Origin: Candidatus Nitrosymbiomonas proteolyticus
GTDB taxonomy: Bacteria > Armatimonadota > Fimbriimonadia > Fimbriimonadales > Fimbriimonadaceae
DNA: 64,000 bases
Direction: 5' to 3'
Assembly (NCBI GenBank): GCA_017347465.1
Contig: AP021858.1
Span: 2,498,472-2,562,471, forward strand
Below, in pieces: positions 1-64,000 of this stretch. The position numbers and the translations under genes were made by a program. The stretch's first letter is position 1; the number at the start of each line of letters is the position of its first letter. Below the pieces are notes generated by a model that was not told the DNA's origin, made no database searches, and worked only from the letters and a program-made list of their open reading frames with translations.

Positions 1-375
1 GGTCGCGTCGCGCCAAGTGGCAAAGCTGCCGAAGAGGATCATCCACGTGAGAACCGACGCAATTCGCAGTTCAGGGGGGATTCCATCTCCGGGAAGTACG
101 GCGTTGAGCCTATCGGGAAGCATGAGCGCCGCGAACGCTCCGAGAGCATAGAGGTACGAATCCCACGCCAACGAACTCTGGCTCTTGAGGAGAGTCTGGA
201 CGCCCAAGCTGACGACGGCCCCGACAGCCACGACAAACACGCAGAACACTGCGAGCGGCGTGTTCGCAAGCGAAAGTCCCAGCGAATAGACCGCGAGCAT
301 CGAGGCGATCGCGGAGAGGCTTGTGTCGAGCAAACCGGTGCTTGCCGACTTCAGGCTAGCGGGGTACTCCTTCAT
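1..375 (-). CDS. N-terminus of TgpA-like transglutaminase membrane protein (partial)
   Basis: This is the beginning of a gene that runs off the left edge of the window. The ATG at 375-373 overlaps the TGA of the DUF58 gene as ATGA, so it is the third gene of a MoxR-DUF58 operon. The visible 125 residues contain about four hydrophobic segments, including one near residues 25-60, as in the DUF3488 membrane region of TgpA transglutaminases. The transglutaminase domain itself lies outside the window, so the family rests on the hydrophobic N-terminus and on the very common gene order MoxR, DUF58, transglutaminase. Function in the cell is unknown. Confidence 0.7.
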   Translation of the reverse strand, partial: MKEYPASLKSASTGLLDTSLSAIASMLAVYSLGLSLANTPLAVFCVFVVAVGAVVSLGVQTLLKSQSSLAWDSYLYALGAFAALMLPDRLNAVLPGDGIPPELRIASVLTWMILFGSFATWRDAT

Positions 376-1607
376 GGGGCGCCCCCGAGCGGAGCGAGCA
401 AGATCGTCGCCCCCGCGTCGCACAAGTCGTCGACGAAGTTCGGGTTCGTCGCCGAGCTCAGGCTCGATTTCCTCTTGGGCGGCGCGAAACGTTCCGCATC
501 GTAAAGGACCGCCGTAACGTCGTGGCCAGCCCTTCGAAGTTGTCCGATCGCCCCTGGCAACCCCGCGTCTTCGACAGCAACGAACACGTAAACGATGTTG
601 TTGGGCGCGAGTTCAGGGATCGTAGAGAGGATTCGGCTCGAAAGCGGCGCCTCGTCGATCGCTTCAATCTCCGCCAACAGTCGCATGAGGTTCTGCTCGC
701 GCTCCTGGGGAGGCTGGGTTTCGGGGTCCAACTCTCGCCCAGGAAGTTGAACGGCGACGCCCTGCCGCAGGAACTGCTTGATCGAGTACGCCAGGTGCGA
801 ACACATTCGCTCCAGAGTCGTGTCGACGCCTTCTCCAACATCTGAGCCTCGCTCGGTTTGCAGGTAGAGGCTCACACCGCTCTGCGAGCCCGTCTCAAAC
901 TCCTTGACCATGAGTTGGCCCGTTCTCGCCGTCGTGCGCCAGTGAACGTGCCTAAGCGCGTCGCCGGGGAAGTACTGCCTGACCCCGCGCGGCTCGATGC
1001 CATGTCCCCGCGACCTTCCATGCTCGGCCTCCGAAAAGCCCCAGCCGGCAGCCGAAGAGAAGTCGAGATCGAGCGGCAGCGGGTCCGGGAGAACGAGCAT
1101 TTCGGATGGCTCGGTTTCGTATTTTCTCGACATCGTGACAAGCCCCAAGGCGTCGCTTCCGAACACGGCGAGCCGAGACCAAACGTACCTGCCGCGACGC
1201 AACGGCTTGAACTGGTACTGCGTCGAGATGGCCTGTCCAAACGCGGGCGCAATCGGAAGGCTCGGCGAGAGGTCTTGCCACACCATTCGCTCCGGGAGAA
1301 AGTCCGACACCATGATGAGCGGCCGGCGAATCTTCCGAAGACTCCATGCGGTGAGCTCGATCGTTACTAGGTCCCTCGCCCGAACGACGGGCGGGACGGT
1401 GCGCTCAAATCTCAGCCCCCGCACCGAGAGCCACGCCTGCAACCGCGATGCGCCGATCGTCGCAATCATCGCCGTACTCATATAGAAGAGGGCTGGAGAA
1501 TTGAGCGCGACCGCGACCAACAGCAGGAACGCGGAAGCGGTCGTGAGCGCCACCGCCGCGATGTTGCTCAGGGATTCGGTCGTGGAGTTGGGCCGAGGTT
1601 TGCTCAC
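372..1607 (-). CDS. DUF58 domain protein
   Basis: A 411-residue protein starting at GTG 1607, one base after the stop of the MoxR gene. Two hydrophobic segments lie in the first 50 residues, followed by a cytoplasmic part. The DUF58 signature is clear: residues reading RGVRQYFPGDALRHVHWRTT, matching the family pattern R.Y.PGD..R.I.W..TA. Proteins of this family work with MoxR AAA+ ATPases and often carry a degenerate von Willebrand A fold; they are linked to assembly or maturation of envelope proteins, but the molecular role is not settled. The tight spacing on both sides supports a single transcript with its neighbours. Confidence 0.9.
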   Translation of the reverse strand: MSKPRPNSTTESLSNIAAVALTTASAFLLLVAVALNSPALFYMSTAMIATIGASRLQAWLSVRGLRFERTVPPVVRARDLVTIELTAWSLRKIRRPLIMVSDFLPERMVWQDLSPSLPIAPAFGQAISTQYQFKPLRRGRYVWSRLAVFGSDALGLVTMSRKYETEPSEMLVLPDPLPLDLDFSSAAGWGFSEAEHGRSRGHGIEPRGVRQYFPGDALRHVHWRTTARTGQLMVKEFETGSQSGVSLYLQTERGSDVGEGVDTTLERMCSHLAYSIKQFLRQGVAVQLPGRELDPETQPPQEREQNLMRLLAEIEAIDEAPLSSRILSTIPELAPNNIVYVFVAVEDAGLPGAIGQLRRAGHDVTAVLYDAERFAPPKRKSSLSSATNPNFVDDLCDAGATILLAPLGGAP

Positions 1608-1608
1608 G

Positions 1609-2616
1609 TCAAGCGGTGGGACTGGGGATCGGGGCTGGCACGGAATCCAACGTTTTCATCAAAATCTGCTCGGCGTTCGTGCCCCTCGCTCGAACATCGG
1701 CGCGGGGCAGAACCCTGAGCGAGAGCACGCTGAGGGCGACCGCCTTCACGTCATCGGGCCGGACGAATTCCGATCCGCTCATCGCCGCGTGCGCCTGAGC
1801 CGCGCGCATCAGGTGGAGCGAGCCTCGCGGCGACGCCCCCATCAGAAGTTGAGGGTTCTCACGAGTGGCTCGGACGATTTGGACGATGTACTCGCGGACC
1901 GAATCATGTACGAACACCTCCCGAACGGCTGCCTGCAACTCCAAGAGGTCGTCCATCGTCAGAACCCCTTTCATGGATTCGAGCGGATGTTCGAGTTGAT
2001 GGCTGGCGAGGATCTCGATCTCGGCCTTCGTTTCTGGGTAGCCGAGAGTCAACCGCATGAAGAACCGGTCGAGTTGCGCCTCCGGCAAGGGGTAGGTGCC
2101 GGCCATCTCGACCGTGTTCTGCGTTGCGATCACAAAAAACGGGTTGGGGAGGTCACGGGTAACGCCATCCGTGGTGACCTGCCGCTCCTCCATCGCTTCG
2201 AGCAGCGCGCTTTGGGTCTTGGGAGTGGCGCGATTGATTTCGTCGACTAAGACCACGTTTGCGAAGATCGGCCCTGGGTGGAACTCGAAGCCGCCCGTCC
2301 CCTGGTTGTAAACAGTCGCGCCGGTCACGTCCGAAGGCAGCAGGTCGGGAGTGAACTGAATGCGACGAAACTCACCTCCGATGGCCCGCGCGATCGCCTT
2401 GGCCAGGGTGGTCTTCCCCACCCCAGGGATGTCTTCGATCAAGACATGCCCTCCGCAGATCAAAGCCAAGCCCGCCATCCCAACGGTCTCGGGTTTGCCG
2501 ACGATCACGCTTTCGATGGCCTCGGTGAGGTCCCTGACCCTATTCTGGACGGACGGAGTCCCTTTCACTGACACCACCGCTTCCGACGAAACCGATGCCC
2601 CCACTTGCTGCTGCAA
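1609..2616 (-). CDS. MoxR-family AAA+ ATPase
   Basis: A 335-residue AAA+ chaperone-like ATPase. Walker A is GVGKTT at residues 65-70 and Walker B is VVLVDE at 121-126, followed by the sensor segment VIATQNTVE and the arginine-rich lid typical of MoxR. The reading frame is closed a few codons upstream, so the start is TTG at 2616, preceded at about 9 bases by AGAGGGG, a good Shine-Dalgarno sequence. It is the first gene of a minus-strand operon with DUF58 and a transglutaminase-like protein. MoxR proteins use ATP to remodel partner proteins, often with vWA-like partners such as DUF58 proteins; the client here is unknown. Confidence 0.93.
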   Translation of the reverse strand: MQQQVGASVSSEAVVSVKGTPSVQNRVRDLTEAIESVIVGKPETVGMAGLALICGGHVLIEDIPGVGKTTLAKAIARAIGGEFRRIQFTPDLLPSDVTGATVYNQGTGGFEFHPGPIFANVVLVDEINRATPKTQSALLEAMEERQVTTDGVTRDLPNPFFVIATQNTVEMAGTYPLPEAQLDRFFMRLTLGYPETKAEIEILASHQLEHPLESMKGVLTMDDLLELQAAVREVFVHDSVREYIVQIVRATRENPQLLMGASPRGSLHLMRAAQAHAAMSGSEFVRPDDVKAVALSVLSLRVLPRADVRARGTNAEQILMKTLDSVPAPIPSPTA

Positions 2617-2800
2617 AACTTCATACCCCTCTGGAAGATTTCGTCGCGCTCAAAGCGCGACACTTTCTTTGTACGCTCAATGACGCGACAAAGGTAGCTG
2701 TTTTTGTATACAACCGGTTGCAGGGAACCTGAGCCGACGTATGTCATTGCTGGCAATTCGGCTAGGCCCCTTTGCCTACCTTTCTACCTTCCGGCTCCCA

Positions 2801-2816
2801 TGCTACAATCGTCGCC
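2801..2816 (+). promoter_or_regulatory. Extended -10 promoter abutting the ROK gene start
   Basis: TGCTACAAT (2801-2809) is an extended -10 element with TACAAT at 2804-2809. The GTG start follows after only seven bases, so the transcript would begin at or next to the start codon. No -35 consensus is visible. This is one of 13 such cases in the window. Confidence 0.6.
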
Positions 2817-3827
2817 GTGGCAGAGCGCTCGATCGTGGGGGTCGACTTAGGCGGGACTAACGTTCGAGCCCGCGCGTTTTCCCGGGACGGCGCGCCCCTC
2901 AGCGATCTCGCCTCGACCTCGTCGCGAGCCACCGAAGGCCTCGATGCTGTCGCCGAAGCGATCTCCTCGGTGGTCAGGGCCTGCGCCTCGAACCTCGACG
3001 CCGCGCCGGAGCGGATTGGGATCGCCGCACCGGGCCACATCGATGGCGAAACGGGAACCGTGCGCTGGGCGCCGAACTTCGGCGTTCTGGTTGAAGGCGT
3101 TTTCCAGAACTGGATCGACGTTCCGTTGGGTGAGGCCGTAGCGGCTCGACTGGGGGCGGAAGTCGTTATGGGCAACGACGCGAACCTAGCGGCCTTGGGG
3201 GAATATCGGTACGGTACGGGAAGGAACGCCGCGAAGGGCCTCGTGCTTTTCACGCTCGGAACCGGCATCGGGGGAGGCGTCGTCCTCTCGCCGTCCTGCG
3301 TTCAGGGGGAGGCCAAGGGGTCGCTCGTCTTGGTAGGCGGGAACGGCGGCGGCGGCGAACTCGGGCACTTAGTCGTGCGCGAAGGCGGGCTGGATTGTTC
3401 GGCAGGAAGCTACGGCGCGGTCGAGGCCTATTGCCAGCGCGACGCCATCGTTCGCCGGGCGGTCTATGGCTTGCAGCGAGGTCGGAAATCTTCGTTGGGC
3501 GAAGCCATAGGAAATGACCTATCGAGGGTGACTCCCAAGTTGATCGCCGAAGGGGCCGATGGTGGCGACGAACTTTGCCAAGAGGTCCTTGCCGAAGTGG
3601 GCCAGGTCTTGGGCGTCGCGATGGGGAACGCCATCAACATCTTCGCGCCAGAGGTTGTTGCGGTCGGGGGCCAGATCGCCCTCGCCGGCGAATGGATCCT
3701 CGCTCCGGCCCGGCGGGCGGCCCGAAGCGTTGCGATTCCTTCGCTTTTTGAGTTTGCTACGATCGTCCAAGGCGAACGCATCGACGACGCGGGGGTCCTC
3801 GGCGCCGCGGCTCTCGCGATGGGATAA
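2817..3827 (+). CDS. ROK-family sugar kinase (glucokinase-like)
   Basis: A 336-residue ROK protein. The phosphate-binding motif DLGGTN is at residues 10-15, the catalytic aspartate lies in GNDANLA (D121), and the adenosine region is near residues 140-155. The ELGH histidine of the zinc site is kept (H184), but the ROK zinc motif CxCGxxGCxE is degraded: the segment from C194 to E203 keeps the first cysteine and the glutamate and has alanine at the other two cysteine positions. I chose GTG 2817 because the extended -10 box ends seven bases before it; an in-frame ATG at 2772 lies upstream of the promoter. Likely role is phosphorylation of glucose or a related hexose in the cytoplasm; substrate not shown by sequence. 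Confidence 0.88.
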   Translation: MAERSIVGVDLGGTNVRARAFSRDGAPLSDLASTSSRATEGLDAVAEAISSVVRACASNLDAAPERIGIAAPGHIDGETGTVRWAPNFGVLVEGVFQNWIDVPLGEAVAARLGAEVVMGNDANLAALGEYRYGTGRNAAKGLVLFTLGTGIGGGVVLSPSCVQGEAKGSLVLVGGNGGGGELGHLVVREGGLDCSAGSYGAVEAYCQRDAIVRRAVYGLQRGRKSSLGEAIGNDLSRVTPKLIAEGADGGDELCQEVLAEVGQVLGVAMGNAINIFAPEVVAVGGQIALAGEWILAPARRAARSVAIPSLFEFATIVQGERIDDAGVLGAAALAMG

Positions 3828-3837
3828 GGGAACTGCG

Positions 3838-4026
3838 ATGCCAGAGCGATGGGTGATGCGCAAGCGCAAGGTCGAAATCGAAGGAGGCCGCGCGCTTTGG
3901 TTCTATGAGTTCGAACAAGCCCCGCCGACCCGCAAGGCCCCCCCGGCTAACGACCCTGCGTCCAAGACGGCGCCTTCCGATGGCCAAGGACAGCCCAAAG
4001 GTATGCTTGAAGATCGAACGGAGTAG
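3838..4026 (+). CDS. Small hypothetical protein (62 aa) preceding E2
   Basis: A 62-codon frame starting at ATG 3838, ten bases after the ROK stop and six bases before the E2 start. The first 30 residues are basic and aromatic (MPERWVMRKRKVEIEGG, then LWFYEFE); the rest is rich in proline, alanine and charged residues and is probably disordered. Its fit between two co-directional genes suggests a real cotranscribed gene. I recognise no family. It could be an accessory peptide of the acyltransferase or an unrelated small protein; nothing in the sequence decides this. Confidence 0.6.
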   Translation: MPERWVMRKRKVEIEGGRALWFYEFEQAPPTRKAPPANDPASKTAPSDGQGQPKGMLEDRTE

Positions 4027-4032
4027 ACGGAA

Positions 4033-5256
4033 ATGACCGAAGTGATCATGCCCAAGATGGGCGACGCGATGGAAGAAGGGGTGCTCGTCGAGTGGTTGGC
4101 CGAAGACGGGCAAAAAGTGAAGTCCGGCCAGGTGATCGGCACGATCCAGACGGATAAGGCGACGCTCGAACTCGAATCCCCGGCGTCGGGGGTTTTCGGC
4201 GGCGTGCTCGTTAAGGCTGGCGCAACGGTCCCGGTCGGCATTCCCATTGCTGCGATCCTCGCCGAGGGAGAAAAGCTGCCCAAGAACTGGGGCAAGGACG
4301 CATTGACTTCTAAGGAGGCGCCTTCGCCCAAGGAGGAGGCCGCCCCGGTTCAGGCGCATTCGAGTCTTGCGGAAGCTCCGGCTGCGAACGCCTCCACGCA
4401 GAGAGTCAAGGCCAGCCCGCTTGCAAAGAAGATCGCCGAAGAGCTCGGCGTGCCGATCGCGCTCGTCCATGGGACGGGACCAGGAGGCCGAATCGTCGAG
4501 CAGGACGTGCGGGCTGCGGCAAGCGTCGCTACGCCCGCCGGAACCCAGCTACCCGCGACTCCTTCGAAGGAAGATCGAGTGGTGTCGCTCAACCGAATTC
4601 GGAAAATCACCGCCGATCGAACCGCCCAGTCGAAGCAGCAAGTTCCCCACTTCTACGTGGGCGTCGACGTCGACGTGGAGAGCCTCCTCGACCTCAAGGA
4701 CCAGTTGGATGAAGAGGGGGTCGGCAAGGTTTCGGTCAACGACTTCGTGATCCGCGCGTCGGCGCTCGCCCTACGAAAAATGCCTGGGGTGAACGCCAGC
4801 TTTCAGGGGGACAGCATTCTGGAATACGGCGCGGTGAACATCGGACTGGCGGTGGCGCTGGAAGACGGACTGACGCTTCCGGTCTTGCACAGCGCGGACT
4901 CGCTCTCGATCCGGCAGATCGCCGAACGGTCGCGCGAGCTCGCGCTCAAGGCACGAGAGAACCGGCTCACCCCCGACGAGCTTTCAGGAAGCACGTTTTC
5001 GATCTCCAATATGGGCATGCTGAATGTGGACGACTTCTCAGCTATCATCAACCAACCGAACGCAGCGATTCTTGCCGTGTCCACGGCTAGCCGCAAGGTG
5101 GTGCCGTCCGATACGGAGGAGGACGCCGTCGAAATCAGGACCGTGATGAGGATCACGGGCTCGTTCGACCATCGAGTCGTCGATGGCGCGATTGGCGCGA
5201 GGTTCATGAACGTGCTGCGGGATCACCTGCAGAACCCGATCCGGCTGATCGTCTAG
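4033..5256 (+). CDS. Dihydrolipoamide acyltransferase, E2 of a 2-oxoacid dehydrogenase complex
   Basis: A 407-residue E2 with all three domains. A lipoyl domain spans residues 1-77, with the lipoylated lysine K42 in QTDKATL. An alanine/proline linker leads to a peripheral subunit-binding domain near 122-160 (SPLAKKIAEELG and GTGPGGRI). The catalytic domain ends with the DHRxxDG motif (H380, D384), the acetyl-CoA acyltransferase site. It would transfer acyl groups from lipoyl-lysine to CoA in the pyruvate or branched-chain complex. No E1 or E3 gene is in the window, so the substrate cannot be assigned. Its stop is shared with the convergent prepilin gene in the palindrome CTAG at 5253-5256. 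Confidence 0.93.
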   Translation: MTEVIMPKMGDAMEEGVLVEWLAEDGQKVKSGQVIGTIQTDKATLELESPASGVFGGVLVKAGATVPVGIPIAAILAEGEKLPKNWGKDALTSKEAPSPKEEAAPVQAHSSLAEAPAANASTQRVKASPLAKKIAEELGVPIALVHGTGPGGRIVEQDVRAAASVATPAGTQLPATPSKEDRVVSLNRIRKITADRTAQSKQQVPHFYVGVDVDVESLLDLKDQLDEEGVGKVSVNDFVIRASALALRKMPGVNASFQGDSILEYGAVNIGLAVALEDGLTLPVLHSADSLSIRQIAERSRELALKARENRLTPDELSGSTFSISNMGMLNVDDFSAIINQPNAAILAVSTASRKVVPSDTEEDAVEIRTVMRITGSFDHRVVDGAIGARFMNVLRDHLQNPIRLIV

Positions 5257-5894
5257 GGTTCGTCCGGAGGCTCAGGGACGTCAGTATAGAGTTCCCAGAC
5301 ACCCACCGTCGGGTACCTGCGGCCTTCTTCGTCGCGCACGGCACGAAACTTGAGGTGCGCGACCTGCACGGAGTTATCCTTCCGAAGTCGGAGGAGGGTC
5401 CCCTCGAACATGAACCACGCCATGTCGCAAAAGTTGGATAGCCCGTTGTCGTAAAGCTCGGTTTTGTTGCCGTGCATTCGGCAAACGACCACCCCGTGGT
5501 TAGGGTCGGCCTTCTGGATCTTTGCCTTGTAGGGCTCGACGAAGTCCAGCATGGTTTCATACGATCGTTCGTTGAGGACGGGCTTGTGTTGGCACTCGTC
5601 GAACCTCGAAGCATAGCCCCCGAGGACATCGGAAGGACACGACAGCAGCCTGGTGTCGCGCAAGACGCCGCTGCCGGTGAGCGAATCGAGGTTGAGGGGC
5701 ATGCCGCCGGCGGTCTCCTCGTACATCGAGATCGCCATCCCCACTTGCCGGAGTTGGGACGTGCATACGGCGCGCTTTGAAGCGCTTCTCGCCGAGGTCA
5801 TGATGGGAAAGATCAAGGAAGCCAGGAGGGCGACGATGGCGACGACGAGGAGCACCTCGACGAGAGTGAACCCGGCCTCGCGTTGGAGCCTCAT
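5253..5894 (-). CDS. Type IV prepilin-like protein (N-methylation motif)
   Basis: A 213-residue protein beginning at ATG 5894, which overlaps the upstream gene as ATGA. The N-terminus is a class III signal: a short basic leader MRLQREAG, cleavage before FTLVE with the conserved Glu at +5, then a 20-residue hydrophobic helix. The globular part has several cysteines, for example in LLSCPSD and DECQHK. This is the pseudopilin architecture of type II secretion or type IV pilus systems. It is the last gene of a three-gene operon with a membrane protein and a cysteine-rich anchored protein. A PilB/GspE ATPase lies 52 kb away at 57193-58464. Confidence 0.88.
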   Translation of the reverse strand: MRLQREAGFTLVEVLLVVAIVALLASLIFPIMTSARSASKRAVCTSQLRQVGMAISMYEETAGGMPLNLDSLTGSGVLRDTRLLSCPSDVLGGYASRFDECQHKPVLNERSYETMLDFVEPYKAKIQKADPNHGVVVCRMHGNKTELYDNGLSNFCDMAWFMFEGTLLRLRKDNSVQVAHLKFRAVRDEEGRRYPTVGVWELYTDVPEPPDEP

Positions 5895-6337
5895 TGCGTC
5901 CCCAGTTCGGCGAGCCACCGGGCGATCTCCCGCCCCAGCCCCGCGATAAAGAGGCTCAGCCCCGCCAGCGCGGCAAAGCTCAGCGACGCGCTCACGGATC
6001 CCGATCCCCAAGGCAGATAAGCGATTGTCACGACCTGGAGTGCCCCGAGACCCCAGTGCGCGGCGAACCCAGCCCAGGCCGCTTTGCGAAACGCCCCCTT
6101 TCGCAGCAGCGCGGCGATCGGTACCGCAACGACAAGGCAAATGCCCACGACGATCGCTTCGAGCATCAGTTCGAGCCGGGCGCCGACGATCGGCCTTGCC
6201 GCGAGCGTAAAGAGCACCCGCATGCCGAGGCCAACAAGGGAGGCCGCGATCAGCCCCCCGGCGGCCATCAATATCCGGCCCGCTAGGGGCAACTCGGCGC
6301 TTCTATGCAATTGAAGTCCGCTGTTTCGTCCGTACAC
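5891..6337 (-). CDS. Small integral membrane protein
   Basis: A protein of up to 148 residues with about four hydrophobic segments (around residues 25-48, 58-82, 92-110 and 118-136 of the long form). I do not recognise a family. The start is uncertain: GTG 6337 has GAGGA nine bases upstream but overlaps the preceding gene by 55 bases, while ATG 6268, just past the preceding stop, gives 125 residues and keeps all the membrane segments. It is co-directional with and overlaps the prepilin gene by 4 bp, so it is translated with it. Confidence 0.65.
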   Translation of the reverse strand: MYGRNSGLQLHRSAELPLAGRILMAAGGLIAASLVGLGMRVLFTLAARPIVGARLELMLEAIVVGICLVVAVPIAALLRKGAFRKAAWAGFAAHWGLGALQVVTIAYLPWGSGSVSASLSFAALAGLSLFIAGLGREIARWLAELGTQ

Positions 6338-6759
6338 GGAGGTTCGTCCTCGGAGTTATTGCAGCAGCCATGCTGAGTCCAGTTGCCGCAACAGACTCCC
6401 CGTTTGTTGTTGGGACACTGGTAGATACGGTGGTTCCGCTCCCAGTTGAAGTTGTCGAAGCCAGGGCCAAGGAAACATTCCACGTTCGGCGGCCGAATCT
6501 TGCAGAACATCTGCGTCGCGCTCTGGATGAGGGTGCAGCCAGTGCAGGGAGCGACCGTCGGCCCCAGCGGGCGGAATTGCTCGGCTTGAAGAGCCAAAGC
6601 CATCTGCTCCGCGGAGGCGGGGCGGCCTCCCAACTTCGAACACCCGGCGCCCTCGACCGGGGATCGGGCCGTTTCGTTCGCAACGTAACTCCCCCAAGCC
6701 AACACGTTGAGAACCAACAGCCCGATCAAGGACAGCCCTAGAACCTGAATCCGATTCAT
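6283..6759 (-). CDS. Membrane-anchored cysteine-rich protein (13 Cys)
   Basis: A 158-residue protein with one N-terminal hydrophobic helix (IQVLGLSLIGLLVLNVLAW) and a cysteine-rich remainder carrying 13 cysteines, including CTGC, CCGNW and HGCC clusters. Two ATGs lie six bases apart. GGAGGA abuts the first (6765) and sits six bases before the second (6759), so 6759 is the likely start. The ectodomain is probably outside the cytoplasmic membrane and either disulphide-bonded or metal-binding. I recognise no family. It heads the operon that ends with a prepilin gene, which suggests a surface or secretion role. Confidence 0.75.
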   Translation of the reverse strand: MNRIQVLGLSLIGLLVLNVLAWGSYVANETARSPVEGAGCSKLGGRPASAEQMALALQAEQFRPLGPTVAPCTGCTLIQSATQMFCKIRPPNVECFLGPGFDNFNWERNHRIYQCPNNKRGVCCGNWTQHGCCNNSEDEPPCTDETADFNCIEAPSCP

Positions 6760-6794
6760 GCGCATTCCTCCAACCTACGGCATTTTTGCCGTGG

Positions 6795-6810
6795 TTCTCC
6801 TATCATAGCG
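6795..6810 (-). promoter_or_regulatory. Probable promoter of the cysteine-rich/prepilin operon
   Basis: On the minus strand TATGAT (6807-6802) follows a CG-rich step as CGCTATGAT. It lies about 40 bases before the start at 6759, leaving room for a leader with a small GGCA/TGCC hairpin and the GGAGGA Shine-Dalgarno. No convincing -35 box. Confidence 0.4.
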
Positions 6811-6846
6811 GAAGATTTGTCGAACCTTGACTCCAAAGTTTGAACC

Positions 6847-6870
6847 GCCTCCCAATCGGAGGCACTTTTT
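6847..6870. terminator. Stem-loop between the GH15 gene and the prepilin operon
   Basis: A 6-bp GCCTCC/GGAGGC hairpin with a 5-base loop, followed on the plus strand by ACTTTTT. It lies four bases beyond the GH15 stop. On the minus strand, where GH15 is read, there is no T-run after the stem, so it is a better terminator in the plus direction, where no gene lies upstream. Function uncertain. Confidence 0.35.
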
Positions 6871-6873
6871 GAA

Positions 6874-8829
6874 CTAAGATGTCTCGACGGCGCCTTCAAA
6901 AAAAGTCGCTTTCTCGTTCAGCGCGAGCGCCGCGGATATCCACTCGGAATGCGACCAAGCCAAGGGGCTGACGCTGAGCGGCTCGCCGGTGTAGGGGTGA
7001 ACCTGCTCGGGCAAGACCCCGGTGGGGGCGGCGACCTTCTGCGCCCACTTCATCAGATCGATCGCTCTTGCGAGGTGATCGTCCGCGTCGAACAGCAGGT
7101 GGCACCTTGCGAGCCAGAGCGTGCAGATCACCCAAGGGTTGCCGGGAAGGTCGTGGCTGACCCGGAAGTAGTAGTCATCCTCGTACCGAGCGAGTCCGCC
7201 GACCTCGGTTCGAACCCAGAGCCGCTCTTCGATGGCTTGGAGAGTCGAATGCGCGAATTCGTGATGGGGAGCCACCAACCCCACCAAGAGCAGCCACAGC
7301 GCCGATGCGTCGATCGTGGGGTCTGGCTTTCCGTCGGGGTCGAGCCGCCGAAGAAAACAGCCGCCGGAGGCGTCGTACATCCCCTGCAAAACCGCAGAGC
7401 GAATTTCGCTCGCCCCGGCCGCCCACCTCTCCGAGGAAGCATCGCCCAACCGAAGTGCCCACGCGGAGGCTCGGTCGAGCGCCCAGAAAACGGTCGCGCA
7501 TGTAAACGCATGGACTCCCAACCGCTCTTCCCAGAGATCGTAGCTGGGCAAGGGGAATCCGGTCTTGGGCGACCGAAAGCCGTAGAGAAATCCCGCTAGC
7601 GGCTTGGCGAGGGTTTGGAAGGCCTCGGACTCCCGTTCGTCACCGGCTCGCCGTTCCAACCGGTCACACAGGCTCACCAGCGCGAGGGCAGTTTGATCGA
7701 GTTGCAGCGGTACGCCGTGCGGAAATGTCTCGTTCCAAGTGTGCCACGACGCGCCCCACTTTCCATCAGGGCGGTACTTCTGAAACAGCCCCGGCCGATC
7801 AGGCTGTATCACCGAAGCGAGGAACCGCACCCACCGCTCCGAGGGATCGCCCCAGCCCAGCGCGTCCAGCGCCATGACCGTAAGCGAGGCGTCTCTGGGC
7901 CAGCAGTAGCTGTAATGCGCCCTCGCGGTCTTCATGATGTCGGAGTCGTTGGCCGCGATCACCGCGCCCCCGGCATCGAGGTGCGTCCTCAGAACCTGAA
8001 GGCTTTGCAGCGTCGCCAGCCTCCACTCCTCATGCAATGCGTGGATTTGGGCAAGGGCGGCGAGGTTGAGGTTTTCGGAAGCCGATCGGGCTTGGGCAAG
8101 CACCTCCAGGAGCGACGCCCCAGTGAGGCTTGCCGTTCTGCTCCGAACGTCTTCAAGGTCAGTTCCTGCCACGATCCACAACTCGAGGTCGGCGCTTTCG
8201 TTCGGACCCAAACGAACGGCGAGCGAGAAGGTGGAGTCCACCGATCCTTGGCTGATGGGGTGGCCCGAGAGGTGGCCGTCTTCCGCGTCGCGCCAGGTGC
8301 CTTCGAACCCGCCGAAGTCCTTGATGCCGGTGGCGAACTCGAAGAGGCCGCCGCTTGAAGATCGCCCGCCAAAGAGGAACCAGTGCGCGCCCTTGTAGTG
8401 AATCAGGGCCTCTGAGACCGGATCGAAGAGGGCCGTGTCGCCGATTTCAGTCCCCGCGATGCGCAGGTCGTTGTGCTGAAAGAGGCGAACCTCGCGCTCC
8501 TGCTCTGCCCGATTGAGGATCTTCAAGCAGCGGACGAACACGGGCTCGGTGGGGTGAACCGCCTCGCGCACCTCGACCGCGATTCGAAGTTCGCTCGAAT
8601 CCAAGTGGGTGAGGCCGCAGAGGGTGCTTGGATCGTACCTCTGGCGAACCTCCCAGCCTTCGTCGCCGACCCAACTCAGATTCTCCTCGCACCAAAACCC
8701 CCACCGGATGGCGTGGCCTGAGAGGTGGTTGGGGAGCCCGCACTGCGGGAAGTAAAGGTCGCGGATGCGGTGGCCCGCATCCAGGCAGAGGTGGAAGATT
8801 CCGTTTCCGAAGACGAGCGGGCGAGGCAT
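6874..8829 (-). CDS. GH15 glucoamylase-type glycoside hydrolase
   Basis: A 651-residue protein with the two-part GH15 layout: an N-terminal beta-sandwich domain (about residues 1-260) and a C-terminal alpha/alpha barrel. GH15 landmarks include YCWPRDASLT, WNETFPHGVPLQLDQT and, near the C-terminus, LAWSHSEW, which carries the likely catalytic base glutamate. No signal peptide is visible, so it probably acts inside the cell on alpha-glucans or trehalose-like substrates. It is transcribed alone; a CATACT -10 box lies 14 bases before the ATG at 8829. Substrate cannot be told from sequence. Confidence 0.88.
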   Translation of the reverse strand: MPRPLVFGNGIFHLCLDAGHRIRDLYFPQCGLPNHLSGHAIRWGFWCEENLSWVGDEGWEVRQRYDPSTLCGLTHLDSSELRIAVEVREAVHPTEPVFVRCLKILNRAEQEREVRLFQHNDLRIAGTEIGDTALFDPVSEALIHYKGAHWFLFGGRSSSGGLFEFATGIKDFGGFEGTWRDAEDGHLSGHPISQGSVDSTFSLAVRLGPNESADLELWIVAGTDLEDVRSRTASLTGASLLEVLAQARSASENLNLAALAQIHALHEEWRLATLQSLQVLRTHLDAGGAVIAANDSDIMKTARAHYSYCWPRDASLTVMALDALGWGDPSERWVRFLASVIQPDRPGLFQKYRPDGKWGASWHTWNETFPHGVPLQLDQTALALVSLCDRLERRAGDERESEAFQTLAKPLAGFLYGFRSPKTGFPLPSYDLWEERLGVHAFTCATVFWALDRASAWALRLGDASSERWAAGASEIRSAVLQGMYDASGGCFLRRLDPDGKPDPTIDASALWLLLVGLVAPHHEFAHSTLQAIEERLWVRTEVGGLARYEDDYYFRVSHDLPGNPWVICTLWLARCHLLFDADDHLARAIDLMKWAQKVAAPTGVLPEQVHPYTGEPLSVSPLAWSHSEWISAALALNEKATFFEGAVETS

Positions 8830-8843
8830 AAAGCGTGGCTCCC

Positions 8844-8849
8844 AGTATG
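8844..8849 (-). promoter_or_regulatory. -10 box of the GH15 gene
   Basis: On the minus strand GCCATACT, with CATACT at 8849-8844, lies 14 bases before the ATG at 8829. Transcription would start about seven bases before the start codon, leaving almost no leader. Confidence 0.4.
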
Positions 8850-8980
8850 GCAGCGGCCGCAGCGTGGGTTTTGCGCCGGGCAGGCTGGCGGGACAATGAA
8901 ATGTCGCTATTCCCTGGTAATTGTCTCGGTACCGGTCACAGATTCGGCGCGATTCGACAAGTACCTAATAGACTGATCTG

Positions 8981-9210
8981 CTTGTCGCCCCTCCATGCGA
9001 ACGGATGGGGAATGATTGATGGGAAAGGAGCGCATAGGAGGCTTCCGGTTCGAGCGAACCGAGAAAGCCGCGCTGTCCCGTCCCTTTGCATGGGGCGGCT
9101 GAAGTAGGTCGTTCGGCGTCGACTTCGGGTCCTCACGGCCCCCTACGACGTCACAACTCAACTCACACCCGTATGATGGCCCCGACGACCAAGTTGTCGG
9201 GGCGCCTTTT
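8981..9210 (+). ncRNA. Candidate structured RNA of unknown family, ending in an intrinsic terminator
   Basis: The 404-base interval 8830-9233 has no protein gene but can be read as an RNA gene. A TAGACT -10 box at 8969-8974 predicts a start near 8981. From 8984 to 9099 the plus strand can fold into one rod. P1 pairs 8984-8991 with 9092-9099 and 8995-8998 with 9088-9091. P2 pairs 9018-9024 with 9076-9082. P3 pairs 9029-9033 with 9070-9074. P4 pairs 9040-9044 with 9065-9069. P5 pairs 9046-9051 with 9056-9061, closing a GAGC loop. A 19-by-5-base internal loop separates P1 from P2 and a 6-base bulge separates P3 from P4. A hairpin follows at 9101-9126, then a terminator. The rod with a large internal loop recalls 6S RNA, but I cannot assign a family. 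Confidence 0.55.
9179..9210 (+). terminator. Intrinsic terminator upstream of the NamZ gene
   Basis: GCCCCGACGAC (9179-9189) pairs with GTTGTCGGGGC (9193-9203) as an 11-bp stem with one G-U pair and a CAA loop, followed by GCCTTTT. No protein gene lies upstream on this strand, so it most simply ends an RNA transcribed from the preceding interval. It stops 24 bases before the next start codon. Confidence 0.8.
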
Positions 9211-9233
9211 CCGTAAGCGGATATCATGGAGGC

Positions 9234-10421
9234 ATGGTATTTGCGAGCGTTATGTTGTCAGCGTTGTCGATAGGTCAGGCGCCCGCCGTGCTTAGCGGCG
9301 TCGACGTGCTCGAACGGTCGGGTTTTCAGGCTCTCATCGGCCGTAACGTCGCGCTCATCACCAACCACACCGGGAAGACCGCGGACGGCCGGTCGACCGT
9401 GGATGTTCTCTTCGAGGCGCTGGGGGGTCGACTCAAGGCTTTGTTCGCGCCCGAGCACGGCATCAGAGGGGACCTGGACGAGCGCATCCCCGACGGAAAG
9501 GACCCCCGCACCGGGTTGCCTGTTTACTCCCTCTATAACCCTGGGACGGGCGAGCAGAGGTACCAACCCACCTCGGCGCAGCTTGAAGGCGTGGATACGC
9601 TCGTGTTCGACATTCAAGACATCGGGGCGAGGTTTTACACGTACGTGGGGACCCTTGGATATGCCATGAAAGCCGCCGCTTCGCGCGGGATTCGGGTGGT
9701 TGTTCTCGATCGGCCGAACCCTATCGGCGGACAAAAGGTCGAGGGCCCTGTGGCCGACAAGGAGCGCTTGGGGCTCACGGCCTTCCACCCGATTCCAGTT
9801 CGGCACGGCATGACCGCCGGGGAACTTGCAGGGCTGTTCAAGGATGAATTGAAGCTGAACGTCGAGCTCCAGGTGATCTGGTGCGAGGGTTGGCGAAGGG
9901 ACATGTGGTGGGACCAAACGGGTCTTACGTGGGTCAACCCTTCTCCCAACATGAGATCGGTCACGCAGGCCACGCTTTATCCCGGCATTTGCTTGGTCGA
10001 AGCGACCAACGTATCGGTGGGCCGGGGAACCGACACGCCTTTCGAGTGGGTAGGCGCGCCTTGGCTCGACGGTCCGAAAATCGCGAATGCGCTCAACGCT
10101 CGCAAGATTCCGGGCGTTCGCTTCTATCCCGTGCGGTTTCGACCTAATGCAAGCAGGCACGAGGGCGTGGACTGCGGCGGCGTGGCCTTCCTGGTGACGG
10201 AGCGAGACAAGCTCGATGCGGTTCGCGTGGGGTGTGAACTTGCCCACGCGCTGAAGACCGCGCACCCGGAATGGGACACCTCGCGCCTCGTCAACTTGCT
10301 CCAAAACAGCCAAGCGGCGGCCACCGTGTTGGAATCAGGGTACGAGGCCGCCTACCGCCAATGGAAGGCTGGGCTGGACGAATTCGTCCAACGCCGCAAG
10401 AAATACCTTCATTACCGGTGA
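9234..10421 (+). CDS. DUF1343/NamZ-type exo-beta-N-acetylmuramidase
   Basis: A 395-residue protein of the DUF1343 family, whose studied member NamZ removes terminal MurNAc from peptidoglycan fragments. Family blocks are easy to see: LFAPEHGIRG, VFDIQDIGARFYTY, LDRPNPIGG and WVNPSPNMRS. The first 18 residues are hydrophobic and end in small residues (IGQAPA), consistent with a signal peptide and action outside the cytoplasm. TATCAT at 9222-9227 lies six bases before the ATG, with GGAGGC in the gap, so the gene may be leaderless even though the gap itself resembles a Shine-Dalgarno. A likely role is peptidoglycan recycling; no other recycling gene adjoins it. Confidence 0.88.
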   Translation: MVFASVMLSALSIGQAPAVLSGVDVLERSGFQALIGRNVALITNHTGKTADGRSTVDVLFEALGGRLKALFAPEHGIRGDLDERIPDGKDPRTGLPVYSLYNPGTGEQRYQPTSAQLEGVDTLVFDIQDIGARFYTYVGTLGYAMKAAASRGIRVVVLDRPNPIGGQKVEGPVADKERLGLTAFHPIPVRHGMTAGELAGLFKDELKLNVELQVIWCEGWRRDMWWDQTGLTWVNPSPNMRSVTQATLYPGICLVEATNVSVGRGTDTPFEWVGAPWLDGPKIANALNARKIPGVRFYPVRFRPNASRHEGVDCGGVAFLVTERDKLDAVRVGCELAHALKTAHPEWDTSRLVNLLQNSQAAATVLESGYEAAYRQWKAGLDEFVQRRKKYLHYR

Positions 10422-10469
10422 ATCTCGTTTCCCGAGAGGACTTTCGCCGTAAACTGAATTGGGAAAGCC

Positions 10470-11261
10470 TTGATTGAGTCCATTCGCCGATTGATCCAGC
10501 CCAAACGTCCGTACTTGGCCCATGTCGAGTATTGGGTGTATTTGCCGGAGACGAAACTCCCTCCTCAGGACATACTGCTGGGGCGGTTGCTCAGAAGCAG
10601 TCCGTTTCGCGTGGGAGAGGAGCCTGCGGTCGGTCCCCAAGAGGCGCTGCTTTTCAGCGACATCCGGCTTCATACAGCGCTTTGCCTTAGGTCCAAGAAC
10701 CCGCACCTCTTCCGGCCCGACTTGTTCAGCGATCACGTCGAACCCAACGAGGATTCGCTACGGAGCCTTTCCTCGGCGCAGGCCATCGCCAAACTCAGGT
10801 TCGTGTCCGAGGAGCCGCTGCAAGACCGCAGGCACTTGAGGTTTCTGCCCCACCTTGCCGAAGCGGTTGCGTATTACGGGAAGGCCGAGACTCTCTTCGA
10901 CGTTCAGGCCGAGCGGCTGGCCGGGTTGGAGTCGTTTCGGGCGCAACTCGACTGTGATCCCGAGGCCGAGGGGCATGGATTCCACGCGAGGTCGGCGTGG
11001 TGCCAAGAAGAAACCGGAGGCCGAGCAGTTACGCGGGGACTGCGGAAGGTCGGCCTCCCCGAAATCGAGACTCCGCTGTGCGATCGGGAGGTCAGGTCCG
11101 TCTTGACGAACCTGCTCGACGCCGCCATCGAGCAAGTATGGAGCTACGAATCGCTCCCGGATGAGCTAGAAGTCTCTCACTTCGGCGACGAGTACCTTCT
11201 CAAGCTCGCGCACGGCAAATCCACCTCGACCTGCCGAGTCTTGCGCAAGGACCCCGTTTGA
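10470..11261 (+). CDS. Hypothetical protein (263 aa)
   Basis: A soluble 263-residue protein starting at TTG 10470. No signal peptide, membrane segment or recognisable catalytic motif. The second half (about residues 170-255) has a mixed alpha/beta look, with blocks HARSAWCQEETGGR and LLDAAIEQVWSYESLPDELE. TAAACT at 10450-10455 lies 14 bases upstream and could be its -10 box. It stands between NamZ and a convergent secreted-protein gene, with 48 bases after the first and 12 before the second. I do not recognise it and give it no function. Confidence 0.65.
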   Translation: MIESIRRLIQPKRPYLAHVEYWVYLPETKLPPQDILLGRLLRSSPFRVGEEPAVGPQEALLFSDIRLHTALCLRSKNPHLFRPDLFSDHVEPNEDSLRSLSSAQAIAKLRFVSEEPLQDRRHLRFLPHLAEAVAYYGKAETLFDVQAERLAGLESFRAQLDCDPEAEGHGFHARSAWCQEETGGRAVTRGLRKVGLPEIETPLCDREVRSVLTNLLDAAIEQVWSYESLPDELEVSHFGDEYLLKLAHGKSTSTCRVLRKDPV

Positions 11262-11273
11262 GGGGGGCCACGC

Positions 11274-12119
11274 TTACTTCTTCAGCTTCATCTCCTGCTT
11301 CATCGTGCCTTCCATGTTCATCGTCATGCCCATATCGATCAGTTCGGTAACTTGACTCGATGTCGCGTTCAGTTCGGAAGAAACGAGTTTGCCGGTTTCC
11401 TTCGCCAGATAGGTCTTCCCCGTAATGGCCACCTTGCCCGTGACTTTGGCGTTCATGCCTTGCATCGCGTCGGCCGCGCCCTCCATTTTCGAGGTGTCGA
11501 TGTCGATGTCGATCTCGCCTTTGATCGCGATCTCCCATACGGCAAGTCCGTCGCGAACCTGCTCGCCCAAGAGCGTGGCGTTTAGCTTCGCGGGCTTGTT
11601 CGAGGGCATGGCGGGATTCGGGGGCACCGTGACCTCCCACGAATCACCTACCTTGACGGGCCCCTCGGGGAGTTCGATGCCCATGTTGAACGACGACATC
11701 GAGCCGGTGGCCATGGCGAACATCGCATTGCTCGACTGGTTCTTCACGTCCGAGATTCGATACCGGTCGTCGATCTTCCCGGTAACGATCATCTCGCGGT
11801 CCATTCCCGGCATCGCTCCCATGTCGCCCATGTCGGATTCGAACTGCATGTCCGAAGTAATGAACTCAATCGCGAACTTGCCAGACTCAGCGTCCTTTTT
11901 TCCGACCTTGATCGTGTACTTCATCGAACCCGTGAAATTGACCGACTGCGAGCCCATTCCGGGGACGTCGATCGTCGTATCACCCGTCATCTTCACGTCG
12001 TACACATCTTTGGAATCTTCGGCGAGTTTGAGCCTGAGCAATTGGCCCTGCGAAAGCGCGAAGCCCGTCGCGACGGCGATGGCGAGCCCGAAAACGGTGA
12101 CTCTAGAAATAGCGTTCAT
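11274..12119 (-). CDS. Secreted methionine-rich protein, possibly DUF6263-like
   Basis: A 281-residue protein with a clear signal peptide (hydrophobic residues 8-22, cleavage likely near residue 24) and AAGGAG seven bases before the ATG. The rest is mostly predicted beta strands. Three stretches are rich in methionine (around DMGDMGAMPGMDREM, DAMQGMNAK and IDMGMTMNMEGTMKQEM). The layout (signal peptide, beta-rich repeats, a GDSWEV segment and a lysine-rich end) resembles the 229-residue protein at 47931-48620, so the two may be distant paralogues. Function unknown; methionine clusters sometimes bind copper, but that is only a guess here. Confidence 0.7.
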   Translation of the reverse strand: MNAISRVTVFGLAIAVATGFALSQGQLLRLKLAEDSKDVYDVKMTGDTTIDVPGMGSQSVNFTGSMKYTIKVGKKDAESGKFAIEFITSDMQFESDMGDMGAMPGMDREMIVTGKIDDRYRISDVKNQSSNAMFAMATGSMSSFNMGIELPEGPVKVGDSWEVTVPPNPAMPSNKPAKLNATLLGEQVRDGLAVWEIAIKGEIDIDIDTSKMEGAADAMQGMNAKVTGKVAITGKTYLAKETGKLVSSELNATSSQVTELIDMGMTMNMEGTMKQEMKLKK

Positions 12120-12227
12120 AGCAACTCCTTCAACGGCTGAACATAGTTACTGCCGACGCCGGGGGAAAGTTTCACGTTCGGGCCGAGCGCCGGCGACAAT
12201 TGGGATATTCTATCGCGAACGCCGCCC

Positions 12228-13259
12228 ATGCTCGTTGCTGCCGCCGCTGCCCTACTCCAGCCCACTTGGACGCTGCTCCTCGGCGGCGATGTGATGCTCA
12301 ACGGAATCGACCCGGCCTCACGGCCCCTGCAATACATGGCGGCGCACACTCGGACGGCGGACCTTTCCATTGTCAACCTGGAGATTCCCCTGACTTCCGC
12401 TCAGACCGCTACGTCACGAAAGACCCCGGCGCAGCTCAAGGCCAAGACTCAGTTCGTGCTGAAAGCCCATCCCCACCACATCGGATCGCTTTGGGGAGCG
12501 GGGATCGACGCAGTTACCCTGGGCAACAACCACGCGATGGATTACGGCCCCGCCGGGCTGGCTGAAATGACCGGACTCCTGACGGGGAGGTCGATCGCCT
12601 TCGCCGGAGCGGGCGTCAACGCCGTTGCGGCCTCGTCTCCAGCTTCGCTCAGCGTTCGAGGGATGCGGGTCGCCCTCATCTCGATGCTCGCCTTCAAGAC
12701 CCAGACCGCCCTCCATACCTGCTGGCCAGCGACCGACGAGGAGCCTGGAATCGCTACCCTTTACCTAGCCGGGGTGATCGCCGAGAGTGCGAAGGAGCGC
12801 GTGCGGCAGGTGGTGAGCGCGGCGAAAAAGGAGGCGGACTTTCTGATCGTGGCGTTACATTGGGGCGTTGAAAAGAAGAGCGTGCCCGACAGTTATCAGG
12901 TGAGCCTTGGGCGGGCGTTCATCGAAGCGGGCGCGGACCTGGTCGTGGGCCACCACCCCCACGTCCTTCAAGGGGGAGAGGTTTACTCGGGACGGCCGAT
13001 CCTCTACTCCTTGGGGAACCTGGTTTCTCCAAGGCCAGGAAGCACGGCGCTCTTCCAACTCACGTTTCAAGGAACCGATTTGAGATCCGTCGCCGTGCTG
13101 CCCTGTGAGATTCGAGAGGGAAAGGTCAAGCCTCTTCCGGACCCCCGAAATCAGCGGGCTCTTTCGAGCTTTCGTCAGTTGGGGGAGACGCTTCGCAAGC
13201 GGTTTCCCTCCAAGAACTCGGCGGCGCTCGAAGTGGAGATATTGAAAGGACCCTCTTAG
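12228..13259 (+). CDS. CapA-family metallophosphoesterase-fold protein
   Basis: A 343-residue CapA/PgsA-like protein. Metal-site blocks appear in order: GGDVMLNG, VNLEIPL, LGNNHAMDYG, ALHWGVE and VGHHPHVLQGGEVY, then YSLGN. The fold is that of calcineurin-like phosphoesterases; family members take part in poly-gamma-glutamate capsule synthesis or have other envelope roles, and most members are untested. The first 15 residues are hydrophobic and may be a short signal peptide. TATTCT at 12206-12211 lies 16 bases before the ATG. No cap biosynthesis genes adjoin it. Confidence 0.85.
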   Translation: MLVAAAAALLQPTWTLLLGGDVMLNGIDPASRPLQYMAAHTRTADLSIVNLEIPLTSAQTATSRKTPAQLKAKTQFVLKAHPHHIGSLWGAGIDAVTLGNNHAMDYGPAGLAEMTGLLTGRSIAFAGAGVNAVAASSPASLSVRGMRVALISMLAFKTQTALHTCWPATDEEPGIATLYLAGVIAESAKERVRQVVSAAKKEADFLIVALHWGVEKKSVPDSYQVSLGRAFIEAGADLVVGHHPHVLQGGEVYSGRPILYSLGNLVSPRPGSTALFQLTFQGTDLRSVAVLPCEIREGKVKPLPDPRNQRALSSFRQLGETLRKRFPSKNSAALEVEILKGPS

Positions 13260-13288
13260 GGCCCACTGCTCGGGTGCGAGCGCACGGC

Positions 13289-13301
13289 TATACTGGCATC
13301 C
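13289..13301 (+). promoter_or_regulatory. -10 box abutting the aminotransferase start
   Basis: TATACT at 13289-13294 is followed by seven bases and then the ATG at 13302. No -35 box is visible. Predicts a leaderless transcript. Confidence 0.6.
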
Positions 13302-14561
13302 ATGAACCCTGACGCATTGGCTCAGCGCGTACACGAGGATTACGCTCGCTTTCTCAATCCGTGGCTCGGCAAGCTTATGGCGTTCGCGGGCTTTGGCGTC
13401 GAAGCCTCAGCTAGCGGATGCGTCATCACCGATCACGAAGGGCGTGAGTTCATCGACTGCCTGGGCGGATACGGGGTCTTCTCGTTGGGGCATCGGCACC
13501 CGAAGGTGGTCGAAGCCGTCAAGAAGCAGCTCGACCTCATGCCGCTCAGCGGCAAGGCCTTTTTCAGCGAACCGCAATCGGTGTTGGCGCGCAAGCTAGC
13601 GGAGATCGCGCCGGGAGACCTCCAGTACACCTTCTTTTCGAACTCAGGCACCGAAGCCGCCGAAGCCGCGCTGAAGTTCTCCAAGGCCGCCACTGGGCGG
13701 GCGAAAGTCGTCAGCACTGTGGGCGGCTATCACGGGAAGACCATTGGATCGCTTTCGGCGACGGGCCGTGAGAAGTACCGCACCTCGTTCGAGCCGCTGA
13801 TGCCGGGAGTCGAGTTCATCGCTTATGGCGACGCTCAAGCAGCGACGGAGGCCATCGACGAGTCCACAGCCTGCATGATCGTCGAGCCGATTCAAGGCGA
13901 AGGGGGCATCGTCGTTCCGCCCGCCGGATACCTAAGAGACCTTCAGTCCATTTGCCGCAAGAAGGGCGCCCTGCTCGTGTTCGACGAAGTTCAGTCGGGG
14001 CTGGGGCGGACCGGCAAGATGTTCGGGTGTGAGCATGACGGGGTCGCTCCCGACCTGATGACCCTTGCGAAATCGCTGGGGGGCGGCGTGATGCCGATTG
14101 GCGCAACGATGGGCACGGAAGAAGTTTGGGAAAAGGTGTTCTCGAAGAATCCGCTCCTGCACACGAGCACGTTCGGCGGGAATCCGGTTGCGTGCGCAGC
14201 AGGGATTGCGGCGCTCGAAGTCATTGAAGAAGAAGGGCTGTGCGAAGCGGCGCAGGTGCAGGGGGCAAAGCTGAAGGCCGGACTCGAATCGGTTCGGCGG
14301 TCGCACCCGGACTGGATCACCGAAGTACGGGGCATCGGGCTCATGCTGGGGGTCGAGTTCTCAATGGACGAGGTAGGCGAACTCACGGTCGCGCAGATGA
14401 TGAAGCGGGGAGTCTGCGCCGCCTATACGCTGAATAACCCTCGTGTGATTCGATTCGAGCCACCGCTGATCATCCAAGACTCTATGATCGAGCAGGCAGT
14501 GGAGGCGTTTGGGGGCGCGGTCAACGAGACCGTCGAGATGTTGGCGGCCTTAGTCTCGTAG
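13302..14561 (+). CDS. Class III PLP aminotransferase (putrescine/ornithine type)
   Basis: A 419-residue fold-type I aminotransferase. D228 in VFDEVQSG binds the pyridine nitrogen of PLP, and K257 in LAKSLGGG is the Schiff-base lysine. The phosphate-binding SGTEAAEAA segment is at residues 115-123. Length and the motifs IVEPIQGEGG and GNPVACAAG fit the ornithine/acetylornithine/putrescine aminotransferase group. The precise amino donor cannot be told from these motifs; putrescine or ornithine is likely. It is followed by an esterase gene with its own promoter-like box. Confidence 0.88.
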   Translation: MNPDALAQRVHEDYARFLNPWLGKLMAFAGFGVEASASGCVITDHEGREFIDCLGGYGVFSLGHRHPKVVEAVKKQLDLMPLSGKAFFSEPQSVLARKLAEIAPGDLQYTFFSNSGTEAAEAALKFSKAATGRAKVVSTVGGYHGKTIGSLSATGREKYRTSFEPLMPGVEFIAYGDAQAATEAIDESTACMIVEPIQGEGGIVVPPAGYLRDLQSICRKKGALLVFDEVQSGLGRTGKMFGCEHDGVAPDLMTLAKSLGGGVMPIGATMGTEEVWEKVFSKNPLLHTSTFGGNPVACAAGIAALEVIEEEGLCEAAQVQGAKLKAGLESVRRSHPDWITEVRGIGLMLGVEFSMDEVGELTVAQMMKRGVCAAYTLNNPRVIRFEPPLIIQDSMIEQAVEAFGGAVNETVEMLAALVS

Positions 14562-14574
14562 GCGAGAAGACTGC

Positions 14575-14589
14575 TACAATAGCCTACGC
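14575..14589 (+). promoter_or_regulatory. -10 box abutting the esterase start
   Basis: TGCTACAAT, with TACAAT at 14575-14580, lies nine bases before the ATG at 14590. It is the same extended -10 sequence found before the ROK gene. Confidence 0.55.
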
Positions 14590-15357
14590 ATGAAGCGGCT
14601 ACTCGGTCAGCCTTACGCAGAACTCGGCGGCGTACGGCTCTGCTATGACCTTTTTCTCCCCGAAGGCCCGGGCCCGTTCCCGGTGGTGATCGCCATTCAC
14701 GGAGGGGGCTGGATTTCTGGCGAGCGCAGCAATATGCACGACGTCGCTCCTCCGCTCTGTTCCCACGGGATCGCGGTGGCGTGTCCCGATTACCGGCTCG
14801 CCCCATTGAACCCGTTTCCCGCTGCCGTCGAGGACGTTCAGTCGTTCACTATGTACCTGCGAGCGGCCTCCGCGGACCTTGGATTGGAGCCCGACCGTGT
14901 GGGAACGATGGGAGTCAGCGCGGGAGGGCATCTCGCAGCGATGCTCTCGCTCGCCGGGCCGGTCATCGAAGCCGAAGGCGATTGCAGGGCTAACGCGGGG
15001 TTTTCGATTTGCCCGCTTACGGACCTTTCCGACCCCTACGAAAAGCACTTCCCCATCAGTCATTCGTTCATCGAGCAGTTCATGGGCGGGCCGTACGAAG
15101 GGCGGGAAGACCTTTACCGCTCGGCAAGCCCGCTGGCGCACGTGTCGCAAGGATGCCCGCCGCTGGCGTTAGTCCACGGTTCCGAGGACGACATCGTGCC
15201 CTTTGCGCAAAGCGAGGCGCTCTATGCGGCCCTCCAAGGCGCAGGGTGCGAGTCGGAGTTCCATCCTTTACCAGGTGAAGGCCACGGGTTCTCGCTCCAA
15301 GGGTGGAGCAAGATCGAAGGCTGGCTCTGCGACTTCTTCCAGCGAAGGCTAGGCTGA
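14590..15357 (+). CDS. Alpha/beta hydrolase, esterase/lipase of the HSL-like group
   Basis: A 255-residue cytoplasmic hydrolase. HGGGW at residues 37-41 forms the oxyanion hole. GVSAGG contains the nucleophile S110. HGSEDDIVP near residue 198 supplies the acid, and GEGHGFS near the C-terminus the histidine. This arrangement is typical of carboxylesterases acting on short acyl esters. The natural substrate is not shown. It lies after the aminotransferase and is convergent with ubiA, whose stop is four bases away. Confidence 0.87.
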   Translation: MKRLLGQPYAELGGVRLCYDLFLPEGPGPFPVVIAIHGGGWISGERSNMHDVAPPLCSHGIAVACPDYRLAPLNPFPAAVEDVQSFTMYLRAASADLGLEPDRVGTMGVSAGGHLAAMLSLAGPVIEAEGDCRANAGFSICPLTDLSDPYEKHFPISHSFIEQFMGGPYEGREDLYRSASPLAHVSQGCPPLALVHGSEDDIVPFAQSEALYAALQGAGCESEFHPLPGEGHGFSLQGWSKIEGWLCDFFQRRLG

Positions 15358-15360
15358 GGT

Positions 15361-16248
15361 TTACGCGACGAGCGCATCGGCCAGCGCGAAGAGGAACACA
15401 CCGATCGAAACGTATCCGTTCAGGGTGAAGAACGCCATGTCCACTCGCGAGAGGTCGTCGTGGCGGACGAGGCTCTGTTCGTACGCGAGCAAGAGGGCGG
15501 CAGCGCCGACCCCGACGTAAAACAGCGGCCCGCTTTCGTTCAGCAACCCTGCGAGCGTCAGAAGTCCGAGGGTGAGAAGATGGCAAAGGCGGCTCACCCC
15601 GAGCGCGCGGCGGCCTCCAAGCGACTCGGCCAGCGATCTGAGTCCTTGCTCACGGTCGAAGCTCTCGTCTTGCAGCGAGTAGATGATGTCGAAGCCTGCC
15701 GTCCAGAACATCACCGTTCCGCAAAGCACGACCGGCGCCCAATCGAGCGAACCCGTCACCCCAACCCAAGCTGCGGCGGGGGCGATCCCCAGGCTCAGCC
15801 CCAAGACGAAGTGACTGAGAGGGGTAACGCGCTTGGTCAGGCTGTATCCGAGGATCACCGCAAGGGCTACGGGACTGAGCGCGAGCGCGAGCGAATTGAG
15901 CATCCCCGCGCTCAATAAGAACAGCGCGACGCTGGCAAAGAGAAACAGATTCGCCTGTCGGAGTTGCAGAAGTCCCGCGGGGAGGGCTCGCATTCGCGTT
16001 CTTGGGTTGAGGGCGTCGATGTGCCGGTCGGCGATCCGGTTAAAGGCCATCGCCGAACTACGCGCCGACACCATCGCCGCAACGATCCAGCCCAACGTCC
16101 AACCCCCGGGCCAGTACGAGCCAGAATGCGCGAACGATCCCCACATCATCCCGATCATCGCGAAAGGCAGAGCGAACACCGAGTGCTCGACCTTGATCAT
16201 TTCGAGGTAGACGCGGAACGCGCGCAAGCCCGAAGCTGCTTGGGCCAT
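15361..16248 (-). CDS. UbiA-family prenyltransferase (quinone biosynthesis)
   Basis: A 295-residue membrane prenyltransferase with about eight or nine transmembrane helices. The first aspartate-rich motif is N70-R71-x-x-D74-x-x-x-D78 (FNRIADRHIDALNPRT) and the second is DIIYSLQDESFDREQG near residue 190; both bind prenyl diphosphate through magnesium. It would attach a polyprenyl chain to an aromatic acid. In organisms of this kind such a protein may be the UbiA-like enzyme of the futalosine menaquinone route, but no mqn gene is in the window. TAGAAT at 16261-16256 lies seven bases before the ATG. Confidence 0.88.
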   Translation of the reverse strand: MAQAASGLRAFRVYLEMIKVEHSVFALPFAMIGMMWGSFAHSGSYWPGGWTLGWIVAAMVSARSSAMAFNRIADRHIDALNPRTRMRALPAGLLQLRQANLFLFASVALFLLSAGMLNSLALALSPVALAVILGYSLTKRVTPLSHFVLGLSLGIAPAAAWVGVTGSLDWAPVVLCGTVMFWTAGFDIIYSLQDESFDREQGLRSLAESLGGRRALGVSRLCHLLTLGLLTLAGLLNESGPLFYVGVGAAALLLAYEQSLVRHDDLSRVDMAFFTLNGYVSIGVFLFALADALVA

Positions 16249-16291
16249 GAAACTGATTCTACCGGCTTGGTTGCAAGGTTGGGATGGCCCG

Positions 16292-16519
16292 TCAGCTCTT
16301 GGGGTCGGGTCCTTGCCCGGAAACCCATTTGGTGGCCAGAGTCAGTTCGTCGTCTTCGAGAAGCGCCCAGCACACTCCGCAGAGACCCGCCTCGTTGACG
16401 CCGCGCGACCGGCATAAGAGGCAGGAATCCCGGCTTCGGGCGCGCTGCACTGTGAGGCGGTCGAGAAGCGCGTACCTGAGCCGATCTCTCGACACGCCCT
16501 CGCTATTGACCCTATCCAC
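16292..16519 (-). CDS. Small zinc-ribbon-like protein (75 aa)
   Basis: A 75-residue protein with paired cysteines, SCLLC at residues 32-36 and LCGVC at 46-50, spaced as in a zinc ribbon. The start GTG 16519 is supported by TGTACACT directly upstream (TACACT at 16532-16527), with a seven-base gap, the pattern of other gene heads here. It ends about 40 bases before ubiA on the same strand, though ubiA has its own -10 box. I know no family for it. It may be an RNA- or protein-binding zinc finger. Confidence 0.6.
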   Translation of the reverse strand: MDRVNSEGVSRDRLRYALLDRLTVQRARSRDSCLLCRSRGVNEAGLCGVCWALLEDDELTLATKWVSGQGPDPKS

Positions 16520-16573
16520 AAGATCGAGTGTACACGGGAATCCCGGCGCCGAAAGACGGGGTCCCCAATGAGC

Positions 16574-16603
16574 AAGCCCGAATCGGAGGTCCGATTCGGG
16601 CTT
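16574..16603 (-). terminator. Terminator hairpin after ftsZ (end of the dcw cluster)
   Basis: A perfect 13-bp stem AAGCCCGAATCGG/CCGATTCGGGCTT with a 4-base loop lies 16 bases beyond the ftsZ stop. There is only a short T-run on either side, so it may act as a strong stem with a weak tail. It separates ftsZ from the zinc-ribbon gene. Confidence 0.7.
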
Positions 16604-16619
16604 TCCTCCGAACGCGCGC

Positions 16620-17816
16620 TTACTGCTTGGCTGCTTGGTGCTCTCGGATGAAGGCGGGGATGTCGAGGTCGGAGTCGTCGTAAACGTCTTCGGCGTCGAA
16701 GTCCTCGCCGCGCTGAGCGGGTCGTGCGTTCACGACCGGGGCGTCACCCTCGTTGGGAACAGGCGGGACGTCCACGAGCTTTTGTGTGCTGAATCCGGCA
16801 GCGTGGACGACGGCTCGATGCCTTTCAGGCTCCGGCTCGGTGGCCTTGACCGTTTCAAGAGGCTCCACTACTCGCTCGATGGGCAGAAACCCCGTCGCAA
16901 GCACGGTGATTCGGACCGATCCATCGAGGTTCGGGTCGAGGACGGTACCGAAGTAGATGTCGGCTTCGCTGCCGTCGCAGAGTCCGTGGAGATAATCCAT
17001 GGCCTCGGTGACCTCTTGCAGGGTTAGGTCGACGCCGCTTGTGATATTGACGAGGACTCCCCTTGCGCCGTTGATGGTCTGCTCGAGAAGCGGGCTGTTC
17101 GAAGCAGACTGCGCGGCCTGCAAAGCGCGCTGGTCGCCCACTCCATAGCCGATTCCCATCAGCGCGGGTCCCGCGCCGGTCATGACGCTTCGGACGTCGG
17201 CAAAGTCCACATTGATGCTGCCGGGGATCGTGATGATGTCGCTGATCCCTTGGACGCCTTGCCTCAAGACATCGTCGGCGACTCGGAAAGCGTCGTTGAC
17301 GGGGGTTCGTTTTTCGACGACCGATTGAATCCGGTCGTTCGGGATCGTGATGATCGTATCGACGCGGCCCATCAAGGAGTCGATGCCTTGGTCGGCGGTT
17401 CGGGCGCGCTTCGGGCCCTCGAAGAAGAACGGCTTCGTGACCACTCCGACGGTCAGAGCGCCGATTTCACGGGCAAGGTCGGCGACGATCGGCGCGGCGC
17501 CGGTTCCCGTCCCACCGCCCATTCCCGCAGTAATGAAGACCATATCTGCGCTTTCGAGAGCTTTGCGGATTTCGTTCTTGCTCTCTTCAGCGGCTGCCCG
17601 GCCGATTTCGGGATTCCCGCCCGAACCCAGGCCACGGGTCAAGGCCCCGCCAAGCTGAACCTTCTTCTCGGCTTTGCTGAGCTCCAACACCTGGGTGTCG
17701 GTGTTCATCACGACAAACTCGACTCCTGGGATCCCGGCCTCGATCATGCGATTGACCGCATTCGATCCTCCTCCGCCCACACCGATGACTTTAATGGTTG
17801 CGTTTTGAACCTTCAC
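16620..17816 (-). CDS. ftsZ: Cell division GTPase FtsZ
   Basis: A 398-residue tubulin homologue that polymerises into the Z ring. It has the GTP-binding blocks [14 protein letters not shown] near the N-terminus and [13 protein letters not shown], the tubulin signature loop, and the T7 loop segment NVDFADV. A variable linker leads to the conserved C-terminal peptide [11 protein letters not shown], which binds FtsA and other partners. I place the start at GTG 17816 because AAGGGG lies about nine bases upstream; a longer frame from TTG 17855 would add 13 unusual residues. It is the last dcw gene and has its own promoter in the ftsA-ftsZ gap. Confidence 0.95.
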
Positions 17817-17860
17817 AATACATGCCCCTTGTTGATTAATTGCCTCCGCGAACAAGCACC

Positions 17861-17972
17861 GTTCGGCGAATTCCTAAGACGCTTGAGCCGAGCACGGATC
17901 GCCGAGCCCAGCGCTCCCGATTATAACCCGTTCGCCATCGAGAAAGGGCGCTCCTTTTCGGATTCGCCGAAC
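17861..17972. repeat. Two TTCGsCGAA palindromes flanking the ftsZ promoter
   Basis: GTTCGGCGAA at 17861-17870 and TTCGCCGAAC at 17963-17972 form a 10-base inverted repeat. Each copy contains the palindrome TTCGsCGAA. They lie 102 bases apart on either side of the TATAAT box, an arrangement seen at operators that act by looping. The regulator is unknown and chance cannot be excluded. Confidence 0.4.
17920..17925 (-). promoter_or_regulatory. -10 box of ftsZ
   Basis: TATAAT on the minus strand (17925-17920), in the 191-base gap between ftsA and ftsZ. The leader would be about 97 bases. No good -35 hexamer at the usual distance. Confidence 0.6.
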
Positions 17973-18007
17973 GTCTTGATTTTTTCGGCCCTTCGTGAGC
18001 GGCTGCC

Positions 18008-19237
18008 TCAGCGCGAACCGATCGAGGAAAGGAACGTCCGAATGCGGCCTCGCCAGCCGTCCGATTCGGTCGCCGTGGAGAGCTCTTCGTCGCAGCATTC
18101 GAGCGCGAACCGGGCAGCGCCAAAAGCCGGAGAGAACCTCGCGGCCTTGAAGGGTCGGAGCGCTTCACTCGCAGGCCAAGGGTCCTGAACCGCGACTCGG
18201 GTTTTTGCGAACACTTCGCCAAACGCCTTATCGACTCCCGGCAACAGGGAGCCCCCACCCGTCAGGACCACCGTGCCCACCGGCTCGATTAGAAGCCCGC
18301 CGGATTCCAACGCGGCCTTGGCGAGTTTGGCGATTTCAGAGACCCGAGAGCTGATGATCTCGCAGAACACCTTGCGCTGCATCGGTCTTCTCTGGATTTG
18401 GCCCAGTTGGAGGACGTCGATGGACTCTCGATCGCTCACGGCCGAAGGGATTGCCGAGCCGAACCGAATCTTGAGGTTTTCCGCCTCTTCGAACGAGGTT
18501 TTGAGGAGTTTGGCGACGTCAGACGTGACGACCTTGCCGCCGAGCGGCACCCTTCCCGCGCCCGACAGCGCCCCATTGCGAAACACGGCAAACTCGGTAA
18601 GGTCGCCACCGATGTCGATGACCACCGCCCCGGATTCGATCTGCTCGGGGGTGAGCACGGCAAGTCCCGAGCACAGCGGCCGAGCCACGATCTGCTCGAT
18701 CTCTCTGCCGACCCCGCTCGCGACCGATTCGAGCGCGTCGATACCTTCTTCAGGGTACGCGACGAGAATCGACTTGACTTCGAGTTTCGAGCCCGCGACC
18801 CCTACCGGTTGGCGGATGTCGCCCGCGCCATCGACAGCGAACGCGCAGGGCACGGCCTGAACCTCGACCATGCCCTCGTCCAGACGAACTTGACGACTGT
18901 GGTTGATGACCTTGAGTACGTCGTCGCGGGTGATGGGCCGGTCGGGCGGGACGATCGGACACAGGCCCTGTGAGCGGACGTAGGAGACGTCTCCGCCTCC
19001 GATCGTGAGAAACATGGCATCCGGCAGAGGGCCTGAGCGCTCAGAAAGGTCTTTGAGCGCCGCGTCCAGGGCCGTCTTCGCTTGGTCGCGATCCACGATC
19101 TTCCCGTCACGGACGGCGTCGCACGCGACATTGGCGGCGGAGAGGACGGAAACGCGCCCTTCCGGTGAGGACTCGGCAACGAGGGCGCAAACGTGCGTGC
19201 TCCCAAGATCGGCGACTACGACTCGATGGTTCTTCAT
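18008..19237 (-). CDS. ftsA: Cell division actin-like protein FtsA
   Basis: A 409-residue actin-fold ATPase that tethers FtsZ filaments to the membrane. The phosphate-1 loop VADLGSTHVCALVAE is at the N-terminus, phosphate-2 is VVIDIGGDLTEFAVF near residue 210, and the adenosine motif is VLTGGGSLLPGV near residue 325. The C-terminus GWRGRIRTFLSSIGSR can form the amphipathic membrane-targeting helix. The ATG overlaps the stop of sbp by 4 bp. Its position before ftsZ is the usual one. Confidence 0.93.
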   Translation of the reverse strand: MKNHRVVVADLGSTHVCALVAESSPEGRVSVLSAANVACDAVRDGKIVDRDQAKTALDAALKDLSERSGPLPDAMFLTIGGGDVSYVRSQGLCPIVPPDRPITRDDVLKVINHSRQVRLDEGMVEVQAVPCAFAVDGAGDIRQPVGVAGSKLEVKSILVAYPEEGIDALESVASGVGREIEQIVARPLCSGLAVLTPEQIESGAVVIDIGGDLTEFAVFRNGALSGAGRVPLGGKVVTSDVAKLLKTSFEEAENLKIRFGSAIPSAVSDRESIDVLQLGQIQRRPMQRKVFCEIISSRVSEIAKLAKAALESGGLLIEPVGTVVLTGGGSLLPGVDKAFGEVFAKTRVAVQDPWPASEALRPFKAARFSPAFGAARFALECCDEELSTATESDGWRGRIRTFLSSIGSR

Positions 19238-19626
19238 GATTGGCTCGACTGTGATTGTTCTAGCAAGCGCCTCCTTTCTCGCGCGTCACGCCACTTCGTT
19301 AACATCATACGGCGAATCAAGCTGAGGTTGGTAAAAATCCGACTGCCCATCACCAAGACCGCTGCAAGGAACAAGTTTATGCCAATTTGGTCGCCAAGCC
19401 AAGCCAAAAAGAACGCAATGACGACGTTCGAGACAAATCCGGTCAGAAACACGTCGGTCGAGAACTTGCCTTCGACCCCTGAGCGGACGCCCCCGCAGAC
19501 GGTGTCGAGGCCCGCAAGGCAAGCAAGGCCGACATAGAACCCCGCCAAGCCGCTGACGGGGCCCAGTTGAAGCATGAGGGCGATGATGACCCCCAGGGCC
19601 AGCGCAACCAACGGAAGGACGATCAC
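19234..19626 (-). CDS. sbp: Small basic protein Sbp (DUF1290)
   Basis: A 130-residue membrane protein with four hydrophobic segments and a basic C-terminal tail (RRMMLTKWRDARERRRLLEQ). The block GLDTVCGGVRSGVEGKFSTD is characteristic of DUF1290, known as Sbp in Bacillus, where it also sits between ylxW and ftsA. Role unknown, presumed linked to division. It overlaps both neighbours by 4 bp. Confidence 0.88.
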   Translation of the reverse strand: MIVLPLVALALGVIIALMLQLGPVSGLAGFYVGLACLAGLDTVCGGVRSGVEGKFSTDVFLTGFVSNVVIAFFLAWLGDQIGINLFLAAVLVMGSRIFTNLSLIRRMMLTKWRDARERRRLLEQSQSSQS

Positions 19627-20384
19627 GGTTCAGTGGGCCTCGGCATAGCGAACTTGCGCGCGGTCGGCCCAGCGTACGCCGGAATGCGCTGCTTCTCTAC
19701 GGCTTCCATTTGAACCATCGTGGGATCGCCGCTGTTGCGAATCTCGTCGAGCACTCCCAAGCGGAGGTTCATCGCGCCATAAAGAACCTCGGGGTCGCCG
19801 ATGGCCCGAATCCGCACCGGCGTCGAGATCGGGACGTTGTCCACATGAATCACCGGCCCTACGCACCGGAAGCTGGATGAACCCACGACGCGGTGGTTGT
19901 TCACGCTCACCGCCTCCGCAGAAGCCGCCCAGAGTTCGTTCACCACGCGCAGAACGTCCGTATCGTGGATGACGAGGTCGCCCTCCGGGATGCCCCCTCG
20001 GCTGGCTCGCTCGCTGTCGCGAAGGGTGATGAGGATGCCAGGCCCCTCAACTTCGAGCAGCCCGGCGAACATCTTGGTGTCCTGGAGAGTTTCATTGAGG
20101 ACCTCAGCTTGCTTGGTTTGGTCGCCAATGGCGTTTTCGAGCCGGGTCTTCTCTTCTCTAAGCTTCTTGACCTCGGCTGACATTCGTTCGTACTCTTCCT
20201 TGAACTGAACGTCGATTCGCGCCGAGGTCAGGCGGTCGCGTTGGGAAGCGTCGAGGAGCGCGAGCCTGCCGGGGTCTTCCTTCGGAATCCAGGCGAGCAT
20301 GATGAAGAACCCGAGCACGAACGCTACGGCGCTTACGGGCAGAATCCAGGAACTTCCGGACAAGGTCCTCGCAAAAGGGTTCAT
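19623..20384 (-). CDS. DUF881 membrane protein (YlxW/YlxX-like)
   Basis: A 253-residue protein with one N-terminal membrane helix (residues 14-33), a coiled coil near 50-100 and an extracytoplasmic DUF881 domain with the blocks GPGILITLRDS, VVNELWAASAEA and VNNHRVV. Genes of this family lie between ftsQ/divIB and ftsA in Firmicutes and Actinobacteria, as here. It probably belongs to the divisome or its regulation; direct function unknown. Confidence 0.87.
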   Translation of the reverse strand: MNPFARTLSGSSWILPVSAVAFVLGFFIMLAWIPKEDPGRLALLDASQRDRLTSARIDVQFKEEYERMSAEVKKLREEKTRLENAIGDQTKQAEVLNETLQDTKMFAGLLEVEGPGILITLRDSERASRGGIPEGDLVIHDTDVLRVVNELWAASAEAVSVNNHRVVGSSSFRCVGPVIHVDNVPISTPVRIRAIGDPEVLYGAMNLRLGVLDEIRNSGDPTMVQMEAVEKQRIPAYAGPTARKFAMPRPTEP

Positions 20385-20392
20385 CTTTCTAC

Positions 20393-21109
20393 TTATCGCA
20401 ACGGGACTACCATCGGTCGGGCTGGCGCGGTGACGTTGATCGAACGGACGCGGTCCAGAAGGTCATGATGGTCCTCAAAGAGCGCCGCCAACGCGTCGAG
20501 CTTCTCGTCGATCTTGGACGTGTCGCCGAACTCAATGACGACCACGGGCCCTGCTTGCAAGAATACGCTTCCGAACGCGTTCATTTCTACGATCCAGTCC
20601 TTCGCAAACGGCAGATTCTCTAACTTTCTGCAAACGTCGGCTAGGCCCGAAAAGTCCCAAGCTCCAGCCAACGTCGCCACCGGCTGGGCGCTCGGTTCGG
20701 GGAGTTTCACCGTAATTGCAGGCGTTTGAGGTTCGAGGAACTCGGCGATCTTGCCATCCGCGCAAAGAAACAACGACTTCGAGCCCATCACCCTCGCCAC
20801 CGGTTGTCGGTAGACCACTTCGAGCTTGGCCGACCCAAAGGGCGTTCGGGAAAGCCGCGCCGAGTCCACGGAGGAAGCCGCCTGGACTTCGGTCTCGACT
20901 TTCGCGACGTCGATGGCGAGAACCGGCGTCGCTTTAAGACCCTCCAGAATGGACTGGACCCTGAGTTCGTCCCAGTGGGGAGCGCCCACCACTCGCACGG
21001 TGCGGACTGCCGTAACGGGACTGAGGACGAGTCCGGCCAAAGTGTTGCCGAGGAACATTGTCCAGAGGATCGCTCGCCAAGGAAGGGGCTTCTTAGACCT
21101 TTTCCGCAT
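20393..21109 (-). CDS. ftsQ: Cell division protein FtsQ/DivIB
   Basis: A 238-residue bitopic protein. A basic N-terminus (MRKRSKKPLPWR) precedes a membrane helix near residues 15-32, then a POTRA-like domain begins with the block VRTVRVVGAPHWDE. The beta domain follows to the C-terminus. It links the FtsL/FtsB and FtsI/FtsW parts of the divisome. The start ATG 21109 lies 17 bases inside the murC-ddl gene, so the two are translationally coupled. Sequence conservation is low, as usual for FtsQ; position strengthens the call. Confidence 0.87.
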   Translation of the reverse strand: MRKRSKKPLPWRAILWTMFLGNTLAGLVLSPVTAVRTVRVVGAPHWDELRVQSILEGLKATPVLAIDVAKVETEVQAASSVDSARLSRTPFGSAKLEVVYRQPVARVMGSKSLFLCADGKIAEFLEPQTPAITVKLPEPSAQPVATLAGAWDFSGLADVCRKLENLPFAKDWIVEMNAFGSVFLQAGPVVVIEFGDTSKIDEKLDALAALFEDHHDLLDRVRSINVTAPARPMVVPLR

Positions 21110-23384
21110 TTCTTCGCAGGGCGTCCTGAACCAGCCAGTCGCAAAGGTCCTCGAACGCGATACCCGCGGCCAAGGCGCTTCGAGGGGCAAGCGAGGTTCC
21201 GGTGAGTCCGGGCAGAGTGTTGATTTCGAGGACGTAAATGTCTTCGCCGTCGACGATCATGTCCGTTCGCGTCAGTCCTTCGCACCCGAGGGCGGCGTCC
21301 GAAGCCACCGCCAACTCCCTGGCCCTCTCGAGGACCTCTTCGGACAATCGCGCAGGGACGATCTCATCCGTCGCGCCCGGCGTGTACTTCGCGGCGAAGT
21401 CGTAACGTCCGCTCAAGGGCACGATCTCGACGGGCGGAAGAGCCTGATTACCCATCACCGGCACCGAGATTTCGACTCCCTCGATCCACTGCTCGACCAA
21501 GGCTTCTGGGCCGTATTCGAGAGCCCTCCGAACGGCCTCCGGAAGGTCCTCGGCGCGTTCGACGAACGAGAGTCCCACCGTCGAGCCTTGCTCGTTGGGT
21601 TTGACCACCCAGGGACCGGGACATGGAGGGGGCTCATCAGGAGAAAGAAGCAAACCGCCCGCAGGAGTCGGGATTCCGTGCGCGGCAAGAACGTCTTTGG
21701 AGAGTTGCTTGTCCATCGCGATCGCGCTCGATTGAATGGTCGAACCCGTGTACGGGATGTGGAGGAGTTCGAAAAGCCCTTGGATCGCGCCATCCTCGGC
21801 GTGGGTGCCGTGTACGGCGAGGAAGGCGACATCCGGACGGTTGAGCCCGACGAACTGGCTCAAGTCTCCCCGCGAGAGCAAGAGGTCCGAAGCGTCGACC
21901 CCATAAGCGTCGTAGCCCTTCTTTTTGAGCGCATCGATTGCGGCCCTTCCGGAGTGGAGCGAAACTTCGCGCTCCGTGCTGTCTCCACCGAATACGACCG
22001 CCACTCGCAAGGGTCCTGTGCGATCCAATTCTTCGAGGAAGGCAGGTACGAACTCGGAGATGTTCCCCGCGCCCATCCCACAAATGAGGTCACCGGGCTG
22101 GGCCACCTGCGCCACAACCCGAGGCAACAATCGGTGCGAGGAAACGTACCTGACGGGGACCTTGAGCCCCTCGGCGATCCGGGCCGAGCTGATGCCAGGG
22201 ATGGGGTCCTCGCGGGCCGGGTAGATGTCCGTGAGCACCACAGAGTCTGCGAGACCGAGGGCCTTTACGAAGCCCTGCAACTGATCTCTTGTCCGGGTGA
22301 AAAGGTGGGGCTGGAACACGAGGACCAACCGCCTTTCCGGATACCGCTGCCGCAACGCTTCGATGCTCGCCTGGATTTCGGTGGGGTGGTGGGCATAGTC
22401 ATCGACGACGGTGATCGTGCCTTCCCTCCTGACCTGGAGCCTACGCTCCGCGCCGCGAAACTCCCGGATGGCTTGGATCGCCTTTTCAAGTTCAGGAGTA
22501 ACCCTCTGAATGGCAGAGAGCGCCGCGGCGGCATCGAGCGCCGCATACCGACCTGGAATCGCGAGGCCAAAAGCGTCCACGGGGTCGTCGGACGTCTCTT
22601 CAAGTCGAGAGGTCCAGTCGAAGAGGGTGTACGAGACGGCTTCGGCGATGCCCTCCGCCACCGCGCAAGCGCCCGCGTCTTCGTGACAGAAGAGCACGGC
22701 TCCTCCCGATTTGACCTTTTGGGCGAACCTCCTCACGCTCGCAAGCAGTTGAGGGAAGTCTTCGTGGTAGTCCAGGTGGTCGGACTCAAGGTTGGTAACG
22801 ATGACGATGTAGGGGTCGATGTCCCGGTAGCTTTCGAAGGCCTCGCACGCCTCGACGACAGCCAAATCGCCCTTGCCGTCGATCACCGAAGCCCCGAATT
22901 CAGGCACCTCCGCACCCACAATAATCAGCGGGTCGAGGCCAACGGCTCGAAGTCCGGCAGCCACCATCCCCGTGGTTGTGGTCTTCCCGTGGCTCCCGGT
23001 GACGGCGATCACGCGCTTACCCTTCAGGAGCCACCCCAAGAGTTGCGAGCGGCGGAAGACGGGACACCCTGCCTTTTTTGCGGCCGCATATTCGGGGCTC
23101 GCATCGAGGTCGATCGCGTCGCTGAGGACCACTTGATGCCTGCGGGTGATTCCTTCGCCCGAATGGCCGATCCGGACCTCGATGCCTAGTTCTTGGAGAA
23201 GCAGCGTCTCGTTCGAAGGGGTGGAATCCGTGCCTTCTACCTCCATCCCCCGGCCCTTCAGCAGCCTTGCGAGCGCGCTCATCCCTGCCCCGCCGATCCC
23301 CACGAGAAAGAAGGGTCGCAGCGCCTGCATCTCATGGGAGGGGGCAAAGATTCCGCTTTCGACTTCGGCTTTAGTTCGGCTCAT
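21093..23384 (-). CDS. murC-ddl: MurC-Ddl fusion: UDP-MurNAc-L-Ala ligase / D-Ala-D-Ala ligase
   Basis: A 763-residue bifunctional enzyme. The first part, to about residue 455, is MurC: a Rossmann block LVGIGGAGMSALARLL, the ATP loop VTGSHGKTTTTGMVA and the C-terminal segment VDDYAHHPTEIQASI. The second part is Ddl: VVFGGDSTEREVSLHSG at its start, ATP-grasp domain, and NTLPGLTGTSLAP near the end. It would add L-Ala to UDP-MurNAc and also make D-Ala-D-Ala for MurF. A MurC-Ddl fusion is known in Chlamydiae. ATG 23384 follows murG by 26 bases; a longer frame upstream overlaps murG and looks non-coding. Confidence 0.95.
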   Translation of the reverse strand: MSRTKAEVESGIFAPSHEMQALRPFFLVGIGGAGMSALARLLKGRGMEVEGTDSTPSNETLLLQELGIEVRIGHSGEGITRRHQVVLSDAIDLDASPEYAAAKKAGCPVFRRSQLLGWLLKGKRVIAVTGSHGKTTTTGMVAAGLRAVGLDPLIIVGAEVPEFGASVIDGKGDLAVVEACEAFESYRDIDPYIVIVTNLESDHLDYHEDFPQLLASVRRFAQKVKSGGAVLFCHEDAGACAVAEGIAEAVSYTLFDWTSRLEETSDDPVDAFGLAIPGRYAALDAAAALSAIQRVTPELEKAIQAIREFRGAERRLQVRREGTITVVDDYAHHPTEIQASIEALRQRYPERRLVLVFQPHLFTRTRDQLQGFVKALGLADSVVLTDIYPAREDPIPGISSARIAEGLKVPVRYVSSHRLLPRVVAQVAQPGDLICGMGAGNISEFVPAFLEELDRTGPLRVAVVFGGDSTEREVSLHSGRAAIDALKKKGYDAYGVDASDLLLSRGDLSQFVGLNRPDVAFLAVHGTHAEDGAIQGLFELLHIPYTGSTIQSSAIAMDKQLSKDVLAAHGIPTPAGGLLLSPDEPPPCPGPWVVKPNEQGSTVGLSFVERAEDLPEAVRRALEYGPEALVEQWIEGVEISVPVMGNQALPPVEIVPLSGRYDFAAKYTPGATDEIVPARLSEEVLERARELAVASDAALGCEGLTRTDMIVDGEDIYVLEINTLPGLTGTSLAPRSALAAGIAFEDLCDWLVQDALRRNAEKV

Positions 23385-23410
23385 GCTAGTCTTGGGACTC
23401 TCCGGGCTTC

Positions 23411-24499
23411 CTAGTTTGACGCACCTGAGGCGGCGCTCGTCAGCAATTCGTAGATATCCTCGGTGGCTTTGGGCCGGTCCCATCGCTTCAGCGCGGCCGC
23501 GGCGACTTCCCGGCGTTCGGGGTCGTCCAGCCACGCGCGGACCGCGTCGGCAAGCGTCGTGGGCGAGAGCCCGGTTTGAGGAAGCAACCGGGTCGCCCCG
23601 AACGACTCAAACTCGGCCGCATTCGCAGCCTGATGGTCGGCAAAAGAGGTTGGGTACGGGATCGTTACGCTGGGGATTCCGTACGCGGCAAGCTCGGAGA
23701 GTGTGCCCGCCCCCGACCTGCAAACCGCTAGCGTCGCGCGAGAGTAGGCGGCTGCCATCGAGGGCGCGTCGAGGAACGACATCACCTCGAAACAGTCCTT
23801 CAATCCCAGTTTTTCGACGCTGAGAAACGCGGACTCAAACGCCCCCTTCCCCGCGACATTCAGCCAATGGGCCGGCAGGTCCGTGATCCGCAAAGCGGCC
23901 CCCAGCGCGGCCTCATTGAGGGCGAGGGCTCCTTGGGAGCCCCCCAAGATCAGGATGAACGGGATCAGGTCTTTCTCCCGAGGGCCAGATGCCAGGCTCC
24001 TGATCTCGCGCCGGAGGGGCATACCGGTTCGGAGGATACGGACATGGCTCAGGTGCTTGGAAACGCCTTCGAAGACTGTGCAGACGGCAAAGGCACGGCG
24101 TTGAAACAGCGCCGTCGTGCGGGCGGGCACTGCGTTTTGTTCGTGCAGGACGGTGGGAATGCCGAGCCCCTGCGCAGCCGACACTACGGGTCCGGACGAG
24201 TAGCCTCCTGTGGAGAACACCACGTCGGGCTTCCACTGGCGAAGCGCCCGGCTCGCCCGGGCCCTCGATCGGAGCAGGGCCGCCAGACTCAGCCATCCTT
24301 TGAGGGACTTGAGGGTGTAAAGCGGGCGCGAGGGAAAACCCGAGAATCCGATGCCTTGTTTGAGGCAGGCCTGCGCCTCCATTCCCCTCAGCGATCCGAA
24401 GTACCAGACTTCGCAGCCCTTCTCGCGGGAGTGGCGCGCGACTTCAAGCGCTGGAAACACGTGACCGCCGGTCCCTCCACCGGTGACTGCCACTCTCAT
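23411..24499 (-). CDS. murG: MurG, lipid II-forming GlcNAc transferase
   Basis: A 362-residue GT28 glycosyltransferase, acting at the inner face of the membrane to add GlcNAc to lipid I. The N-terminal loop VTGGGTGGHVFPALEVA is diagnostic; the second domain has ILGGSQGALALNE and the UDP-binding CRSGAGTLSELAAYGIPSV. GGAGG lies six bases before ATG 24499 and directly abuts an alternative ATG at 24505, so 24499 is preferred. The gene begins 56 bases inside ftsW, an unusually long overlap for this cluster. Confidence 0.94.
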   Translation of the reverse strand: MRVAVTGGGTGGHVFPALEVARHSREKGCEVWYFGSLRGMEAQACLKQGIGFSGFPSRPLYTLKSLKGWLSLAALLRSRARASRALRQWKPDVVFSTGGYSSGPVVSAAQGLGIPTVLHEQNAVPARTTALFQRRAFAVCTVFEGVSKHLSHVRILRTGMPLRREIRSLASGPREKDLIPFILILGGSQGALALNEAALGAALRITDLPAHWLNVAGKGAFESAFLSVEKLGLKDCFEVMSFLDAPSMAAAYSRATLAVCRSGAGTLSELAAYGIPSVTIPYPTSFADHQAANAAEFESFGATRLLPQTGLSPTTLADAVRAWLDDPERREVAAAALKRWDRPKATEDIYELLTSAASGASN

Positions 24500-25676
24500 G
24501 CACATCCTCCTCGACCACGGCAAGCTTGGGGACCGCGGCGGATTGACAGATCCCAATGAGCGCCCAAAGCGCAACCAGGCTCGATCCACCCGAACTGATG
24601 AACGGAATGGGGATTCCAATCGGCGGAAGCGTCCCATTCGCCATGACGAGATTGGTGATGGTCTGGACGCCGATCCAGGTAGCCGCGCCGGCCAAAACGA
24701 GAGACGAGAACTTGTCGTTGGAGCGTTGAGCTAGCCAGAAAAGCCTCCACGTCAGGGCAGCAAGGACTCCCGCCACCACCAACCACCCCGCGAGTCCGAA
24801 CTCTTCTCCAATCGTCGTGCTGGCAAAGTCGGTCGTTGCGGCGGGCAGGACGTGCTTGGCCGCCCCGGCGCCGGGAGAAACTCCGAACAACCCTCCGCTC
24901 GCCATCGCAAGTTCGGAACGTACCGTTTGAAAGCCCACGTCGTCGATGAACCGGGCGTCGTACCTGTGGAAGTGATTGACGATGCGCTCGATTCGGTAAG
25001 GTTCGGCAAACAGGAACCCCGCGCAACCTACGAGGGCGATCGCGGTTCCCCAAACCATCGACTTCAAGGAGACGCCCCCAACGGCAAAAAGAACCCAGGC
25101 GACTACGCCGACGACTGCCGCCGTTCCAAGGTCGGGTTCGAGAGCGATCAACGCCGCTGCGATCGCAACCCACACTGCCGGCAAGAAGCGCTTGAGCTTG
25201 GGGACGACGACCGAATCGAGGTAAAGGGCCTTCGAACCGGGCTTGGGCACGTTCTTCGGCCACGCCTTCCGAGTCGCGAGCGCCCCTGCCACATACAGGA
25301 TCACCGCGACCTTGGCGAACTCGGCGGGTTGCACTTTCAAGCCGAGGTTCAACCAGCGGTGCGCCCCGTTCATTTCATAGCCGATCCCCGGCACCATGAC
25401 CATCACGAGGGCGACGAACGTCAGGAACCACAGAGCCTTCGACGTTTTGAGCCAGTTCGATATCGGGATTCGGCGAACGATCGCAAACACGGCGAGGCCC
25501 GCCGCCAGGAACAGAAGCTGATTCACGAACTCCTTGGGAAAAAGCCCGCGCTGGTTGTGGATCGACCGCGCATAGCCCGAGTCCAGGATGAAAAGCAGCC
25601 CCAAGACGCTCGAAACGATCGCCAACTGGTAAAGGAGCCCATCGGCGAGCTTCCGCCTTGCAAAGAACTTCCTCAT
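24444..25676 (-). CDS. ftsW: FtsW, SEDS-family glycan polymerase
   Basis: A 410-residue SEDS protein with about ten transmembrane helices. Family blocks include FAKVAVILYVAGALA, ALEPDLGTA and GEEFGLAG, then PPIGIPIPFISSGGSS near the C-terminus. With FtsI it polymerises lipid II at the septum. The ATG at 25676 overlaps the murD stop as ATGA. The 3' end extends 56 bases into murG and encodes a charged tail. Confidence 0.94.
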   Translation of the reverse strand: MRKFFARRKLADGLLYQLAIVSSVLGLLFILDSGYARSIHNQRGLFPKEFVNQLLFLAAGLAVFAIVRRIPISNWLKTSKALWFLTFVALVMVMVPGIGYEMNGAHRWLNLGLKVQPAEFAKVAVILYVAGALATRKAWPKNVPKPGSKALYLDSVVVPKLKRFLPAVWVAIAAALIALEPDLGTAAVVGVVAWVLFAVGGVSLKSMVWGTAIALVGCAGFLFAEPYRIERIVNHFHRYDARFIDDVGFQTVRSELAMASGGLFGVSPGAGAAKHVLPAATTDFASTTIGEEFGLAGWLVVAGVLAALTWRLFWLAQRSNDKFSSLVLAGAATWIGVQTITNLVMANGTLPPIGIPIPFISSGGSSLVALWALIGICQSAAVPKLAVVEEDVHESGSHRWRDRRSRVSSA

Positions 25677-27019
25677 GATTCCAACCACTCCAGAGCCAGG
25701 GCGCGAAACACTTCGCCGCGCTCCCGAAAGTCCTCGAACTGGTCGGTGCTCGCCATCGACGGCGCGAGCACGATCGCCTCGCCGGGTTTGGCCCTTTGCG
25801 CGGCTTCTCCAAAAGCCTCCTTCAGGGTCGAATGAACCCGCGAAGGCACGTCGAGCTCCCGAAGCAGCGTATCTTTGTTCTCGCCGAAGAGATAGACCGA
25901 GTGCCTGCCGGAACTCAAGTAGTCGCGGAGGGGGCTGAACTCCAGGTTCTTGTCGCGCCCTCCGAGGAGCAGATGCTGGGGCCGATCGAGCGCGGAACTC
26001 GATGCAACGACGGCAGCCGGATTCGTGCTCATCGAGTTGTTGACCACCAAGACGCCGTCCCGCTCGCCGAGGAACTCCATGCGGTGGCGGAGTCCCCGAA
26101 ACTCGCGGAGTCCTTCGGCCAGGCGAGCCGGTTCGCCGCGGCCCGTGCGTTCGATCACCGCAAGTCCAAGCAGCAGCGCGGAAAGAGCGTTCTGGAGGTT
26201 ATAGGGCTGGTCAAAGGGGAGCTGAGAACGCGGGACCTCGATCCCAGGCAGAACCAGCGCGCCTTCCGAGATGGAGGCGGAGTCGGCAGGGCCTCCAAAG
26301 GAAACGCGTCGGGCGCGGCACTCCGGTCCGGGCTGTACGTTCGGGTCCTCGCTCGCAAAAACATAGCCGTCCTCAGGTCCCATGCGCTTGTAGACTCGGT
26401 GCTTGACCTCGGCGTACTCCTCGAAATCGCGATATCGAACCAGGTGATCGCAACTGATGTTCGTGATCGTCGCGGCGATCGGGCGGAAGCGGGAGACCCA
26501 CTCCAGTTGGAAACTGCTGACTTCGGCGACCAGGACCTCGCCGTTCACGGCATTCGCGGCGGCCTCGCTCAACGGGACCTCCGGGTAGCCGGTGCCATAA
26601 ACATTGCCGCAAAGCACGGCGTCCACCCCTGCCGCCCGGAGGCAGAGATAGGCCATTACGGTGGTGGTGCTCTTGCCGTTGGTGCCCGTCACGGCGACGA
26701 TCGGCGCTTTACTGATCTCGTAAGCGAATTCGATCTCGCCGAGGACTTCGATTCCTGCGCGCGCGGCTACAAGGAGCTTCGGATGGTCTTGAGGGACCCC
26801 AGGCGAAACGACGATTCGATGAACGCCTTCGTCGGCGAACGCGCCAGTCCAAGTGGTTCGGACCTCGGCGCCGAGGCTGGCGAGCTCGTCGACTTGCGCC
26901 CTGTGCGAGGCTTTGGGCTCAGACTCATCGACGAGGACCACGGAATCGCCTCGCTGAAGAGCGGCTCGGCCAGCAGAAATGCCGGACCTGCCCAGACCCA
27001 TAATCGCGATTCGGCTCAC
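25673..27019 (-). CDS. murD: MurD, UDP-MurNAc-L-Ala-D-Glu ligase
   Basis: A 448-residue Mur ligase adding D-glutamate. Its N-terminal Rossmann block is IMGLGRSGISAGRAAL, the ATP loop is VTGTNGKSTTTVMAY, and the C-terminal domain has the VVNNSMSTNPAAV segment typical of MurD. The start is GTG 27019, overlapping the mraY stop as GTGA. A much longer open frame upstream of this codon lies over mraY in another frame and is not coding. Confidence 0.94.
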   Translation of the reverse strand: MSRIAIMGLGRSGISAGRAALQRGDSVVLVDESEPKASHRAQVDELASLGAEVRTTWTGAFADEGVHRIVVSPGVPQDHPKLLVAARAGIEVLGEIEFAYEISKAPIVAVTGTNGKSTTTVMAYLCLRAAGVDAVLCGNVYGTGYPEVPLSEAAANAVNGEVLVAEVSSFQLEWVSRFRPIAATITNISCDHLVRYRDFEEYAEVKHRVYKRMGPEDGYVFASEDPNVQPGPECRARRVSFGGPADSASISEGALVLPGIEVPRSQLPFDQPYNLQNALSALLLGLAVIERTGRGEPARLAEGLREFRGLRHRMEFLGERDGVLVVNNSMSTNPAAVVASSSALDRPQHLLLGGRDKNLEFSPLRDYLSSGRHSVYLFGENKDTLLRELDVPSRVHSTLKEAFGEAAQRAKPGEAIVLAPSMASTDQFEDFRERGEVFRALALEWLES

Positions 27020-27981
27020 CGTCCCGCACCTCGCGCTGCGAAGTCGGCCATCCAGACCGCGCTGACGCCTGCGACGAACTGCGTCAGCAAGAAGGCAGTT
27101 GTAACTCGGGTTTCCGGCCAGCCCGCATGTTGGAAGGCGTGGTGAATCGGGGTCCGAGGAAAGAGCCGCTTCCCTCGAATCTTCACGGAGAGAACCTGGA
27201 GGGGGACGGGAAGGAGCTCCGCCAAGAGGACAAGCCCGAGCAGTCCGACCGCGCCCCAAACCCAAGCCGCGCTGGGTCCACGGGCGAGAGGGTGGGAGAG
27301 GACTTCGAGGCACATCCAGCCGAGCACGGCCCCAATCGGCAGCGAACCGACATCGCCCATGAACACCTTGGCCGGAGGAGCGTTGACGAACAGGAATGGG
27401 ATCGCCGCGCCAACGAGACATGCCGCAACGAGTCCCACGACCCCAGGCCCGGTAACCACCCATTCCAGCGCAAGGAAGCCCGATGCGATCAGCGCCAACA
27501 GTCCACCCGCAAGGCCGTCGAGGCCGTCGGAGAAGTTATAGGCGTTGGCCACCCCTACGACCCCAATCACCATCGCCCAGGTAAGCGCCTCACCGAAGTC
27601 CCAGCCTCCGGCAAAGAGGGCGACGGCCACGGCAATGAGTTGCAGCGAGAGCTTTTGCGTCCAGCCCAGGCCGCGGGTTCCCGGCTTCCACCTTGGCACC
27701 AAGAAATCGTCGAGGAATCCAATCGCCGCAAAACTACCGAGGAGAATCCAAAGATCGAGCCTTGTGATCCCGGCGATCGCGCCCGCAGCGGCAAAGCCTA
27801 TGAGGATGATCCAACCGCCCATCGTGGGGGTTCCCTGCTTCGCGGCGTGTTCAGGGACGTATTGGCTCACCGTTTGCTGCGACCCAAGAGCGCGAAGCGT
27901 TCGGAGGACGATAGGGGTCGCCAGAGCGGATACCAGCAGGGCGACGAAGAAGGCGCCTCCCAGTTCGCCGACGGGGGTCAT
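27016..27981 (-). CDS. mraY: MraY, phospho-MurNAc-pentapeptide transferase
   Basis: A 321-residue membrane enzyme with about ten helices, transferring phospho-MurNAc-pentapeptide to undecaprenyl phosphate to make lipid I. The blocks GTPTMGG, FLDDFLVPR, ANAYNFSDGLDGLAGG and VFMGDVGSL carry the magnesium-binding aspartates. The final cytoplasmic motif, usually HHHxE, reads PIHHAFQHAGW: the third histidine is alanine and the glutamate is glutamine. The ATG at 27981 overlaps the murF stop by 4 bp. The changed motif is odd but the gene is otherwise intact. Confidence 0.93.
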   Translation of the reverse strand: MTPVGELGGAFFVALLVSALATPIVLRTLRALGSQQTVSQYVPEHAAKQGTPTMGGWIILIGFAAAGAIAGITRLDLWILLGSFAAIGFLDDFLVPRWKPGTRGLGWTQKLSLQLIAVAVALFAGGWDFGEALTWAMVIGVVGVANAYNFSDGLDGLAGGLLALIASGFLALEWVVTGPGVVGLVAACLVGAAIPFLFVNAPPAKVFMGDVGSLPIGAVLGWMCLEVLSHPLARGPSAAWVWGAVGLLGLVLLAELLPVPLQVLSVKIRGKRLFPRTPIHHAFQHAGWPETRVTTAFLLTQFVAGVSAVWMADFAARGAGR

Positions 27982-29348
27982 GTTAGGGCTCCTTGGGGTC
28001 TGCGTTCCAATGCCCTTTCGAGCGCCATCCCCCGGCTGCCTTTGACCAGCACGACGTCTCCCGGCGAAGCCGAATGGAGGAACGCTGCGACCTCGTCGAT
28101 GTTGGACGCCGATCGGGCCTCGCAATTCGCGCAAGCGGAGGCATACGCCGGGAGCGCGTGCTGAATGGAATTCGGGCCGTAGAACAGCGCGCTCGTCACG
28201 CCCGCCGCTGCAATCTGCGCTCCCACAAGGCCGTGCAGTTCAGCGGCGGCCCTTCCCAACTCCAGCATATCGCCAAGAACCATCCGCCTCTTCCCCTCGC
28301 AAGGGACAGCGGCAAGGGTTTCGAGCGAGGCGGCGACGCTTCCGGGTGCGGCGTTGTAGGCGTCCAGGACGATCGTAACGCCCTGGCGCTGGAGCACCTG
28401 CATTCGCATCGCAGGGAGTTGGGCCGACGCGAGTGACTGCGCCGCTTCCCCAAGGGGAGCGCCAAGCCGAGAAGCCACGAGCAGAGCCGCGGCGGCGTTC
28501 AGGGCCATGTGCTTGCCGCTTGCCGGGACCTCCAGTTCGACCCTTTCCCCATCGACGCGGATCGTCGCGACCGACCTTTCCCAGCCGACGATTTCGCACG
28601 ACTCCACCCTTGCGTCGGCCGAATCGGAGAACCCGAAGTACCCCAGATGGCACCCGACGTGCTTGGCGAGGACGTCGCGAAACTCGTCTTCGGCCCAAAC
28701 CGCGCCGTGTCCGTAGTTGGGGATCGCTTCGAGCAGTTCCCTTTTCGCTTTGGCGATCTCAAGCCGAGACCCGAGCGCTTCGAGGTGGGCGTGCCCGACG
28801 TTCGTCACGACCCCTGCCGTGGGGCGAGCGATTCGGCAAAGCTCGCCGATCTGGCCCTTGCCTCGCATCGCCATCTCGACCACCACCGCGGCCTCGGCCC
28901 CGTCCAACTGGGCGAACAAAAGAGGCGCGGTAAGTTCGGTGTTGCGGTTGCCCTCGGTCTTCGCGATCGCTCCTAGGGGCCGAAGAGCCGCTGCGAGGAA
29001 CTCTTTGACGCTCGTCTTGCCATACGAACCCGTGACACCCACCACCTCGCCGGAGACCCTCTTTCGGTACTCCGTTCCCAGCAGGGAAATCGCCCGCACG
29101 ACGTCGTTCACAAGGATGTGGGGACCAGGAATCGGGCGGCTGGCGAGACATGCAGCCGCGCCGCGAGCAATCGCTTGAGCCGCGAAGTCGTGCCCATCGA
29201 ACCGGCTGCCACGAATGCAGATGAAGAGGTCTCCGGGCGCAACCTCACGATGGTCGAACGCGAAACCTGAGGCCAAGGCCGAATCGAGGATCGCGAAGGG
29301 TCGGCCGTTCACGATGGCGGCGATCTCGTAGACGTTGATCGGTCTCAA
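27978..29348 (-). CDS. murF: MurF, D-Ala-D-Ala adding ligase
   Basis: A 456-residue Mur ligase that completes the UDP-MurNAc-pentapeptide. The ATP loop is VTGSYGKTSVKEF; downstream TEGNRNTELTAPL and VVEMAMRGKGQI match MurF, and the C-terminal domain holds LDAYNAAPGSV. The start is TTG 29348, overlapping the murE TGA as TTGA. Its D-Ala-D-Ala substrate would come from the Ddl half of the fusion protein in the same cluster. Confidence 0.93.
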   Translation of the reverse strand: MRPINVYEIAAIVNGRPFAILDSALASGFAFDHREVAPGDLFICIRGSRFDGHDFAAQAIARGAAACLASRPIPGPHILVNDVVRAISLLGTEYRKRVSGEVVGVTGSYGKTSVKEFLAAALRPLGAIAKTEGNRNTELTAPLLFAQLDGAEAAVVVEMAMRGKGQIGELCRIARPTAGVVTNVGHAHLEALGSRLEIAKAKRELLEAIPNYGHGAVWAEDEFRDVLAKHVGCHLGYFGFSDSADARVESCEIVGWERSVATIRVDGERVELEVPASGKHMALNAAAALLVASRLGAPLGEAAQSLASAQLPAMRMQVLQRQGVTIVLDAYNAAPGSVAASLETLAAVPCEGKRRMVLGDMLELGRAAAELHGLVGAQIAAAGVTSALFYGPNSIQHALPAYASACANCEARSASNIDEVAAFLHSASPGDVVLVKGSRGMALERALERRPQGALT

Positions 29349-30835
29349 TTCAGGCCCTCCAATGCCTTGCGGGCGAGTTCGCGGTCGTCCATCGGGACCT
29401 TGGTCTTTCCGATGATCTGGTAGTTCTCATGGCCCTTTCCGGCGATCACGACCACATCCCCGCGTTCGGCCATCGAAATGGCGCGTTGGATCGCCGCTCG
29501 GCGATCCGTCACGCGCACAGCCCGGCAGGTGGGCTCGATTCCCCGTTCGATGTCTGCGATGATGGCCTCCGGGTCTTCGGTTCTGGGGTTGTCACTCGTC
29601 ACAACTACCGCATCGGATTGGGCGCAAACGGCCTGAGCCATGAGCGGCCTCTTCGCCTTGTCCCGATCACCGCCGCATCCAAACACGGTGATGATCCTCT
29701 TGGGCTTCAGGCCCCGCACCGAGCCCAGCAGCTTCGTTAATGCGTCGGGCGTGTGAGCGTAGTCGACGATGATTCCGATCCCCTTCTCGTTTCGCACAGC
29801 TTCGAATCTCCCTGGTACAGGACGAGCCTGGGCGAGCCCGCGCGTCGCCGACATCAAATCGATCCCTAATGCGACCAACCCGGCGGCGGCCGAAAGGCAG
29901 TTGGTGACGTTGAATGCGCCGCCCAGTTGAGCCTCCAGCGTCGCTCGGTCTGCGCCATGCTCCAGCGACAGGGTGAGCCGGTCCAGTTCGACGCGGTCGG
30001 CGCGCCCCCGGATTTCGCCGTGCTGAAAGCCGTACGTGAGCACCTGGCCTTGCACCAGCGATTCAATGGCCGCGCCCTCGCGGTCGTCCTTGTTGAGAAC
30101 GGCAACGAACCGCTTGGAGGTATGTCTGGGGAGTTCCAAGAAGAGCCTTCGTTTGGCTGATGCGTAGGAATCCATCGATCCGTGGAAGTCAAGGTGGTCT
30201 TGGGTGAGGTTTGTAAACACCCCCACATCGAACTCGACCCCATCGGCTCGGCGCTGTTCGAGCGCGTGGCTGCTAACCTCCATCGCCAGATGGGTCGCTC
30301 CGGATTCGACGACTTCGCAGAGGAGCTTCTGTAGGGCGATCGGAAACGGGGTGGTGTTCGCGAGTTCACGCGAGCCCGCAGGCGTCTGGATGCCGAGCGT
30401 GCCGAGGTAGGCCGCGGGATGTCCGAGCGCCATGAGCGCCTCGCGGACGAGCCAAGCGGTCGTGGTCTTGCCGTTCGTACCCGTGACCCCAACGACTCTA
30501 ATCTTGCGGCTAGGCCGGCCCAATACTTCTGCCGCGAGCCGCCACACCGCGTCTTCAAACCTGCCGGTTTCTTTGCGCGAGAGCATCGCCGGAACCCCTT
30601 GCTCGACGGCCCCTTGAAAGCCCTCTTGGCTATGGGCGAGGACCGCGGCCGCTCCCTTGCCGAGAGCCTCCGGGATCAGCTCATGGGTGTCCCGCGAGTC
30701 GCTGGGCATGCAAACGAAGAGATCGCCCTCGGAAACGGTGCGAGTGTCGTCGTCGATTCCCGAGATCGGCGCGTCGCCGCTGATCCTATCGAGAACGGCG
30801 CCCGACCGCTCAATCGCATCCGAAAGGAGTGGCAT
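29345..30835 (-). CDS. murE: MurE, third-residue adding Mur ligase (probably meso-DAP)
   Basis: A 496-residue Mur ligase. The ATP loop is VTGTNGKTTTAWLV, followed by MEVSSHALEQRR and NLTQDHLDFHGSM. The amino-acid selectivity motif is DNPRTEDP, and a DNPR motif indicates meso-diaminopimelate rather than lysine. The peptidoglycan is therefore probably of the direct meso-DAP type. ATG 30835 starts one base after the ftsI stop. Confidence 0.94.
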   Translation of the reverse strand: MPLLSDAIERSGAVLDRISGDAPISGIDDDTRTVSEGDLFVCMPSDSRDTHELIPEALGKGAAAVLAHSQEGFQGAVEQGVPAMLSRKETGRFEDAVWRLAAEVLGRPSRKIRVVGVTGTNGKTTTAWLVREALMALGHPAAYLGTLGIQTPAGSRELANTTPFPIALQKLLCEVVESGATHLAMEVSSHALEQRRADGVEFDVGVFTNLTQDHLDFHGSMDSYASAKRRLFLELPRHTSKRFVAVLNKDDREGAAIESLVQGQVLTYGFQHGEIRGRADRVELDRLTLSLEHGADRATLEAQLGGAFNVTNCLSAAAGLVALGIDLMSATRGLAQARPVPGRFEAVRNEKGIGIIVDYAHTPDALTKLLGSVRGLKPKRIITVFGCGGDRDKAKRPLMAQAVCAQSDAVVVTSDNPRTEDPEAIIADIERGIEPTCRAVRVTDRRAAIQRAISMAERGDVVVIAGKGHENYQIIGKTKVPMDDRELARKALEGLN

Positions 30836-30836
30836 C

Positions 30837-32633
30837 TCAGTTGCTCGCCCCTCCTTGTTGCTTCGTTGAGCGAATCTCGATGTCGGGAGAAGGGGACGCT
30901 TTCGGGCTAGGGACCACATCTTTGCCGGGCGTCGGAGGAATTCCCAGCAGCCGGACGACCGCTTGGGCCGATTCGACGAACACCGGCCCCGCAACGCTCG
31001 CGCCGTAGTACTTCCCTGCCTTCGGGTTGTCGATCATCACCAGAATGAGCGCCTGGGGGTTTTGCGCAGGAACGAGTCCCACGAAGTTAGAAACGTATCC
31101 GCCGCCTTCGACCGTGCCCGTCGATCGGTTGATCTTTTGGGCCGTACCGGTCTTGCCTGCAAGCCGGTATCCCGGAATCCGGAGCGATTTGCCCGTACCC
31201 GAGTCAGATTCAATCACGGACTCCATATACCCCAGCACCTGATCGGCGGTTTCCTTCGAAAACAGCCTCCCGGCCTCGCGCTCTTTCGTGTCCCTGCCGC
31301 CTACCTTCGCGATGAGCCTCGGCTCCATCCGAACGCCGCCGTTGCCCAGGGCTGAGAAGACCGACGCCAGCCCGACAGGAGTGCAGGTCATCGATTGACC
31401 AAATCCGAAGGTCGCAAGTTGAAGCCCCTTGGCGTATTCGTCGCGGACGAACTGGCCCGAAGCTTCGAGCGGAAGCCCGAGCTGGGTCTTACGCATAAGC
31501 CCCGATCTGTTCAAGAACTCGATGAAGTCGGGCGAACCCACTCGGAGCGCCCAAGTCGCCGCGCTGACATTGCAGCTTTTCGAGATCGCCTTTTCCAGGT
31601 CCACGGTTCCATGCGCCCGCGTCCCCCCGTGCAAGTCGCACCGGACGCTTCGGTTCGACCAGACTTGGAGAGAGCCGCCACACTGCACGACGTCGGTGGA
31701 ATTCACCACTCCCTTTTCCAAGGCGAGCGCGAGGGTCAAAATCTTGAACGTTGAGCCGGGTTCGAGGGCCGCCATATAGTTGGGATTGAAGTCCGTGAAC
31801 CGCTCCTTGCTTCCGGTGGGCCGGCCCAACCGCGCCGGGTCGTAGCTGGGCCAGTTGGCCATCGCTAGGATGTCTCCGGTCTTGGGGTTGAGGATCACCA
31901 CCGCTCCTTGGTCGGCGTTGTTGGACTCGACGGCCTCTTTGAGCGCCTGCGTCGCGACGAGCTGCAATCGGCTGTCGAGGGTGAGAACGACGTCTTCGCC
32001 ATCCACACGGGTCTTGGTGCGGGGATCGATCCTCATGGGCAGGAACTTGCCCTTCGAGTCCGTCAACCCGATGGTCAGCCCGTCGTGCCCTTCGAGCGTC
32101 TTGGACTTCGACACCTCAATCCCTGTGATCGGCTTGCCATCGCGGAGCGCGCCGACGACTCCCGCCGCCGCGATTCCGAGGGGGTAGTCCCGCTCGGCGA
32201 CGCGTCGTAGCGAAACCCCATCGGCCCGCCACCTGATCTTCACGTCTTCAACACGTTTCGCTTTCGACTCGGTCAGAGGCTCCCGCCAGAACGTGGTCCT
32301 CACTCCCGATGCCTTGAGCTGAAGCATCTCACTGGCAGGAATCCCTGAAGCCTCGCTGAGTTCCATGAAAAACGTCCGACTGAACGGCACATCGTCGAAG
32401 ATCAGCCCGAACTCGCGCGCGCTCGCGTCTTGAGCGAGGGGGCGGTTGTCCGCGCTGAGGATCGCCCCGCGCCGAGCGGGTTCGACGCGCTTGACGAGAA
32501 AGCGGCCGCTCTTCTCTCCGAGGTCGAGGACCGCGTCTCGCCGAAACACCTGGAGCCGTGCTTGAGAACCGGCGGCAACGACGAATCCGGCCAGCGTCAG
32601 CCAAGCGAAGACCTTGATGCCTCTAGAGTTCAT
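30837..32633 (-). CDS. ftsI: FtsI/PBP3-type class B penicillin-binding protein
   Basis: A 598-residue septal transpeptidase. One N-terminal membrane helix (residues 8-25) is followed by the dimerisation domain and the transpeptidase domain with all three active-site motifs: S294-TFK, S353-C-N355 and K494-TG. It cross-links septal peptidoglycan outside the membrane, working with FtsW. It lacks a C-terminal PASTA domain and ends in a proline/serine-rich tail. It starts 11 bases inside the FtsL-like gene. Confidence 0.94.
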   Translation of the reverse strand: MNSRGIKVFAWLTLAGFVVAAGSQARLQVFRRDAVLDLGEKSGRFLVKRVEPARRGAILSADNRPLAQDASAREFGLIFDDVPFSRTFFMELSEASGIPASEMLQLKASGVRTTFWREPLTESKAKRVEDVKIRWRADGVSLRRVAERDYPLGIAAAGVVGALRDGKPITGIEVSKSKTLEGHDGLTIGLTDSKGKFLPMRIDPRTKTRVDGEDVVLTLDSRLQLVATQALKEAVESNNADQGAVVILNPKTGDILAMANWPSYDPARLGRPTGSKERFTDFNPNYMAALEPGSTFKILTLALALEKGVVNSTDVVQCGGSLQVWSNRSVRCDLHGGTRAHGTVDLEKAISKSCNVSAATWALRVGSPDFIEFLNRSGLMRKTQLGLPLEASGQFVRDEYAKGLQLATFGFGQSMTCTPVGLASVFSALGNGGVRMEPRLIAKVGGRDTKEREAGRLFSKETADQVLGYMESVIESDSGTGKSLRIPGYRLAGKTGTAQKINRSTGTVEGGGYVSNFVGLVPAQNPQALILVMIDNPKAGKYYGASVAGPVFVESAQAVVRLLGIPPTPGKDVVPSPKASPSPDIEIRSTKQQGGASN

Positions 32634-33057
32634 TGATTGCGCTCGCGAGTCCTGATTCCCCAGACGAAACAGGGGTCGATTCCGTCGCCGAAGCCTCCAG
32701 TGGGTTGGCGACGGGGGCGGAGGCTGGCTCCCTCGCTCCGGCCATCACAAAGCCGTGGGACTCGGCCCACGACTGGACTGCGACTAGGCTTCGGGAGGCA
32801 TCGACACGCTTGCGAAGCATCAAATTCTCCTGCTCGACCCTCTTAGCGCGCTCCGCCGTGCGCACCGCTTCGCTTCGCGCGGACTCCAACAGCATCTGAC
32901 CTACGAGGCTGCTGAGTACGAACGTGAAGAAGACGACCCCGACGAACGACGCCATGTACCGCGCGACGACCGCAAGCCCGCTCCTCGCGGGAGTAACCCT
33001 CACCGTAAGGTCGGCTGAAGTTGGCACGTATATTTTCGATGCTGGCGCTGCACTCAT
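32623..33057 (-). CDS. ftsL: FtsL-like bitopic division protein
   Basis: A 144-residue protein with one membrane helix (about residues 36-56) followed by a coiled coil with heptads (about 58-90, including RVEQENLMLRKRV), then an alanine/proline/serine-rich tail. Size, topology and position between rsmH and ftsI identify it as the FtsL counterpart, although FtsL sequences are poorly conserved. The start could be ATG 33057 or, less likely, TTG 33132, which would add 25 basic residues. It probably forms the FtsQLB-type complex with FtsQ. Confidence 0.78.
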   Translation of the reverse strand: MSAAPASKIYVPTSADLTVRVTPARSGLAVVARYMASFVGVVFFTFVLSSLVGQMLLESARSEAVRTAERAKRVEQENLMLRKRVDASRSLVAVQSWAESHGFVMAGAREPASAPVANPLEASATESTPVSSGESGLASAINEL

Positions 33058-33151
33058 TCTTCGGTTGGGCCCTCCGTGGCCCTTTCGCTTCCCTGCATAT
33101 CGGTCCGCATGGTTGATGCCGAGGAGCCGCAAGCTCCTTGGCGAAGGGGAA

Positions 33152-34174
33152 TCAAGGCAAGAGCCGCCGAACCGCCCTTAGCTTGGCGCTGCGGCTCCGA
33201 GGGTTTCGTTCCACTTCGGAGGCGCTGGGGGTTCGCGGCTTGCGAGTGATCGACTCGAAGCGTTCGGTCGCCTCAAGCGACCGAAACGCGTGTTTGACGA
33301 TACGGTCCTCGCCGGAGTGATACGAGATCACCGCGAGGACTCCCTGAGGTGACAAAGCCTCCGCCATCGCCCCAAGAGCCTCTTCGAGCCCTTGAAGCTC
33401 CCGATTCACATAGACCCGAACCGACTGAAACGTTCGGGTGGCTGGGTGAATTCTTTTCTCGCGCGCGCCCTTCGGAATCGCCGCCAGCACGCACTCGACG
33501 AGGTCGAACGTAGTGGTGAGTGGCCGGGATTTGCGAACCTCGACGATCTTCTTCGCGATGGCGCGGGCCCATTTTTCATCGCCGTAATCGCGCAGCATGT
33601 CCTCGATTTGAACCGGGGACATACGGTTGAGTACTGCGGATGCGGGCTCGCCTCTTCCGCGGTCCATCCGCATGTCGAGGGGGGCGTCGTGGGCGAAGCT
33701 GAATCCGCGCTTAGGGTCGAGGACCTGGCCCGTGTTGAGCCCAAGATCGAGAAGGATCGCGTCTGCCGTGCGTCCCGTGCGAAAGAGGTAACGCGGGATT
33801 TCGCGGAAGTCATCGGAGACGAACTCGACCTTGACGCCTCTCGGGTCGCCGATCCTCACCTGAGCGATCGCGAGCATCGCGGGGTCCCATTCGAATCCGA
33901 TCAGAGTCCCACCGGGGGCGATGCGTTCGATCAACGCGAGCGAATGGCCGCCCTGTCCCATCGTGCCGTCGACAACAACCGCGCCAGGCGACGGCGACAG
34001 CGCCTCCAGGACCTCCTCGACCATCACAGGCTCGTGCGCCGGACCGAAATCTTCGCCTGGGTTCGCGCTGCGGGGTGCGCCCGATCCCGTGTCCGCGACT
34101 TGCCTTGAGAACAACACCGCGCCGAAGTGGCTCGATCCGTGCGCAAAACCCACGATCGCTTCGCTTCTAGGCAC
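33152..34174 (-). CDS. rsmH: RsmH, 16S rRNA C1402 N4-methyltransferase
   Basis: About 340 residues. SAM-dependent methyltransferase with the family blocks HEPVMVEEV, VVDGTMGQGGHS, ILLDLGLNTGQ and, near the C-terminus, VISYHSGEDRIVKHAF (family form SYHSLEDR). It methylates C1402 of 16S rRNA. Two GTG codons could start it: 34183 lies within the Shine-Dalgarno-like GAGAGGTGAG, while 34174 lies eight bases after GAGAGG and is preferred. It overlaps the end of mraZ, the usual first pair of a dcw cluster. Confidence 0.93.
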   Translation of the reverse strand: MPRSEAIVGFAHGSSHFGAVLFSRQVADTGSGAPRSANPGEDFGPAHEPVMVEEVLEALSPSPGAVVVDGTMGQGGHSLALIERIAPGGTLIGFEWDPAMLAIAQVRIGDPRGVKVEFVSDDFREIPRYLFRTGRTADAILLDLGLNTGQVLDPKRGFSFAHDAPLDMRMDRGRGEPASAVLNRMSPVQIEDMLRDYGDEKWARAIAKKIVEVRKSRPLTTTFDLVECVLAAIPKGAREKRIHPATRTFQSVRVYVNRELQGLEEALGAMAEALSPQGVLAVISYHSGEDRIVKHAFRSLEATERFESITRKPRTPSASEVERNPRSRSAKLRAVRRLLP

Positions 34175-34682
34175 GGGGCTCACCTCTCATGTGTGCGGCG
34201 CGGAGCATCGACTGATAAGCCTCTTCGATGGGCTCGCGGCGCTCCTTTCCGTAATGCTGAGGGAATCTCTGAAACGCCTCCCACTCGGGCTTGGTCCATA
34301 TCTCAATCCTGTCGCCGCAACCGATCAGCTTCAGAGGGTCGCCAATCTTGAGCTTCGCGGCGTCGCGGAGGTCTTGGGGAAGCACCATTCTGCCGGCAGG
34401 ATCGAACTTCAGCCCGTCGGCGGCAAGCCCCAATTGGAGCCGGGTGAATTGCTCGCGCGCAGGATCAAGAGTTCCGGCCTCGAAAACCTCATGAAGCAAC
34501 GCACGCCATATGGCTTCCGGGTAAATGACGAGGGCGCCGACTTTTCCTAGGACCAAAGCGAACGTCCGCCCGAGCCTGTCGCGTTTGCGCTTGGGAATGA
34601 GCACCCTTCCCTTATCGTCGAGCACCGTTTCATCGGTTCCGATGATCGGCTCGAATCCCTCGGGCAATTGAAAGCTTGCCAA
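34167..34682 (-). CDS. mraZ: MraZ, transcriptional regulator of the dcw cluster
   Basis: A 171-residue protein with two tandem MraZ/AbrB-like domains, each with the DxxGR motif: LDDKGRVLIPKRKRDRLG near residue 22 and FDPAGRMVLPQDLRD near residue 98. MraZ forms a ring and binds repeats in its own promoter. The start TTG 34682 is chosen because GAAGAGG lies about six bases upstream. It is somewhat longer than the usual 145-150 residues because of a charged C-terminal tail. First gene of the cluster. Confidence 0.92.
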   Translation of the reverse strand: MASFQLPEGFEPIIGTDETVLDDKGRVLIPKRKRDRLGRTFALVLGKVGALVIYPEAIWRALLHEVFEAGTLDPAREQFTRLQLGLAADGLKFDPAGRMVLPQDLRDAAKLKIGDPLKLIGCGDRIEIWTKPEWEAFQRFPQHYGKERREPIEEAYQSMLRAAHMRGEPRA

Positions 34683-34705
34683 ACGCGACCTCTTCGGAAT
34701 CTAGG

Positions 34706-34733
34706 GGGCGGTTTCCGTCCATTGAAACCGCCC
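34706..34733 (-). promoter_or_regulatory. Perfect 10-bp hairpin in the mraZ leader
   Basis: GGGCGGTTTC (34706-34715) and GAAACCGCCC (34724-34733) form a perfect stem with an 8-base loop. It lies in the transcribed leader, 24 bases before the mraZ start. There is no T-run after it on the coding strand, so it is unlikely to be a simple terminator. It could affect translation or bind a protein. Confidence 0.6.
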
Positions 34734-34805
34734 GACTACCTGTAGAGCACCCCGCCCTACCCCGCAGCGACTTGGGCCCGTCCGTGGGTTCGTCCTGCTG
34801 GTTGC

Positions 34806-34835
34806 ATCTTAGTGGGAACCCATTTTTCTTGTCAA
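34806..34835 (-). promoter_or_regulatory. Sigma-70 promoter of mraZ/dcw with internal palindrome
   Basis: On the minus strand TTGACA (34835-34830), an 18-base spacer and TAAGAT (34811-34806) form the best sigma-70 promoter in the window. Transcription would start near 34799. The spacer contains the perfect palindrome TGGGAACCCA (34813-34822), well placed for an operator; MraZ itself is known to bind TGGG-type repeats, so autoregulation is possible. Confidence 0.8.
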
Positions 34836-34960
34836 TAGGAATTTCAACAATTTATGGGACGAGATGACACTTTCTACGTAAAAAAGTGCCAAGAAACAGA
34901 CTTATGTACACTAATAATGAATTGAGAAGGGTAGGGCGATAGTCGCCGCGATGTAAGGGA

Positions 34961-36910
34961 TTAGACGGTGGCGAATTGCCTGCGATCGTAGATGAGGTCC
35001 TGCGCGATCTTCATCAGATCCGGCTCGATCTGGTTGAGCGGCCGAATCTTGGAGAAGTGGACGATGGCCGCGTTCAGCCCGACGCCCAGGGCTTCTTGGA
35101 GGAATACCGTGTTCAACACGTTTCGCAGCGCCGGTTTCAGCCCGAAAGAGACGTTGGAGACGCCGAGGAGCAGATTGACATGGCGGTTGCGCGATCGCAA
35201 GGCGCGAATCGCTTCGAGGGTCTCCGCTGCGGACCTGCGAAACTCCTCGTCGCCCGATCCAAGGGTGAACGTCAGGCAGTCGAGGAAAACGTCGTGGTCT
35301 GGCAACCCGGCTTCCCGAGTGAACGCGAGAATCCGGTCGGCGATGGCGACCTTCCGTTCGGCTGTCTTGGCCATGCCCTCTTCGTCGATGGTCAAGCCCA
35401 CCACACCCGCGCCGTATTGGGCGCAGAGCCCGAGCACGATCCTCGTTCGTTCCTCCCCGTCTTCGAAGTTGATCGAGTTCACCAGCGGCTTGCCGGCGAG
35501 GGTCTTGAGCGCCTCCTCGATCACCTTGGCGTCGGTCGAGTCGATCATGAGAGGGACGCTCACCTGTTTGTTGAAGCGCGTCAGGAGAATTCGCATGTCG
35601 CGGGTTTCGTCGCGTCCCACGAACGCGGCGCACACATCGAGCATGTGCGAGCCCTCGGCTTCGAGTTCCCGTGCCAGTTCAGTAAGCCCGTCCCAGTTCT
35701 CGGCGGCGAGCATTTCTCGAAACGCCTTGCTTCCATTTGCGTTGGTTTTCTCTCCGATGATGAGGAAGCTGGTGTCTTGTCGGTAGGGCTGGAACCGAAA
35801 GAGGCTGCTGCTGCCCACCAGTCGGACAGCATCGCATTGCTGCTCGTTTCGAACGCGAAAGTCGAAGCCGGGGAAAAGGGCGCGGACTTTCTGCCAATGG
35901 GCTTCGGGCGACCGCGGCGCATCCGCGAGAGCTTGGCTCACCGCAGCGATGTGTTCGGGAGTCGTGCCGCAGCATCCCCCGACCGCCGCCACGCCCATAT
36001 CCCGCAGGAAGTGGGAATGGCTCGAAGCGAGTTCTTCCGGGCTCAGCCTATAGACGGCCTGACCCCGCTCCATCACGGGAAGACCGGCGTTTGGCTGGAC
36101 GAAGACGGGCCGCGTGGAGTTTTGGCAGAGAAACCTCACGTGCGGGGCCATCTCGACCGGACCAGTCGCGCAGTTGATGCCGACCATTTTCACTTGCGGG
36201 AAGGCTTCGAGCATGTTCAGCGCGGCGCCGATCTCCGAACCCAAGAGCATGGTTCCGGTTTGCTCGATGGTGACCGAGACCAGAATGGGCAGGTCCTTGT
36301 CCGACTCCGCCAACGCCCTATGCGCCCCCACGATGCATGCTTTGGCCATGAGCAGGTCTTGCAACGTTTCGAGCATCAACGCGTCCACTCCGGCTTCGAT
36401 GAGCGCCAAGAAGGCCGTGAAGTAGGATTGCTCGATCTCATCGAACGTCGCTTGTTCGAGGGAGACCAGCTTGGTTCCCGGTCCGATCGCGCCGGCGACG
36501 AAACGCGGTCGTTCAGGCGTCGAAAACGCATCGGCCACCCTTCGGGCGATCCTTCCGGCCTCGAAGGAGACCTCGTACAGGAGGCTTTCGATACCGTATT
36601 CCGCAAGCACGATCGAACTCGCGCCGAACGTGTTCGTGGTGAGGATGTCGGAACCTGCCCGCAGGTACTTGGCGTGGATGGCCTCGATCTCTTCGGGGCG
36701 GGTCAGGTTGAGGAGTTCGTTGCAGCCGTCAAGAAGGGCGTCGGGGTCGGGAAGACGGGCGATCTTCGCCCGTGCGGACTCGAGGGAAACGCTCCTAAGG
36801 CCAAAGTCCGCCGACGCGAGGTTGGCGGCTTGGATTTGAGTGCCCATCGCGCCATCGAAGAGCACCGCGCGTTCTGCGACGACCTCCAAGAGCGCCGAGG
36901 TTGTTCCCAT
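34961..36910 (-). CDS. metH: Methionine synthase, N-terminal half (homocysteine and methyl-THF domains)
   Basis: A 649-residue protein equal to the first two modules of MetH. The homocysteine-binding barrel has the zinc cysteines in GINCATGP and GGCCGTTPEH. The pterin-binding barrel follows (IGEKTNANGSKAFREML, IDSTDAKVIEEAL, LGVSNVSFGL). The protein ends after the pterin domain. The cobalamin and reactivation modules are encoded separately at 48867-50588 on the other strand. Together they would make methionine from homocysteine and methyl-tetrahydrofolate. TACAAT at 36923-36918 lies seven bases before the ATG. Confidence 0.92.
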   Translation of the reverse strand: MGTTSALLEVVAERAVLFDGAMGTQIQAANLASADFGLRSVSLESARAKIARLPDPDALLDGCNELLNLTRPEEIEAIHAKYLRAGSDILTTNTFGASSIVLAEYGIESLLYEVSFEAGRIARRVADAFSTPERPRFVAGAIGPGTKLVSLEQATFDEIEQSYFTAFLALIEAGVDALMLETLQDLLMAKACIVGAHRALAESDKDLPILVSVTIEQTGTMLLGSEIGAALNMLEAFPQVKMVGINCATGPVEMAPHVRFLCQNSTRPVFVQPNAGLPVMERGQAVYRLSPEELASSHSHFLRDMGVAAVGGCCGTTPEHIAAVSQALADAPRSPEAHWQKVRALFPGFDFRVRNEQQCDAVRLVGSSSLFRFQPYRQDTSFLIIGEKTNANGSKAFREMLAAENWDGLTELARELEAEGSHMLDVCAAFVGRDETRDMRILLTRFNKQVSVPLMIDSTDAKVIEEALKTLAGKPLVNSINFEDGEERTRIVLGLCAQYGAGVVGLTIDEEGMAKTAERKVAIADRILAFTREAGLPDHDVFLDCLTFTLGSGDEEFRRSAAETLEAIRALRSRNRHVNLLLGVSNVSFGLKPALRNVLNTVFLQEALGVGLNAAIVHFSKIRPLNQIEPDLMKIAQDLIYDRRQFATV

Positions 36911-36917
36911 GGGTTTG

Positions 36918-36923
36918 ATTGTA
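36918..36923 (-). promoter_or_regulatory. -10 box abutting metH (N-terminal half)
   Basis: GGATACAAT on the minus strand, with TACAAT at 36923-36918, is followed by seven bases and the ATG at 36910. No -35 box and no Shine-Dalgarno; predicts a leaderless transcript. Confidence 0.6.
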
Positions 36924-36957
36924 TCCGGGCGGCGCTACGGGCCTTCTGATAGCGGAG

Positions 36958-36987
36958 AACCCCAAGGGACATCCTTCCCTCGGGGTT
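36958..36987 (-). terminator. Stem-loop after the CHRD/PEP-CTERM gene
   Basis: AACCCC and GGGGTT (36958-36963, 36982-36987), extended inward by AGGGA/TCCCT, form a long stem 26 bases beyond the stop of the PEP-CTERM gene. It lacks a T-run, so it may be a weak terminator or processing site, and it keeps that gene apart from metH. Confidence 0.5.
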
Positions 36988-37013
36988 CGTGGATCGGATC
37001 GTTCGAAGGGCGC

Positions 37014-37550
37014 TTACTTCTTGCGGCGTCGCAAGAAGGGCAGAACCCCAAGCGAAAGGGCAGCGATCGTCGCCGGCTCGGGCACGACGCCGTGGCAGGT
37101 GATCTGGCCCCGAATCTCGCCACCAGGGAATTGCGGCGTATGGACGTTGATGTACGTGTCGCCCGCGATCATGGCCGCCAGAGTCGCGGCGTTGTTGGCC
37201 GTGGCCAAGGTTCCGCGATACGCATAGACGACCATGTTGCCGGAAGTCAGAGGCGATCCCGGAATCTGGTTCGCAAGAAGGTTGAAAATGACGGGTCCGT
37301 TCACCCCTGCGGGCGCCTGATGAATGTGCGACCCAGTCGTGGCCGTAGCGGGTATGCCGATCACCGTCATCGACCCTGCGAGTTCCCAGGTCACGTCGTC
37401 GAGCGTAAACGATGCGGTTCCGTAAGCGGAGCTTCCGGTCGGCGGGACTTCCTGAGAGCCGTCGATAATGGGAGCGGAAAATCCCCAAACGAGCGCGTGG
37501 GAAGTGCCATACGCAGCCGAGCAGGCCAAAACCAAGAACACCTTCTTCAT
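37014..37550 (-). CDS. CHRD-domain surface protein with PEP-CTERM sorting signal
   Basis: A 178-residue exported protein. A signal peptide (residues 1-21) is followed by a CHRD domain: IDGSQEVPP at its start, HIHQAPAGVNGPV in the middle and INVHTPQFPGGEIRGQI at its end. The C-terminus is a PEP-CTERM tail, VPEP, then a hydrophobic helix and RRRKK, the signal processed by exosortase. The start ATG 37550 has GAGGTG eight bases upstream; a TTG six bases earlier is less likely. The protein is probably anchored or released at the cell surface; exosortase must be encoded elsewhere. Confidence 0.88.
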   Translation of the reverse strand: MKKVFLVLACSAAYGTSHALVWGFSAPIIDGSQEVPPTGSSAYGTASFTLDDVTWELAGSMTVIGIPATATTGSHIHQAPAGVNGPVIFNLLANQIPGSPLTSGNMVVYAYRGTLATANNAATLAAMIAGDTYINVHTPQFPGGEIRGQITCHGVVPEPATIAALSLGVLPFLRRRKK

Positions 37551-37624
37551 ATCCAATTCACCTCAAACAAAGCCCACCGCTCGCGGCGGACTGCTACCAA
37601 TATATTCGATTTCGTCTGTTATGG

Positions 37625-37644
37625 ACCTGTTCAAAATACCTGTT
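37625..37644. repeat. ACCTGTT direct repeat upstream of the CHRD gene
   Basis: ACCTGTT occurs at 37625-37631 and again at 37638-37644, a 13-base period, each followed by an A-rich run. It lies about 75-95 bases upstream of the CHRD gene start, in the AT-rich part of the 237-base gap 37557-37793, and may be an operator. The rest of that gap holds the M28 terminator and no gene. Confidence 0.3.
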
Positions 37645-37722
37645 TGAAAGAAATAGGTCGTCGAGGAGCCCAAGACGCCGGTTCGCTGGGTTCCTTGGAG
37701 GGGCCTGGAGAGGGCGCCCCTG

Positions 37723-37762
37723 AAAAAAACTCGACGCTCCCCTTCGTGCGGAGCGCCGAGTT
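37723..37762 (-). terminator. Intrinsic terminator after the M28 peptidase gene
   Basis: On the minus strand a 13-bp stem (37762-37750 with 37740-37728, one G-U pair) with a 9-base loop runs into seven T residues. It lies 31 bases beyond the peptidase stop and is the clearest Rho-independent terminator in the window. Confidence 0.9.
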
Positions 37763-37793
37763 CTCGGCTTGGGCTGCCGTCAACCTGAAGGAA

Positions 37794-39206
37794 TTACTTC
37801 CCGCCGTCGGTCCCTTGCGCCTCCCTGGGAAGCATCGTCGGCGCGCTGGCTACGATATAAGCCGCCGCCGCTGAGTTCGTAGACGACTGCACGAGATACT
37901 CAGGGATCGCGTAATCAAGGTGGTCGTGCTGCGTGTGGTGAACGTGGGTGTAGTTCGACCTGCCCGTTTCCATCCAGAAGAACCCCGGTACGCCGACGGC
38001 ATTGAACGGAGCGTGGTCGCTGCCCCCGCCTCTGGGCATTCGTTCGACGACCCGAATCTGCATGGGGAGGTCGGGGAACGCCTTCATCGCGGGCTCGATG
38101 GCCTCTTTGAGGATCGGCTCCATCTCCTTGAGGCACACGAGCCCACCCTGATAGTTGGTGCCGCCGTCATCGACGAAAACAGCGGAAATCTTGCTCAGGC
38201 TGTCTTTGTGCATTTCGACGTAGGCGCGCGAGCCGAGAAGACCCTGCTCTTCGCCCGTCCACAGGACAAAGCGAATCGTCCGCTTGGGCTTGGCCCCGCA
38301 CGCCATAAGAATCCTCGCGGCTTCGACCGCCACCATGGTGCCGGTCCCGTTGTCGCAGCATCCTTCAGAGCCGGGGCCGTCCCAGCTATCGAGGTGCCCG
38401 CTCACGATCACGACCTCGTCGGGGAACTCGGTGCCGGGAATCTCAGCGACCACGTTGTACACAGGGATCGGCCCTGGTACAAACTTCTGTTCCAAATCGA
38501 ATTCGAGGACGACTTCTTTGCCCGCGTCGATCTGCTCGAAAATCGCGTCGATATCGGACTTCCGCACCATGATCCGAACGTCCTTGGGCAGAGTCTCCAT
38601 CGTCAGATTCGTGTACCGCCCGGAGGTGATTACAAGCTCGTTCCGCGAGCCGTAAACCAGGCCCAATGCGCCGGATCCATCGATCGCTTCTTGCAGCTTC
38701 GCTTGCTCGTCGGTGACCTGGCCACCTCGCCGCGGCGCCGATTGCGTGACGAGCCAAGCGCCCTTGAGCTTGGCTTTCACGGTTTCGAACTCTTCGAGCG
38801 TCGTGGGTTGCTTGACGGCGACTCCCCTTTGCAGCCCAGCGGTTCCGGGGGTCCATGAGGGGCTTGTGAACTCGAAATCCCTTGGAGTGGGGGACACCAT
38901 GCGAGCGATTTGACGCTTGCCTCGGTCGAAACCCACGGGGACTTCGCCCCACTTCTCGAGTCTCACGTTCTGGAGCCCGAAGCTGCGGAACTGATCTGCG
39001 GTCCATTCGCAAGCTCGCTGCAGGTTGGTCGAACCGGTCAGCCTGTGTCCGATGTCCTTCGTCAAGTACCTCAGGTGCTTCATCACCTGGTTCCGGTTCT
39101 TGCCTTCGTCGATGATCTTGTCGAGGACCGTTGGGTCGGCTTGGGCCATCGCCCTTGCCCCGACGCAGGCGACCAGAGCGATCGCTACTCCACGCATGAT
39201 GTGCAT
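37794..39206 (-). CDS. Secreted M28-family zinc peptidase
   Basis: A 470-residue exported peptidase. A signal peptide (residues 1-21, ending AMAQA) is followed by a PA-like insert and the M28 catalytic domain. Zinc-site blocks are VSGHLDSWDGPGSEG, CCDNGTGTMVA, LWTGEEQGLLGS with the catalytic glutamate, VDDGG, and a final histidine in HHTQHDHLDY. M28 enzymes remove N-terminal or C-terminal residues from peptides. GGAGG lies upstream of the ATG. It is transcribed alone and ends at a strong terminator. Confidence 0.9.
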   Translation of the reverse strand: MHIMRGVAIALVACVGARAMAQADPTVLDKIIDEGKNRNQVMKHLRYLTKDIGHRLTGSTNLQRACEWTADQFRSFGLQNVRLEKWGEVPVGFDRGKRQIARMVSPTPRDFEFTSPSWTPGTAGLQRGVAVKQPTTLEEFETVKAKLKGAWLVTQSAPRRGGQVTDEQAKLQEAIDGSGALGLVYGSRNELVITSGRYTNLTMETLPKDVRIMVRKSDIDAIFEQIDAGKEVVLEFDLEQKFVPGPIPVYNVVAEIPGTEFPDEVVIVSGHLDSWDGPGSEGCCDNGTGTMVAVEAARILMACGAKPKRTIRFVLWTGEEQGLLGSRAYVEMHKDSLSKISAVFVDDGGTNYQGGLVCLKEMEPILKEAIEPAMKAFPDLPMQIRVVERMPRGGGSDHAPFNAVGVPGFFWMETGRSNYTHVHHTQHDHLDYAIPEYLVQSSTNSAAAAYIVASAPTMLPREAQGTDGGK

Positions 39207-39294
39207 TCCTGTTTCCTCCTCCAGCCGAACGGGCGCGCCCTCCCGCTCAGACGTGTCATTCTACGTTTCGCCGCCCCATTCCGGGTTCCCTTCT

Positions 39295-40365
39295 CTAGGG
39301 GGCGGGATTCACGCCGAGATGCTTGAGGGCGAGCTTGAGCACTTTTACGGAGAGGGCGGGCATGGGGACGAAGCCCAACTTCTCGGGCTCGTACCACTCC
39401 AGCAGCGGCGAGGTCGTTTCGCAGCGAACGAGGGACGCTCGGCATTCGATCCGAAACCGGCTCACGTGGTGGCTCACCTCTCCCAAGTCCTCGATCCATC
39501 CGGGCCCGACGACCCGGCGCAATGAGTCGTCCGCGCTGTCTTCGGATCGGGGGCCGATCTCGACACGAGGAAACTCCCACAAGCCTTGCCACCAGGGGCC
39601 AGGGGGAACGCGGTGAACGCCAAACCTACCCTCGAACACGGGCGCCCAGATGGCGAAGGCAATCCGCTCGGGGCGTTGCTTCGGGGCTCGATGGGGGTAG
39701 TTCTCAGGTTTGCCTGTGGCGGCGGCCGAGCATGACGCCCTAACGGGGCATTGATAGCAAGTGGGGCTGCGAGGCGTGCAGATCGTTGCTCCCAATTCCA
39801 TAAGCGCTTGGTTGAACTCTCCCGGTTTGTGGCCTTCCATCAGCCCTCCGGCCCAGCGTAGGGCGGCCCTTTCGAGCACGACGCCGGTGGAAGAGTCGCA
39901 GGTCTGGCGCGCGTAGACCCTCTTCACGTTGCCGTCGGCCACCGGGACAGGCTCGTCGAAGCAGATCGACGCGATCGCCGCCGCGGTGTAGGGTCCAACG
40001 CCCGGAACTCCGAGCCAACCCGCATAGGTCCGGGGGACTCCGTGTTCGACGATCCAGCGTGCCCCGGCTCTTAGCAGTTTGCAGCGCCGGTAATACCCCA
40101 GCCCTTGCCAAAGCGCCAGCGCCGCTTGCTCTGGGCTACTCGCGAGGGCTTCGACCATCGGGAAGCGCTCCATCCATCGAGCGTAATAGGGGATGACGGT
40201 TGCGACCCGGGTCTGCTGCAGCATCACTTCGCTCACCCAAACCGGATACGGGTCCTGGGCGTCGCGCCAAGGCAGGGGCCGCTTGTGCCGGGAGTACCAA
40301 CGAAGCAAAGCGGCCGAGTCAGCCTTCGGTGGCGATGCGGCCTTTCGTTTGGGTTTCATTCCCAT
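39295..40365 (-). CDS. mutY: MutY, A/G-specific adenine DNA glycosylase
   Basis: A 356-residue base-excision glycosylase that removes adenine opposite 8-oxoguanine. The catalytic glutamate is in VMLQQTRV, the helix-hairpin-helix is LGVPGVGPYTAAAI, and the catalytic aspartate is in PVADGNVKRV. The iron-sulphur cluster cysteines are C-x6-C-x2-C-x5-C in CTPRSPTCYQCPVRASC. A NUDIX-like C-terminal domain follows. ATG 40365 and ATG 40359 are both possible; the latter overlaps the guaA stop as ATGA. It is cotranscribed with guaA. Confidence 0.94.
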   Translation of the reverse strand: MGMKPKRKAASPPKADSAALLRWYSRHKRPLPWRDAQDPYPVWVSEVMLQQTRVATVIPYYARWMERFPMVEALASSPEQAALALWQGLGYYRRCKLLRAGARWIVEHGVPRTYAGWLGVPGVGPYTAAAIASICFDEPVPVADGNVKRVYARQTCDSSTGVVLERAALRWAGGLMEGHKPGEFNQALMELGATICTPRSPTCYQCPVRASCSAAATGKPENYPHRAPKQRPERIAFAIWAPVFEGRFGVHRVPPGPWWQGLWEFPRVEIGPRSEDSADDSLRRVVGPGWIEDLGEVSHHVSRFRIECRASLVRCETTSPLLEWYEPEKLGFVPMPALSVKVLKLALKHLGVNPAP

Positions 40366-41885
40366 TCGATCGTAGCGGGCGGCTTGCTGCTGAGATCGTA
40401 GAGCACGCGGTTGACCCCTTCGACCTCGTTGACGATCCGACTCGCGACATGGGTGAGGACGTCGAAGGGAATGTCTACCGGGCTTGCCGTCATCGCGTCC
40501 TCGCTTTCGACGGCTCGAAGGACGATGGGCTGCTCGTAGGTTCTTTCGTCGCCCATCACCCCAACGCTCCGGACGTCGAGAAGCGCGGCGTAGCTCTGCC
40601 ACACCCTCTTATGGATGCCGTGAGCACGAAGTTCTTCCCGAAAGATAGCGTCGGCTTCTTGCACGATCGCGACTCGGTCGGGAGTGACCTCGCCCAACAC
40701 CCGCACCGCAAGGCCTGGACCTGGGAATGGCTCTCTCTCGACCATCTTTTCGGGCAGCCCCAGTTCCCGCCCCAGGTCCCGAACTTCATCCTTAAAGAGC
40801 CACCTAAGCGGTTCAATCAGCTTGAGTTGCATCCATTCGGGCAAACCGCCAACGTTGTGGTGGGTCTTGATCTTGGCGGCAGTCGGCGAGCCGCTTTCGA
40901 TCACGTCGGGGTATAGGGTTCCCTGGGCGAGGAAATCACACCCTTGAAGCTCACCTGCGTGGTCCTCGAAGACCCGAACGAACTGTTCGCCGATGATCTT
41001 GCGCTTTTGCTCGGGGTCGGTCACCCCTTTCAAAGCGGAGAAGAACCTCTCGCGCTCCTCGAACACCTTGAGGTTCGCTTGAAAGTGGTTTCCGAACGTC
41101 TCGACCACTTGCTCGGCCTCGCGCTTGCGAAGCAGTCCATGATCGACGAATACGCAGACCGCGCGATCTCCGATGGCTTCGATCAAAAGCGCAGCCATCA
41201 CGGAACTATCCACGCCCCCGCTCACGGCGCACAAAACTCGGCCTTCGGCCCCTACCTGGGCGCGAACCGCCCCTAGGGCCTCTTGAACGAACGCCGCGCT
41301 CGTCCAGTCGCCTGAGAGCTGAGCCACTTCAAAGAGGAACCTGCGGAGGACCTCTCTGCCGGCAGGAGTGTGGCTGACCTCCGGGTGGAATTGAACTCCG
41401 TAGGCTCTTCTCTCGGGGGATTCGAACCCGGCGACCGGGCAACTGCCGGTTCTTGCAGTTATGGCGAACCCTGGCGGAGCCTCCACGACCTGATCCCCGT
41501 GGCTCATCCACACCTGATTGGACGAGAGCCGACCGACGAGGGAGTCTTCTTCGAGGACTTCGATGGCTCGAAAGCCATACTCTCGCGCTGTGGCTCGCTC
41601 GACCTTCCCTCCGAGGCGGTGAGCGATCCACTGGAGCCCGTAGCAAATCCCTAAGACGGGGAGCCCTTCGATCAAGGAGGGGTCAAAGTCGGGCGCGCCT
41701 TCCGCTAGAACGGACTGGGGCCCGCCGCTCAGGATCAGGGCCGCAGGTTCTCGTTCGCGGATCATCGCTTCCGCGTTCGTCCATGGGACAAGCTCCGAGT
41801 AGACGTTGAACTCGCGCACCCTCCTCACGATGAGTTGCGAATACTGGCCGCCGAAATCGATGACGAGGACTGTTTGCCGTCGCAT
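40356..41885 (-). CDS. guaA: GMP synthase (glutamine-hydrolysing)
   Basis: A 509-residue enzyme converting XMP to GMP. The N-terminal class I amidotransferase domain has the nucleophile C81 in GICYGLQ and the histidine-glutamate pair in QFHPEVSHT. The ATP pyrophosphatase domain has the PP-loop AVSGGVDSSV, and the C-terminal dimerisation domain ends in SKPPATIEWE, the family terminus. The ATG at 41885 gives the normal length; a longer open frame upstream overlaps mscL and is not coding. It is followed directly by mutY. Confidence 0.95.
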   Translation of the reverse strand: MRRQTVLVIDFGGQYSQLIVRRVREFNVYSELVPWTNAEAMIREREPAALILSGGPQSVLAEGAPDFDPSLIEGLPVLGICYGLQWIAHRLGGKVERATAREYGFRAIEVLEEDSLVGRLSSNQVWMSHGDQVVEAPPGFAITARTGSCPVAGFESPERRAYGVQFHPEVSHTPAGREVLRRFLFEVAQLSGDWTSAAFVQEALGAVRAQVGAEGRVLCAVSGGVDSSVMAALLIEAIGDRAVCVFVDHGLLRKREAEQVVETFGNHFQANLKVFEERERFFSALKGVTDPEQKRKIIGEQFVRVFEDHAGELQGCDFLAQGTLYPDVIESGSPTAAKIKTHHNVGGLPEWMQLKLIEPLRWLFKDEVRDLGRELGLPEKMVEREPFPGPGLAVRVLGEVTPDRVAIVQEADAIFREELRAHGIHKRVWQSYAALLDVRSVGVMGDERTYEQPIVLRAVESEDAMTASPVDIPFDVLTHVASRIVNEVEGVNRVLYDLSSKPPATIEWE

Positions 41886-41910
41886 AGGGTTACGCGTAAG
41901 TTTGCAGGAC

Positions 41911-41939
41911 TTGACGGTTCGCGGGCAATGGCTTATACT
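41911..41939 (+). promoter_or_regulatory. Sigma-70 promoter of mscL
   Basis: TTGACG (41911-41916), a 17-base spacer and TATACT (41934-41939) form a near-consensus promoter. The leader of about 35 bases holds AGGAGA before the start. Unlike many neighbours, this gene has a normal leader. Confidence 0.8.
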
Positions 41940-41981
41940 GGCAATCGCTTTCTGTGAGACGGTGAAATAGGAGACGTGAAG

Positions 41982-42434
41982 ATGTTCAATGAGTTCAAGA
42001 AATTCGCCCTTAGGGGGAACATGGTCGATTTGGCGGTGGGCGTGATCCTCGGCGCGGCTTTCGGGAAGATCGTCAGTTCGTTGGTGGACGATGTGATCAT
42101 GCCGCCTCTGGGGCTCGTTCTCGGCAAGGTCGATTTCAACAATTTGTTCGTGGACCTCTCGGGCCAAGGGTTCAAAACGCTTGCGGAGGCCAAGGCTGCG
42201 GCGGCTCCCACGCTGAACTATGGAGCGTTCATTACGGTCACCTTGAACTTCTTGATCGTCGCGTTCGCTGTGTTTCTGATGGTCAAGGCGTTCAATAGGC
42301 TGACGGAGGCTCGCGCGAAGGATGAGCCTGCGGCTGCGCCTACGACCCACGCTTGCCCGTTCTGCCTGAGCGAAATCCCGATTGCCGCGAAGAAGTGCCC
42401 GCACTGCACTTCCGAGTTGCAGCCGGCAAGCTGA
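41982..42434 (+). CDS. mscL: Large-conductance mechanosensitive channel MscL with zinc-ribbon tail
   Basis: A 150-residue channel that opens under membrane tension. The N-terminal helix [20 protein letters not shown] and TM1 segment [22 protein letters not shown] are typical, and TM2 lies near residues 85-105. The C-terminus, instead of the usual short helix alone, carries two CxxC pairs, CPFC and CPHC, 13 residues apart, which make a zinc ribbon. AGGAGA eight bases before ATG 41982 decides the start against GTG 41976. Confidence 0.92.
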
Positions 42435-42470
42435 CGGGCCTGGAGCAAGGCGTCGACTTCGTCGAAGCGA

Positions 42471-43730
42471 CTATTCGCGGTCGGGCGCGAACGCCTCTGC
42501 AAGGGGCCCCCACAGGTTGTACTGGTTCACCTGGCCTTCGGAAAACACCACGACCCCTTCGGCCTCTGAGGAGCGGATGCGGTCGATCACCGCTCGTACC
42601 TTCCCAGGGTCGCACTGGCCGGGCTTGATCCCGAGTTGGTGCTCCTCCTTATAGAGAAAGTTCACCGCGAACCCGATCCAGAGGCGCCGGAAGTCCTTCG
42701 CCCAACCCTTTTGGAGAGCGATCGTATCGCCAAGCAGATTGAGGTAGGTCTCAAAATCCCCCGGGAAATGGTCGCGGTAGTCCATCGGGACGCACGTCTC
42801 GACGTACGGCGCGAATCTCCGCCAATCTTGACCGATGAACCTTCCGCTGTGAATCGGGTTCTTGAAGACGGCAGCGGAGAGCTCCATTGCGGGGCGCGTT
42901 CGGCGTACAACCTCGGCCGCCCTCCGTGCGAACTCCGTGACCCAGTGAATCCGGTACTCATAGAAGAAGTAATCGAGGTCGGGCCGGCCTCCCACGAAGA
43001 ACGAGCCTTCCAAGAGGAACCGCGACTTGGAGAAACGGTCGAGGGACTTCCAGTTTTCGGGCAGGACCTTGGGGCTTGGCTCCCAATGAGATTCGAGGAA
43101 CGGCCGGTCGTAAAGCTCATGAAAAAAGGGCTCGTCGGGGTATCGGTCGGCGAAATAGTGCGCGTACTTGGGGAGATTCTCAAGGCAATCGTCGCAGAAA
43201 CAGTAGGTGTCCGGCGCCATGTCCCCCGGATAGCGAATGTAGTCGTGGTGGATCGCGTCGAACTCGTATCGCTGGGCGAACTCCTCATGGAGAGGGATCA
43301 GCCACTGGTCCGTGTATCCGGGCCTGCGCGCCGGACACATCCAGACCGCCCCATATCTTCGGCCTCGGAGCGTGGCCTCGCTGGAAGGCCTTCCGTGCGG
43401 GTCCGTCGCCGCCCATTCTGGGTGGAGCTTGTAGGCGGCCCCGTTCTCGCCCTCATAGTAGTCGATGAACCACGCGTGGAGCGACATTCCTCGCTTCTTG
43501 CAGGCGTCGACGAGGTGCGCGGGGAGGTCGAAGTCTTCATAACCGGGCGCGACCGCTTGAGGGAATTTCGAACTGGGCCAGTGGAGGAGTCCATCGCCGC
43601 CCTTGAGGTGGACGAGGATCGTGTTGAACCCGGCCTGATACATCCGATCGACGTACGCTTCAACTTCGTGCAGGCTCTTCCCCGCCTCTGAGGAGCCGCA
43701 CCACACGCCTCGCGTCTTGAACTTGTGCAT
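42471..43730 (-). CDS. GHL10 (DUF187)-type glycoside hydrolase-like protein
   Basis: A 419-residue protein with a predicted TIM barrel. Blocks such as RGVWCGSSEAG, VDRMYQAGFNTILVHLKG, MSLHAWFIDYYEGE and FDAIHHDYIRYPGD fit the GHL10/DUF187 family. No signal peptide is visible. A CFCDDC segment near residue 180 could bind metal. It begins six bases after the GH29 fucosidase stop with AAGGGG upstream, so the two act in one operon, probably in breakdown of a fucose-containing glycan. The reaction is not established. Confidence 0.82.
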   Translation of the reverse strand: MHKFKTRGVWCGSSEAGKSLHEVEAYVDRMYQAGFNTILVHLKGGDGLLHWPSSKFPQAVAPGYEDFDLPAHLVDACKKRGMSLHAWFIDYYEGENGAAYKLHPEWAATDPHGRPSSEATLRGRRYGAVWMCPARRPGYTDQWLIPLHEEFAQRYEFDAIHHDYIRYPGDMAPDTYCFCDDCLENLPKYAHYFADRYPDEPFFHELYDRPFLESHWEPSPKVLPENWKSLDRFSKSRFLLEGSFFVGGRPDLDYFFYEYRIHWVTEFARRAAEVVRRTRPAMELSAAVFKNPIHSGRFIGQDWRRFAPYVETCVPMDYRDHFPGDFETYLNLLGDTIALQKGWAKDFRRLWIGFAVNFLYKEEHQLGIKPGQCDPGKVRAVIDRIRSSEAEGVVVFSEGQVNQYNLWGPLAEAFAPDRE

Positions 43731-43736
43731 CTCGGA

Positions 43737-45482
43737 CTACCCCTTTACGCGCTCCAAGCGGACCCAGCGCAGGTTCATGAGAGCGTTCTTGGCGATTTTC
43801 AGCGCCTTCACTTCGACCCTCACCAACCCTGGCCTTGCGATCGTGACCTCGCCCAAGTCGACCTCGGCGAAGTCCGACCAGGAGCGGGTTTCCGAAACGG
43901 TCCCCTCCACGCTGCTTTCAGCAACTCGAACGCGGTACTTGCTCCCGGCGACTCCGGGCTCGCAGGCCTGCATCACGGCCACTTTGTAAGCGCCGGCTGC
44001 CGGTAGCTGGACCTCCCACGCTACGGTCGCTTCGGGGTCGGTCCAGTAGCCGACGCAGTCCTTGTCCGACTCATACCTCGCTCGGTCGATCTCGGCTTCG
44101 TTTGAGCGAAGAAGCGCGACTCCGGCTCTATTCGCCCGCAAAGGAACCGGTACGACTTCGGGCGACCCTTCGATTTGGACCGCGATCACGTTCACGTCGG
44201 GGTCGGGCAGCGAGCCCTCCCAGGCGACGATAGGCCCGTCCTCCCCGTTCTCCCATCGGAGCTTAGCGCTCCCTCCCAAGAGGCTCGCGGATCGAAGCTT
44301 GTTCCTGAGTCCGGACAGTTCGACTTTGCCGTCGGGCGATCCGAAGACGTGGAGGTAGAGAACGCCGGGCTTCTGGGTGACCCGACCCCAAGACAACGGC
44401 CGGGGGAATGGGCTTGCCGTGGTCCCGTAGATCGCCTCACCGTTTGTCTTGAGCCAGGCGCCCACCAAGCTCAGCCGTTCGACGCTCGGCTGCGGAATGC
44501 GTCCCAGCGCGTCGGGGCCCACGTTGAGCAAAAGGTTGCCCCCCTTGCTGACCACATCCACTAGCATCTGCAAAAGGGAGCGGCGGGACTTCCAATCTTC
44601 GTCGAACTTATCGAAGCCCCAATTCCGGTTCAACGTCATGCAGGACTCCCAGTCGACTCCCGGAAAACCCCTCGGCGGCACCTCTTGTTCGGGCGTTCCG
44701 AAGTCGCCACGATGATCGCCGACGGTCATGCCCGCCATCCCGCTCCGACCCTTGTCGACGCGGTTGTTGACGATGATGCTGGGCTGGAGCGACCGAACGT
44801 AGTCGTACAGGGTCTTGCCGTATTCATGGGTCCAGGTTCCTTCCCATTCACCGTCGAACCAGAGCACTCCAAGCGGGCCGTAACCTTCGACCAGTTCCTT
44901 GAGTTGCCCCTTCATGTACTCGACATACCGATCGTAGTCGGCTTCGACCCCCGGACGAGGGTCCCACGCCCGCCGGGGCAGGTAGTCGGGATGGTGCCAG
45001 TCCATGATCGAATGATAAAAGCAAAGCGTGATTCCAGCTTCCTTGCACGCCTCCGAGAGTTCGCGCAATACGTCCCGACCAAAGGGAGTTTTGGTGATCT
45101 TCCAGTCGGTCAGCTTTGAGTCCCAAAGACAGAACCCGTCGTGGTGCTTGCTAGTGATGACGATGTACTTCATTCCGGCCTGTTTCGCGATTCGGACCCA
45201 TTCGCGGGCGTCGAATTGAACCGGGTTGAACTGCTTGAGAAGCGGCTCGTAATCTTCGACCTTGATTTGGGCGTGGTTGAGAATCCACTCGGCCCCACCG
45301 GTGCGCTTCCCGTTCCATTCGCTGGCGGGGATCGCGTAGAGGCCCCAATGGATGAACATGCCGAACCTCGCCTCGCGCCACCAGTTCATCCTCGCGTCCT
45401 TCTGCGCTTGGGTCTCTGCAAACTGCCCCATCATCGTCGCCCCCCCGATTGCGATTGCGATCACGCCCGATAAGCCGATCAT
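43737..45482 (-). CDS. GH29 alpha-L-fucosidase
   Basis: A 581-residue exported glycosidase. A signal peptide (about residues 1-20) is followed by the GH29 barrel: FGMFIHWGLYAIPASEWNG, VITSKHHDGFCLWDS and LGVLWFDGEWEGTW, in which the aspartate is the likely nucleophile. After residue 400 come two beta-rich segments; the last resembles a carbohydrate-binding module. It hydrolyses terminal alpha-L-fucose. GGAGGTGA lies just before the ATG. First gene of a two-gene operon with the GHL10 protein. Confidence 0.9.
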   Translation of the reverse strand: MIGLSGVIAIAIGGATMMGQFAETQAQKDARMNWWREARFGMFIHWGLYAIPASEWNGKRTGGAEWILNHAQIKVEDYEPLLKQFNPVQFDAREWVRIAKQAGMKYIVITSKHHDGFCLWDSKLTDWKITKTPFGRDVLRELSEACKEAGITLCFYHSIMDWHHPDYLPRRAWDPRPGVEADYDRYVEYMKGQLKELVEGYGPLGVLWFDGEWEGTWTHEYGKTLYDYVRSLQPSIIVNNRVDKGRSGMAGMTVGDHRGDFGTPEQEVPPRGFPGVDWESCMTLNRNWGFDKFDEDWKSRRSLLQMLVDVVSKGGNLLLNVGPDALGRIPQPSVERLSLVGAWLKTNGEAIYGTTASPFPRPLSWGRVTQKPGVLYLHVFGSPDGKVELSGLRNKLRSASLLGGSAKLRWENGEDGPIVAWEGSLPDPDVNVIAVQIEGSPEVVPVPLRANRAGVALLRSNEAEIDRARYESDKDCVGYWTDPEATVAWEVQLPAAGAYKVAVMQACEPGVAGSKYRVRVAESSVEGTVSETRSWSDFAEVDLGEVTIARPGLVRVEVKALKIAKNALMNLRWVRLERVKG

Positions 45483-45558
45483 TCGTCACCTCCAGCCGCA
45501 GACCGAAGTTACCCCGCAACCGAGGGATTTGTCGGCGATGCAGTAATCTCACTCCCCG

Positions 45559-47868
45559 ATGGGAAAGCACCGCAAAGGCAAGCGGAGCACGACGCCCTCG
45601 GCGGAGGATGCGCTCACCCGAGCGCGGCGGTTGTTTCAATCGGGCAAGGCGCCCGAAGCGGCTCGCGTGGCGGGCGAGTTCCTCGCATTGAACCCAGATT
45701 CGAGCGAGGCACTGAGAATTCGAGGGCTCGCGCTGTTTCATGTCGGGAAGACCGACGAGGGCCTTGCCGAGCTTTCGCGCGCCGTTCAGCTCGAGCCCGG
45801 CAGCGCCCAACTCCAGTTCGATTTGGGCGTGGCGCTCCGACTTTCGGGGAGGACCGAGGAATCGCTGGCCGCCCTCACGAAGTCCGTGGACCTCGCGCCG
45901 GACCAGCCCGACTTTCGCGCCGCTTTGGGGCACGTTCTGATCGACGTAGGGCGGATCGAAGAGGCGGTCTCCGTGCTGGAACCCGCCGTAGCGAGCCACT
46001 CGAAGCATTGCGAGTCGCTGTTTCACCTTGCGAACGCCTATAGTCCACTGGGTCGGCGCGTGGAGGCGGTGCGATTGCTCCGAAGGTGCGTTGCGGCTGA
46101 CCCGGGATACGTCCAGGCGTGGAACAACCTTGGGAACTTGCTCTTGGAACTCGGCGTTGTTGGGGAGGCCGTGGATTCGGTCGAGGAGGCCGCCAGGCTC
46201 GCGCCGAGGTCGCCGGTGGTACTGAGCAACCTTGGGGCGGCTCTCAATCAGGCCGGTAAGTTCGAGCGGGCAGTGGCAGTCCTCCTGATGGCGCTCGGAA
46301 TCCCTGGTGGGTTGTCTGTTAGTGTGTACTACGCATTGGGCAACGCCCTCAAAGAGCTCAAGAAGACCGACGAGGCGCTGGCGGCGTATGATCGCGCCCT
46401 CCAACTGGACCCTGAGTTCGCAGACGCTCGCGGCACGAAGGCCAAGCTGCTGCACGACCTCTCTCGCATGGAGTCTGCCCGAAGCGCGCTTGCTGGGAAC
46501 TCAAACCCTGGACTCAAGCTCCTGCGCGCGTTGCAGACTCCTGTGATCGCCGATTCTCGCGACCAGATGGCAGAGGTTCGCAAGAGGATCGTCGAGGAGG
46601 TTCGGGAGTTCGCGGCGAGCGGAGCGAGGATCGACGACCCGCTACGTGAAGTCGGGATGACGAACTTCTACCTCGCTTACCACAGAGACAACGAAAAACC
46701 GATTCAGGAAGAGATCGTCGCGGCGTACCTTTCCGCTTGCCCCGAACTTGGCTTCGTCGCGCCGCATTGTGAAGGCGGCAGCCGCAGGTCGGCGGGCGGG
46801 CGGGTGCGGCTCGGGGTGATTTCGGCGTTCATGAGGTCGCACACGATCGGAAAGCTCTACGCGCCGATGCTCGAACGGCTCGACAGGGAGAAAATCGAAC
46901 TCGTATGGGTTCCTCTCAACTCCCAGAGGGACGAAATCACCGAGTCGCTACGGCGTCGCGCTGACGAAGTCGCAGTCGTTCCGCTCCAATGGAAGGCGGC
47001 TCGCGACGCGATCGGCGCTCTTGAGCTCGACGTGGCGTTTTTCCCTGAGATCGGCATGGACGCTCTCACCTATTATCTGGCGTTTTCCCGGTTCGCCCCG
47101 CATCAATTCATGACTTGGGGCCACCCCTCGACCCCTTGTCTGCCCCATATCGACGCGTTCGTCAGTTGCGACGACATGGAGCGCGAAGGCTCAGAGGTCG
47201 AGTACGGCGAGAAGCTGATTCGGCAACCCGCGCTCAACACATGCTTCCTGCGCCCCGCTCGGCCTGAGGCGTTCTGGCCTCGCGAGCGGTTCGGGCTCCC
47301 CAACGACAAACGGCTGTATGTCGTGCCTCAGACGCTTTTCAAATTGCACCCGGATTTCGACGATGCGATGGCGGAGATCCTCCGGAGGGACCCAGAGGGG
47401 CTCTATGTGCTCATCGCAGGCAAGTACCCCTCGTGGGACGAGCAGTACCTGAAGCGGTTCGAGCGAACCGCTCCCGACGTTGCGGATCGAGTGGCGTTCG
47501 TCCCTCAAATGTCGCTCGAAGGGTACTTGTCCCTCGCCAAGACTGCCGACGCGGTGCTTGACCCGTTCTACTTTGGAGGCGGGAATTCGAGTCTGGAGAT
47601 GTTCGCGGTGGGCTGCCCGGTGGCCACTCTCCCGGGCGATCTGCAGCGGGGCAGGATCACACTGGCCCAATACCGGAGAATGGAGTACGGAGAGTTGATC
47701 GCATCGAGCCCGGACGAGTTCGTCGAAATCGCGCTGAGGTTGGCTAACGACGGTGACTTTCAGGCCGATGCTCGGCGGACGCTGGAGGAACGCGCTGAGC
47801 TATTGTATGAGGACCAACGGGCGGTTCAGCAGTTCGAGAAATACGTGGTCGAGGTCTCTACGACCTAG
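45559..47868 (+). CDS. TPR protein with SPINDLY/O-GlcNAc-transferase-type glycosyltransferase
   Basis: A 769-residue protein. Residues 15 to about 330 form roughly nine TPR repeats, for example ALGNALKELKKTDEALAAYD followed by RALQLDPEF. After a linker, a GT41-like domain starts near residue 410 (RLGVISAFMRSHTIGKLY) and contains a nucleotide-sugar-binding-like block, DPFYFGGGNSSLEMFAVG. Such proteins add sugars to serine, threonine or asparagine of cytoplasmic proteins. The donor and target are unknown. TAATCT lies nine bases before the ATG. No adhesin or flagellin gene adjoins it. Confidence 0.85.
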   Translation: MGKHRKGKRSTTPSAEDALTRARRLFQSGKAPEAARVAGEFLALNPDSSEALRIRGLALFHVGKTDEGLAELSRAVQLEPGSAQLQFDLGVALRLSGRTEESLAALTKSVDLAPDQPDFRAALGHVLIDVGRIEEAVSVLEPAVASHSKHCESLFHLANAYSPLGRRVEAVRLLRRCVAADPGYVQAWNNLGNLLLELGVVGEAVDSVEEAARLAPRSPVVLSNLGAALNQAGKFERAVAVLLMALGIPGGLSVSVYYALGNALKELKKTDEALAAYDRALQLDPEFADARGTKAKLLHDLSRMESARSALAGNSNPGLKLLRALQTPVIADSRDQMAEVRKRIVEEVREFAASGARIDDPLREVGMTNFYLAYHRDNEKPIQEEIVAAYLSACPELGFVAPHCEGGSRRSAGGRVRLGVISAFMRSHTIGKLYAPMLERLDREKIELVWVPLNSQRDEITESLRRRADEVAVVPLQWKAARDAIGALELDVAFFPEIGMDALTYYLAFSRFAPHQFMTWGHPSTPCLPHIDAFVSCDDMEREGSEVEYGEKLIRQPALNTCFLRPARPEAFWPRERFGLPNDKRLYVVPQTLFKLHPDFDDAMAEILRRDPEGLYVLIAGKYPSWDEQYLKRFERTAPDVADRVAFVPQMSLEGYLSLAKTADAVLDPFYFGGGNSSLEMFAVGCPVATLPGDLQRGRITLAQYRRMEYGELIASSPDEFVEIALRLANDGDFQADARRTLEERAELLYEDQRAVQQFEKYVVEVSTT

Positions 47869-47930
47869 GTCGGCGCAACCGTCCGCGCAGCCGGGCGTAT
47901 TCCTGACATCCATTGGGAGGAAGTTACGTC

Positions 47931-48620
47931 ATGAACCTCGTCATTCAAGTCCTCTCCGCGTCGGCGCTGCTCCTTTCGGGCGCGAGCGGGGAGAAGGTAG
48001 CGCTCAAGAGGACCTACACGGCCAACGAAACCGTGACCTATTCGATGTCGCTCAAGGGCGAAGCGCAGGGCTTTGAGATTCTCGGCGAGGCCGAGATCGA
48101 ATACAAGGTCACCGAAGTATCTGAGGGAATCGCCAAGGTCGCCCGAAATCCGCTGAAGTTCTCGGTGCAGATCGACGGTGAAGTGATGCCCGGTATGGAC
48201 ATTTCGCCGGATAGCTGCAAGATGGACGCATTCGGAATGCCCGATTCGCTTTCGTCCGAAGGCGCGGAGTGGGCGTACACGATCGTCGCCTTTACCGGCT
48301 TCGTCGCCAACCAGGAGGTCGAGACCGCCCAGGACTTCAAGGTGAATTGGAGAGGCAAGGACAACGGCTCGACCGTTACTGGCACGGGCAAGCTGATTGC
48401 CGTCGAGGAGTTGGAGGGCCGCAAGGTCGCAAAGGTGAAGTACGAACTCGAGGTCGTGCCTGACGGTGAAGAAGTGCCTGGACTCGCCGCGTTCGAGTCG
48501 ACGTACGACCTCGGGACGGGCCAGTTGGTTCACTCGAAGGGCTCGCTGTCCATCGAGAACGAGGTCCAGCTCTCGTTCGAAATCAACCGGGCGAAGAAGA
48601 AATCTGGGTCAGGGAGTTAG
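47931..48620 (+). CDS. Secreted beta-rich protein, relative of 11274-12119
   Basis: A 229-residue exported protein with a signal peptide (hydrophobic residues 3-19). GGGAGGA lies nine bases before ATG 47931; an in-frame TTG at 47913 overlaps that Shine-Dalgarno and is rejected. The mature part is beta-rich with many lysines and glutamates and ends NRAKKKSGSGS. Its layout, with the block DLGTGQLVHSKGSLSIENEV near the end, resembles the secreted protein at 11274-12119. Function unknown. Confidence 0.7.
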   Translation: MNLVIQVLSASALLLSGASGEKVALKRTYTANETVTYSMSLKGEAQGFEILGEAEIEYKVTEVSEGIAKVARNPLKFSVQIDGEVMPGMDISPDSCKMDAFGMPDSLSSEGAEWAYTIVAFTGFVANQEVETAQDFKVNWRGKDNGSTVTGTGKLIAVEELEGRKVAKVKYELEVVPDGEEVPGLAAFESTYDLGTGQLVHSKGSLSIENEVQLSFEINRAKKKSGSGS

Positions 48621-48625
48621 TGGAA

Positions 48626-48664
48626 GGACCCCGGTGAACGGTCAGGTTTGGGCTTTCCGGGGTC
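48626..48664 (+). terminator. Long-loop stem after the secreted-protein gene
   Basis: GACCCCGG (48627-48634) and CCGGGGTC (48657-48664) form a perfect 8-bp stem with a 22-base loop a few bases beyond the stop. There is no T-run. It may serve as a terminator or processing stem. The 246-base gap 48621-48866 holds this stem, an 18-base palindrome and a -10 box, but no gene. Confidence 0.4.
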
Positions 48665-48780
48665 TGCTCCGTGGGGCCGGAAGTCCGATCGGGCGCTGGG
48701 GAGAGCTTATTGCCTTCTCGGAACGACGCGACCTCACCCTAAGGTATTGGCGGACTCGTGGCGGCGAATAATCAAGATTC

Positions 48781-48798
48781 TTGCGAAACTCTTCGCAA
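48781..48798. promoter_or_regulatory. 18-bp palindrome upstream of metH C-terminal half
   Basis: TTGCGAA-ACTC-TTCGCAA is a perfect inverted repeat with a 4-base centre, 54 bases before the TATGTT box of the downstream gene. It is the size of a typical operator. The regulator is unknown. Confidence 0.4.
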
Positions 48799-48866
48799 TG
48801 GGTCCGGCGCAATAAGCTACGCAGTCCCGCACGGAACCCGCCCGCAAGGGGTATGTTCTGGTGTTC

Positions 48867-50588
48867 ATGCCGCGAGTTCCCGACGAACCCACAAGGGAGT
48901 GCGTTTACGATCCGCTTGTCGAGTTGATGAAGCGGTTCGAGTCGGCGTCGTCGGCCACTCCCTCGGCGAGCCAGTGGGACGACCTCAGCGTCGAAGAGGC
49001 CCTTCGCAAGCACATCGTCGACGGCATCAAGAAGGGACTTCACGCGTGGCTAGATTCGGCTCTCGGAAGGTACTCGCCGGTCGAGATCATCAACGACGTG
49101 CTCCTCGACGGCATGAAGACGGTCGGGGAGCTTTTTGGCGCTGGGAAGATGCAGCTACCCTTCGTCTTGCAGAGCGCCGAGGTGATGAAGGCCGCCGTCG
49201 CTTACCTCGAACCTAAGATGGAGCGGCTCGAAGGGCAAACCAAGGGCTCGATTCTCCTGGCGACCGTCGCAGGCGACGTCCACGACATCGGTAAGAACCT
49301 CGTGGACATCATCCTCTCGAACAACGGCTACCGAGTGGTTAACATCGGCATCAAGCAACCCATCAACAACATCCTCGACCAGGCACGAGCCCACCAAGTC
49401 GAAGTGATCGGGATGAGCGGGCTGCTGGTCAAGAGCACCTTGGTGATGAAGGACAACCTCCTGGAGATGAACGACAGGGGACTGCACGGTTATCCGGTCA
49501 TTCTTGGGGGGGCTGCGCTCACGAGGGCGTACGTCGAGCAGGACCTGAGAGACGCGTATCGGGGAGACGTGTTCTATGCGCAAGACGCCTTTGAGGGTCT
49601 GCGGCTCATGGAGGAACTCCGGAAAGGACCTCCTTCAGCGGGCCCGCACTCGGGGATTGAGGACGCTGCGGCGTCCGACGAGGCGACTGCCGACGAAGGC
49701 GCCCCATTTCGGGTCGGCTCTCATCGGGTCGGAGTCGTCGATCCCGAATTGTTCGTGTTCGACGGATCGCGCTCGGAGGTTGGGCCAGCGACCGAAATAC
49801 CAGAGATTCCTTTCTACGGCGTCCGGAAGGCTGAGAAGTTCGACGTTTTCGAGGTCTTCAAGTACATCAATACGATCGCTCTGTTTCGCGGGCAGTGGCA
49901 GTTCCGGAGGGGCGAAGGCCAAGGAAACCTCGAATTCAACGACTGGCTCGAAGAACACGCGCGGCCGATCTTCGAGCGGCTCCAGCGCGAACTGGCCAAG
50001 CTGATCCAGCCAAAGGTCAAGTGGGGTTACTTTTTTTGCCGTTCGGAAGGCAACGACCTCGTGATCCTTGGGGACGATAGGGTGACGGAGCGCGAGCGAT
50101 TTCGGTTCCCAAGGCAGCGAGACGGAAAGCGGCTGTGCCTTGCGGACTTCTTTCGTGGGTTCGATTCCCCAGAACCCGATGTGGCCGCGTTTCAAGTCGT
50201 CACGATCGGACCCGAGGTGGCGAGATACGAGCGCAGGCTGTTCGAGGCGGGCGACTACCGGGAGTATCTGTACGTTCACGGCATGGGCGTTGAGACCGCA
50301 GAAGCACTGGCAGAGTATTGGCACAGGATGGTCCGCATCGAACTGGGGATCGACGACCGCGAGCCAGATTCGATTCGCGGACTGTTTGGGGTGAAGTACC
50401 ACGGGGCGCGTTACTCGTTCGGGTATCCGGCTTGCCCGAACCTCGAGGATCAGCGTCAACTCATGCGCCTCCTCGCGCCCTCTGACATCGGCATCGAACT
50501 GAGCGAAGAGTGCATGTTGGTCCCGGAGCAATCGACCTCCGCCCTGATCGTTCACCACCCAGAGGCTAAGTATTTCAACGTGCGTTGA
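48867..50588 (+). CDS. metH: Methionine synthase, C-terminal half (cap, B12-binding and reactivation domains)
   Basis: A 573-residue protein holding the remaining MetH modules. A cap domain (about residues 40-120) precedes the cobalamin domain, where GDVHDIGKN carries the cobalt-ligating H139 and GMSGLLVKSTLVM and LGGAALTR follow. After a linker, the AdoMet reactivation domain appears with YLYVHGMGVETAEALAEYWH and RYSFGYPACPNLEDQRQ. It must work in trans with the N-terminal half at 34961-36910. TATGTT lies nine bases before ATG 48867. No GTG/ATG alternative restores a fused protein. Confidence 0.92.
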   Translation: MPRVPDEPTRECVYDPLVELMKRFESASSATPSASQWDDLSVEEALRKHIVDGIKKGLHAWLDSALGRYSPVEIINDVLLDGMKTVGELFGAGKMQLPFVLQSAEVMKAAVAYLEPKMERLEGQTKGSILLATVAGDVHDIGKNLVDIILSNNGYRVVNIGIKQPINNILDQARAHQVEVIGMSGLLVKSTLVMKDNLLEMNDRGLHGYPVILGGAALTRAYVEQDLRDAYRGDVFYAQDAFEGLRLMEELRKGPPSAGPHSGIEDAAASDEATADEGAPFRVGSHRVGVVDPELFVFDGSRSEVGPATEIPEIPFYGVRKAEKFDVFEVFKYINTIALFRGQWQFRRGEGQGNLEFNDWLEEHARPIFERLQRELAKLIQPKVKWGYFFCRSEGNDLVILGDDRVTERERFRFPRQRDGKRLCLADFFRGFDSPEPDVAAFQVVTIGPEVARYERRLFEAGDYREYLYVHGMGVETAEALAEYWHRMVRIELGIDDREPDSIRGLFGVKYHGARYSFGYPACPNLEDQRQLMRLLAPSDIGIELSEECMLVPEQSTSALIVHHPEAKYFNVR

Positions 50589-50629
50589 ATTCCATGCTCC
50601 AATGGAGCCGCCGCAAGTTAGAATAGGAC

Positions 50630-51568
50630 GTGGTTGTGCGCGCGTTTCAGAGCGGAGACTCTGTTGCTTCACTCTTGGAACTTTGTAGCGAAGTGTTTCC
50701 CGTTGAACGAATCGACCGGGAAAAGTGGGTTCGCAACGTGTTCTTGGACGCGAATTTCCGGTCGGAGGGCCTTGGAGTCGTCGAAGCGGAAGGCAAGACC
50801 GCCGGACTCGTTGTGGCGTTTGCTCCCCAGACCTTGGAGGGCGCAGGCGCTTCAAAGAAGCGAGGCTATGTGACGCTGCTCGGCGTGCGCCGCCAATGGG
50901 AGAACCAGGGATTCGGCGCTTCGCTGCTCGCCTATGCTGAGGATTACCTGCGAGAGTGCGGCTGCCGAGAATGCTGGGTCTCTCCCTACTCGCCCGGTTA
51001 CTTTGCTCCGGGGGTCGACGTGGCAGCCTACGGGCGCGGGCTTCAGTTCCTGGCTCGGAAGGGGTATGTCGAGGTGTCGAGGCCGATTTCGATGGCCGTC
51101 GATCTAAGAGCGCTGACTCCGCCCGACTGGGTCGTCGAGCGGCGTTCGGAACTCGCCGTGCAAGGAGTCGAAGTACGCGAGTATTCAGAGGATTGGCTAG
51201 CTCCGCTCATCGAGTTCGCCCGCAGGGAGTTTCACGAAGACTGGGCGCGATTCGTGCGCTCCGCCGCCGAAGACATCCTCCGAGGCGGGCGGAACGACAG
51301 GTTGATCTTTCTCGAAGAGCGGGGGGAGGTCAGGGCGTTTTCGCACTACAATGCCGACCGATTCGGGCCGATCGGGGTCGCGTCGGAGGAACGAGGCCGA
51401 GGACTTGGACACGTCTTGATGTTCGAGACGCTAAAGGCTCAAAAGGAAAGCGGCCAATCCTCTGCGTACTTCTTGTGGTCGGATCTGCGAACGGCCGACC
51501 GACTCTACAACGCCGCGGGATTCAAGGTGGTTCGAACGTTCGCCACTCTCAGGAAGGAGCATGTATGA
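50630..51568 (+). CDS. Tandem GNAT acetyltransferase
   Basis: A 312-residue protein with two GNAT-like folds. The first holds VTLLGVRRQWENQGFGASLL near residue 82, the acetyl-CoA-binding pattern; the second holds GPIGVASEERGRGLGHVLM near residue 245. It would acetylate a small molecule or protein amine; the substrate is unknown. TAGAAT at 50619-50624 lies five bases before GTG 50630. Its stop overlaps the PIG-L gene start as ATGA, so the two are coupled. Confidence 0.83.
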   Translation: MVVRAFQSGDSVASLLELCSEVFPVERIDREKWVRNVFLDANFRSEGLGVVEAEGKTAGLVVAFAPQTLEGAGASKKRGYVTLLGVRRQWENQGFGASLLAYAEDYLRECGCRECWVSPYSPGYFAPGVDVAAYGRGLQFLARKGYVEVSRPISMAVDLRALTPPDWVVERRSELAVQGVEVREYSEDWLAPLIEFARREFHEDWARFVRSAAEDILRGGRNDRLIFLEERGEVRAFSHYNADRFGPIGVASEERGRGLGHVLMFETLKAQKESGQSSAYFLWSDLRTADRLYNAAGFKVVRTFATLRKEHV

Positions 51569-52290
51569 ATTCGGCTTCTCCTCATGTGGACGTTCTCGCC
51601 ATCGGGGCGCACATGGGGGACGAGGTTGCATGGGGCATGTCGCTCGCAGCTCACGTTCGGCAGGGCCGGAGGGTGGGGCTGCTTCACCTGACCCCAGGGG
51701 AAAAGGGCCATCCGTCGAAGTCGCCTAGTGAGTACGCTGACCAGAAGCGCGACGAGGCCCAGCAATGCGCCACTGCCCTAGGAGCGCGTTTGTGGGCGTT
51801 GGATTTCAAGGACGGCGAACTCCCGGTGGGCGACGACGTCCAGCTCGCGATGGCCCGGGTGATCCGCGAGGCGCGGCCCCAGTTGATCCTGACGCACTGG
51901 CGAGGAAGCATGCACAAGGATCACACCGCCGCCGCAGACAATCTGCCGAACGCCAGGTTCTATGCCGGGATCGCTACCTTTGAGCTTGGGGGACCGGCGC
52001 ATTGGGTTCCCAGGGCCTACCACGGCGAGAATTGGGAGGACCTTCGAGGCTTTGAACCCGAGGTCTATTTGGAGGTCCTGCGCGAGGACATCGAACGGTG
52101 GGAAGAGGCGATGCGGTGCTACGAACTGTTCCGAGGCGGAGTTTCCAAGTTCGAGTATCTCGAATACTACAAGGCCCTCGCGCGAAGCCGAGGGTGCGAA
52201 GCGCGGTGGGAGTTCGCCGTCACCTTTGCCGTTCCCCAAGAAGAGCGCCGGCGGCTCGTGACCACCCTCCTCCCCGAACCCAGCCGGTAG
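51565..52290 (+). CDS. PIG-L/LmbE-family deacetylase
   Basis: A 241-residue protein of the PIG-L family of zinc N-deacetylases acting on GlcNAc-type sugars, as in thiol cofactor synthesis. The usual zinc motif AHPDDE reads AHMGDE here, so one aspartate is glycine. The second zinc site, HKDHTAA, is intact, as is the KRDEAQQCA segment. AGGAAGGAG precedes the ATG, which overlaps the GNAT stop. GNAT plus deacetylase recalls bacillithiol/mycothiol-like pathways, but no ligase or transferase gene is nearby. Confidence 0.83.
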   Translation: MNSASPHVDVLAIGAHMGDEVAWGMSLAAHVRQGRRVGLLHLTPGEKGHPSKSPSEYADQKRDEAQQCATALGARLWALDFKDGELPVGDDVQLAMARVIREARPQLILTHWRGSMHKDHTAAADNLPNARFYAGIATFELGGPAHWVPRAYHGENWEDLRGFEPEVYLEVLREDIERWEEAMRCYELFRGGVSKFEYLEYYKALARSRGCEARWEFAVTFAVPQEERRRLVTTLLPEPSR

Positions 52291-52299
52291 AATGGCCTC

Positions 52300-52755
52300 A
52301 TGGCGCAGAACCACGAGTATCCGATGACGGTGAGTTGGGAAGGGGGTCGGGGCGGCTCCGGAGGGGCGCAATGCGGAAACAGTGGAACGGAGTTCCCGCT
52401 GAGCGTCGGACCCGAATACGGCGGGCCTGGAAAGGGCACCAACCCCGAGGAACTGTTGACCGCGGCGCTTGCGGCCTGCTACTCAATCACGTTTGGGATC
52501 ATTGCCGAGAACCGAAAGATCCCCGTCCGCTCGCTGCGAGTATCTGCGGCCGGCCTCGTGGAGCAGAGCGGAATGCAGTTCACCTACAAGCAGATCGTAT
52601 TGAAACCGGAGATCGTGCTCGAGGCAGGAGCGACCGAGGAGCAGATTCAACTCGCCAACGACATGGCGCACAAAGCGGAGCTTTATTGCATCATCACGAA
52701 CGCGGTCCGGGACAAGGTCGAAGTCGTCTTGGAGCCTTCGATCACGGTCGGCTGA
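52300..52755 (+). CDS. OsmC-family peroxiredoxin
   Basis: A 151-residue OsmC-type protein that reduces organic hydroperoxides. The two redox cysteines are C60 in ALAACYS and C130 in ELYCIIT, the normal spacing. TAGAAT, whose first three bases are also the stop of the upstream gene (52288-52293), lies six bases before the ATG, so the gene has its own leaderless-type promoter inside the run of co-directional genes. Confidence 0.87.
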   Translation: MAQNHEYPMTVSWEGGRGGSGGAQCGNSGTEFPLSVGPEYGGPGKGTNPEELLTAALAACYSITFGIIAENRKIPVRSLRVSAAGLVEQSGMQFTYKQIVLKPEIVLEAGATEEQIQLANDMAHKAELYCIITNAVRDKVEVVLEPSITVG

Positions 52756-52782
52756 AACTGCCGGATGGCCAGGAGGCGATTC

Positions 52783-53571
52783 ATGCGCGCAAAGCTCGTC
52801 GTCGGAAACTGGAAAATGAACAAGACTCCAACGGAGTCGGCGGCTCTGGTACAGGCTTTCTTGCGTCATGCGGACGCCAAGCCGAGCACCGAAGTGGCGG
52901 TCTGCCCACCCTACCCCTCGTTGGGCGTCGTCCGGGAATCGCTGAAAGGCTCGCGGGTCTTTCTGGGGGCGCAAGACGTTTTTTGGGAGCCTTCGGGAGC
53001 GTTCACCGGAAAGGTCAGCGCTTCGATGCTGCGCGAATCCGGGGTTGAGCTTTGCCTCGTGGGCCACTCCGAGACTCGGGGACGGTTTGGGAAGTTGGAG
53101 GTTCCGCCGACGACGCTTCCGTTCTTTTCGGAGACCGAGGAAACCGTCAACCTCAAGCTTCGCGCGCTGCTATTCCACTCCATCCGCCCGATCTTGTGTG
53201 TGGGCGAAACCGCTTCGGAACGCGAATCGCAAGCCACCGAGCGGGTCATCGAAGATCAACTGGCCGGTGCGTTTCGGGGCATCGAAGGGCCTGAGTTGGC
53301 GACCGTATCCGTCGCTTACGAACCCGTTTGGGCCATCGGAACAGGCAACACGTGCGACGCTCCGGAAGCCAATCGAGTCGCCAGTTTCATTCGGAACTGG
53401 CTCCGTGGCCGGTTTGGGTCGGAGGCCGATCCGGTTCGAGTCCTTTATGGAGGAAGCGTGAAGTCCACGAACTCGGAGGAGCTGTTTCATCAACCCGAGA
53501 TCGACGGCGGGCTGGTGGGGGGCGCGAGCCTCGATCCGATGGAGTTCAGCCGCATCGTCATGAGCGCGTGA
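52783..53571 (+). CDS. tpiA: Triosephosphate isomerase
   Basis: A 262-residue glycolytic enzyme interconverting DHAP and glyceraldehyde-3-phosphate. Catalytic residues are N9 and K11 (VVGNWKMNK), H95 (VGHSETR) and E180 (VAYEPVWAIGTG); phosphate is bound by YGGSVKSTN. Between RFG and ETEE, where other TIMs read directly HSERR..FGET, there is an insertion of about 13 residues (104-116, KLEVPPTTLPFFS). AGGAGG six bases before ATG 52783 decides the start over ATG 52765. It precedes a thioesterase by seven bases. Confidence 0.94.
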   Translation: MRAKLVVGNWKMNKTPTESAALVQAFLRHADAKPSTEVAVCPPYPSLGVVRESLKGSRVFLGAQDVFWEPSGAFTGKVSASMLRESGVELCLVGHSETRGRFGKLEVPPTTLPFFSETEETVNLKLRALLFHSIRPILCVGETASERESQATERVIEDQLAGAFRGIEGPELATVSVAYEPVWAIGTGNTCDAPEANRVASFIRNWLRGRFGSEADPVRVLYGGSVKSTNSEELFHQPEIDGGLVGGASLDPMEFSRIVMSA

Positions 53572-53577
53572 AGGACC

Positions 53578-54147
53578 ATGAACGACCGTACCGTAGCTTC
53601 CACCCGGCTGACGATGTCCGAGGTGATGACCCCCAATCATGCGAACTTTCTGGGGAAGGTTTTCGGCGGTTCGATCCTCTCAATGATCGACCTCGCGGCT
53701 TATGCCACCGCTTCGAGGTTTGCGGGCAACATTGCCGTAACCGCCAGTTTCGACCGCGTGGACTTCCTCGAGCCGATCAACGTCGGCGAAGTCGTGACTT
53801 GCGAAGGTGAGGTGAGCTACGTGGGCCGTTCGAGCATGGAGGTGACGATCCAGGTGTACGCGGAGGACGTCCTTCAGCAGACCCGCCGCCACACGAACAC
53901 AGCGCGCGTGACGATGGTTGCGATTCGAGACGGCAAGCCGGTCGAAGTGCCTCGCCTAGCTTGTGAGACGCGCGAAGAACGGGTGAGGTACCTGGAGGGC
54001 AAGCTGAGGCGCGAGTTGCGAAAGAGGTGGAGCGACGATCTCAAGCGTCTCAGCGAGAAGATCCGGGACTTGAACGACGTCGAGCTGACCCGCTTCATCG
54101 AAGCGCCGGACGCCACAGCCGAGCTCTTGGGCGGGGCGCAGAACTAA
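53578..54147 (+). CDS. Acyl-CoA thioesterase, hotdog fold
   Basis: A 189-residue hotdog-fold thioesterase of the YciA/BACH type. The blocks NHANFLGKVFGGSILSMID and AVTASFDRVDFLEPINVGEV contain the asparagine/aspartate active site and the typical central helix. It hydrolyses acyl-CoA to free acid and CoA; chain length is unknown. The last 60 residues form a charged helix that may mediate oligomerisation. It begins seven bases after tpiA and likely shares its transcript. Confidence 0.88.
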   Translation: MNDRTVASTRLTMSEVMTPNHANFLGKVFGGSILSMIDLAAYATASRFAGNIAVTASFDRVDFLEPINVGEVVTCEGEVSYVGRSSMEVTIQVYAEDVLQQTRRHTNTARVTMVAIRDGKPVEVPRLACETREERVRYLEGKLRRELRKRWSDDLKRLSEKIRDLNDVELTRFIEAPDATAELLGGAQN

Positions 54148-54152
54148 GAACC

Positions 54153-55853
54153 TTACCCAAGGGAGGGCCGGAGCCTGTGAAAGCCGGCCCGCATCTGAAT
54201 CTGATGCGCCACTGCGAGGATCGTGGCTTCACCGTCGAGCCGCCCGATGAGCGAAATGCTGCGTTGAGTCCCTTGGGGGGTGAGGCCGAACGGCACGAGC
54301 ACTTGAGGATGCCCGGTCAGGTTCGTTGTGTAGAGGGTGTGCCCGCCACGCTCATAGGCAACGACCATGTCGAACTCCCCTAACTCGGCTTCGAATTTCC
54401 TCATCACTTCCGTTCGCAGGCGCTGAGCCCGGAGGTACTCCACGGCTGGCACGAATCTGCTGGAGCGGTAGGTTTGAGGCCACGAACTGTTCTGAAGGTG
54501 ATCGATCGCGTCGCTCCGGGTGAAATCGTCGAACGCGGAAGCCGATTCGACGCTCAGCACAAGAATGACCCCGTTCGGAGTGGGGGACATTCGAACGGGC
54601 TCCAGATTCGCGCCGAGGGACGCCAGGAGCGAGAGGTAGTCGGTGCGCTCAATGGCGGGGCGATCCGCCGGATCGTCGTTGGGACCGATAAGGTAACCGA
54701 TGCGGAGTTCTTTCAACGGCAAGTCGGACCGGTAGTGAAACCCTGCGTCTCGGGACGTCAGGTCCCTGGGGTCGGAGCCCTGGAGCGAGGCAAACACGAT
54801 CGCGCAATCTTGCGCCGAACGGCAAATGGGTCCCACCTTGTCCATAGTCCAGCTCACCGCCATCGCTCCGCTGCGCGTCACCCGCCCGTAACTGGGTCTC
54901 AGGCCCGTGACCCTGCACTGATGGGTGGGTGAGACGATGCTTCCGAGGGTCTCGGTACCAATGGTGAACGCGGCAAGCCCGGCTGCGGCCGAACAAGCCG
55001 ATCCCGCTGAGGAACCACTTGAACCTTGGGACGGATTCCAAGGGTTCTTCGTGCGTCCTTTGAACCACACGTCGCCTTGCGCCAAGCTGCCGAGGCTCAA
55101 TTTCGCAATCAGGACCGCGCCCGCCTCTCTCATTCGCTCGACCACTCCTGCGTCGAAGTCGAAGTGTTGGTCTTTGTGAGGCTCAGAGCCCCACGACGTT
55201 GGATATCCCCTGGTCGCGAACAGGTCCTTGATGCCATACGGCAATCCGTGCAGCGGACCGCGATACTGCCCTGCGGCGATCTCTGCCTCGGCCCTTCGCG
55301 CCTGTTCGAGCGCGAGTTCTTCCGTCAGAGTCACCAGGCACAGCAGCTCGTCGCCGTACCTCTTCATCCGGTCGAGATACAACCGGGTGAGTGCAACGGG
55401 GGACACTTTGCGGGTCCTGACCCAATGACTGAGGTCCCGGACGGAGGAGAATGCGAGGTCTTCGGGATCAGAAGGAGGCGAGTCGGACGAAGGTGGATCG
55501 AGTCGAAGCTCGATTCCTGGCGCGCCGCCCATGCTCTTCCCTTGGGGCACGAACGGCGTCGGGGGTTCGAGGGTGTAATCGACTTCCTGGGATCGCAGAG
55601 CAGCAAACGAGGCCCTTTGGCTTCGAACGCTTCGAAGAATCTCCTCCAACTCCGAATTCTCGAACTCGAGGCCGGCGATCCTTGCGGCAGCCTGAAGGTC
55701 GGCTAGCCCGATCTCCTGCGCAGGGGAATCCTGCCCATCCACGTTCGGAACGGGCGCCCCAAAAGCCGTCGATAGGGGTAGACCCGCGGTCGCGGCGCCC
55801 ATCACCGCCCTTGCGAAAAACTCTCTGCGATCGATCGAGTCCGGCAAAGCCAT
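54153..55853 (-). CDS. Exported amidase-signature enzyme with Tat signal
   Basis: A 566-residue amidase. The N-terminus has a twin-arginine signal (DRREFFARAVMGAATAG). The amidase signature domain shows the catalytic lysine in YGIKDLFATRG and the cis-serine/serine stretch GSSGSSAGSACSAA. Between signal and domain is an unusual 100-residue segment rich in glutamate and proline. Such enzymes hydrolyse amides, or make Glu-tRNA amide as GatA; the Tat signal and lack of gatB/gatC argue against GatA. Convergent with the thioesterase gene, five bases apart. Confidence 0.87.
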   Translation of the reverse strand: MALPDSIDRREFFARAVMGAATAGLPLSTAFGAPVPNVDGQDSPAQEIGLADLQAAARIAGLEFENSELEEILRSVRSQRASFAALRSQEVDYTLEPPTPFVPQGKSMGGAPGIELRLDPPSSDSPPSDPEDLAFSSVRDLSHWVRTRKVSPVALTRLYLDRMKRYGDELLCLVTLTEELALEQARRAEAEIAAGQYRGPLHGLPYGIKDLFATRGYPTSWGSEPHKDQHFDFDAGVVERMREAGAVLIAKLSLGSLAQGDVWFKGRTKNPWNPSQGSSGSSAGSACSAAAGLAAFTIGTETLGSIVSPTHQCRVTGLRPSYGRVTRSGAMAVSWTMDKVGPICRSAQDCAIVFASLQGSDPRDLTSRDAGFHYRSDLPLKELRIGYLIGPNDDPADRPAIERTDYLSLLASLGANLEPVRMSPTPNGVILVLSVESASAFDDFTRSDAIDHLQNSSWPQTYRSSRFVPAVEYLRAQRLRTEVMRKFEAELGEFDMVVAYERGGHTLYTTNLTGHPQVLVPFGLTPQGTQRSISLIGRLDGEATILAVAHQIQMRAGFHRLRPSLG

Positions 55854-55902
55854 GAGCCCAATTTCCCCAAGGCCGATCCTCAATCCTTCTGAAGTCGTCA
55901 GG

Positions 55903-56436
55903 TTATGCGCCCTTCCTGCGCAGTTTCTTGCGGTATCTCCAGCGGCGGACCACCGGAACGAAAAACATGACGACCCCGCTCAAGGAGAGCAGGAACAGGC
56001 CACAGGCGACCAAGGGCAGCAGGTACCCATGAAAGGCGTCGCCGAAAAACGAGAGGTCGTGGATGTCTTCGGAGAGTTGATCGACCCGCCGGGCGATCTG
56101 AATGACCTCGCCCGTCTTGCCATCGACCTGGACCTCGTAGTACCCCTCGTTGCTGACGATCTTGAAGACGTTGGAACCAGGTCTGTAATCGATGCGATCG
56201 ATGTCATCCCGCGACTGAAGCTCCGCGATCCCCGCCGCGAACGCAGCCTCGGCTGCTTGTTCGACCGATACCACTTCGGAGAGCGAGTCGACGGGCTGCC
56301 CGTCTTTCTCAGGTGGACGAATCCAGCCAAAGGTCCCTTTGGTCGCCAGCAAGAACCCGGTAACCGAGATGATCAGCAGGACGAGCGCGGAGAGGAGCCC
56401 GATCCATCGGTGCAATGTCCGCAGCTTGTGATACAT
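55903..56436 (-). CDS. PepSY-associated membrane protein
   Basis: A 177-residue protein with an N-terminal membrane helix that begins HKLRTLHRWIGLLSALVLLI, a PepSY-like extracytoplasmic domain (about residues 55-120) and a second membrane helix near 140-162 ending in a basic tail. The HRWIG segment is typical of PepSY-TM proteins, some of which assist ferric-siderophore or electron transfer systems. No partner is nearby. It lies 49 bases before the amidase start on the same strand. Confidence 0.8.
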   Translation of the reverse strand: MYHKLRTLHRWIGLLSALVLLIISVTGFLLATKGTFGWIRPPEKDGQPVDSLSEVVSVEQAAEAAFAAGIAELQSRDDIDRIDYRPGSNVFKIVSNEGYYEVQVDGKTGEVIQIARRVDQLSEDIHDLSFFGDAFHGYLLPLVACGLFLLSLSGVVMFFVPVVRRWRYRKKLRRKGA

Positions 56437-56490
56437 GGCAACGGGGCGGCCGCTTCCTCATCGTGCTCGAAGCTCGACTCCGGATTGCGT

Positions 56491-57132
56491 TTAGGGGCCG
56501 CGCAACTCCTTAGCGTCGATCTGGAGCACCACGGTTCCGAGGAGAGTGTTCCCGGATGCGATGGGCGCTTGGACTTCGAGAAAATCGTCCCTAACCTCCA
56601 AGGATGCGCGAAGGGGGGTCACACCCGGATACGGCGTGTTGATCAGGGCGAGATTCGTCGAGGCTAAGACGTTGTGGCTGCCGTCGAGAAAGGCGATGAG
56701 GCGAAACCTCTTGTCTTGAACCATCTCTTCGCACAGAGTTTGCAGGGTGCGGTTGTTGACCTCAGGCACCCGCCCCAAAACACCGTAGGCGGGCTTGAGT
56801 CCCCAAGCGAGGGACGTCGCCGTAAACAGAGCCTGCTGCCTTTGGGACTCTTGCTTCAATTCTGCCTGAGCCGTGGAATGCAATGTTCGGGCCTCAGCGA
56901 GGTCGTTGCGCGCGGAGTTCAGCGAGACCGTTTGCACCAGGGCGAATATCAAGAAAAGCGCTGCCAAAACCCCGACGACGATCGTTCGAGTTCGTTCTGA
57001 GATCGGCGGGCCGCCTGATTTTGGGGCTTCGGGCGCCTTCGGCTTCTCCGCAGGCGCCTCGGGCTTGGCGACCGCGCCCTGCTCTTCCGCGACTTGTTCG
57101 CTAGAACTGGTCTTGTCTTCGTTCGGAGCCAT
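56491..57132 (-). CDS. Membrane-anchored protein of unknown function
   Basis: A 213-residue protein. Residues 1-45 are acidic and rich in alanine, proline and lysine; a membrane helix spans about 48-70; a coiled coil follows to about 100; the remainder resembles a small sensor-like domain (ERFRL-type core: KRFRLIAFLDGSHNVLAST). GGAGGGA lies about seven bases before the ATG. It lies between the PepSY gene and pilB on the same strand, with 60 bases to pilB. No family recognised. Confidence 0.7.
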   Translation of the reverse strand: MAPNEDKTSSSEQVAEEQGAVAKPEAPAEKPKAPEAPKSGGPPISERTRTIVVGVLAALFLIFALVQTVSLNSARNDLAEARTLHSTAQAELKQESQRQQALFTATSLAWGLKPAYGVLGRVPEVNNRTLQTLCEEMVQDKRFRLIAFLDGSHNVLASTNLALINTPYPGVTPLRASLEVRDDFLEVQAPIASGNTLLGTVVLQIDAKELRGP

Positions 57133-57192
57133 CGTGTCCCTCCTGCTTCGAATTACTCGGGGAAAGGATACCGGTTTTGGGGGCGGTTCCCG

Positions 57193-58464
57193 CTATTCGA
57201 TGGCTTGCGTATACACGGCGCGCAGGACTTCATCCGGGGTCGTCCAGCCCTGAAGGATCTTCGTGATGCCGTCTTCGAGCATCGTTCGGTAGCCCTGCTT
57301 TCGGGCCGCGGCGACGAGTTCTGGGTAGTCGGCTTTGTGGGCGATTGCTTGCCGGAGGTCGGGCGTTCCGAGAATCAACTCGAACACGGCGGTTCGGCCC
57401 TTGTAACCCGTTCCCCGGCACTCCGCGCAGCCCTTCCCTGCCATGATCTGCGCTCCCTCGAGTTGAGCGGAGGTGAGGCTGAGCATCTGCAATTCTTCTT
57501 CGGTCGGCGAGTAGGGCTGGCGGCACTTGGCGCAGTTCAGCCTGACGAGCCTTTGCGCCATGATCGCAACGGTCGTCCCGGCGATCAGATAGGGCTCCGC
57601 GCCCATATCAATCATTCGGCCAACGGTCTCGACGGCGTTGTTGGTGTGAAGCGTGGTCAGCACGAGGTGGCCCGTCAACCCCGCCTGAATCCCGATCGAG
57701 AGCGACTCCGGGTCTCGCATTTCACCCACGAGCATGATGTCAGGGTCTTGGCGGAGGAACGACCGCATAACTCTCGGAAAGCTCATCTTCTCTGTCACTT
57801 GGACCTGGGCGATGTTGTTTTCGAACTCATATTCGACCGGGTCTTCGACCGTAACGATGTTCTTCCGAACGTGGTCAAGCGTGTTGATCGAGGCGTACAG
57901 GGTCGAGGTCTTTCCGGACCCGGTCGGGCCGGTAACGATGACCAAGCCGTAGGGGACCTGGACCGCGCGTTGCCATTTCGTCAGAACGTCTTCTGGCATC
58001 CCCAGCTTTTGTAGCTCCACCCGCATCGCCGCCGGGTCGAGGATTCTCATCACGAACTTCTCGCCGTTCAAACACGGGACGCAAGAGGCACGGGCTGAAA
58101 GCCTGCGCCCCATGAACTCCATGTCGATTCTCCCGTCTTGGGGCTCGCGGGTCTCGTCGATCCTCATTCCAGCCGATAGCTTGAGCCGTGCCAGCACGTT
58201 CGCGGCTTGTTCGGGCGGGAGCTGCCCGGTCGCGTGGAGCACGCCGTCTTGCCGGTACCGAATCTTGAGCTGGTCGCGTTCAGGCTGAAGATGGATGTCG
58301 CTCGTGTTGGTCTCTAGGGCGCTGATGAAGATGTTGTCGACGATTCCCACGGCGAGAGACATATCGTCTCCGCCCATCTCCTTCGCCATTCCCGATTCCC
58401 GGAGGATGAGTCGAAAGCGCTTGGCTGCGCCCCAATTGAACTGTGAGTGGTCGCTGATCGACAT
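57193..58464 (-). CDS. PilB/GspE-type secretion and pilus assembly ATPase
   Basis: A 423-residue traffic ATPase. It lacks the N1 domain of long PilB proteins. Walker A is GPTGSGKTSTLYA, the Asp box TVEDPVEYEFE, Walker B DPDIMLVGEMRD and the His box LVLTTLHTNNA. A tetracysteine zinc element follows (LNCAKC and GKGCAEC). It powers assembly of a type IV pilus or type II pseudopilus from the cytoplasm. The start ATG 58464 has AGGACC upstream; earlier in-frame codons add 14 unlikely residues. The prepilin at 5253-5894 may be a client. Confidence 0.92.
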   Translation of the reverse strand: MSISDHSQFNWGAAKRFRLILRESGMAKEMGGDDMSLAVGIVDNIFISALETNTSDIHLQPERDQLKIRYRQDGVLHATGQLPPEQAANVLARLKLSAGMRIDETREPQDGRIDMEFMGRRLSARASCVPCLNGEKFVMRILDPAAMRVELQKLGMPEDVLTKWQRAVQVPYGLVIVTGPTGSGKTSTLYASINTLDHVRKNIVTVEDPVEYEFENNIAQVQVTEKMSFPRVMRSFLRQDPDIMLVGEMRDPESLSIGIQAGLTGHLVLTTLHTNNAVETVGRMIDMGAEPYLIAGTTVAIMAQRLVRLNCAKCRQPYSPTEEELQMLSLTSAQLEGAQIMAGKGCAECRGTGYKGRTAVFELILGTPDLRQAIAHKADYPELVAAARKQGYRTMLEDGITKILQGWTTPDEVLRAVYTQAIE

Positions 58465-58560
58465 GGCTGTGGTCCTATGTTTGCGTAAGGGGATGGCCGG
58501 AATCAAGAGCCAACGCCCGCTCGCGATGCCTACGGGCGGCAGATTCGGCCATACTGTGCC

Positions 58561-59490
58561 GTGTCCCCACGGCCTCCTGGCGGTTTCAGCCTCTTCCTCT
58601 TACTCACTGTGACGGCTTGGGGGCTCAATTTCGTTGCCCTAAAAGTGGTGTACCTGGAGGTCGGGCCGGCTGCGTTGGGCTTTACTCGGTCCCTCATCAT
58701 GCTGGCGACCCTCGTGCCGGTTTGCTGGCTTGCCAAGGCGCCCCTGCGCTATGAGCGCTCGACGGCGGCGCTTATCCTGTTGCAGGGCTTCATCAGCATG
58801 GGGCTCTACATGGTGGCCTTCCTAGAAGCCCTTCGCCTGACGGGGCCCGCGGAAGGCGCGCTCGTCCTTTCGACTTGCCCGGTTCTTACGACCCTACTGG
58901 CCATGGCCGTGCGGCAAGAGGCGTTTCGATGGGCCACGCTGCTCTATGCGCTTGTGGCTTTCGGAGGAGTCGCGCTGGTCATCGCCGGAGGGGTCGCCTT
59001 GCGTTCCACGTCCTTGATGGGTTACCTGCTCATGGTTCTGGCGGCCTTGACGTGGGCTGTTGGGACGGTGATTAGCAAGCCGCTGGTACAGAAGCACTCG
59101 CCCTATACGGTCCTGACCCTTTCGATTCCCGGCGCGCTGCCGGTTCTTGCGACCTATGGACTTTGGGACACCCTTCATACGCCCTGGACGAGTTTGTCGG
59201 GGTTGACGTGGCTTGCGTACGGATTCGTCGCGCTGGTCGCGGGGACGTTTGGCTTTGTGGGTTTCTATGTGGGGGTTCGGCAGATCGGGGCGACCGGCGC
59301 GATGCTGTACCAGTACCTTGTTCCGGTCGTTGCGGCGGTGGCTGCCTGGCTCTGGCTTGGGCAATCGCTCGTGGGAGTTCAGTGGCTTGGCATGGCGATC
59401 ACCCTCGCCGCCGTGTTTCAGGCGACTCGAAGCCGGTCGCGGGAATTGCGGCCGCCCCGAGAGGAACTTGCCGCGGGCCCTGCGGTCTGA
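58561..59490 (+). CDS. EamA/DMT-superfamily transporter
   Basis: A 309-residue membrane protein with ten hydrophobic helices in two EamA repeats; the internal repeat is visible as LTVTAWGLNFVALK and LAALTWAVGTVISKPL. Members export metabolites or amino acids; the cargo is unknown. GCCATACT, with CATACT at 58550-58555, lies five bases before GTG 58561. Divergent from pilB. Confidence 0.87.
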   Translation: MSPRPPGGFSLFLLLTVTAWGLNFVALKVVYLEVGPAALGFTRSLIMLATLVPVCWLAKAPLRYERSTAALILLQGFISMGLYMVAFLEALRLTGPAEGALVLSTCPVLTTLLAMAVRQEAFRWATLLYALVAFGGVALVIAGGVALRSTSLMGYLLMVLAALTWAVGTVISKPLVQKHSPYTVLTLSIPGALPVLATYGLWDTLHTPWTSLSGLTWLAYGFVALVAGTFGFVGFYVGVRQIGATGAMLYQYLVPVVAAVAAWLWLGQSLVGVQWLGMAITLAAVFQATRSRSRELRPPREELAAGPAV

Positions 59491-59512
59491 GACCCTGGTG
59501 TAAACTCTGGGA

Positions 59513-60883
59513 ATGCTCGCCGTATTTGCGTTGCTGGTGGCCCATCAAGCTTCCGCGATCCAGGCCACCGCTTTGGACGTGGGCGAGCGCTTGCGAGCGA
59601 TCGATGTGCTTTGGGCGGAAACGCCAGCGCTCGACAGGCGGATCGCGGCGTCCCCTCTGATTCAGGAGGGGGTGGTGTTTGCGGGCGCCGGCCGGAACTC
59701 CGAAGCGTGTGAGTTCCTCGACAAGGCGGCGGCGGAGTTATCGGGTGGCGAGGTCTCTGCGGGCGACGCAGTGACGCTTCGATTCTCTTCGCCGGTGGTC
59801 GAACCGGGAAAGTCCGCCGAGTTGAAGTTGGGCTGGGCGTATCTCCCCTCGAAGCCCGACGCCGTCAGCGTGGCGGTCGCCGGTAGGACCGTGCAGCTAT
59901 TACCAGGACGCAGCGTCACCGTCGAAGTCAATCCGGCTTGGGGTGAGCCCGATCTCGCTCTGACGCCCGAAATCGGCTATGCGGTGCCGACTACGGTCGG
60001 AACGAAGTCGCGCACGGCCTACTTGACCATCTTGAAGGGCGGGCGGCAGAGGATCGACACACTCTCGCGGGCCACTGACCCCCAAGCTCGGGATTTGGGC
60101 CTGGAGCTCCAGCGATTGCTCGCCGAGCCGCTCACCTGGACCCACGAGACTCCGATCCTCGATTGGGTCTATGTGGGAGAACAACTCGATCAGGGGCGCA
60201 AGAAGCTGAGCGAACTCGCGCGGCTCCCTTTTGCGCGTCACAAGCAGACCGTGTTTCGCGCCGAGTTTCCGCGCCAGGCGCGAGGGAAAACGCCCCCGCC
60301 CGATCCTCAAGTCGTTCTCATCGCCGTTCCCGGTCCAACGGGGGGCGAGTCGTCGTTTTTTGAGTCGTATGGGCGCGGGCGGGTCGCACTCGAAGCGGAG
60401 CGGCGAGGTTGGGTTTTCGTGTCGGTCCGCAGTTCGCCCTCGGCCCTCGAAGACGCCTTGGAGTGGCTTCAGCAGGTTCGGGGAATCCGAATCCGCCACC
60501 TAGTCGTAATGGGGCATGGCCAAGGCGCGGGTGTCGCGCTCAGCGCGGCGAGCCTGCCGATCAAGCCCGCCGCGGCGGCGATTCTCGCACCGAATCAAGC
60601 CTCGTTCCTGCGGGAGTGGATCGAGCTTCCTCTCTACCTTTCGGTCGGGCTAGGCGACGGCGGACGGCTTCGCGCTTCGGTGGAGTCGCTTGCGAGGGAA
60701 ATCGGCGAGCGACCCGACTTCCGATTCGATCAGATTCCGAATTGCGAGCACTTCACTGTGGTCGCCGAGTCCATTCCGGCCGTTTTCGAGTTCTTCGACA
60801 GGTTCGTTCCGCCCGTACTTCCTGAGCCCGACCCGGACGGCGGCGAGTCCTGTTCGATCCCGTCCTCTGGCCTCGATTCGTAG
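59513..60883 (+). CDS. Exported alpha/beta-hydrolase-like protein lacking the nucleophile serine
   Basis: A 456-residue protein with a signal peptide (residues 1-15, ending HQASA). The N-terminal half, to about residue 260, is of unknown fold. The C-terminal half resembles an alpha/beta hydrolase: strand VVLIAVPGPTGG, then RHLVVMGHGQGAGVAL, where the usual GHSQG is GHGQG, so residue 336 is glycine instead of serine. A later NCEHFTVV block could hold the histidine. It is probably not a standard esterase. TAAACT at 59501-59506 lies six bases before the ATG. Confidence 0.75.
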   Translation: MLAVFALLVAHQASAIQATALDVGERLRAIDVLWAETPALDRRIAASPLIQEGVVFAGAGRNSEACEFLDKAAAELSGGEVSAGDAVTLRFSSPVVEPGKSAELKLGWAYLPSKPDAVSVAVAGRTVQLLPGRSVTVEVNPAWGEPDLALTPEIGYAVPTTVGTKSRTAYLTILKGGRQRIDTLSRATDPQARDLGLELQRLLAEPLTWTHETPILDWVYVGEQLDQGRKKLSELARLPFARHKQTVFRAEFPRQARGKTPPPDPQVVLIAVPGPTGGESSFFESYGRGRVALEAERRGWVFVSVRSSPSALEDALEWLQQVRGIRIRHLVVMGHGQGAGVALSAASLPIKPAAAAILAPNQASFLREWIELPLYLSVGLGDGGRLRASVESLAREIGERPDFRFDQIPNCEHFTVVAESIPAVFEFFDRFVPPVLPEPDPDGGESCSIPSSGLDS

Positions 60884-60928
60884 GTACAATCGAACCCATT
60901 CCCACTCGGTTGGGGAGGAGGTTGAACG

Positions 60929-61516
60929 TTGCCTCATAGTGGAAAGAAGCACCCGCGCGAAACCCAGCCAGAGGCGCCCATCGAGTCGCAAATGAACCCA
61001 CAGAATTCGGCAACTGATGGCGAGGGCAAGACCAGGGCAGAAGGGGCCACGCCCAGCCTCGAAGAGCAGCTCGCCTCGGCCCTCGACGAGCGCGACCGGA
61101 TGCGCGATCAAATGCTTCGTGCGTTCGCCGAGGTTCAGAACCAGCGTAAGCGGCTCGCAAACGAACGGGATGCGATGCGCCAGTTCATTCTCGAAGAGTT
61201 GATGAGCGGCATGATCCCCGTTCTCGACAACCTGGAAAGGAGCTTGGCTGCCGCAGATGCGGGGGCCAGCAGGGAGTCGCTGCTCGAAGGCGTTCGGGGA
61301 GTCGAACGGCAGTTCCGAACGGTATTGGAGTCGTTTCACGTAAAGCGGATCAACGCCAAGGGGAAGATGTTCGATCCGAACCTACATGAAGCTGTAAGTA
61401 CCGTCGCAACCGCCGAGTTGCCCGAAGGAACGGTGGTCGAGGAGATCGAGTCGGGCTATACGATCCGCGAGGGGGTGCTGCGGCCCGCCAAGGTGCAGGT
61501 CGCGAAGAGGTCGTGA
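60929..61516 (+). CDS. grpE: GrpE, nucleotide exchange factor for DnaK
   Basis: A 195-residue GrpE. A charged N-terminal extension of about 40 residues and a long helix (QLASALDERDRMRDQMLRAF) lead to the conserved region NLERSLAA and the C-terminal beta-wing PNLHEAVSTVATAELPEG, then GTVVEEIESGY. It would release ADP from DnaK. No dnaK or dnaJ is in the window. The start is TTG 60929 with GGAGGAGG seven bases upstream. TACAAT at 60885-60890 may be its -10 box, giving a leader of about 32 bases. The end overlaps glmM by 4 bp. Confidence 0.92.
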   Translation: MPHSGKKHPRETQPEAPIESQMNPQNSATDGEGKTRAEGATPSLEEQLASALDERDRMRDQMLRAFAEVQNQRKRLANERDAMRQFILEELMSGMIPVLDNLERSLAAADAGASRESLLEGVRGVERQFRTVLESFHVKRINAKGKMFDPNLHEAVSTVATAELPEGTVVEEIESGYTIREGVLRPAKVQVAKRS

Positions 61517-62892
61517 GCCGCCCCAAGTTCGGAACCGACGGGATTCGCGGCGTCGCGGGCACCCAACTGACGCCTGAACTGGCGTTGCTCGTGGGTAAGG
61601 CGGTCGCCCAGGTGCTGGCGAGCGGGTCCGGAAGCCGGGCCGTCATGGGCCGAGACACCCGAAAGAGCGGGTCGATGGTGGGTGCGGCGGTCGCTGCCGG
61701 ACTGGCTTCCCGCGGCGTCGACGTGAGGACGTTGGGCATCGTTCCTACGGGCCTTGCCAGTTTCGAAACTCGCAGGGGCGGATTCGACTTGGGAGTCGTA
61801 ATCTCCGCTAGCCACAACCCGGCCGAAGACAACGGCATCAAGGTGCTGGGTCCGAGCGGCGCAAAGCTCGATGAGGACTCGGAGCAAGAGATCGAATCTC
61901 TCATCGACGACTTTCGCGCAGACCCCCTCGATGGGCTTGCGGTCGGTGGAATCGAACTTGCTATAGGGGCTCGGGAACGGTATTGCCAATGGTTGGAGTC
62001 ACTTGTGCCCGAGGGACTCGCCGGGTTGCGAATCGCGATGGACTGCGCTCATGGAGCTGCGTACGAGATCGCCCCGAGTGTTTTTCGGCAGCTTGGCGCT
62101 GAAGTCGTTTGCGTCGGCGTTGCGCCCGACGGGCTCAACATCAACGCCGAGGGGGGAGCGACCAAGCCGCATAGCATCCAGAAACTCACTCAAGAGAGCC
62201 GAGCGGACCTCGGAATCTCGTTTGATGGAGACGCCGATCGCGCGGTTTTCAGCGATTCTCTGGGGCGGCTCTTCAACGGCGACCGCATGATGGCGATTTG
62301 GGCGGGACATTGGCGGAAGGAAGGAAGGATGGCATCGCCAAGCGTGGTCGGAACCGTCATGAGCAATGGGGGCTTCGCAAGGTACTTGAGCGCGAACGGG
62401 CTGGACCTCCAGCGGGCCAAGGTGGGCGACCGAAACGTGACTCGGATGATCGGCGAACTCGGCGCCCAGATCGGCGGCGAGCAAAGTGGCCATGTGATCT
62501 TCCCCGAACTTGGGCCGACGGGCGATGGCTTGGTGACCGCGCTCGAACTCGTGCGAGTTCTCAAGCGCGAAGGCAAGAGCCTCGCCGATCACTTCGACGA
62601 CTTCGAGCCTTGGCCGCAGATTCTCGTGAACGTCAATACGCGAGCTAACTCAGGGTGGGACAAGGGACCCAAGGTGTCCAGTTCTCTCACCTCGGCGACG
62701 GCGCGTGTGGGGAGCCGGGGGCGAGTCGTCGTGCGTGCGAGCGGAACTCAGCCGATGGTGCGGGTGATGGTCGAGGCTGACGACCAGGCGCTCCGCGACG
62801 AAGCCTGTCAAGAGATCGTCGATGCGCTTTGCGAAGAACTCGGAGGGACGGTGTATTCGACCGTCGACCTGACCTATGCTCTTGGCGATTGA
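61513..62892 (+). CDS. glmM: GlmM, phosphoglucosamine mutase
   Basis: A 459-residue alpha-D-phosphohexomutase converting GlcN-6-P to GlcN-1-P for UDP-GlcNAc and hence peptidoglycan. The phosphorylated serine is S100 in SASHNPAEDNG, the metal loop is DGDADR, the sugar loop is GGEQSGH and the phosphate loop RASGTQPMVRVM. The N-terminus KFGTDGIRGVAG is that of GlmM. The start GTG 61513 overlaps the grpE TGA as GTGA. Its last 17 bases overlap coaX. Confidence 0.94.
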   Translation: MSRPKFGTDGIRGVAGTQLTPELALLVGKAVAQVLASGSGSRAVMGRDTRKSGSMVGAAVAAGLASRGVDVRTLGIVPTGLASFETRRGGFDLGVVISASHNPAEDNGIKVLGPSGAKLDEDSEQEIESLIDDFRADPLDGLAVGGIELAIGARERYCQWLESLVPEGLAGLRIAMDCAHGAAYEIAPSVFRQLGAEVVCVGVAPDGLNINAEGGATKPHSIQKLTQESRADLGISFDGDADRAVFSDSLGRLFNGDRMMAIWAGHWRKEGRMASPSVVGTVMSNGGFARYLSANGLDLQRAKVGDRNVTRMIGELGAQIGGEQSGHVIFPELGPTGDGLVTALELVRVLKREGKSLADHFDDFEPWPQILVNVNTRANSGWDKGPKVSSSLTSATARVGSRGRVVVRASGTQPMVRVMVEADDQALRDEACQEIVDALCEELGGTVYSTVDLTYALGD

Positions 62893-63664
62893 CGTCGGAA
62901 ACTCCTGGACCTCGTTCGGGGCATTTGCCGAGGGTGTCTCGCAGGGATTCGCAGGGTGCGAGACGAGCCTGCTTCGCAACGCGGCGACGGCCATTACCGC
63001 GCTCGATTCGTGCCTCGTGGAGTTAGGGATCGGTCCAGGTGACTTCGATTGCGTTCTCGCTAGCGTTGTGCCGGAGGTAAGGCAATGGCTCGTCGATCGG
63101 CTCTGGGACCTCACCTCAAAGGCCCCTCTTGAACTCAAGGCTGCCGGGGATGTCGGCTTGACGGTCGATTACGAGCATCCCGAGACGATGGGCTCGGACC
63201 GGGTCGCGAACGCCCTCGAAGCGATCGGGTCCTGCCGCCTTCCCGCCATCGTCGTCGACTGCGGAACAGCGACGACGTTTGAGGTCCTGACGCCCGATGG
63301 GGCGCTTCGTGGGGGGCCGATCCTTGCGGGAATCGAAGTCAGTTTGCAAGCGCTTTCCAGCAAGACTTCCCTGCTGCCCCAAGTAGGCGCGCGAGCCGCA
63401 TTGAGTCCGCTCAACCGTTCGACCGCCGACGCGATGGTTGCTGGCGCGGTGCTGGGGCACGCTCACGCCGTCGTGGGGCTCGTCGGCGCGATCGAAGTTG
63501 AGTTGGGATCGGAATGCGAGGTCGTGTTGACGGGAGGACTAGGGGGTCTGATCGCGCCCCATTGTCCCGGAAGGTTCCAATACGACCCGCACTGGACGCT
63601 GCGGGGCATGGTCAGAGCATTCGAGCGTCTCTCTGGACCGACGAACCTGGCCCTTGAGTCATAG
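62876..63664 (+). CDS. coaX: CoaX, type III pantothenate kinase
   Basis: A 262-residue kinase for the first step of coenzyme A synthesis. ATP-binding blocks of the acetate/sugar kinase superfamily are present: AIDVGNSWTSFGAF at the N-terminus and VVDCGTATTFEVL near residue 125, with the type III motif GSDRVAN at about residue 105. The end has LTGGLGGLIAPHC. ATG 62876 is 17 bases inside glmM, so they are coupled. Confidence 0.92.
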   Translation: MLLAIDVGNSWTSFGAFAEGVSQGFAGCETSLLRNAATAITALDSCLVELGIGPGDFDCVLASVVPEVRQWLVDRLWDLTSKAPLELKAAGDVGLTVDYEHPETMGSDRVANALEAIGSCRLPAIVVDCGTATTFEVLTPDGALRGGPILAGIEVSLQALSSKTSLLPQVGARAALSPLNRSTADAMVAGAVLGHAHAVVGLVGAIEVELGSECEVVLTGGLGGLIAPHCPGRFQYDPHWTLRGMVRAFERLSGPTNLALES

Positions 63665-64000
63665 CCTCGATTCTCGCCACGAAATCTTCCGTCGACCGTG
63701 CGATCCGCAAGCCGAAGTACGCGGTTCCCATGTTGAACCGGATTCCGCTCACCCCGGCTCTCCGGGCATGCTTCGCGATCTTCCCGGCCAGGACCCAGTC
63801 CGCGTAGTCCGCAGCGTCGGGTTCGTCGATCACGTAGGGAGCGATGAGTCGCATCCACTTGTCGATCGGCTGGACATAGAGCCTGTCCATGTGGTCGATG
63901 CGAGGCTCGATTTCGAACAGAAACACGACATCGCGCAGGAGCAGCGAAGTGAGCTTAGGACCGACCCCTCGAACATCGACCATTCGCAGGAACTGGGGTT
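63612..64000 (-). CDS. Helix-hairpin-helix protein (partial, cut by the window edge)
   Basis: The frame is open from the right edge of the window to the stop at 63612-63614, so its N-terminus is outside. The visible 128 residues begin with a helix-hairpin-helix (VDVRGVGPKLTSLLLRDVV), as in DNA glycosylases or repair proteins, then an alpha-helical region with HMDRLYVQPIDKW and GIRFNMGTAYFGLRIA. I do not recognise the family. Its end overlaps the convergent coaX by 53 bases. An internal ATG at 63983 is unlikely to be the true start because the HhH would be cut. Confidence 0.6.
   Translation of the reverse strand, partial: PQFLRMVDVRGVGPKLTSLLLRDVVFLFEIEPRIDHMDRLYVQPIDKWMRLIAPYVIDEPDAADYADWVLAGKIAKHARRAGVSGIRFNMGTAYFGLRIARSTEDFVARIEAMTQGPGSSVQRDARML

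Follow-up and report, generated by a model that had tools for sequence, protein, structure and literature searches.

A probable small-RNA gene with promoter and terminator signals of its own in front of namZ in a Fimbriimonadaceae genome

The gene-free interval in front of namZ in the window (the whole 64,000-nucleotide stretch of DNA analysed here, taken from the closed 2.81-Mb genome of a little-studied Fimbriimonadaceae bacterium) is the probable site of a small-RNA gene that is about 228 bases long, distinct from its neighbours, and equipped with start and stop signals of its own. This interval, which an earlier sequence-only reading had correctly measured at 404 bases, extends from 8830 to 9233. 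It is bounded by a GH15 glycoside hydrolase gene on the minus strand (6874-8829) and by namZ on the plus strand (9234-10421), which encodes an exo-beta-N-acetylmuramidase (Pfam NamZ_N 2.5e-78, NamZ_C 4.1e-41). Since these two genes diverge, there is no plus-strand gene upstream that would need a terminator in the interval. A CATACT box at 8849 on the minus strand could be the promoter of the GH15 gene, with space left between the two genes for an RNA gene. The favoured explanation, held with moderate confidence, is an orphan, free-standing small-RNA gene at about 8981-9208, located between two unrelated genes. The proposed RNA (8981-9210, plus strand, with its end near 9208) is delimited by a promoter signal and a terminator signal, both on its own strand.

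Gene calling and signal statistics were carried out on 464 kb of the same genome, namely the window plus 400 kb, and promoter positions were sampled at the 123 genes that start with ATG and have free DNA upstream. At these genes, TAnnnT boxes peak at -12 (14 genes) and -13 (7 genes), against about one per position elsewhere, which indicates leaderless promoters. Other genes show a peak of SD-like 4-mers between -9 and -16, and the organism appears to use both kinds of start, leaderless and SD-led. In the window and in L243-L262, leaderless promoters have a TAnA(A/C)T-type -10 box and no visible -35; the TAGACT box of the proposed RNA gene also lacks a -35 hexamer, as is usual in this genome. 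A -10 profile trained on the leaderless genes of this genome, with namZ left out, was used to scan 8830-9260. On the plus strand, the best-ranked site is TATCAT at 9222-9227 (p 9e-5 per position), which lies outside the RNA, 12 bases before the ATG of namZ, as in the leaderless type. The second is TAGACT at 8969-8974 (p 0.0004 per position), the box already pointed out by the sequence-only reading, with a predicted start at about 8981; it is unchanged in the conspecific genome. TAGACT thus provides, by the profile only, the own promoter expected of an orphan intergenic sRNA gene, and TATCAT appears to serve namZ as a leaderless promoter, downstream of the terminator of the proposed RNA.

This intrinsic terminator (9179-9214) had been described as an 11-bp hairpin with a T-run, and its arms indeed pair 9179-9189 with 9193-9203, followed by the tail TTTTCCGT (9207-9214), with TTTT at 9207-9210. 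Its stability exceeds that of shuffled sequences (z -4.8 to -5.6). In the 464 kb, TTTT after a strong hairpin is enriched behind same-strand gene ends. The tail TTTTCCGT occurs there 11 times, at 5 non-coding and 6 coding sites, and a strong hairpin (at least as stable as -15.9 kcal/mol) precedes it at all 5 non-coding sites (RNA locus included) and at none of the 6 coding ones. Because this tail follows a strong hairpin only at non-coding sites, the hairpin 9179-9203 is very probably a true terminator; given its place ahead of the namZ promoter, the transcript that it ends would be an RNA of its own, about 228 nt long. An orphan intergenic sRNA gene is expected to have its own terminator, and here a stem of -19.8 kcal/mol is combined with the genome-typical tail. 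Elsewhere, at about 19729 on the minus strand of L256, a genome-style terminator was noticed 523 bases past the nearest same-strand gene; it possibly belongs to another unannotated transcript.

Between these two signals, the main structural element is a predicted rod (8984-9099, plus strand), which was also detected from DNA alone as inverted repeat I1. The rod itself withstood reanalysis, but not the 35 pairs first attributed to it: its minimum-energy structure has 40 pairs (26 GC, 10 AU, and 4 GU) and -56.6 kcal/mol. It consists of two outer arms (8987-9009 and 9077-9099), an apical hairpin (9029-9074), and a purine-rich internal loop of 19 bases (about 9010-9028). This large loop had been drawn as 19 by 5; the 19 bases were recovered, whereas the other side is shorter, giving about 19 by 2. 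The downstream linker (9105-9178) is weakly structured, with no structure beyond the shuffled level (z -0.3 to -0.4), and includes a G-free stretch (9149-9171). The shuffled-sequence comparison that had been proposed as a check gave z of about -3.4 to -3.9 for the rod, and in one run none of 500 shuffles was equally stable; however, of 942 windows of 120 bases sampled here, 21 (about 2%) have a z below -3, 6 of these 21 being coding, so that the folding energy of the rod alone is weak evidence and not exceptional. A competing 3' hairpin (9078-9084 with 9092-9098) had been put forward as part of a possible switch. The hairpin is real (-13.1 kcal/mol on its own), but forcing it into the structure costs 8.4 kcal/mol relative to the rod, and a switch between the two, while possible, is not favoured by the folding model.

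The distribution of the RNA is very narrow. Rfam 15 gave no match at the locus, either at the gathering score or at E 10, with 6S and riboswitches included, although the method does recover tRNAs and a TPP riboswitch from other parts of the genome. When as many as 113 genomes from the order were searched by BLASTN, the RNA was found only in the other genome of the same species (CP054189.1), where it is 98% identical; the weak matches are scraps of 16-43 bases. CP054189.1 is the metagenome-assembled genome of Chthonomonadaceae bacterium H1_ARM1, placed by its authors in the Fimbriimonadaceae, phylum Armatimonadota (PMC7648391). The 111 other genomes of the order, among them one of the same genus, yielded no homologue. 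A covariance model built from the single sequence recovered the RNA in the conspecific genome only; its other matches in family genomes were rejected, those read being C-rich-armed repeats and, in one case, an inverted repeat that looks repeat-like. Following namZ and the GH15 gene by synteny likewise uncovered no conserved intergenic RNA. The candidate had been presented as an undescribed family: it matches nothing in Rfam and has promoter and terminator signals of its own, but the term family is not supported, as a single species carries the RNA.

Comparison of the two conspecific genomes shows that 7 of the 404 interval positions differ, compared with 5.0% of the third codon positions of the window; divergence is low in other intergenic regions of the window too. 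All four substitutions inside the RNA leave every pair intact and two of them (9064 and 9145) add one, in two sequences that are 98% alike; the change A9145T creates the extra pair in the small hairpin of the linker. The three substitutions within the rod all fall at unpaired positions (P 0.028). These substitutions are compatible with a conserved structure and are no proof of it. A conserved small protein was rejected as well: in a 31-aa frame overlapping the rod, 2 of 3 changes are non-synonymous.

Several other readings of the locus have to be weighed. The sequence-only reading had left two models side by side, a free RNA and a conditional leader, and it is the free-standing RNA that is favoured, because the namZ -10 box lies downstream of the terminator and the tail of this terminator is typical of the genome. 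The leader model nevertheless keeps a little weight. In it, the rod would belong to a long 5' UTR of namZ and respond to a signal, with the terminator controlled by attenuation. The T-run does end just 23 bases ahead of the namZ ATG, and a potential antiterminator exists: about 9102-9116 pairs with the 5' arm of the terminator (-16.6 kcal/mol, 2.5% of shuffles being as good). In a read-through RNA, moreover, a hairpin of 12 bp at 9217-9244 would enclose the namZ start codon; at -18.6 kcal/mol (z -5.9), it is the most stable among 50 gene starts in the window. Yet in the full-length fold the terminator fully outcompetes the antiterminator, the SD sequence GGAGG ends 1 base before the ATG, too near for good function, and relatives of namZ elsewhere in the Fimbriimonadaceae have no such leader. 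Because TATCAT, at exactly -12, seems to give namZ a leaderless promoter past the terminator, a conditional leader is unlikely; a leaderless mRNA would hold neither the antiterminator nor the start-codon hairpin. A pairing of CCTCCATG in the rod with CATGGAGG in the SD region of namZ was discarded, as an 8-mer of this kind is expected by chance and would be absent from a leaderless mRNA. Separately, a dyad ATATCATG-GAGG-CATGGTAT (9221-9240), of which no second copy was found in the genome, spans the namZ -10 box and start codon; an operator or a start-codon hairpin is possible there. The locus might, on the other hand, harbor no RNA gene at all, and the rod could be a short palindromic repeat in decay (of the REP or MITE type) or an inverted repeat that arose by chance beside a DNA-level regulatory site of namZ. 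Such an origin is improbable. Each outer arm folds on itself, as in paired REP elements, C-rich palindromic repeats are what the single-sequence model retrieves in other family genomes, and the rod's minus strand, at z -3.3, is almost as well folded as its plus strand. Nevertheless, the genome contains no second copy of the rod, which has a promoter box on one side and a genome-style terminator on the other. When the two inverted repeats detected from DNA are read as plus-strand sequence, their mismatches comprise 4 G-U, 0 A-C, and 2 C-C; arm mismatches that are G-U and never A-C mildly favour a plus-strand RNA. Other genomes of the family (loci L210, L211, and L212) contain many copies of C-rich REP-like palindromes, such as CCTCCCCA-AGC-TTGGGGAGGGG.

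A further reading, suggested by the 6S-like layout noted earlier, is that of a highly diverged 6S RNA, or of a replacement for it, that binds RNA polymerase via its bubble. The candidate is a rod with one large bubble that begins at about +4, and 6S is undetectable in the Fimbriimonadaceae while present in sister families. The Rfam 6S model (RF00013) matches in 9 of 61 relatives, all from sister families of the order and none from the Fimbriimonadaceae. An order-level covariance model was built from the nine sister-family 6S RNAs; it recovered 6S from all the f2 genomes to which it was applied, and from f3 too, with scores of 110-162 bits, and gave only weak matches in the Fimbriimonadaceae, at 22 bits or less. 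These weak matches were treated as chance, those whose surroundings were read being located inside ORFs. Across this family (G000-G036), 6S was thus detected in none of 37 genomes with RF00013 and convincingly in none of 25 with the order-level model, and it may have been lost or have strongly diverged there. In lactic acid bacteria and B. subtilis, 6S is described beside rarA (PMC8414754), and in two sister-family genomes (L006 and L007) the 6S gene directly precedes rarA; rarA has no match in the genome of the window, and no 6S was found beside rarA in the Fimbriimonadaceae genomes that have it. Against a 6S identity of the candidate itself, RF00013 gave no match in 8880-9240 at E up to 10, and the best plus-strand scores of the order-level model within the RNA are 0.9 and 2.5 bits, versus 110-162 for true members; held against the order's own 6S RNAs (about 0 bits), the resemblance collapsed. 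A 6S RNA has a stem closing the whole RNA, a central bubble, and an apical stem, whereas the rod accounts for 116 of about 228 nt. It is also shorter, with a very asymmetric bubble and a long 3' extension, and the RNA has no relative even in the same genus. No test made supports 6S, and the candidate was not filed as such; a diverged 6S RNA is highly improbable, and there is equally little reason to believe that a lineage-specific rod RNA has taken over the 6S role in the Fimbriimonadaceae. The family-wide non-detection of 6S, with sister families keeping it, is a more general result than the candidate RNA.

Under the preferred reading of a free-standing small RNA, RNA polymerase would start near 8981 from the -10-only promoter TAGACT. 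The transcript would fold into a 116-nt rod, with its apical hairpin and purine-rich internal loop, followed by a loose linker, and would end at the intrinsic terminator near 9208; namZ would be expressed from TATCAT at 9222 as a separate leaderless mRNA. When two accessible stretches of the RNA were compared with 364 genes, no mRNA target scored better than shuffled seeds. Given this target scan, our guess, of low confidence, is that the RNA would act in trans by binding a protein through its rod rather than through a long mRNA-pairing seed. The neighbouring namZ, which encodes a secretory enzyme, offers no clue to function, as the arrangement is not conserved elsewhere. If transcribed, the candidate would be an undescribed small RNA in a phylum with almost no RNA biology in the literature searched. 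Restricted to one species, it opens no new class, and the case shows that genome-specific promoter and terminator signals can separate a free RNA from a leader without RNA-seq.

The candidate can finally be compared with known systems. With the 6S RNAs of RF00013 and of the Fimbriimonadales (L002-L010, L106-L109) it shares a long rod, a large bubble, and a beginning few bases past the predicted start, but it has no sequence or covariance-model match to them, its rod measures 116 nt versus about 150-180 nt, its bubble is about 19 by 2, and its terminator and 3' extension lie outside the rod. Like attenuation leaders and riboswitches, it places a structured region and a terminator, with a possible antiterminator, ahead of a gene; unlike them, it precedes a gene that appears to own a leaderless promoter after the terminator, and it matches no Rfam riboswitch. 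The REP-type palindromic pairs of L210-L212 resemble it in having two self-complementary C/G-rich arms in inverted orientation, whereas the candidate is single-copy and framed by a promoter and a terminator. As for orphan intergenic sRNA genes, the candidate differs from them in being restricted to one species and predicted from sequence alone, but it has in common with them a plus-strand -10 box, a structured body, a hairpin-plus-T terminator, the lack of a conserved ORF, and a site between unrelated genes.
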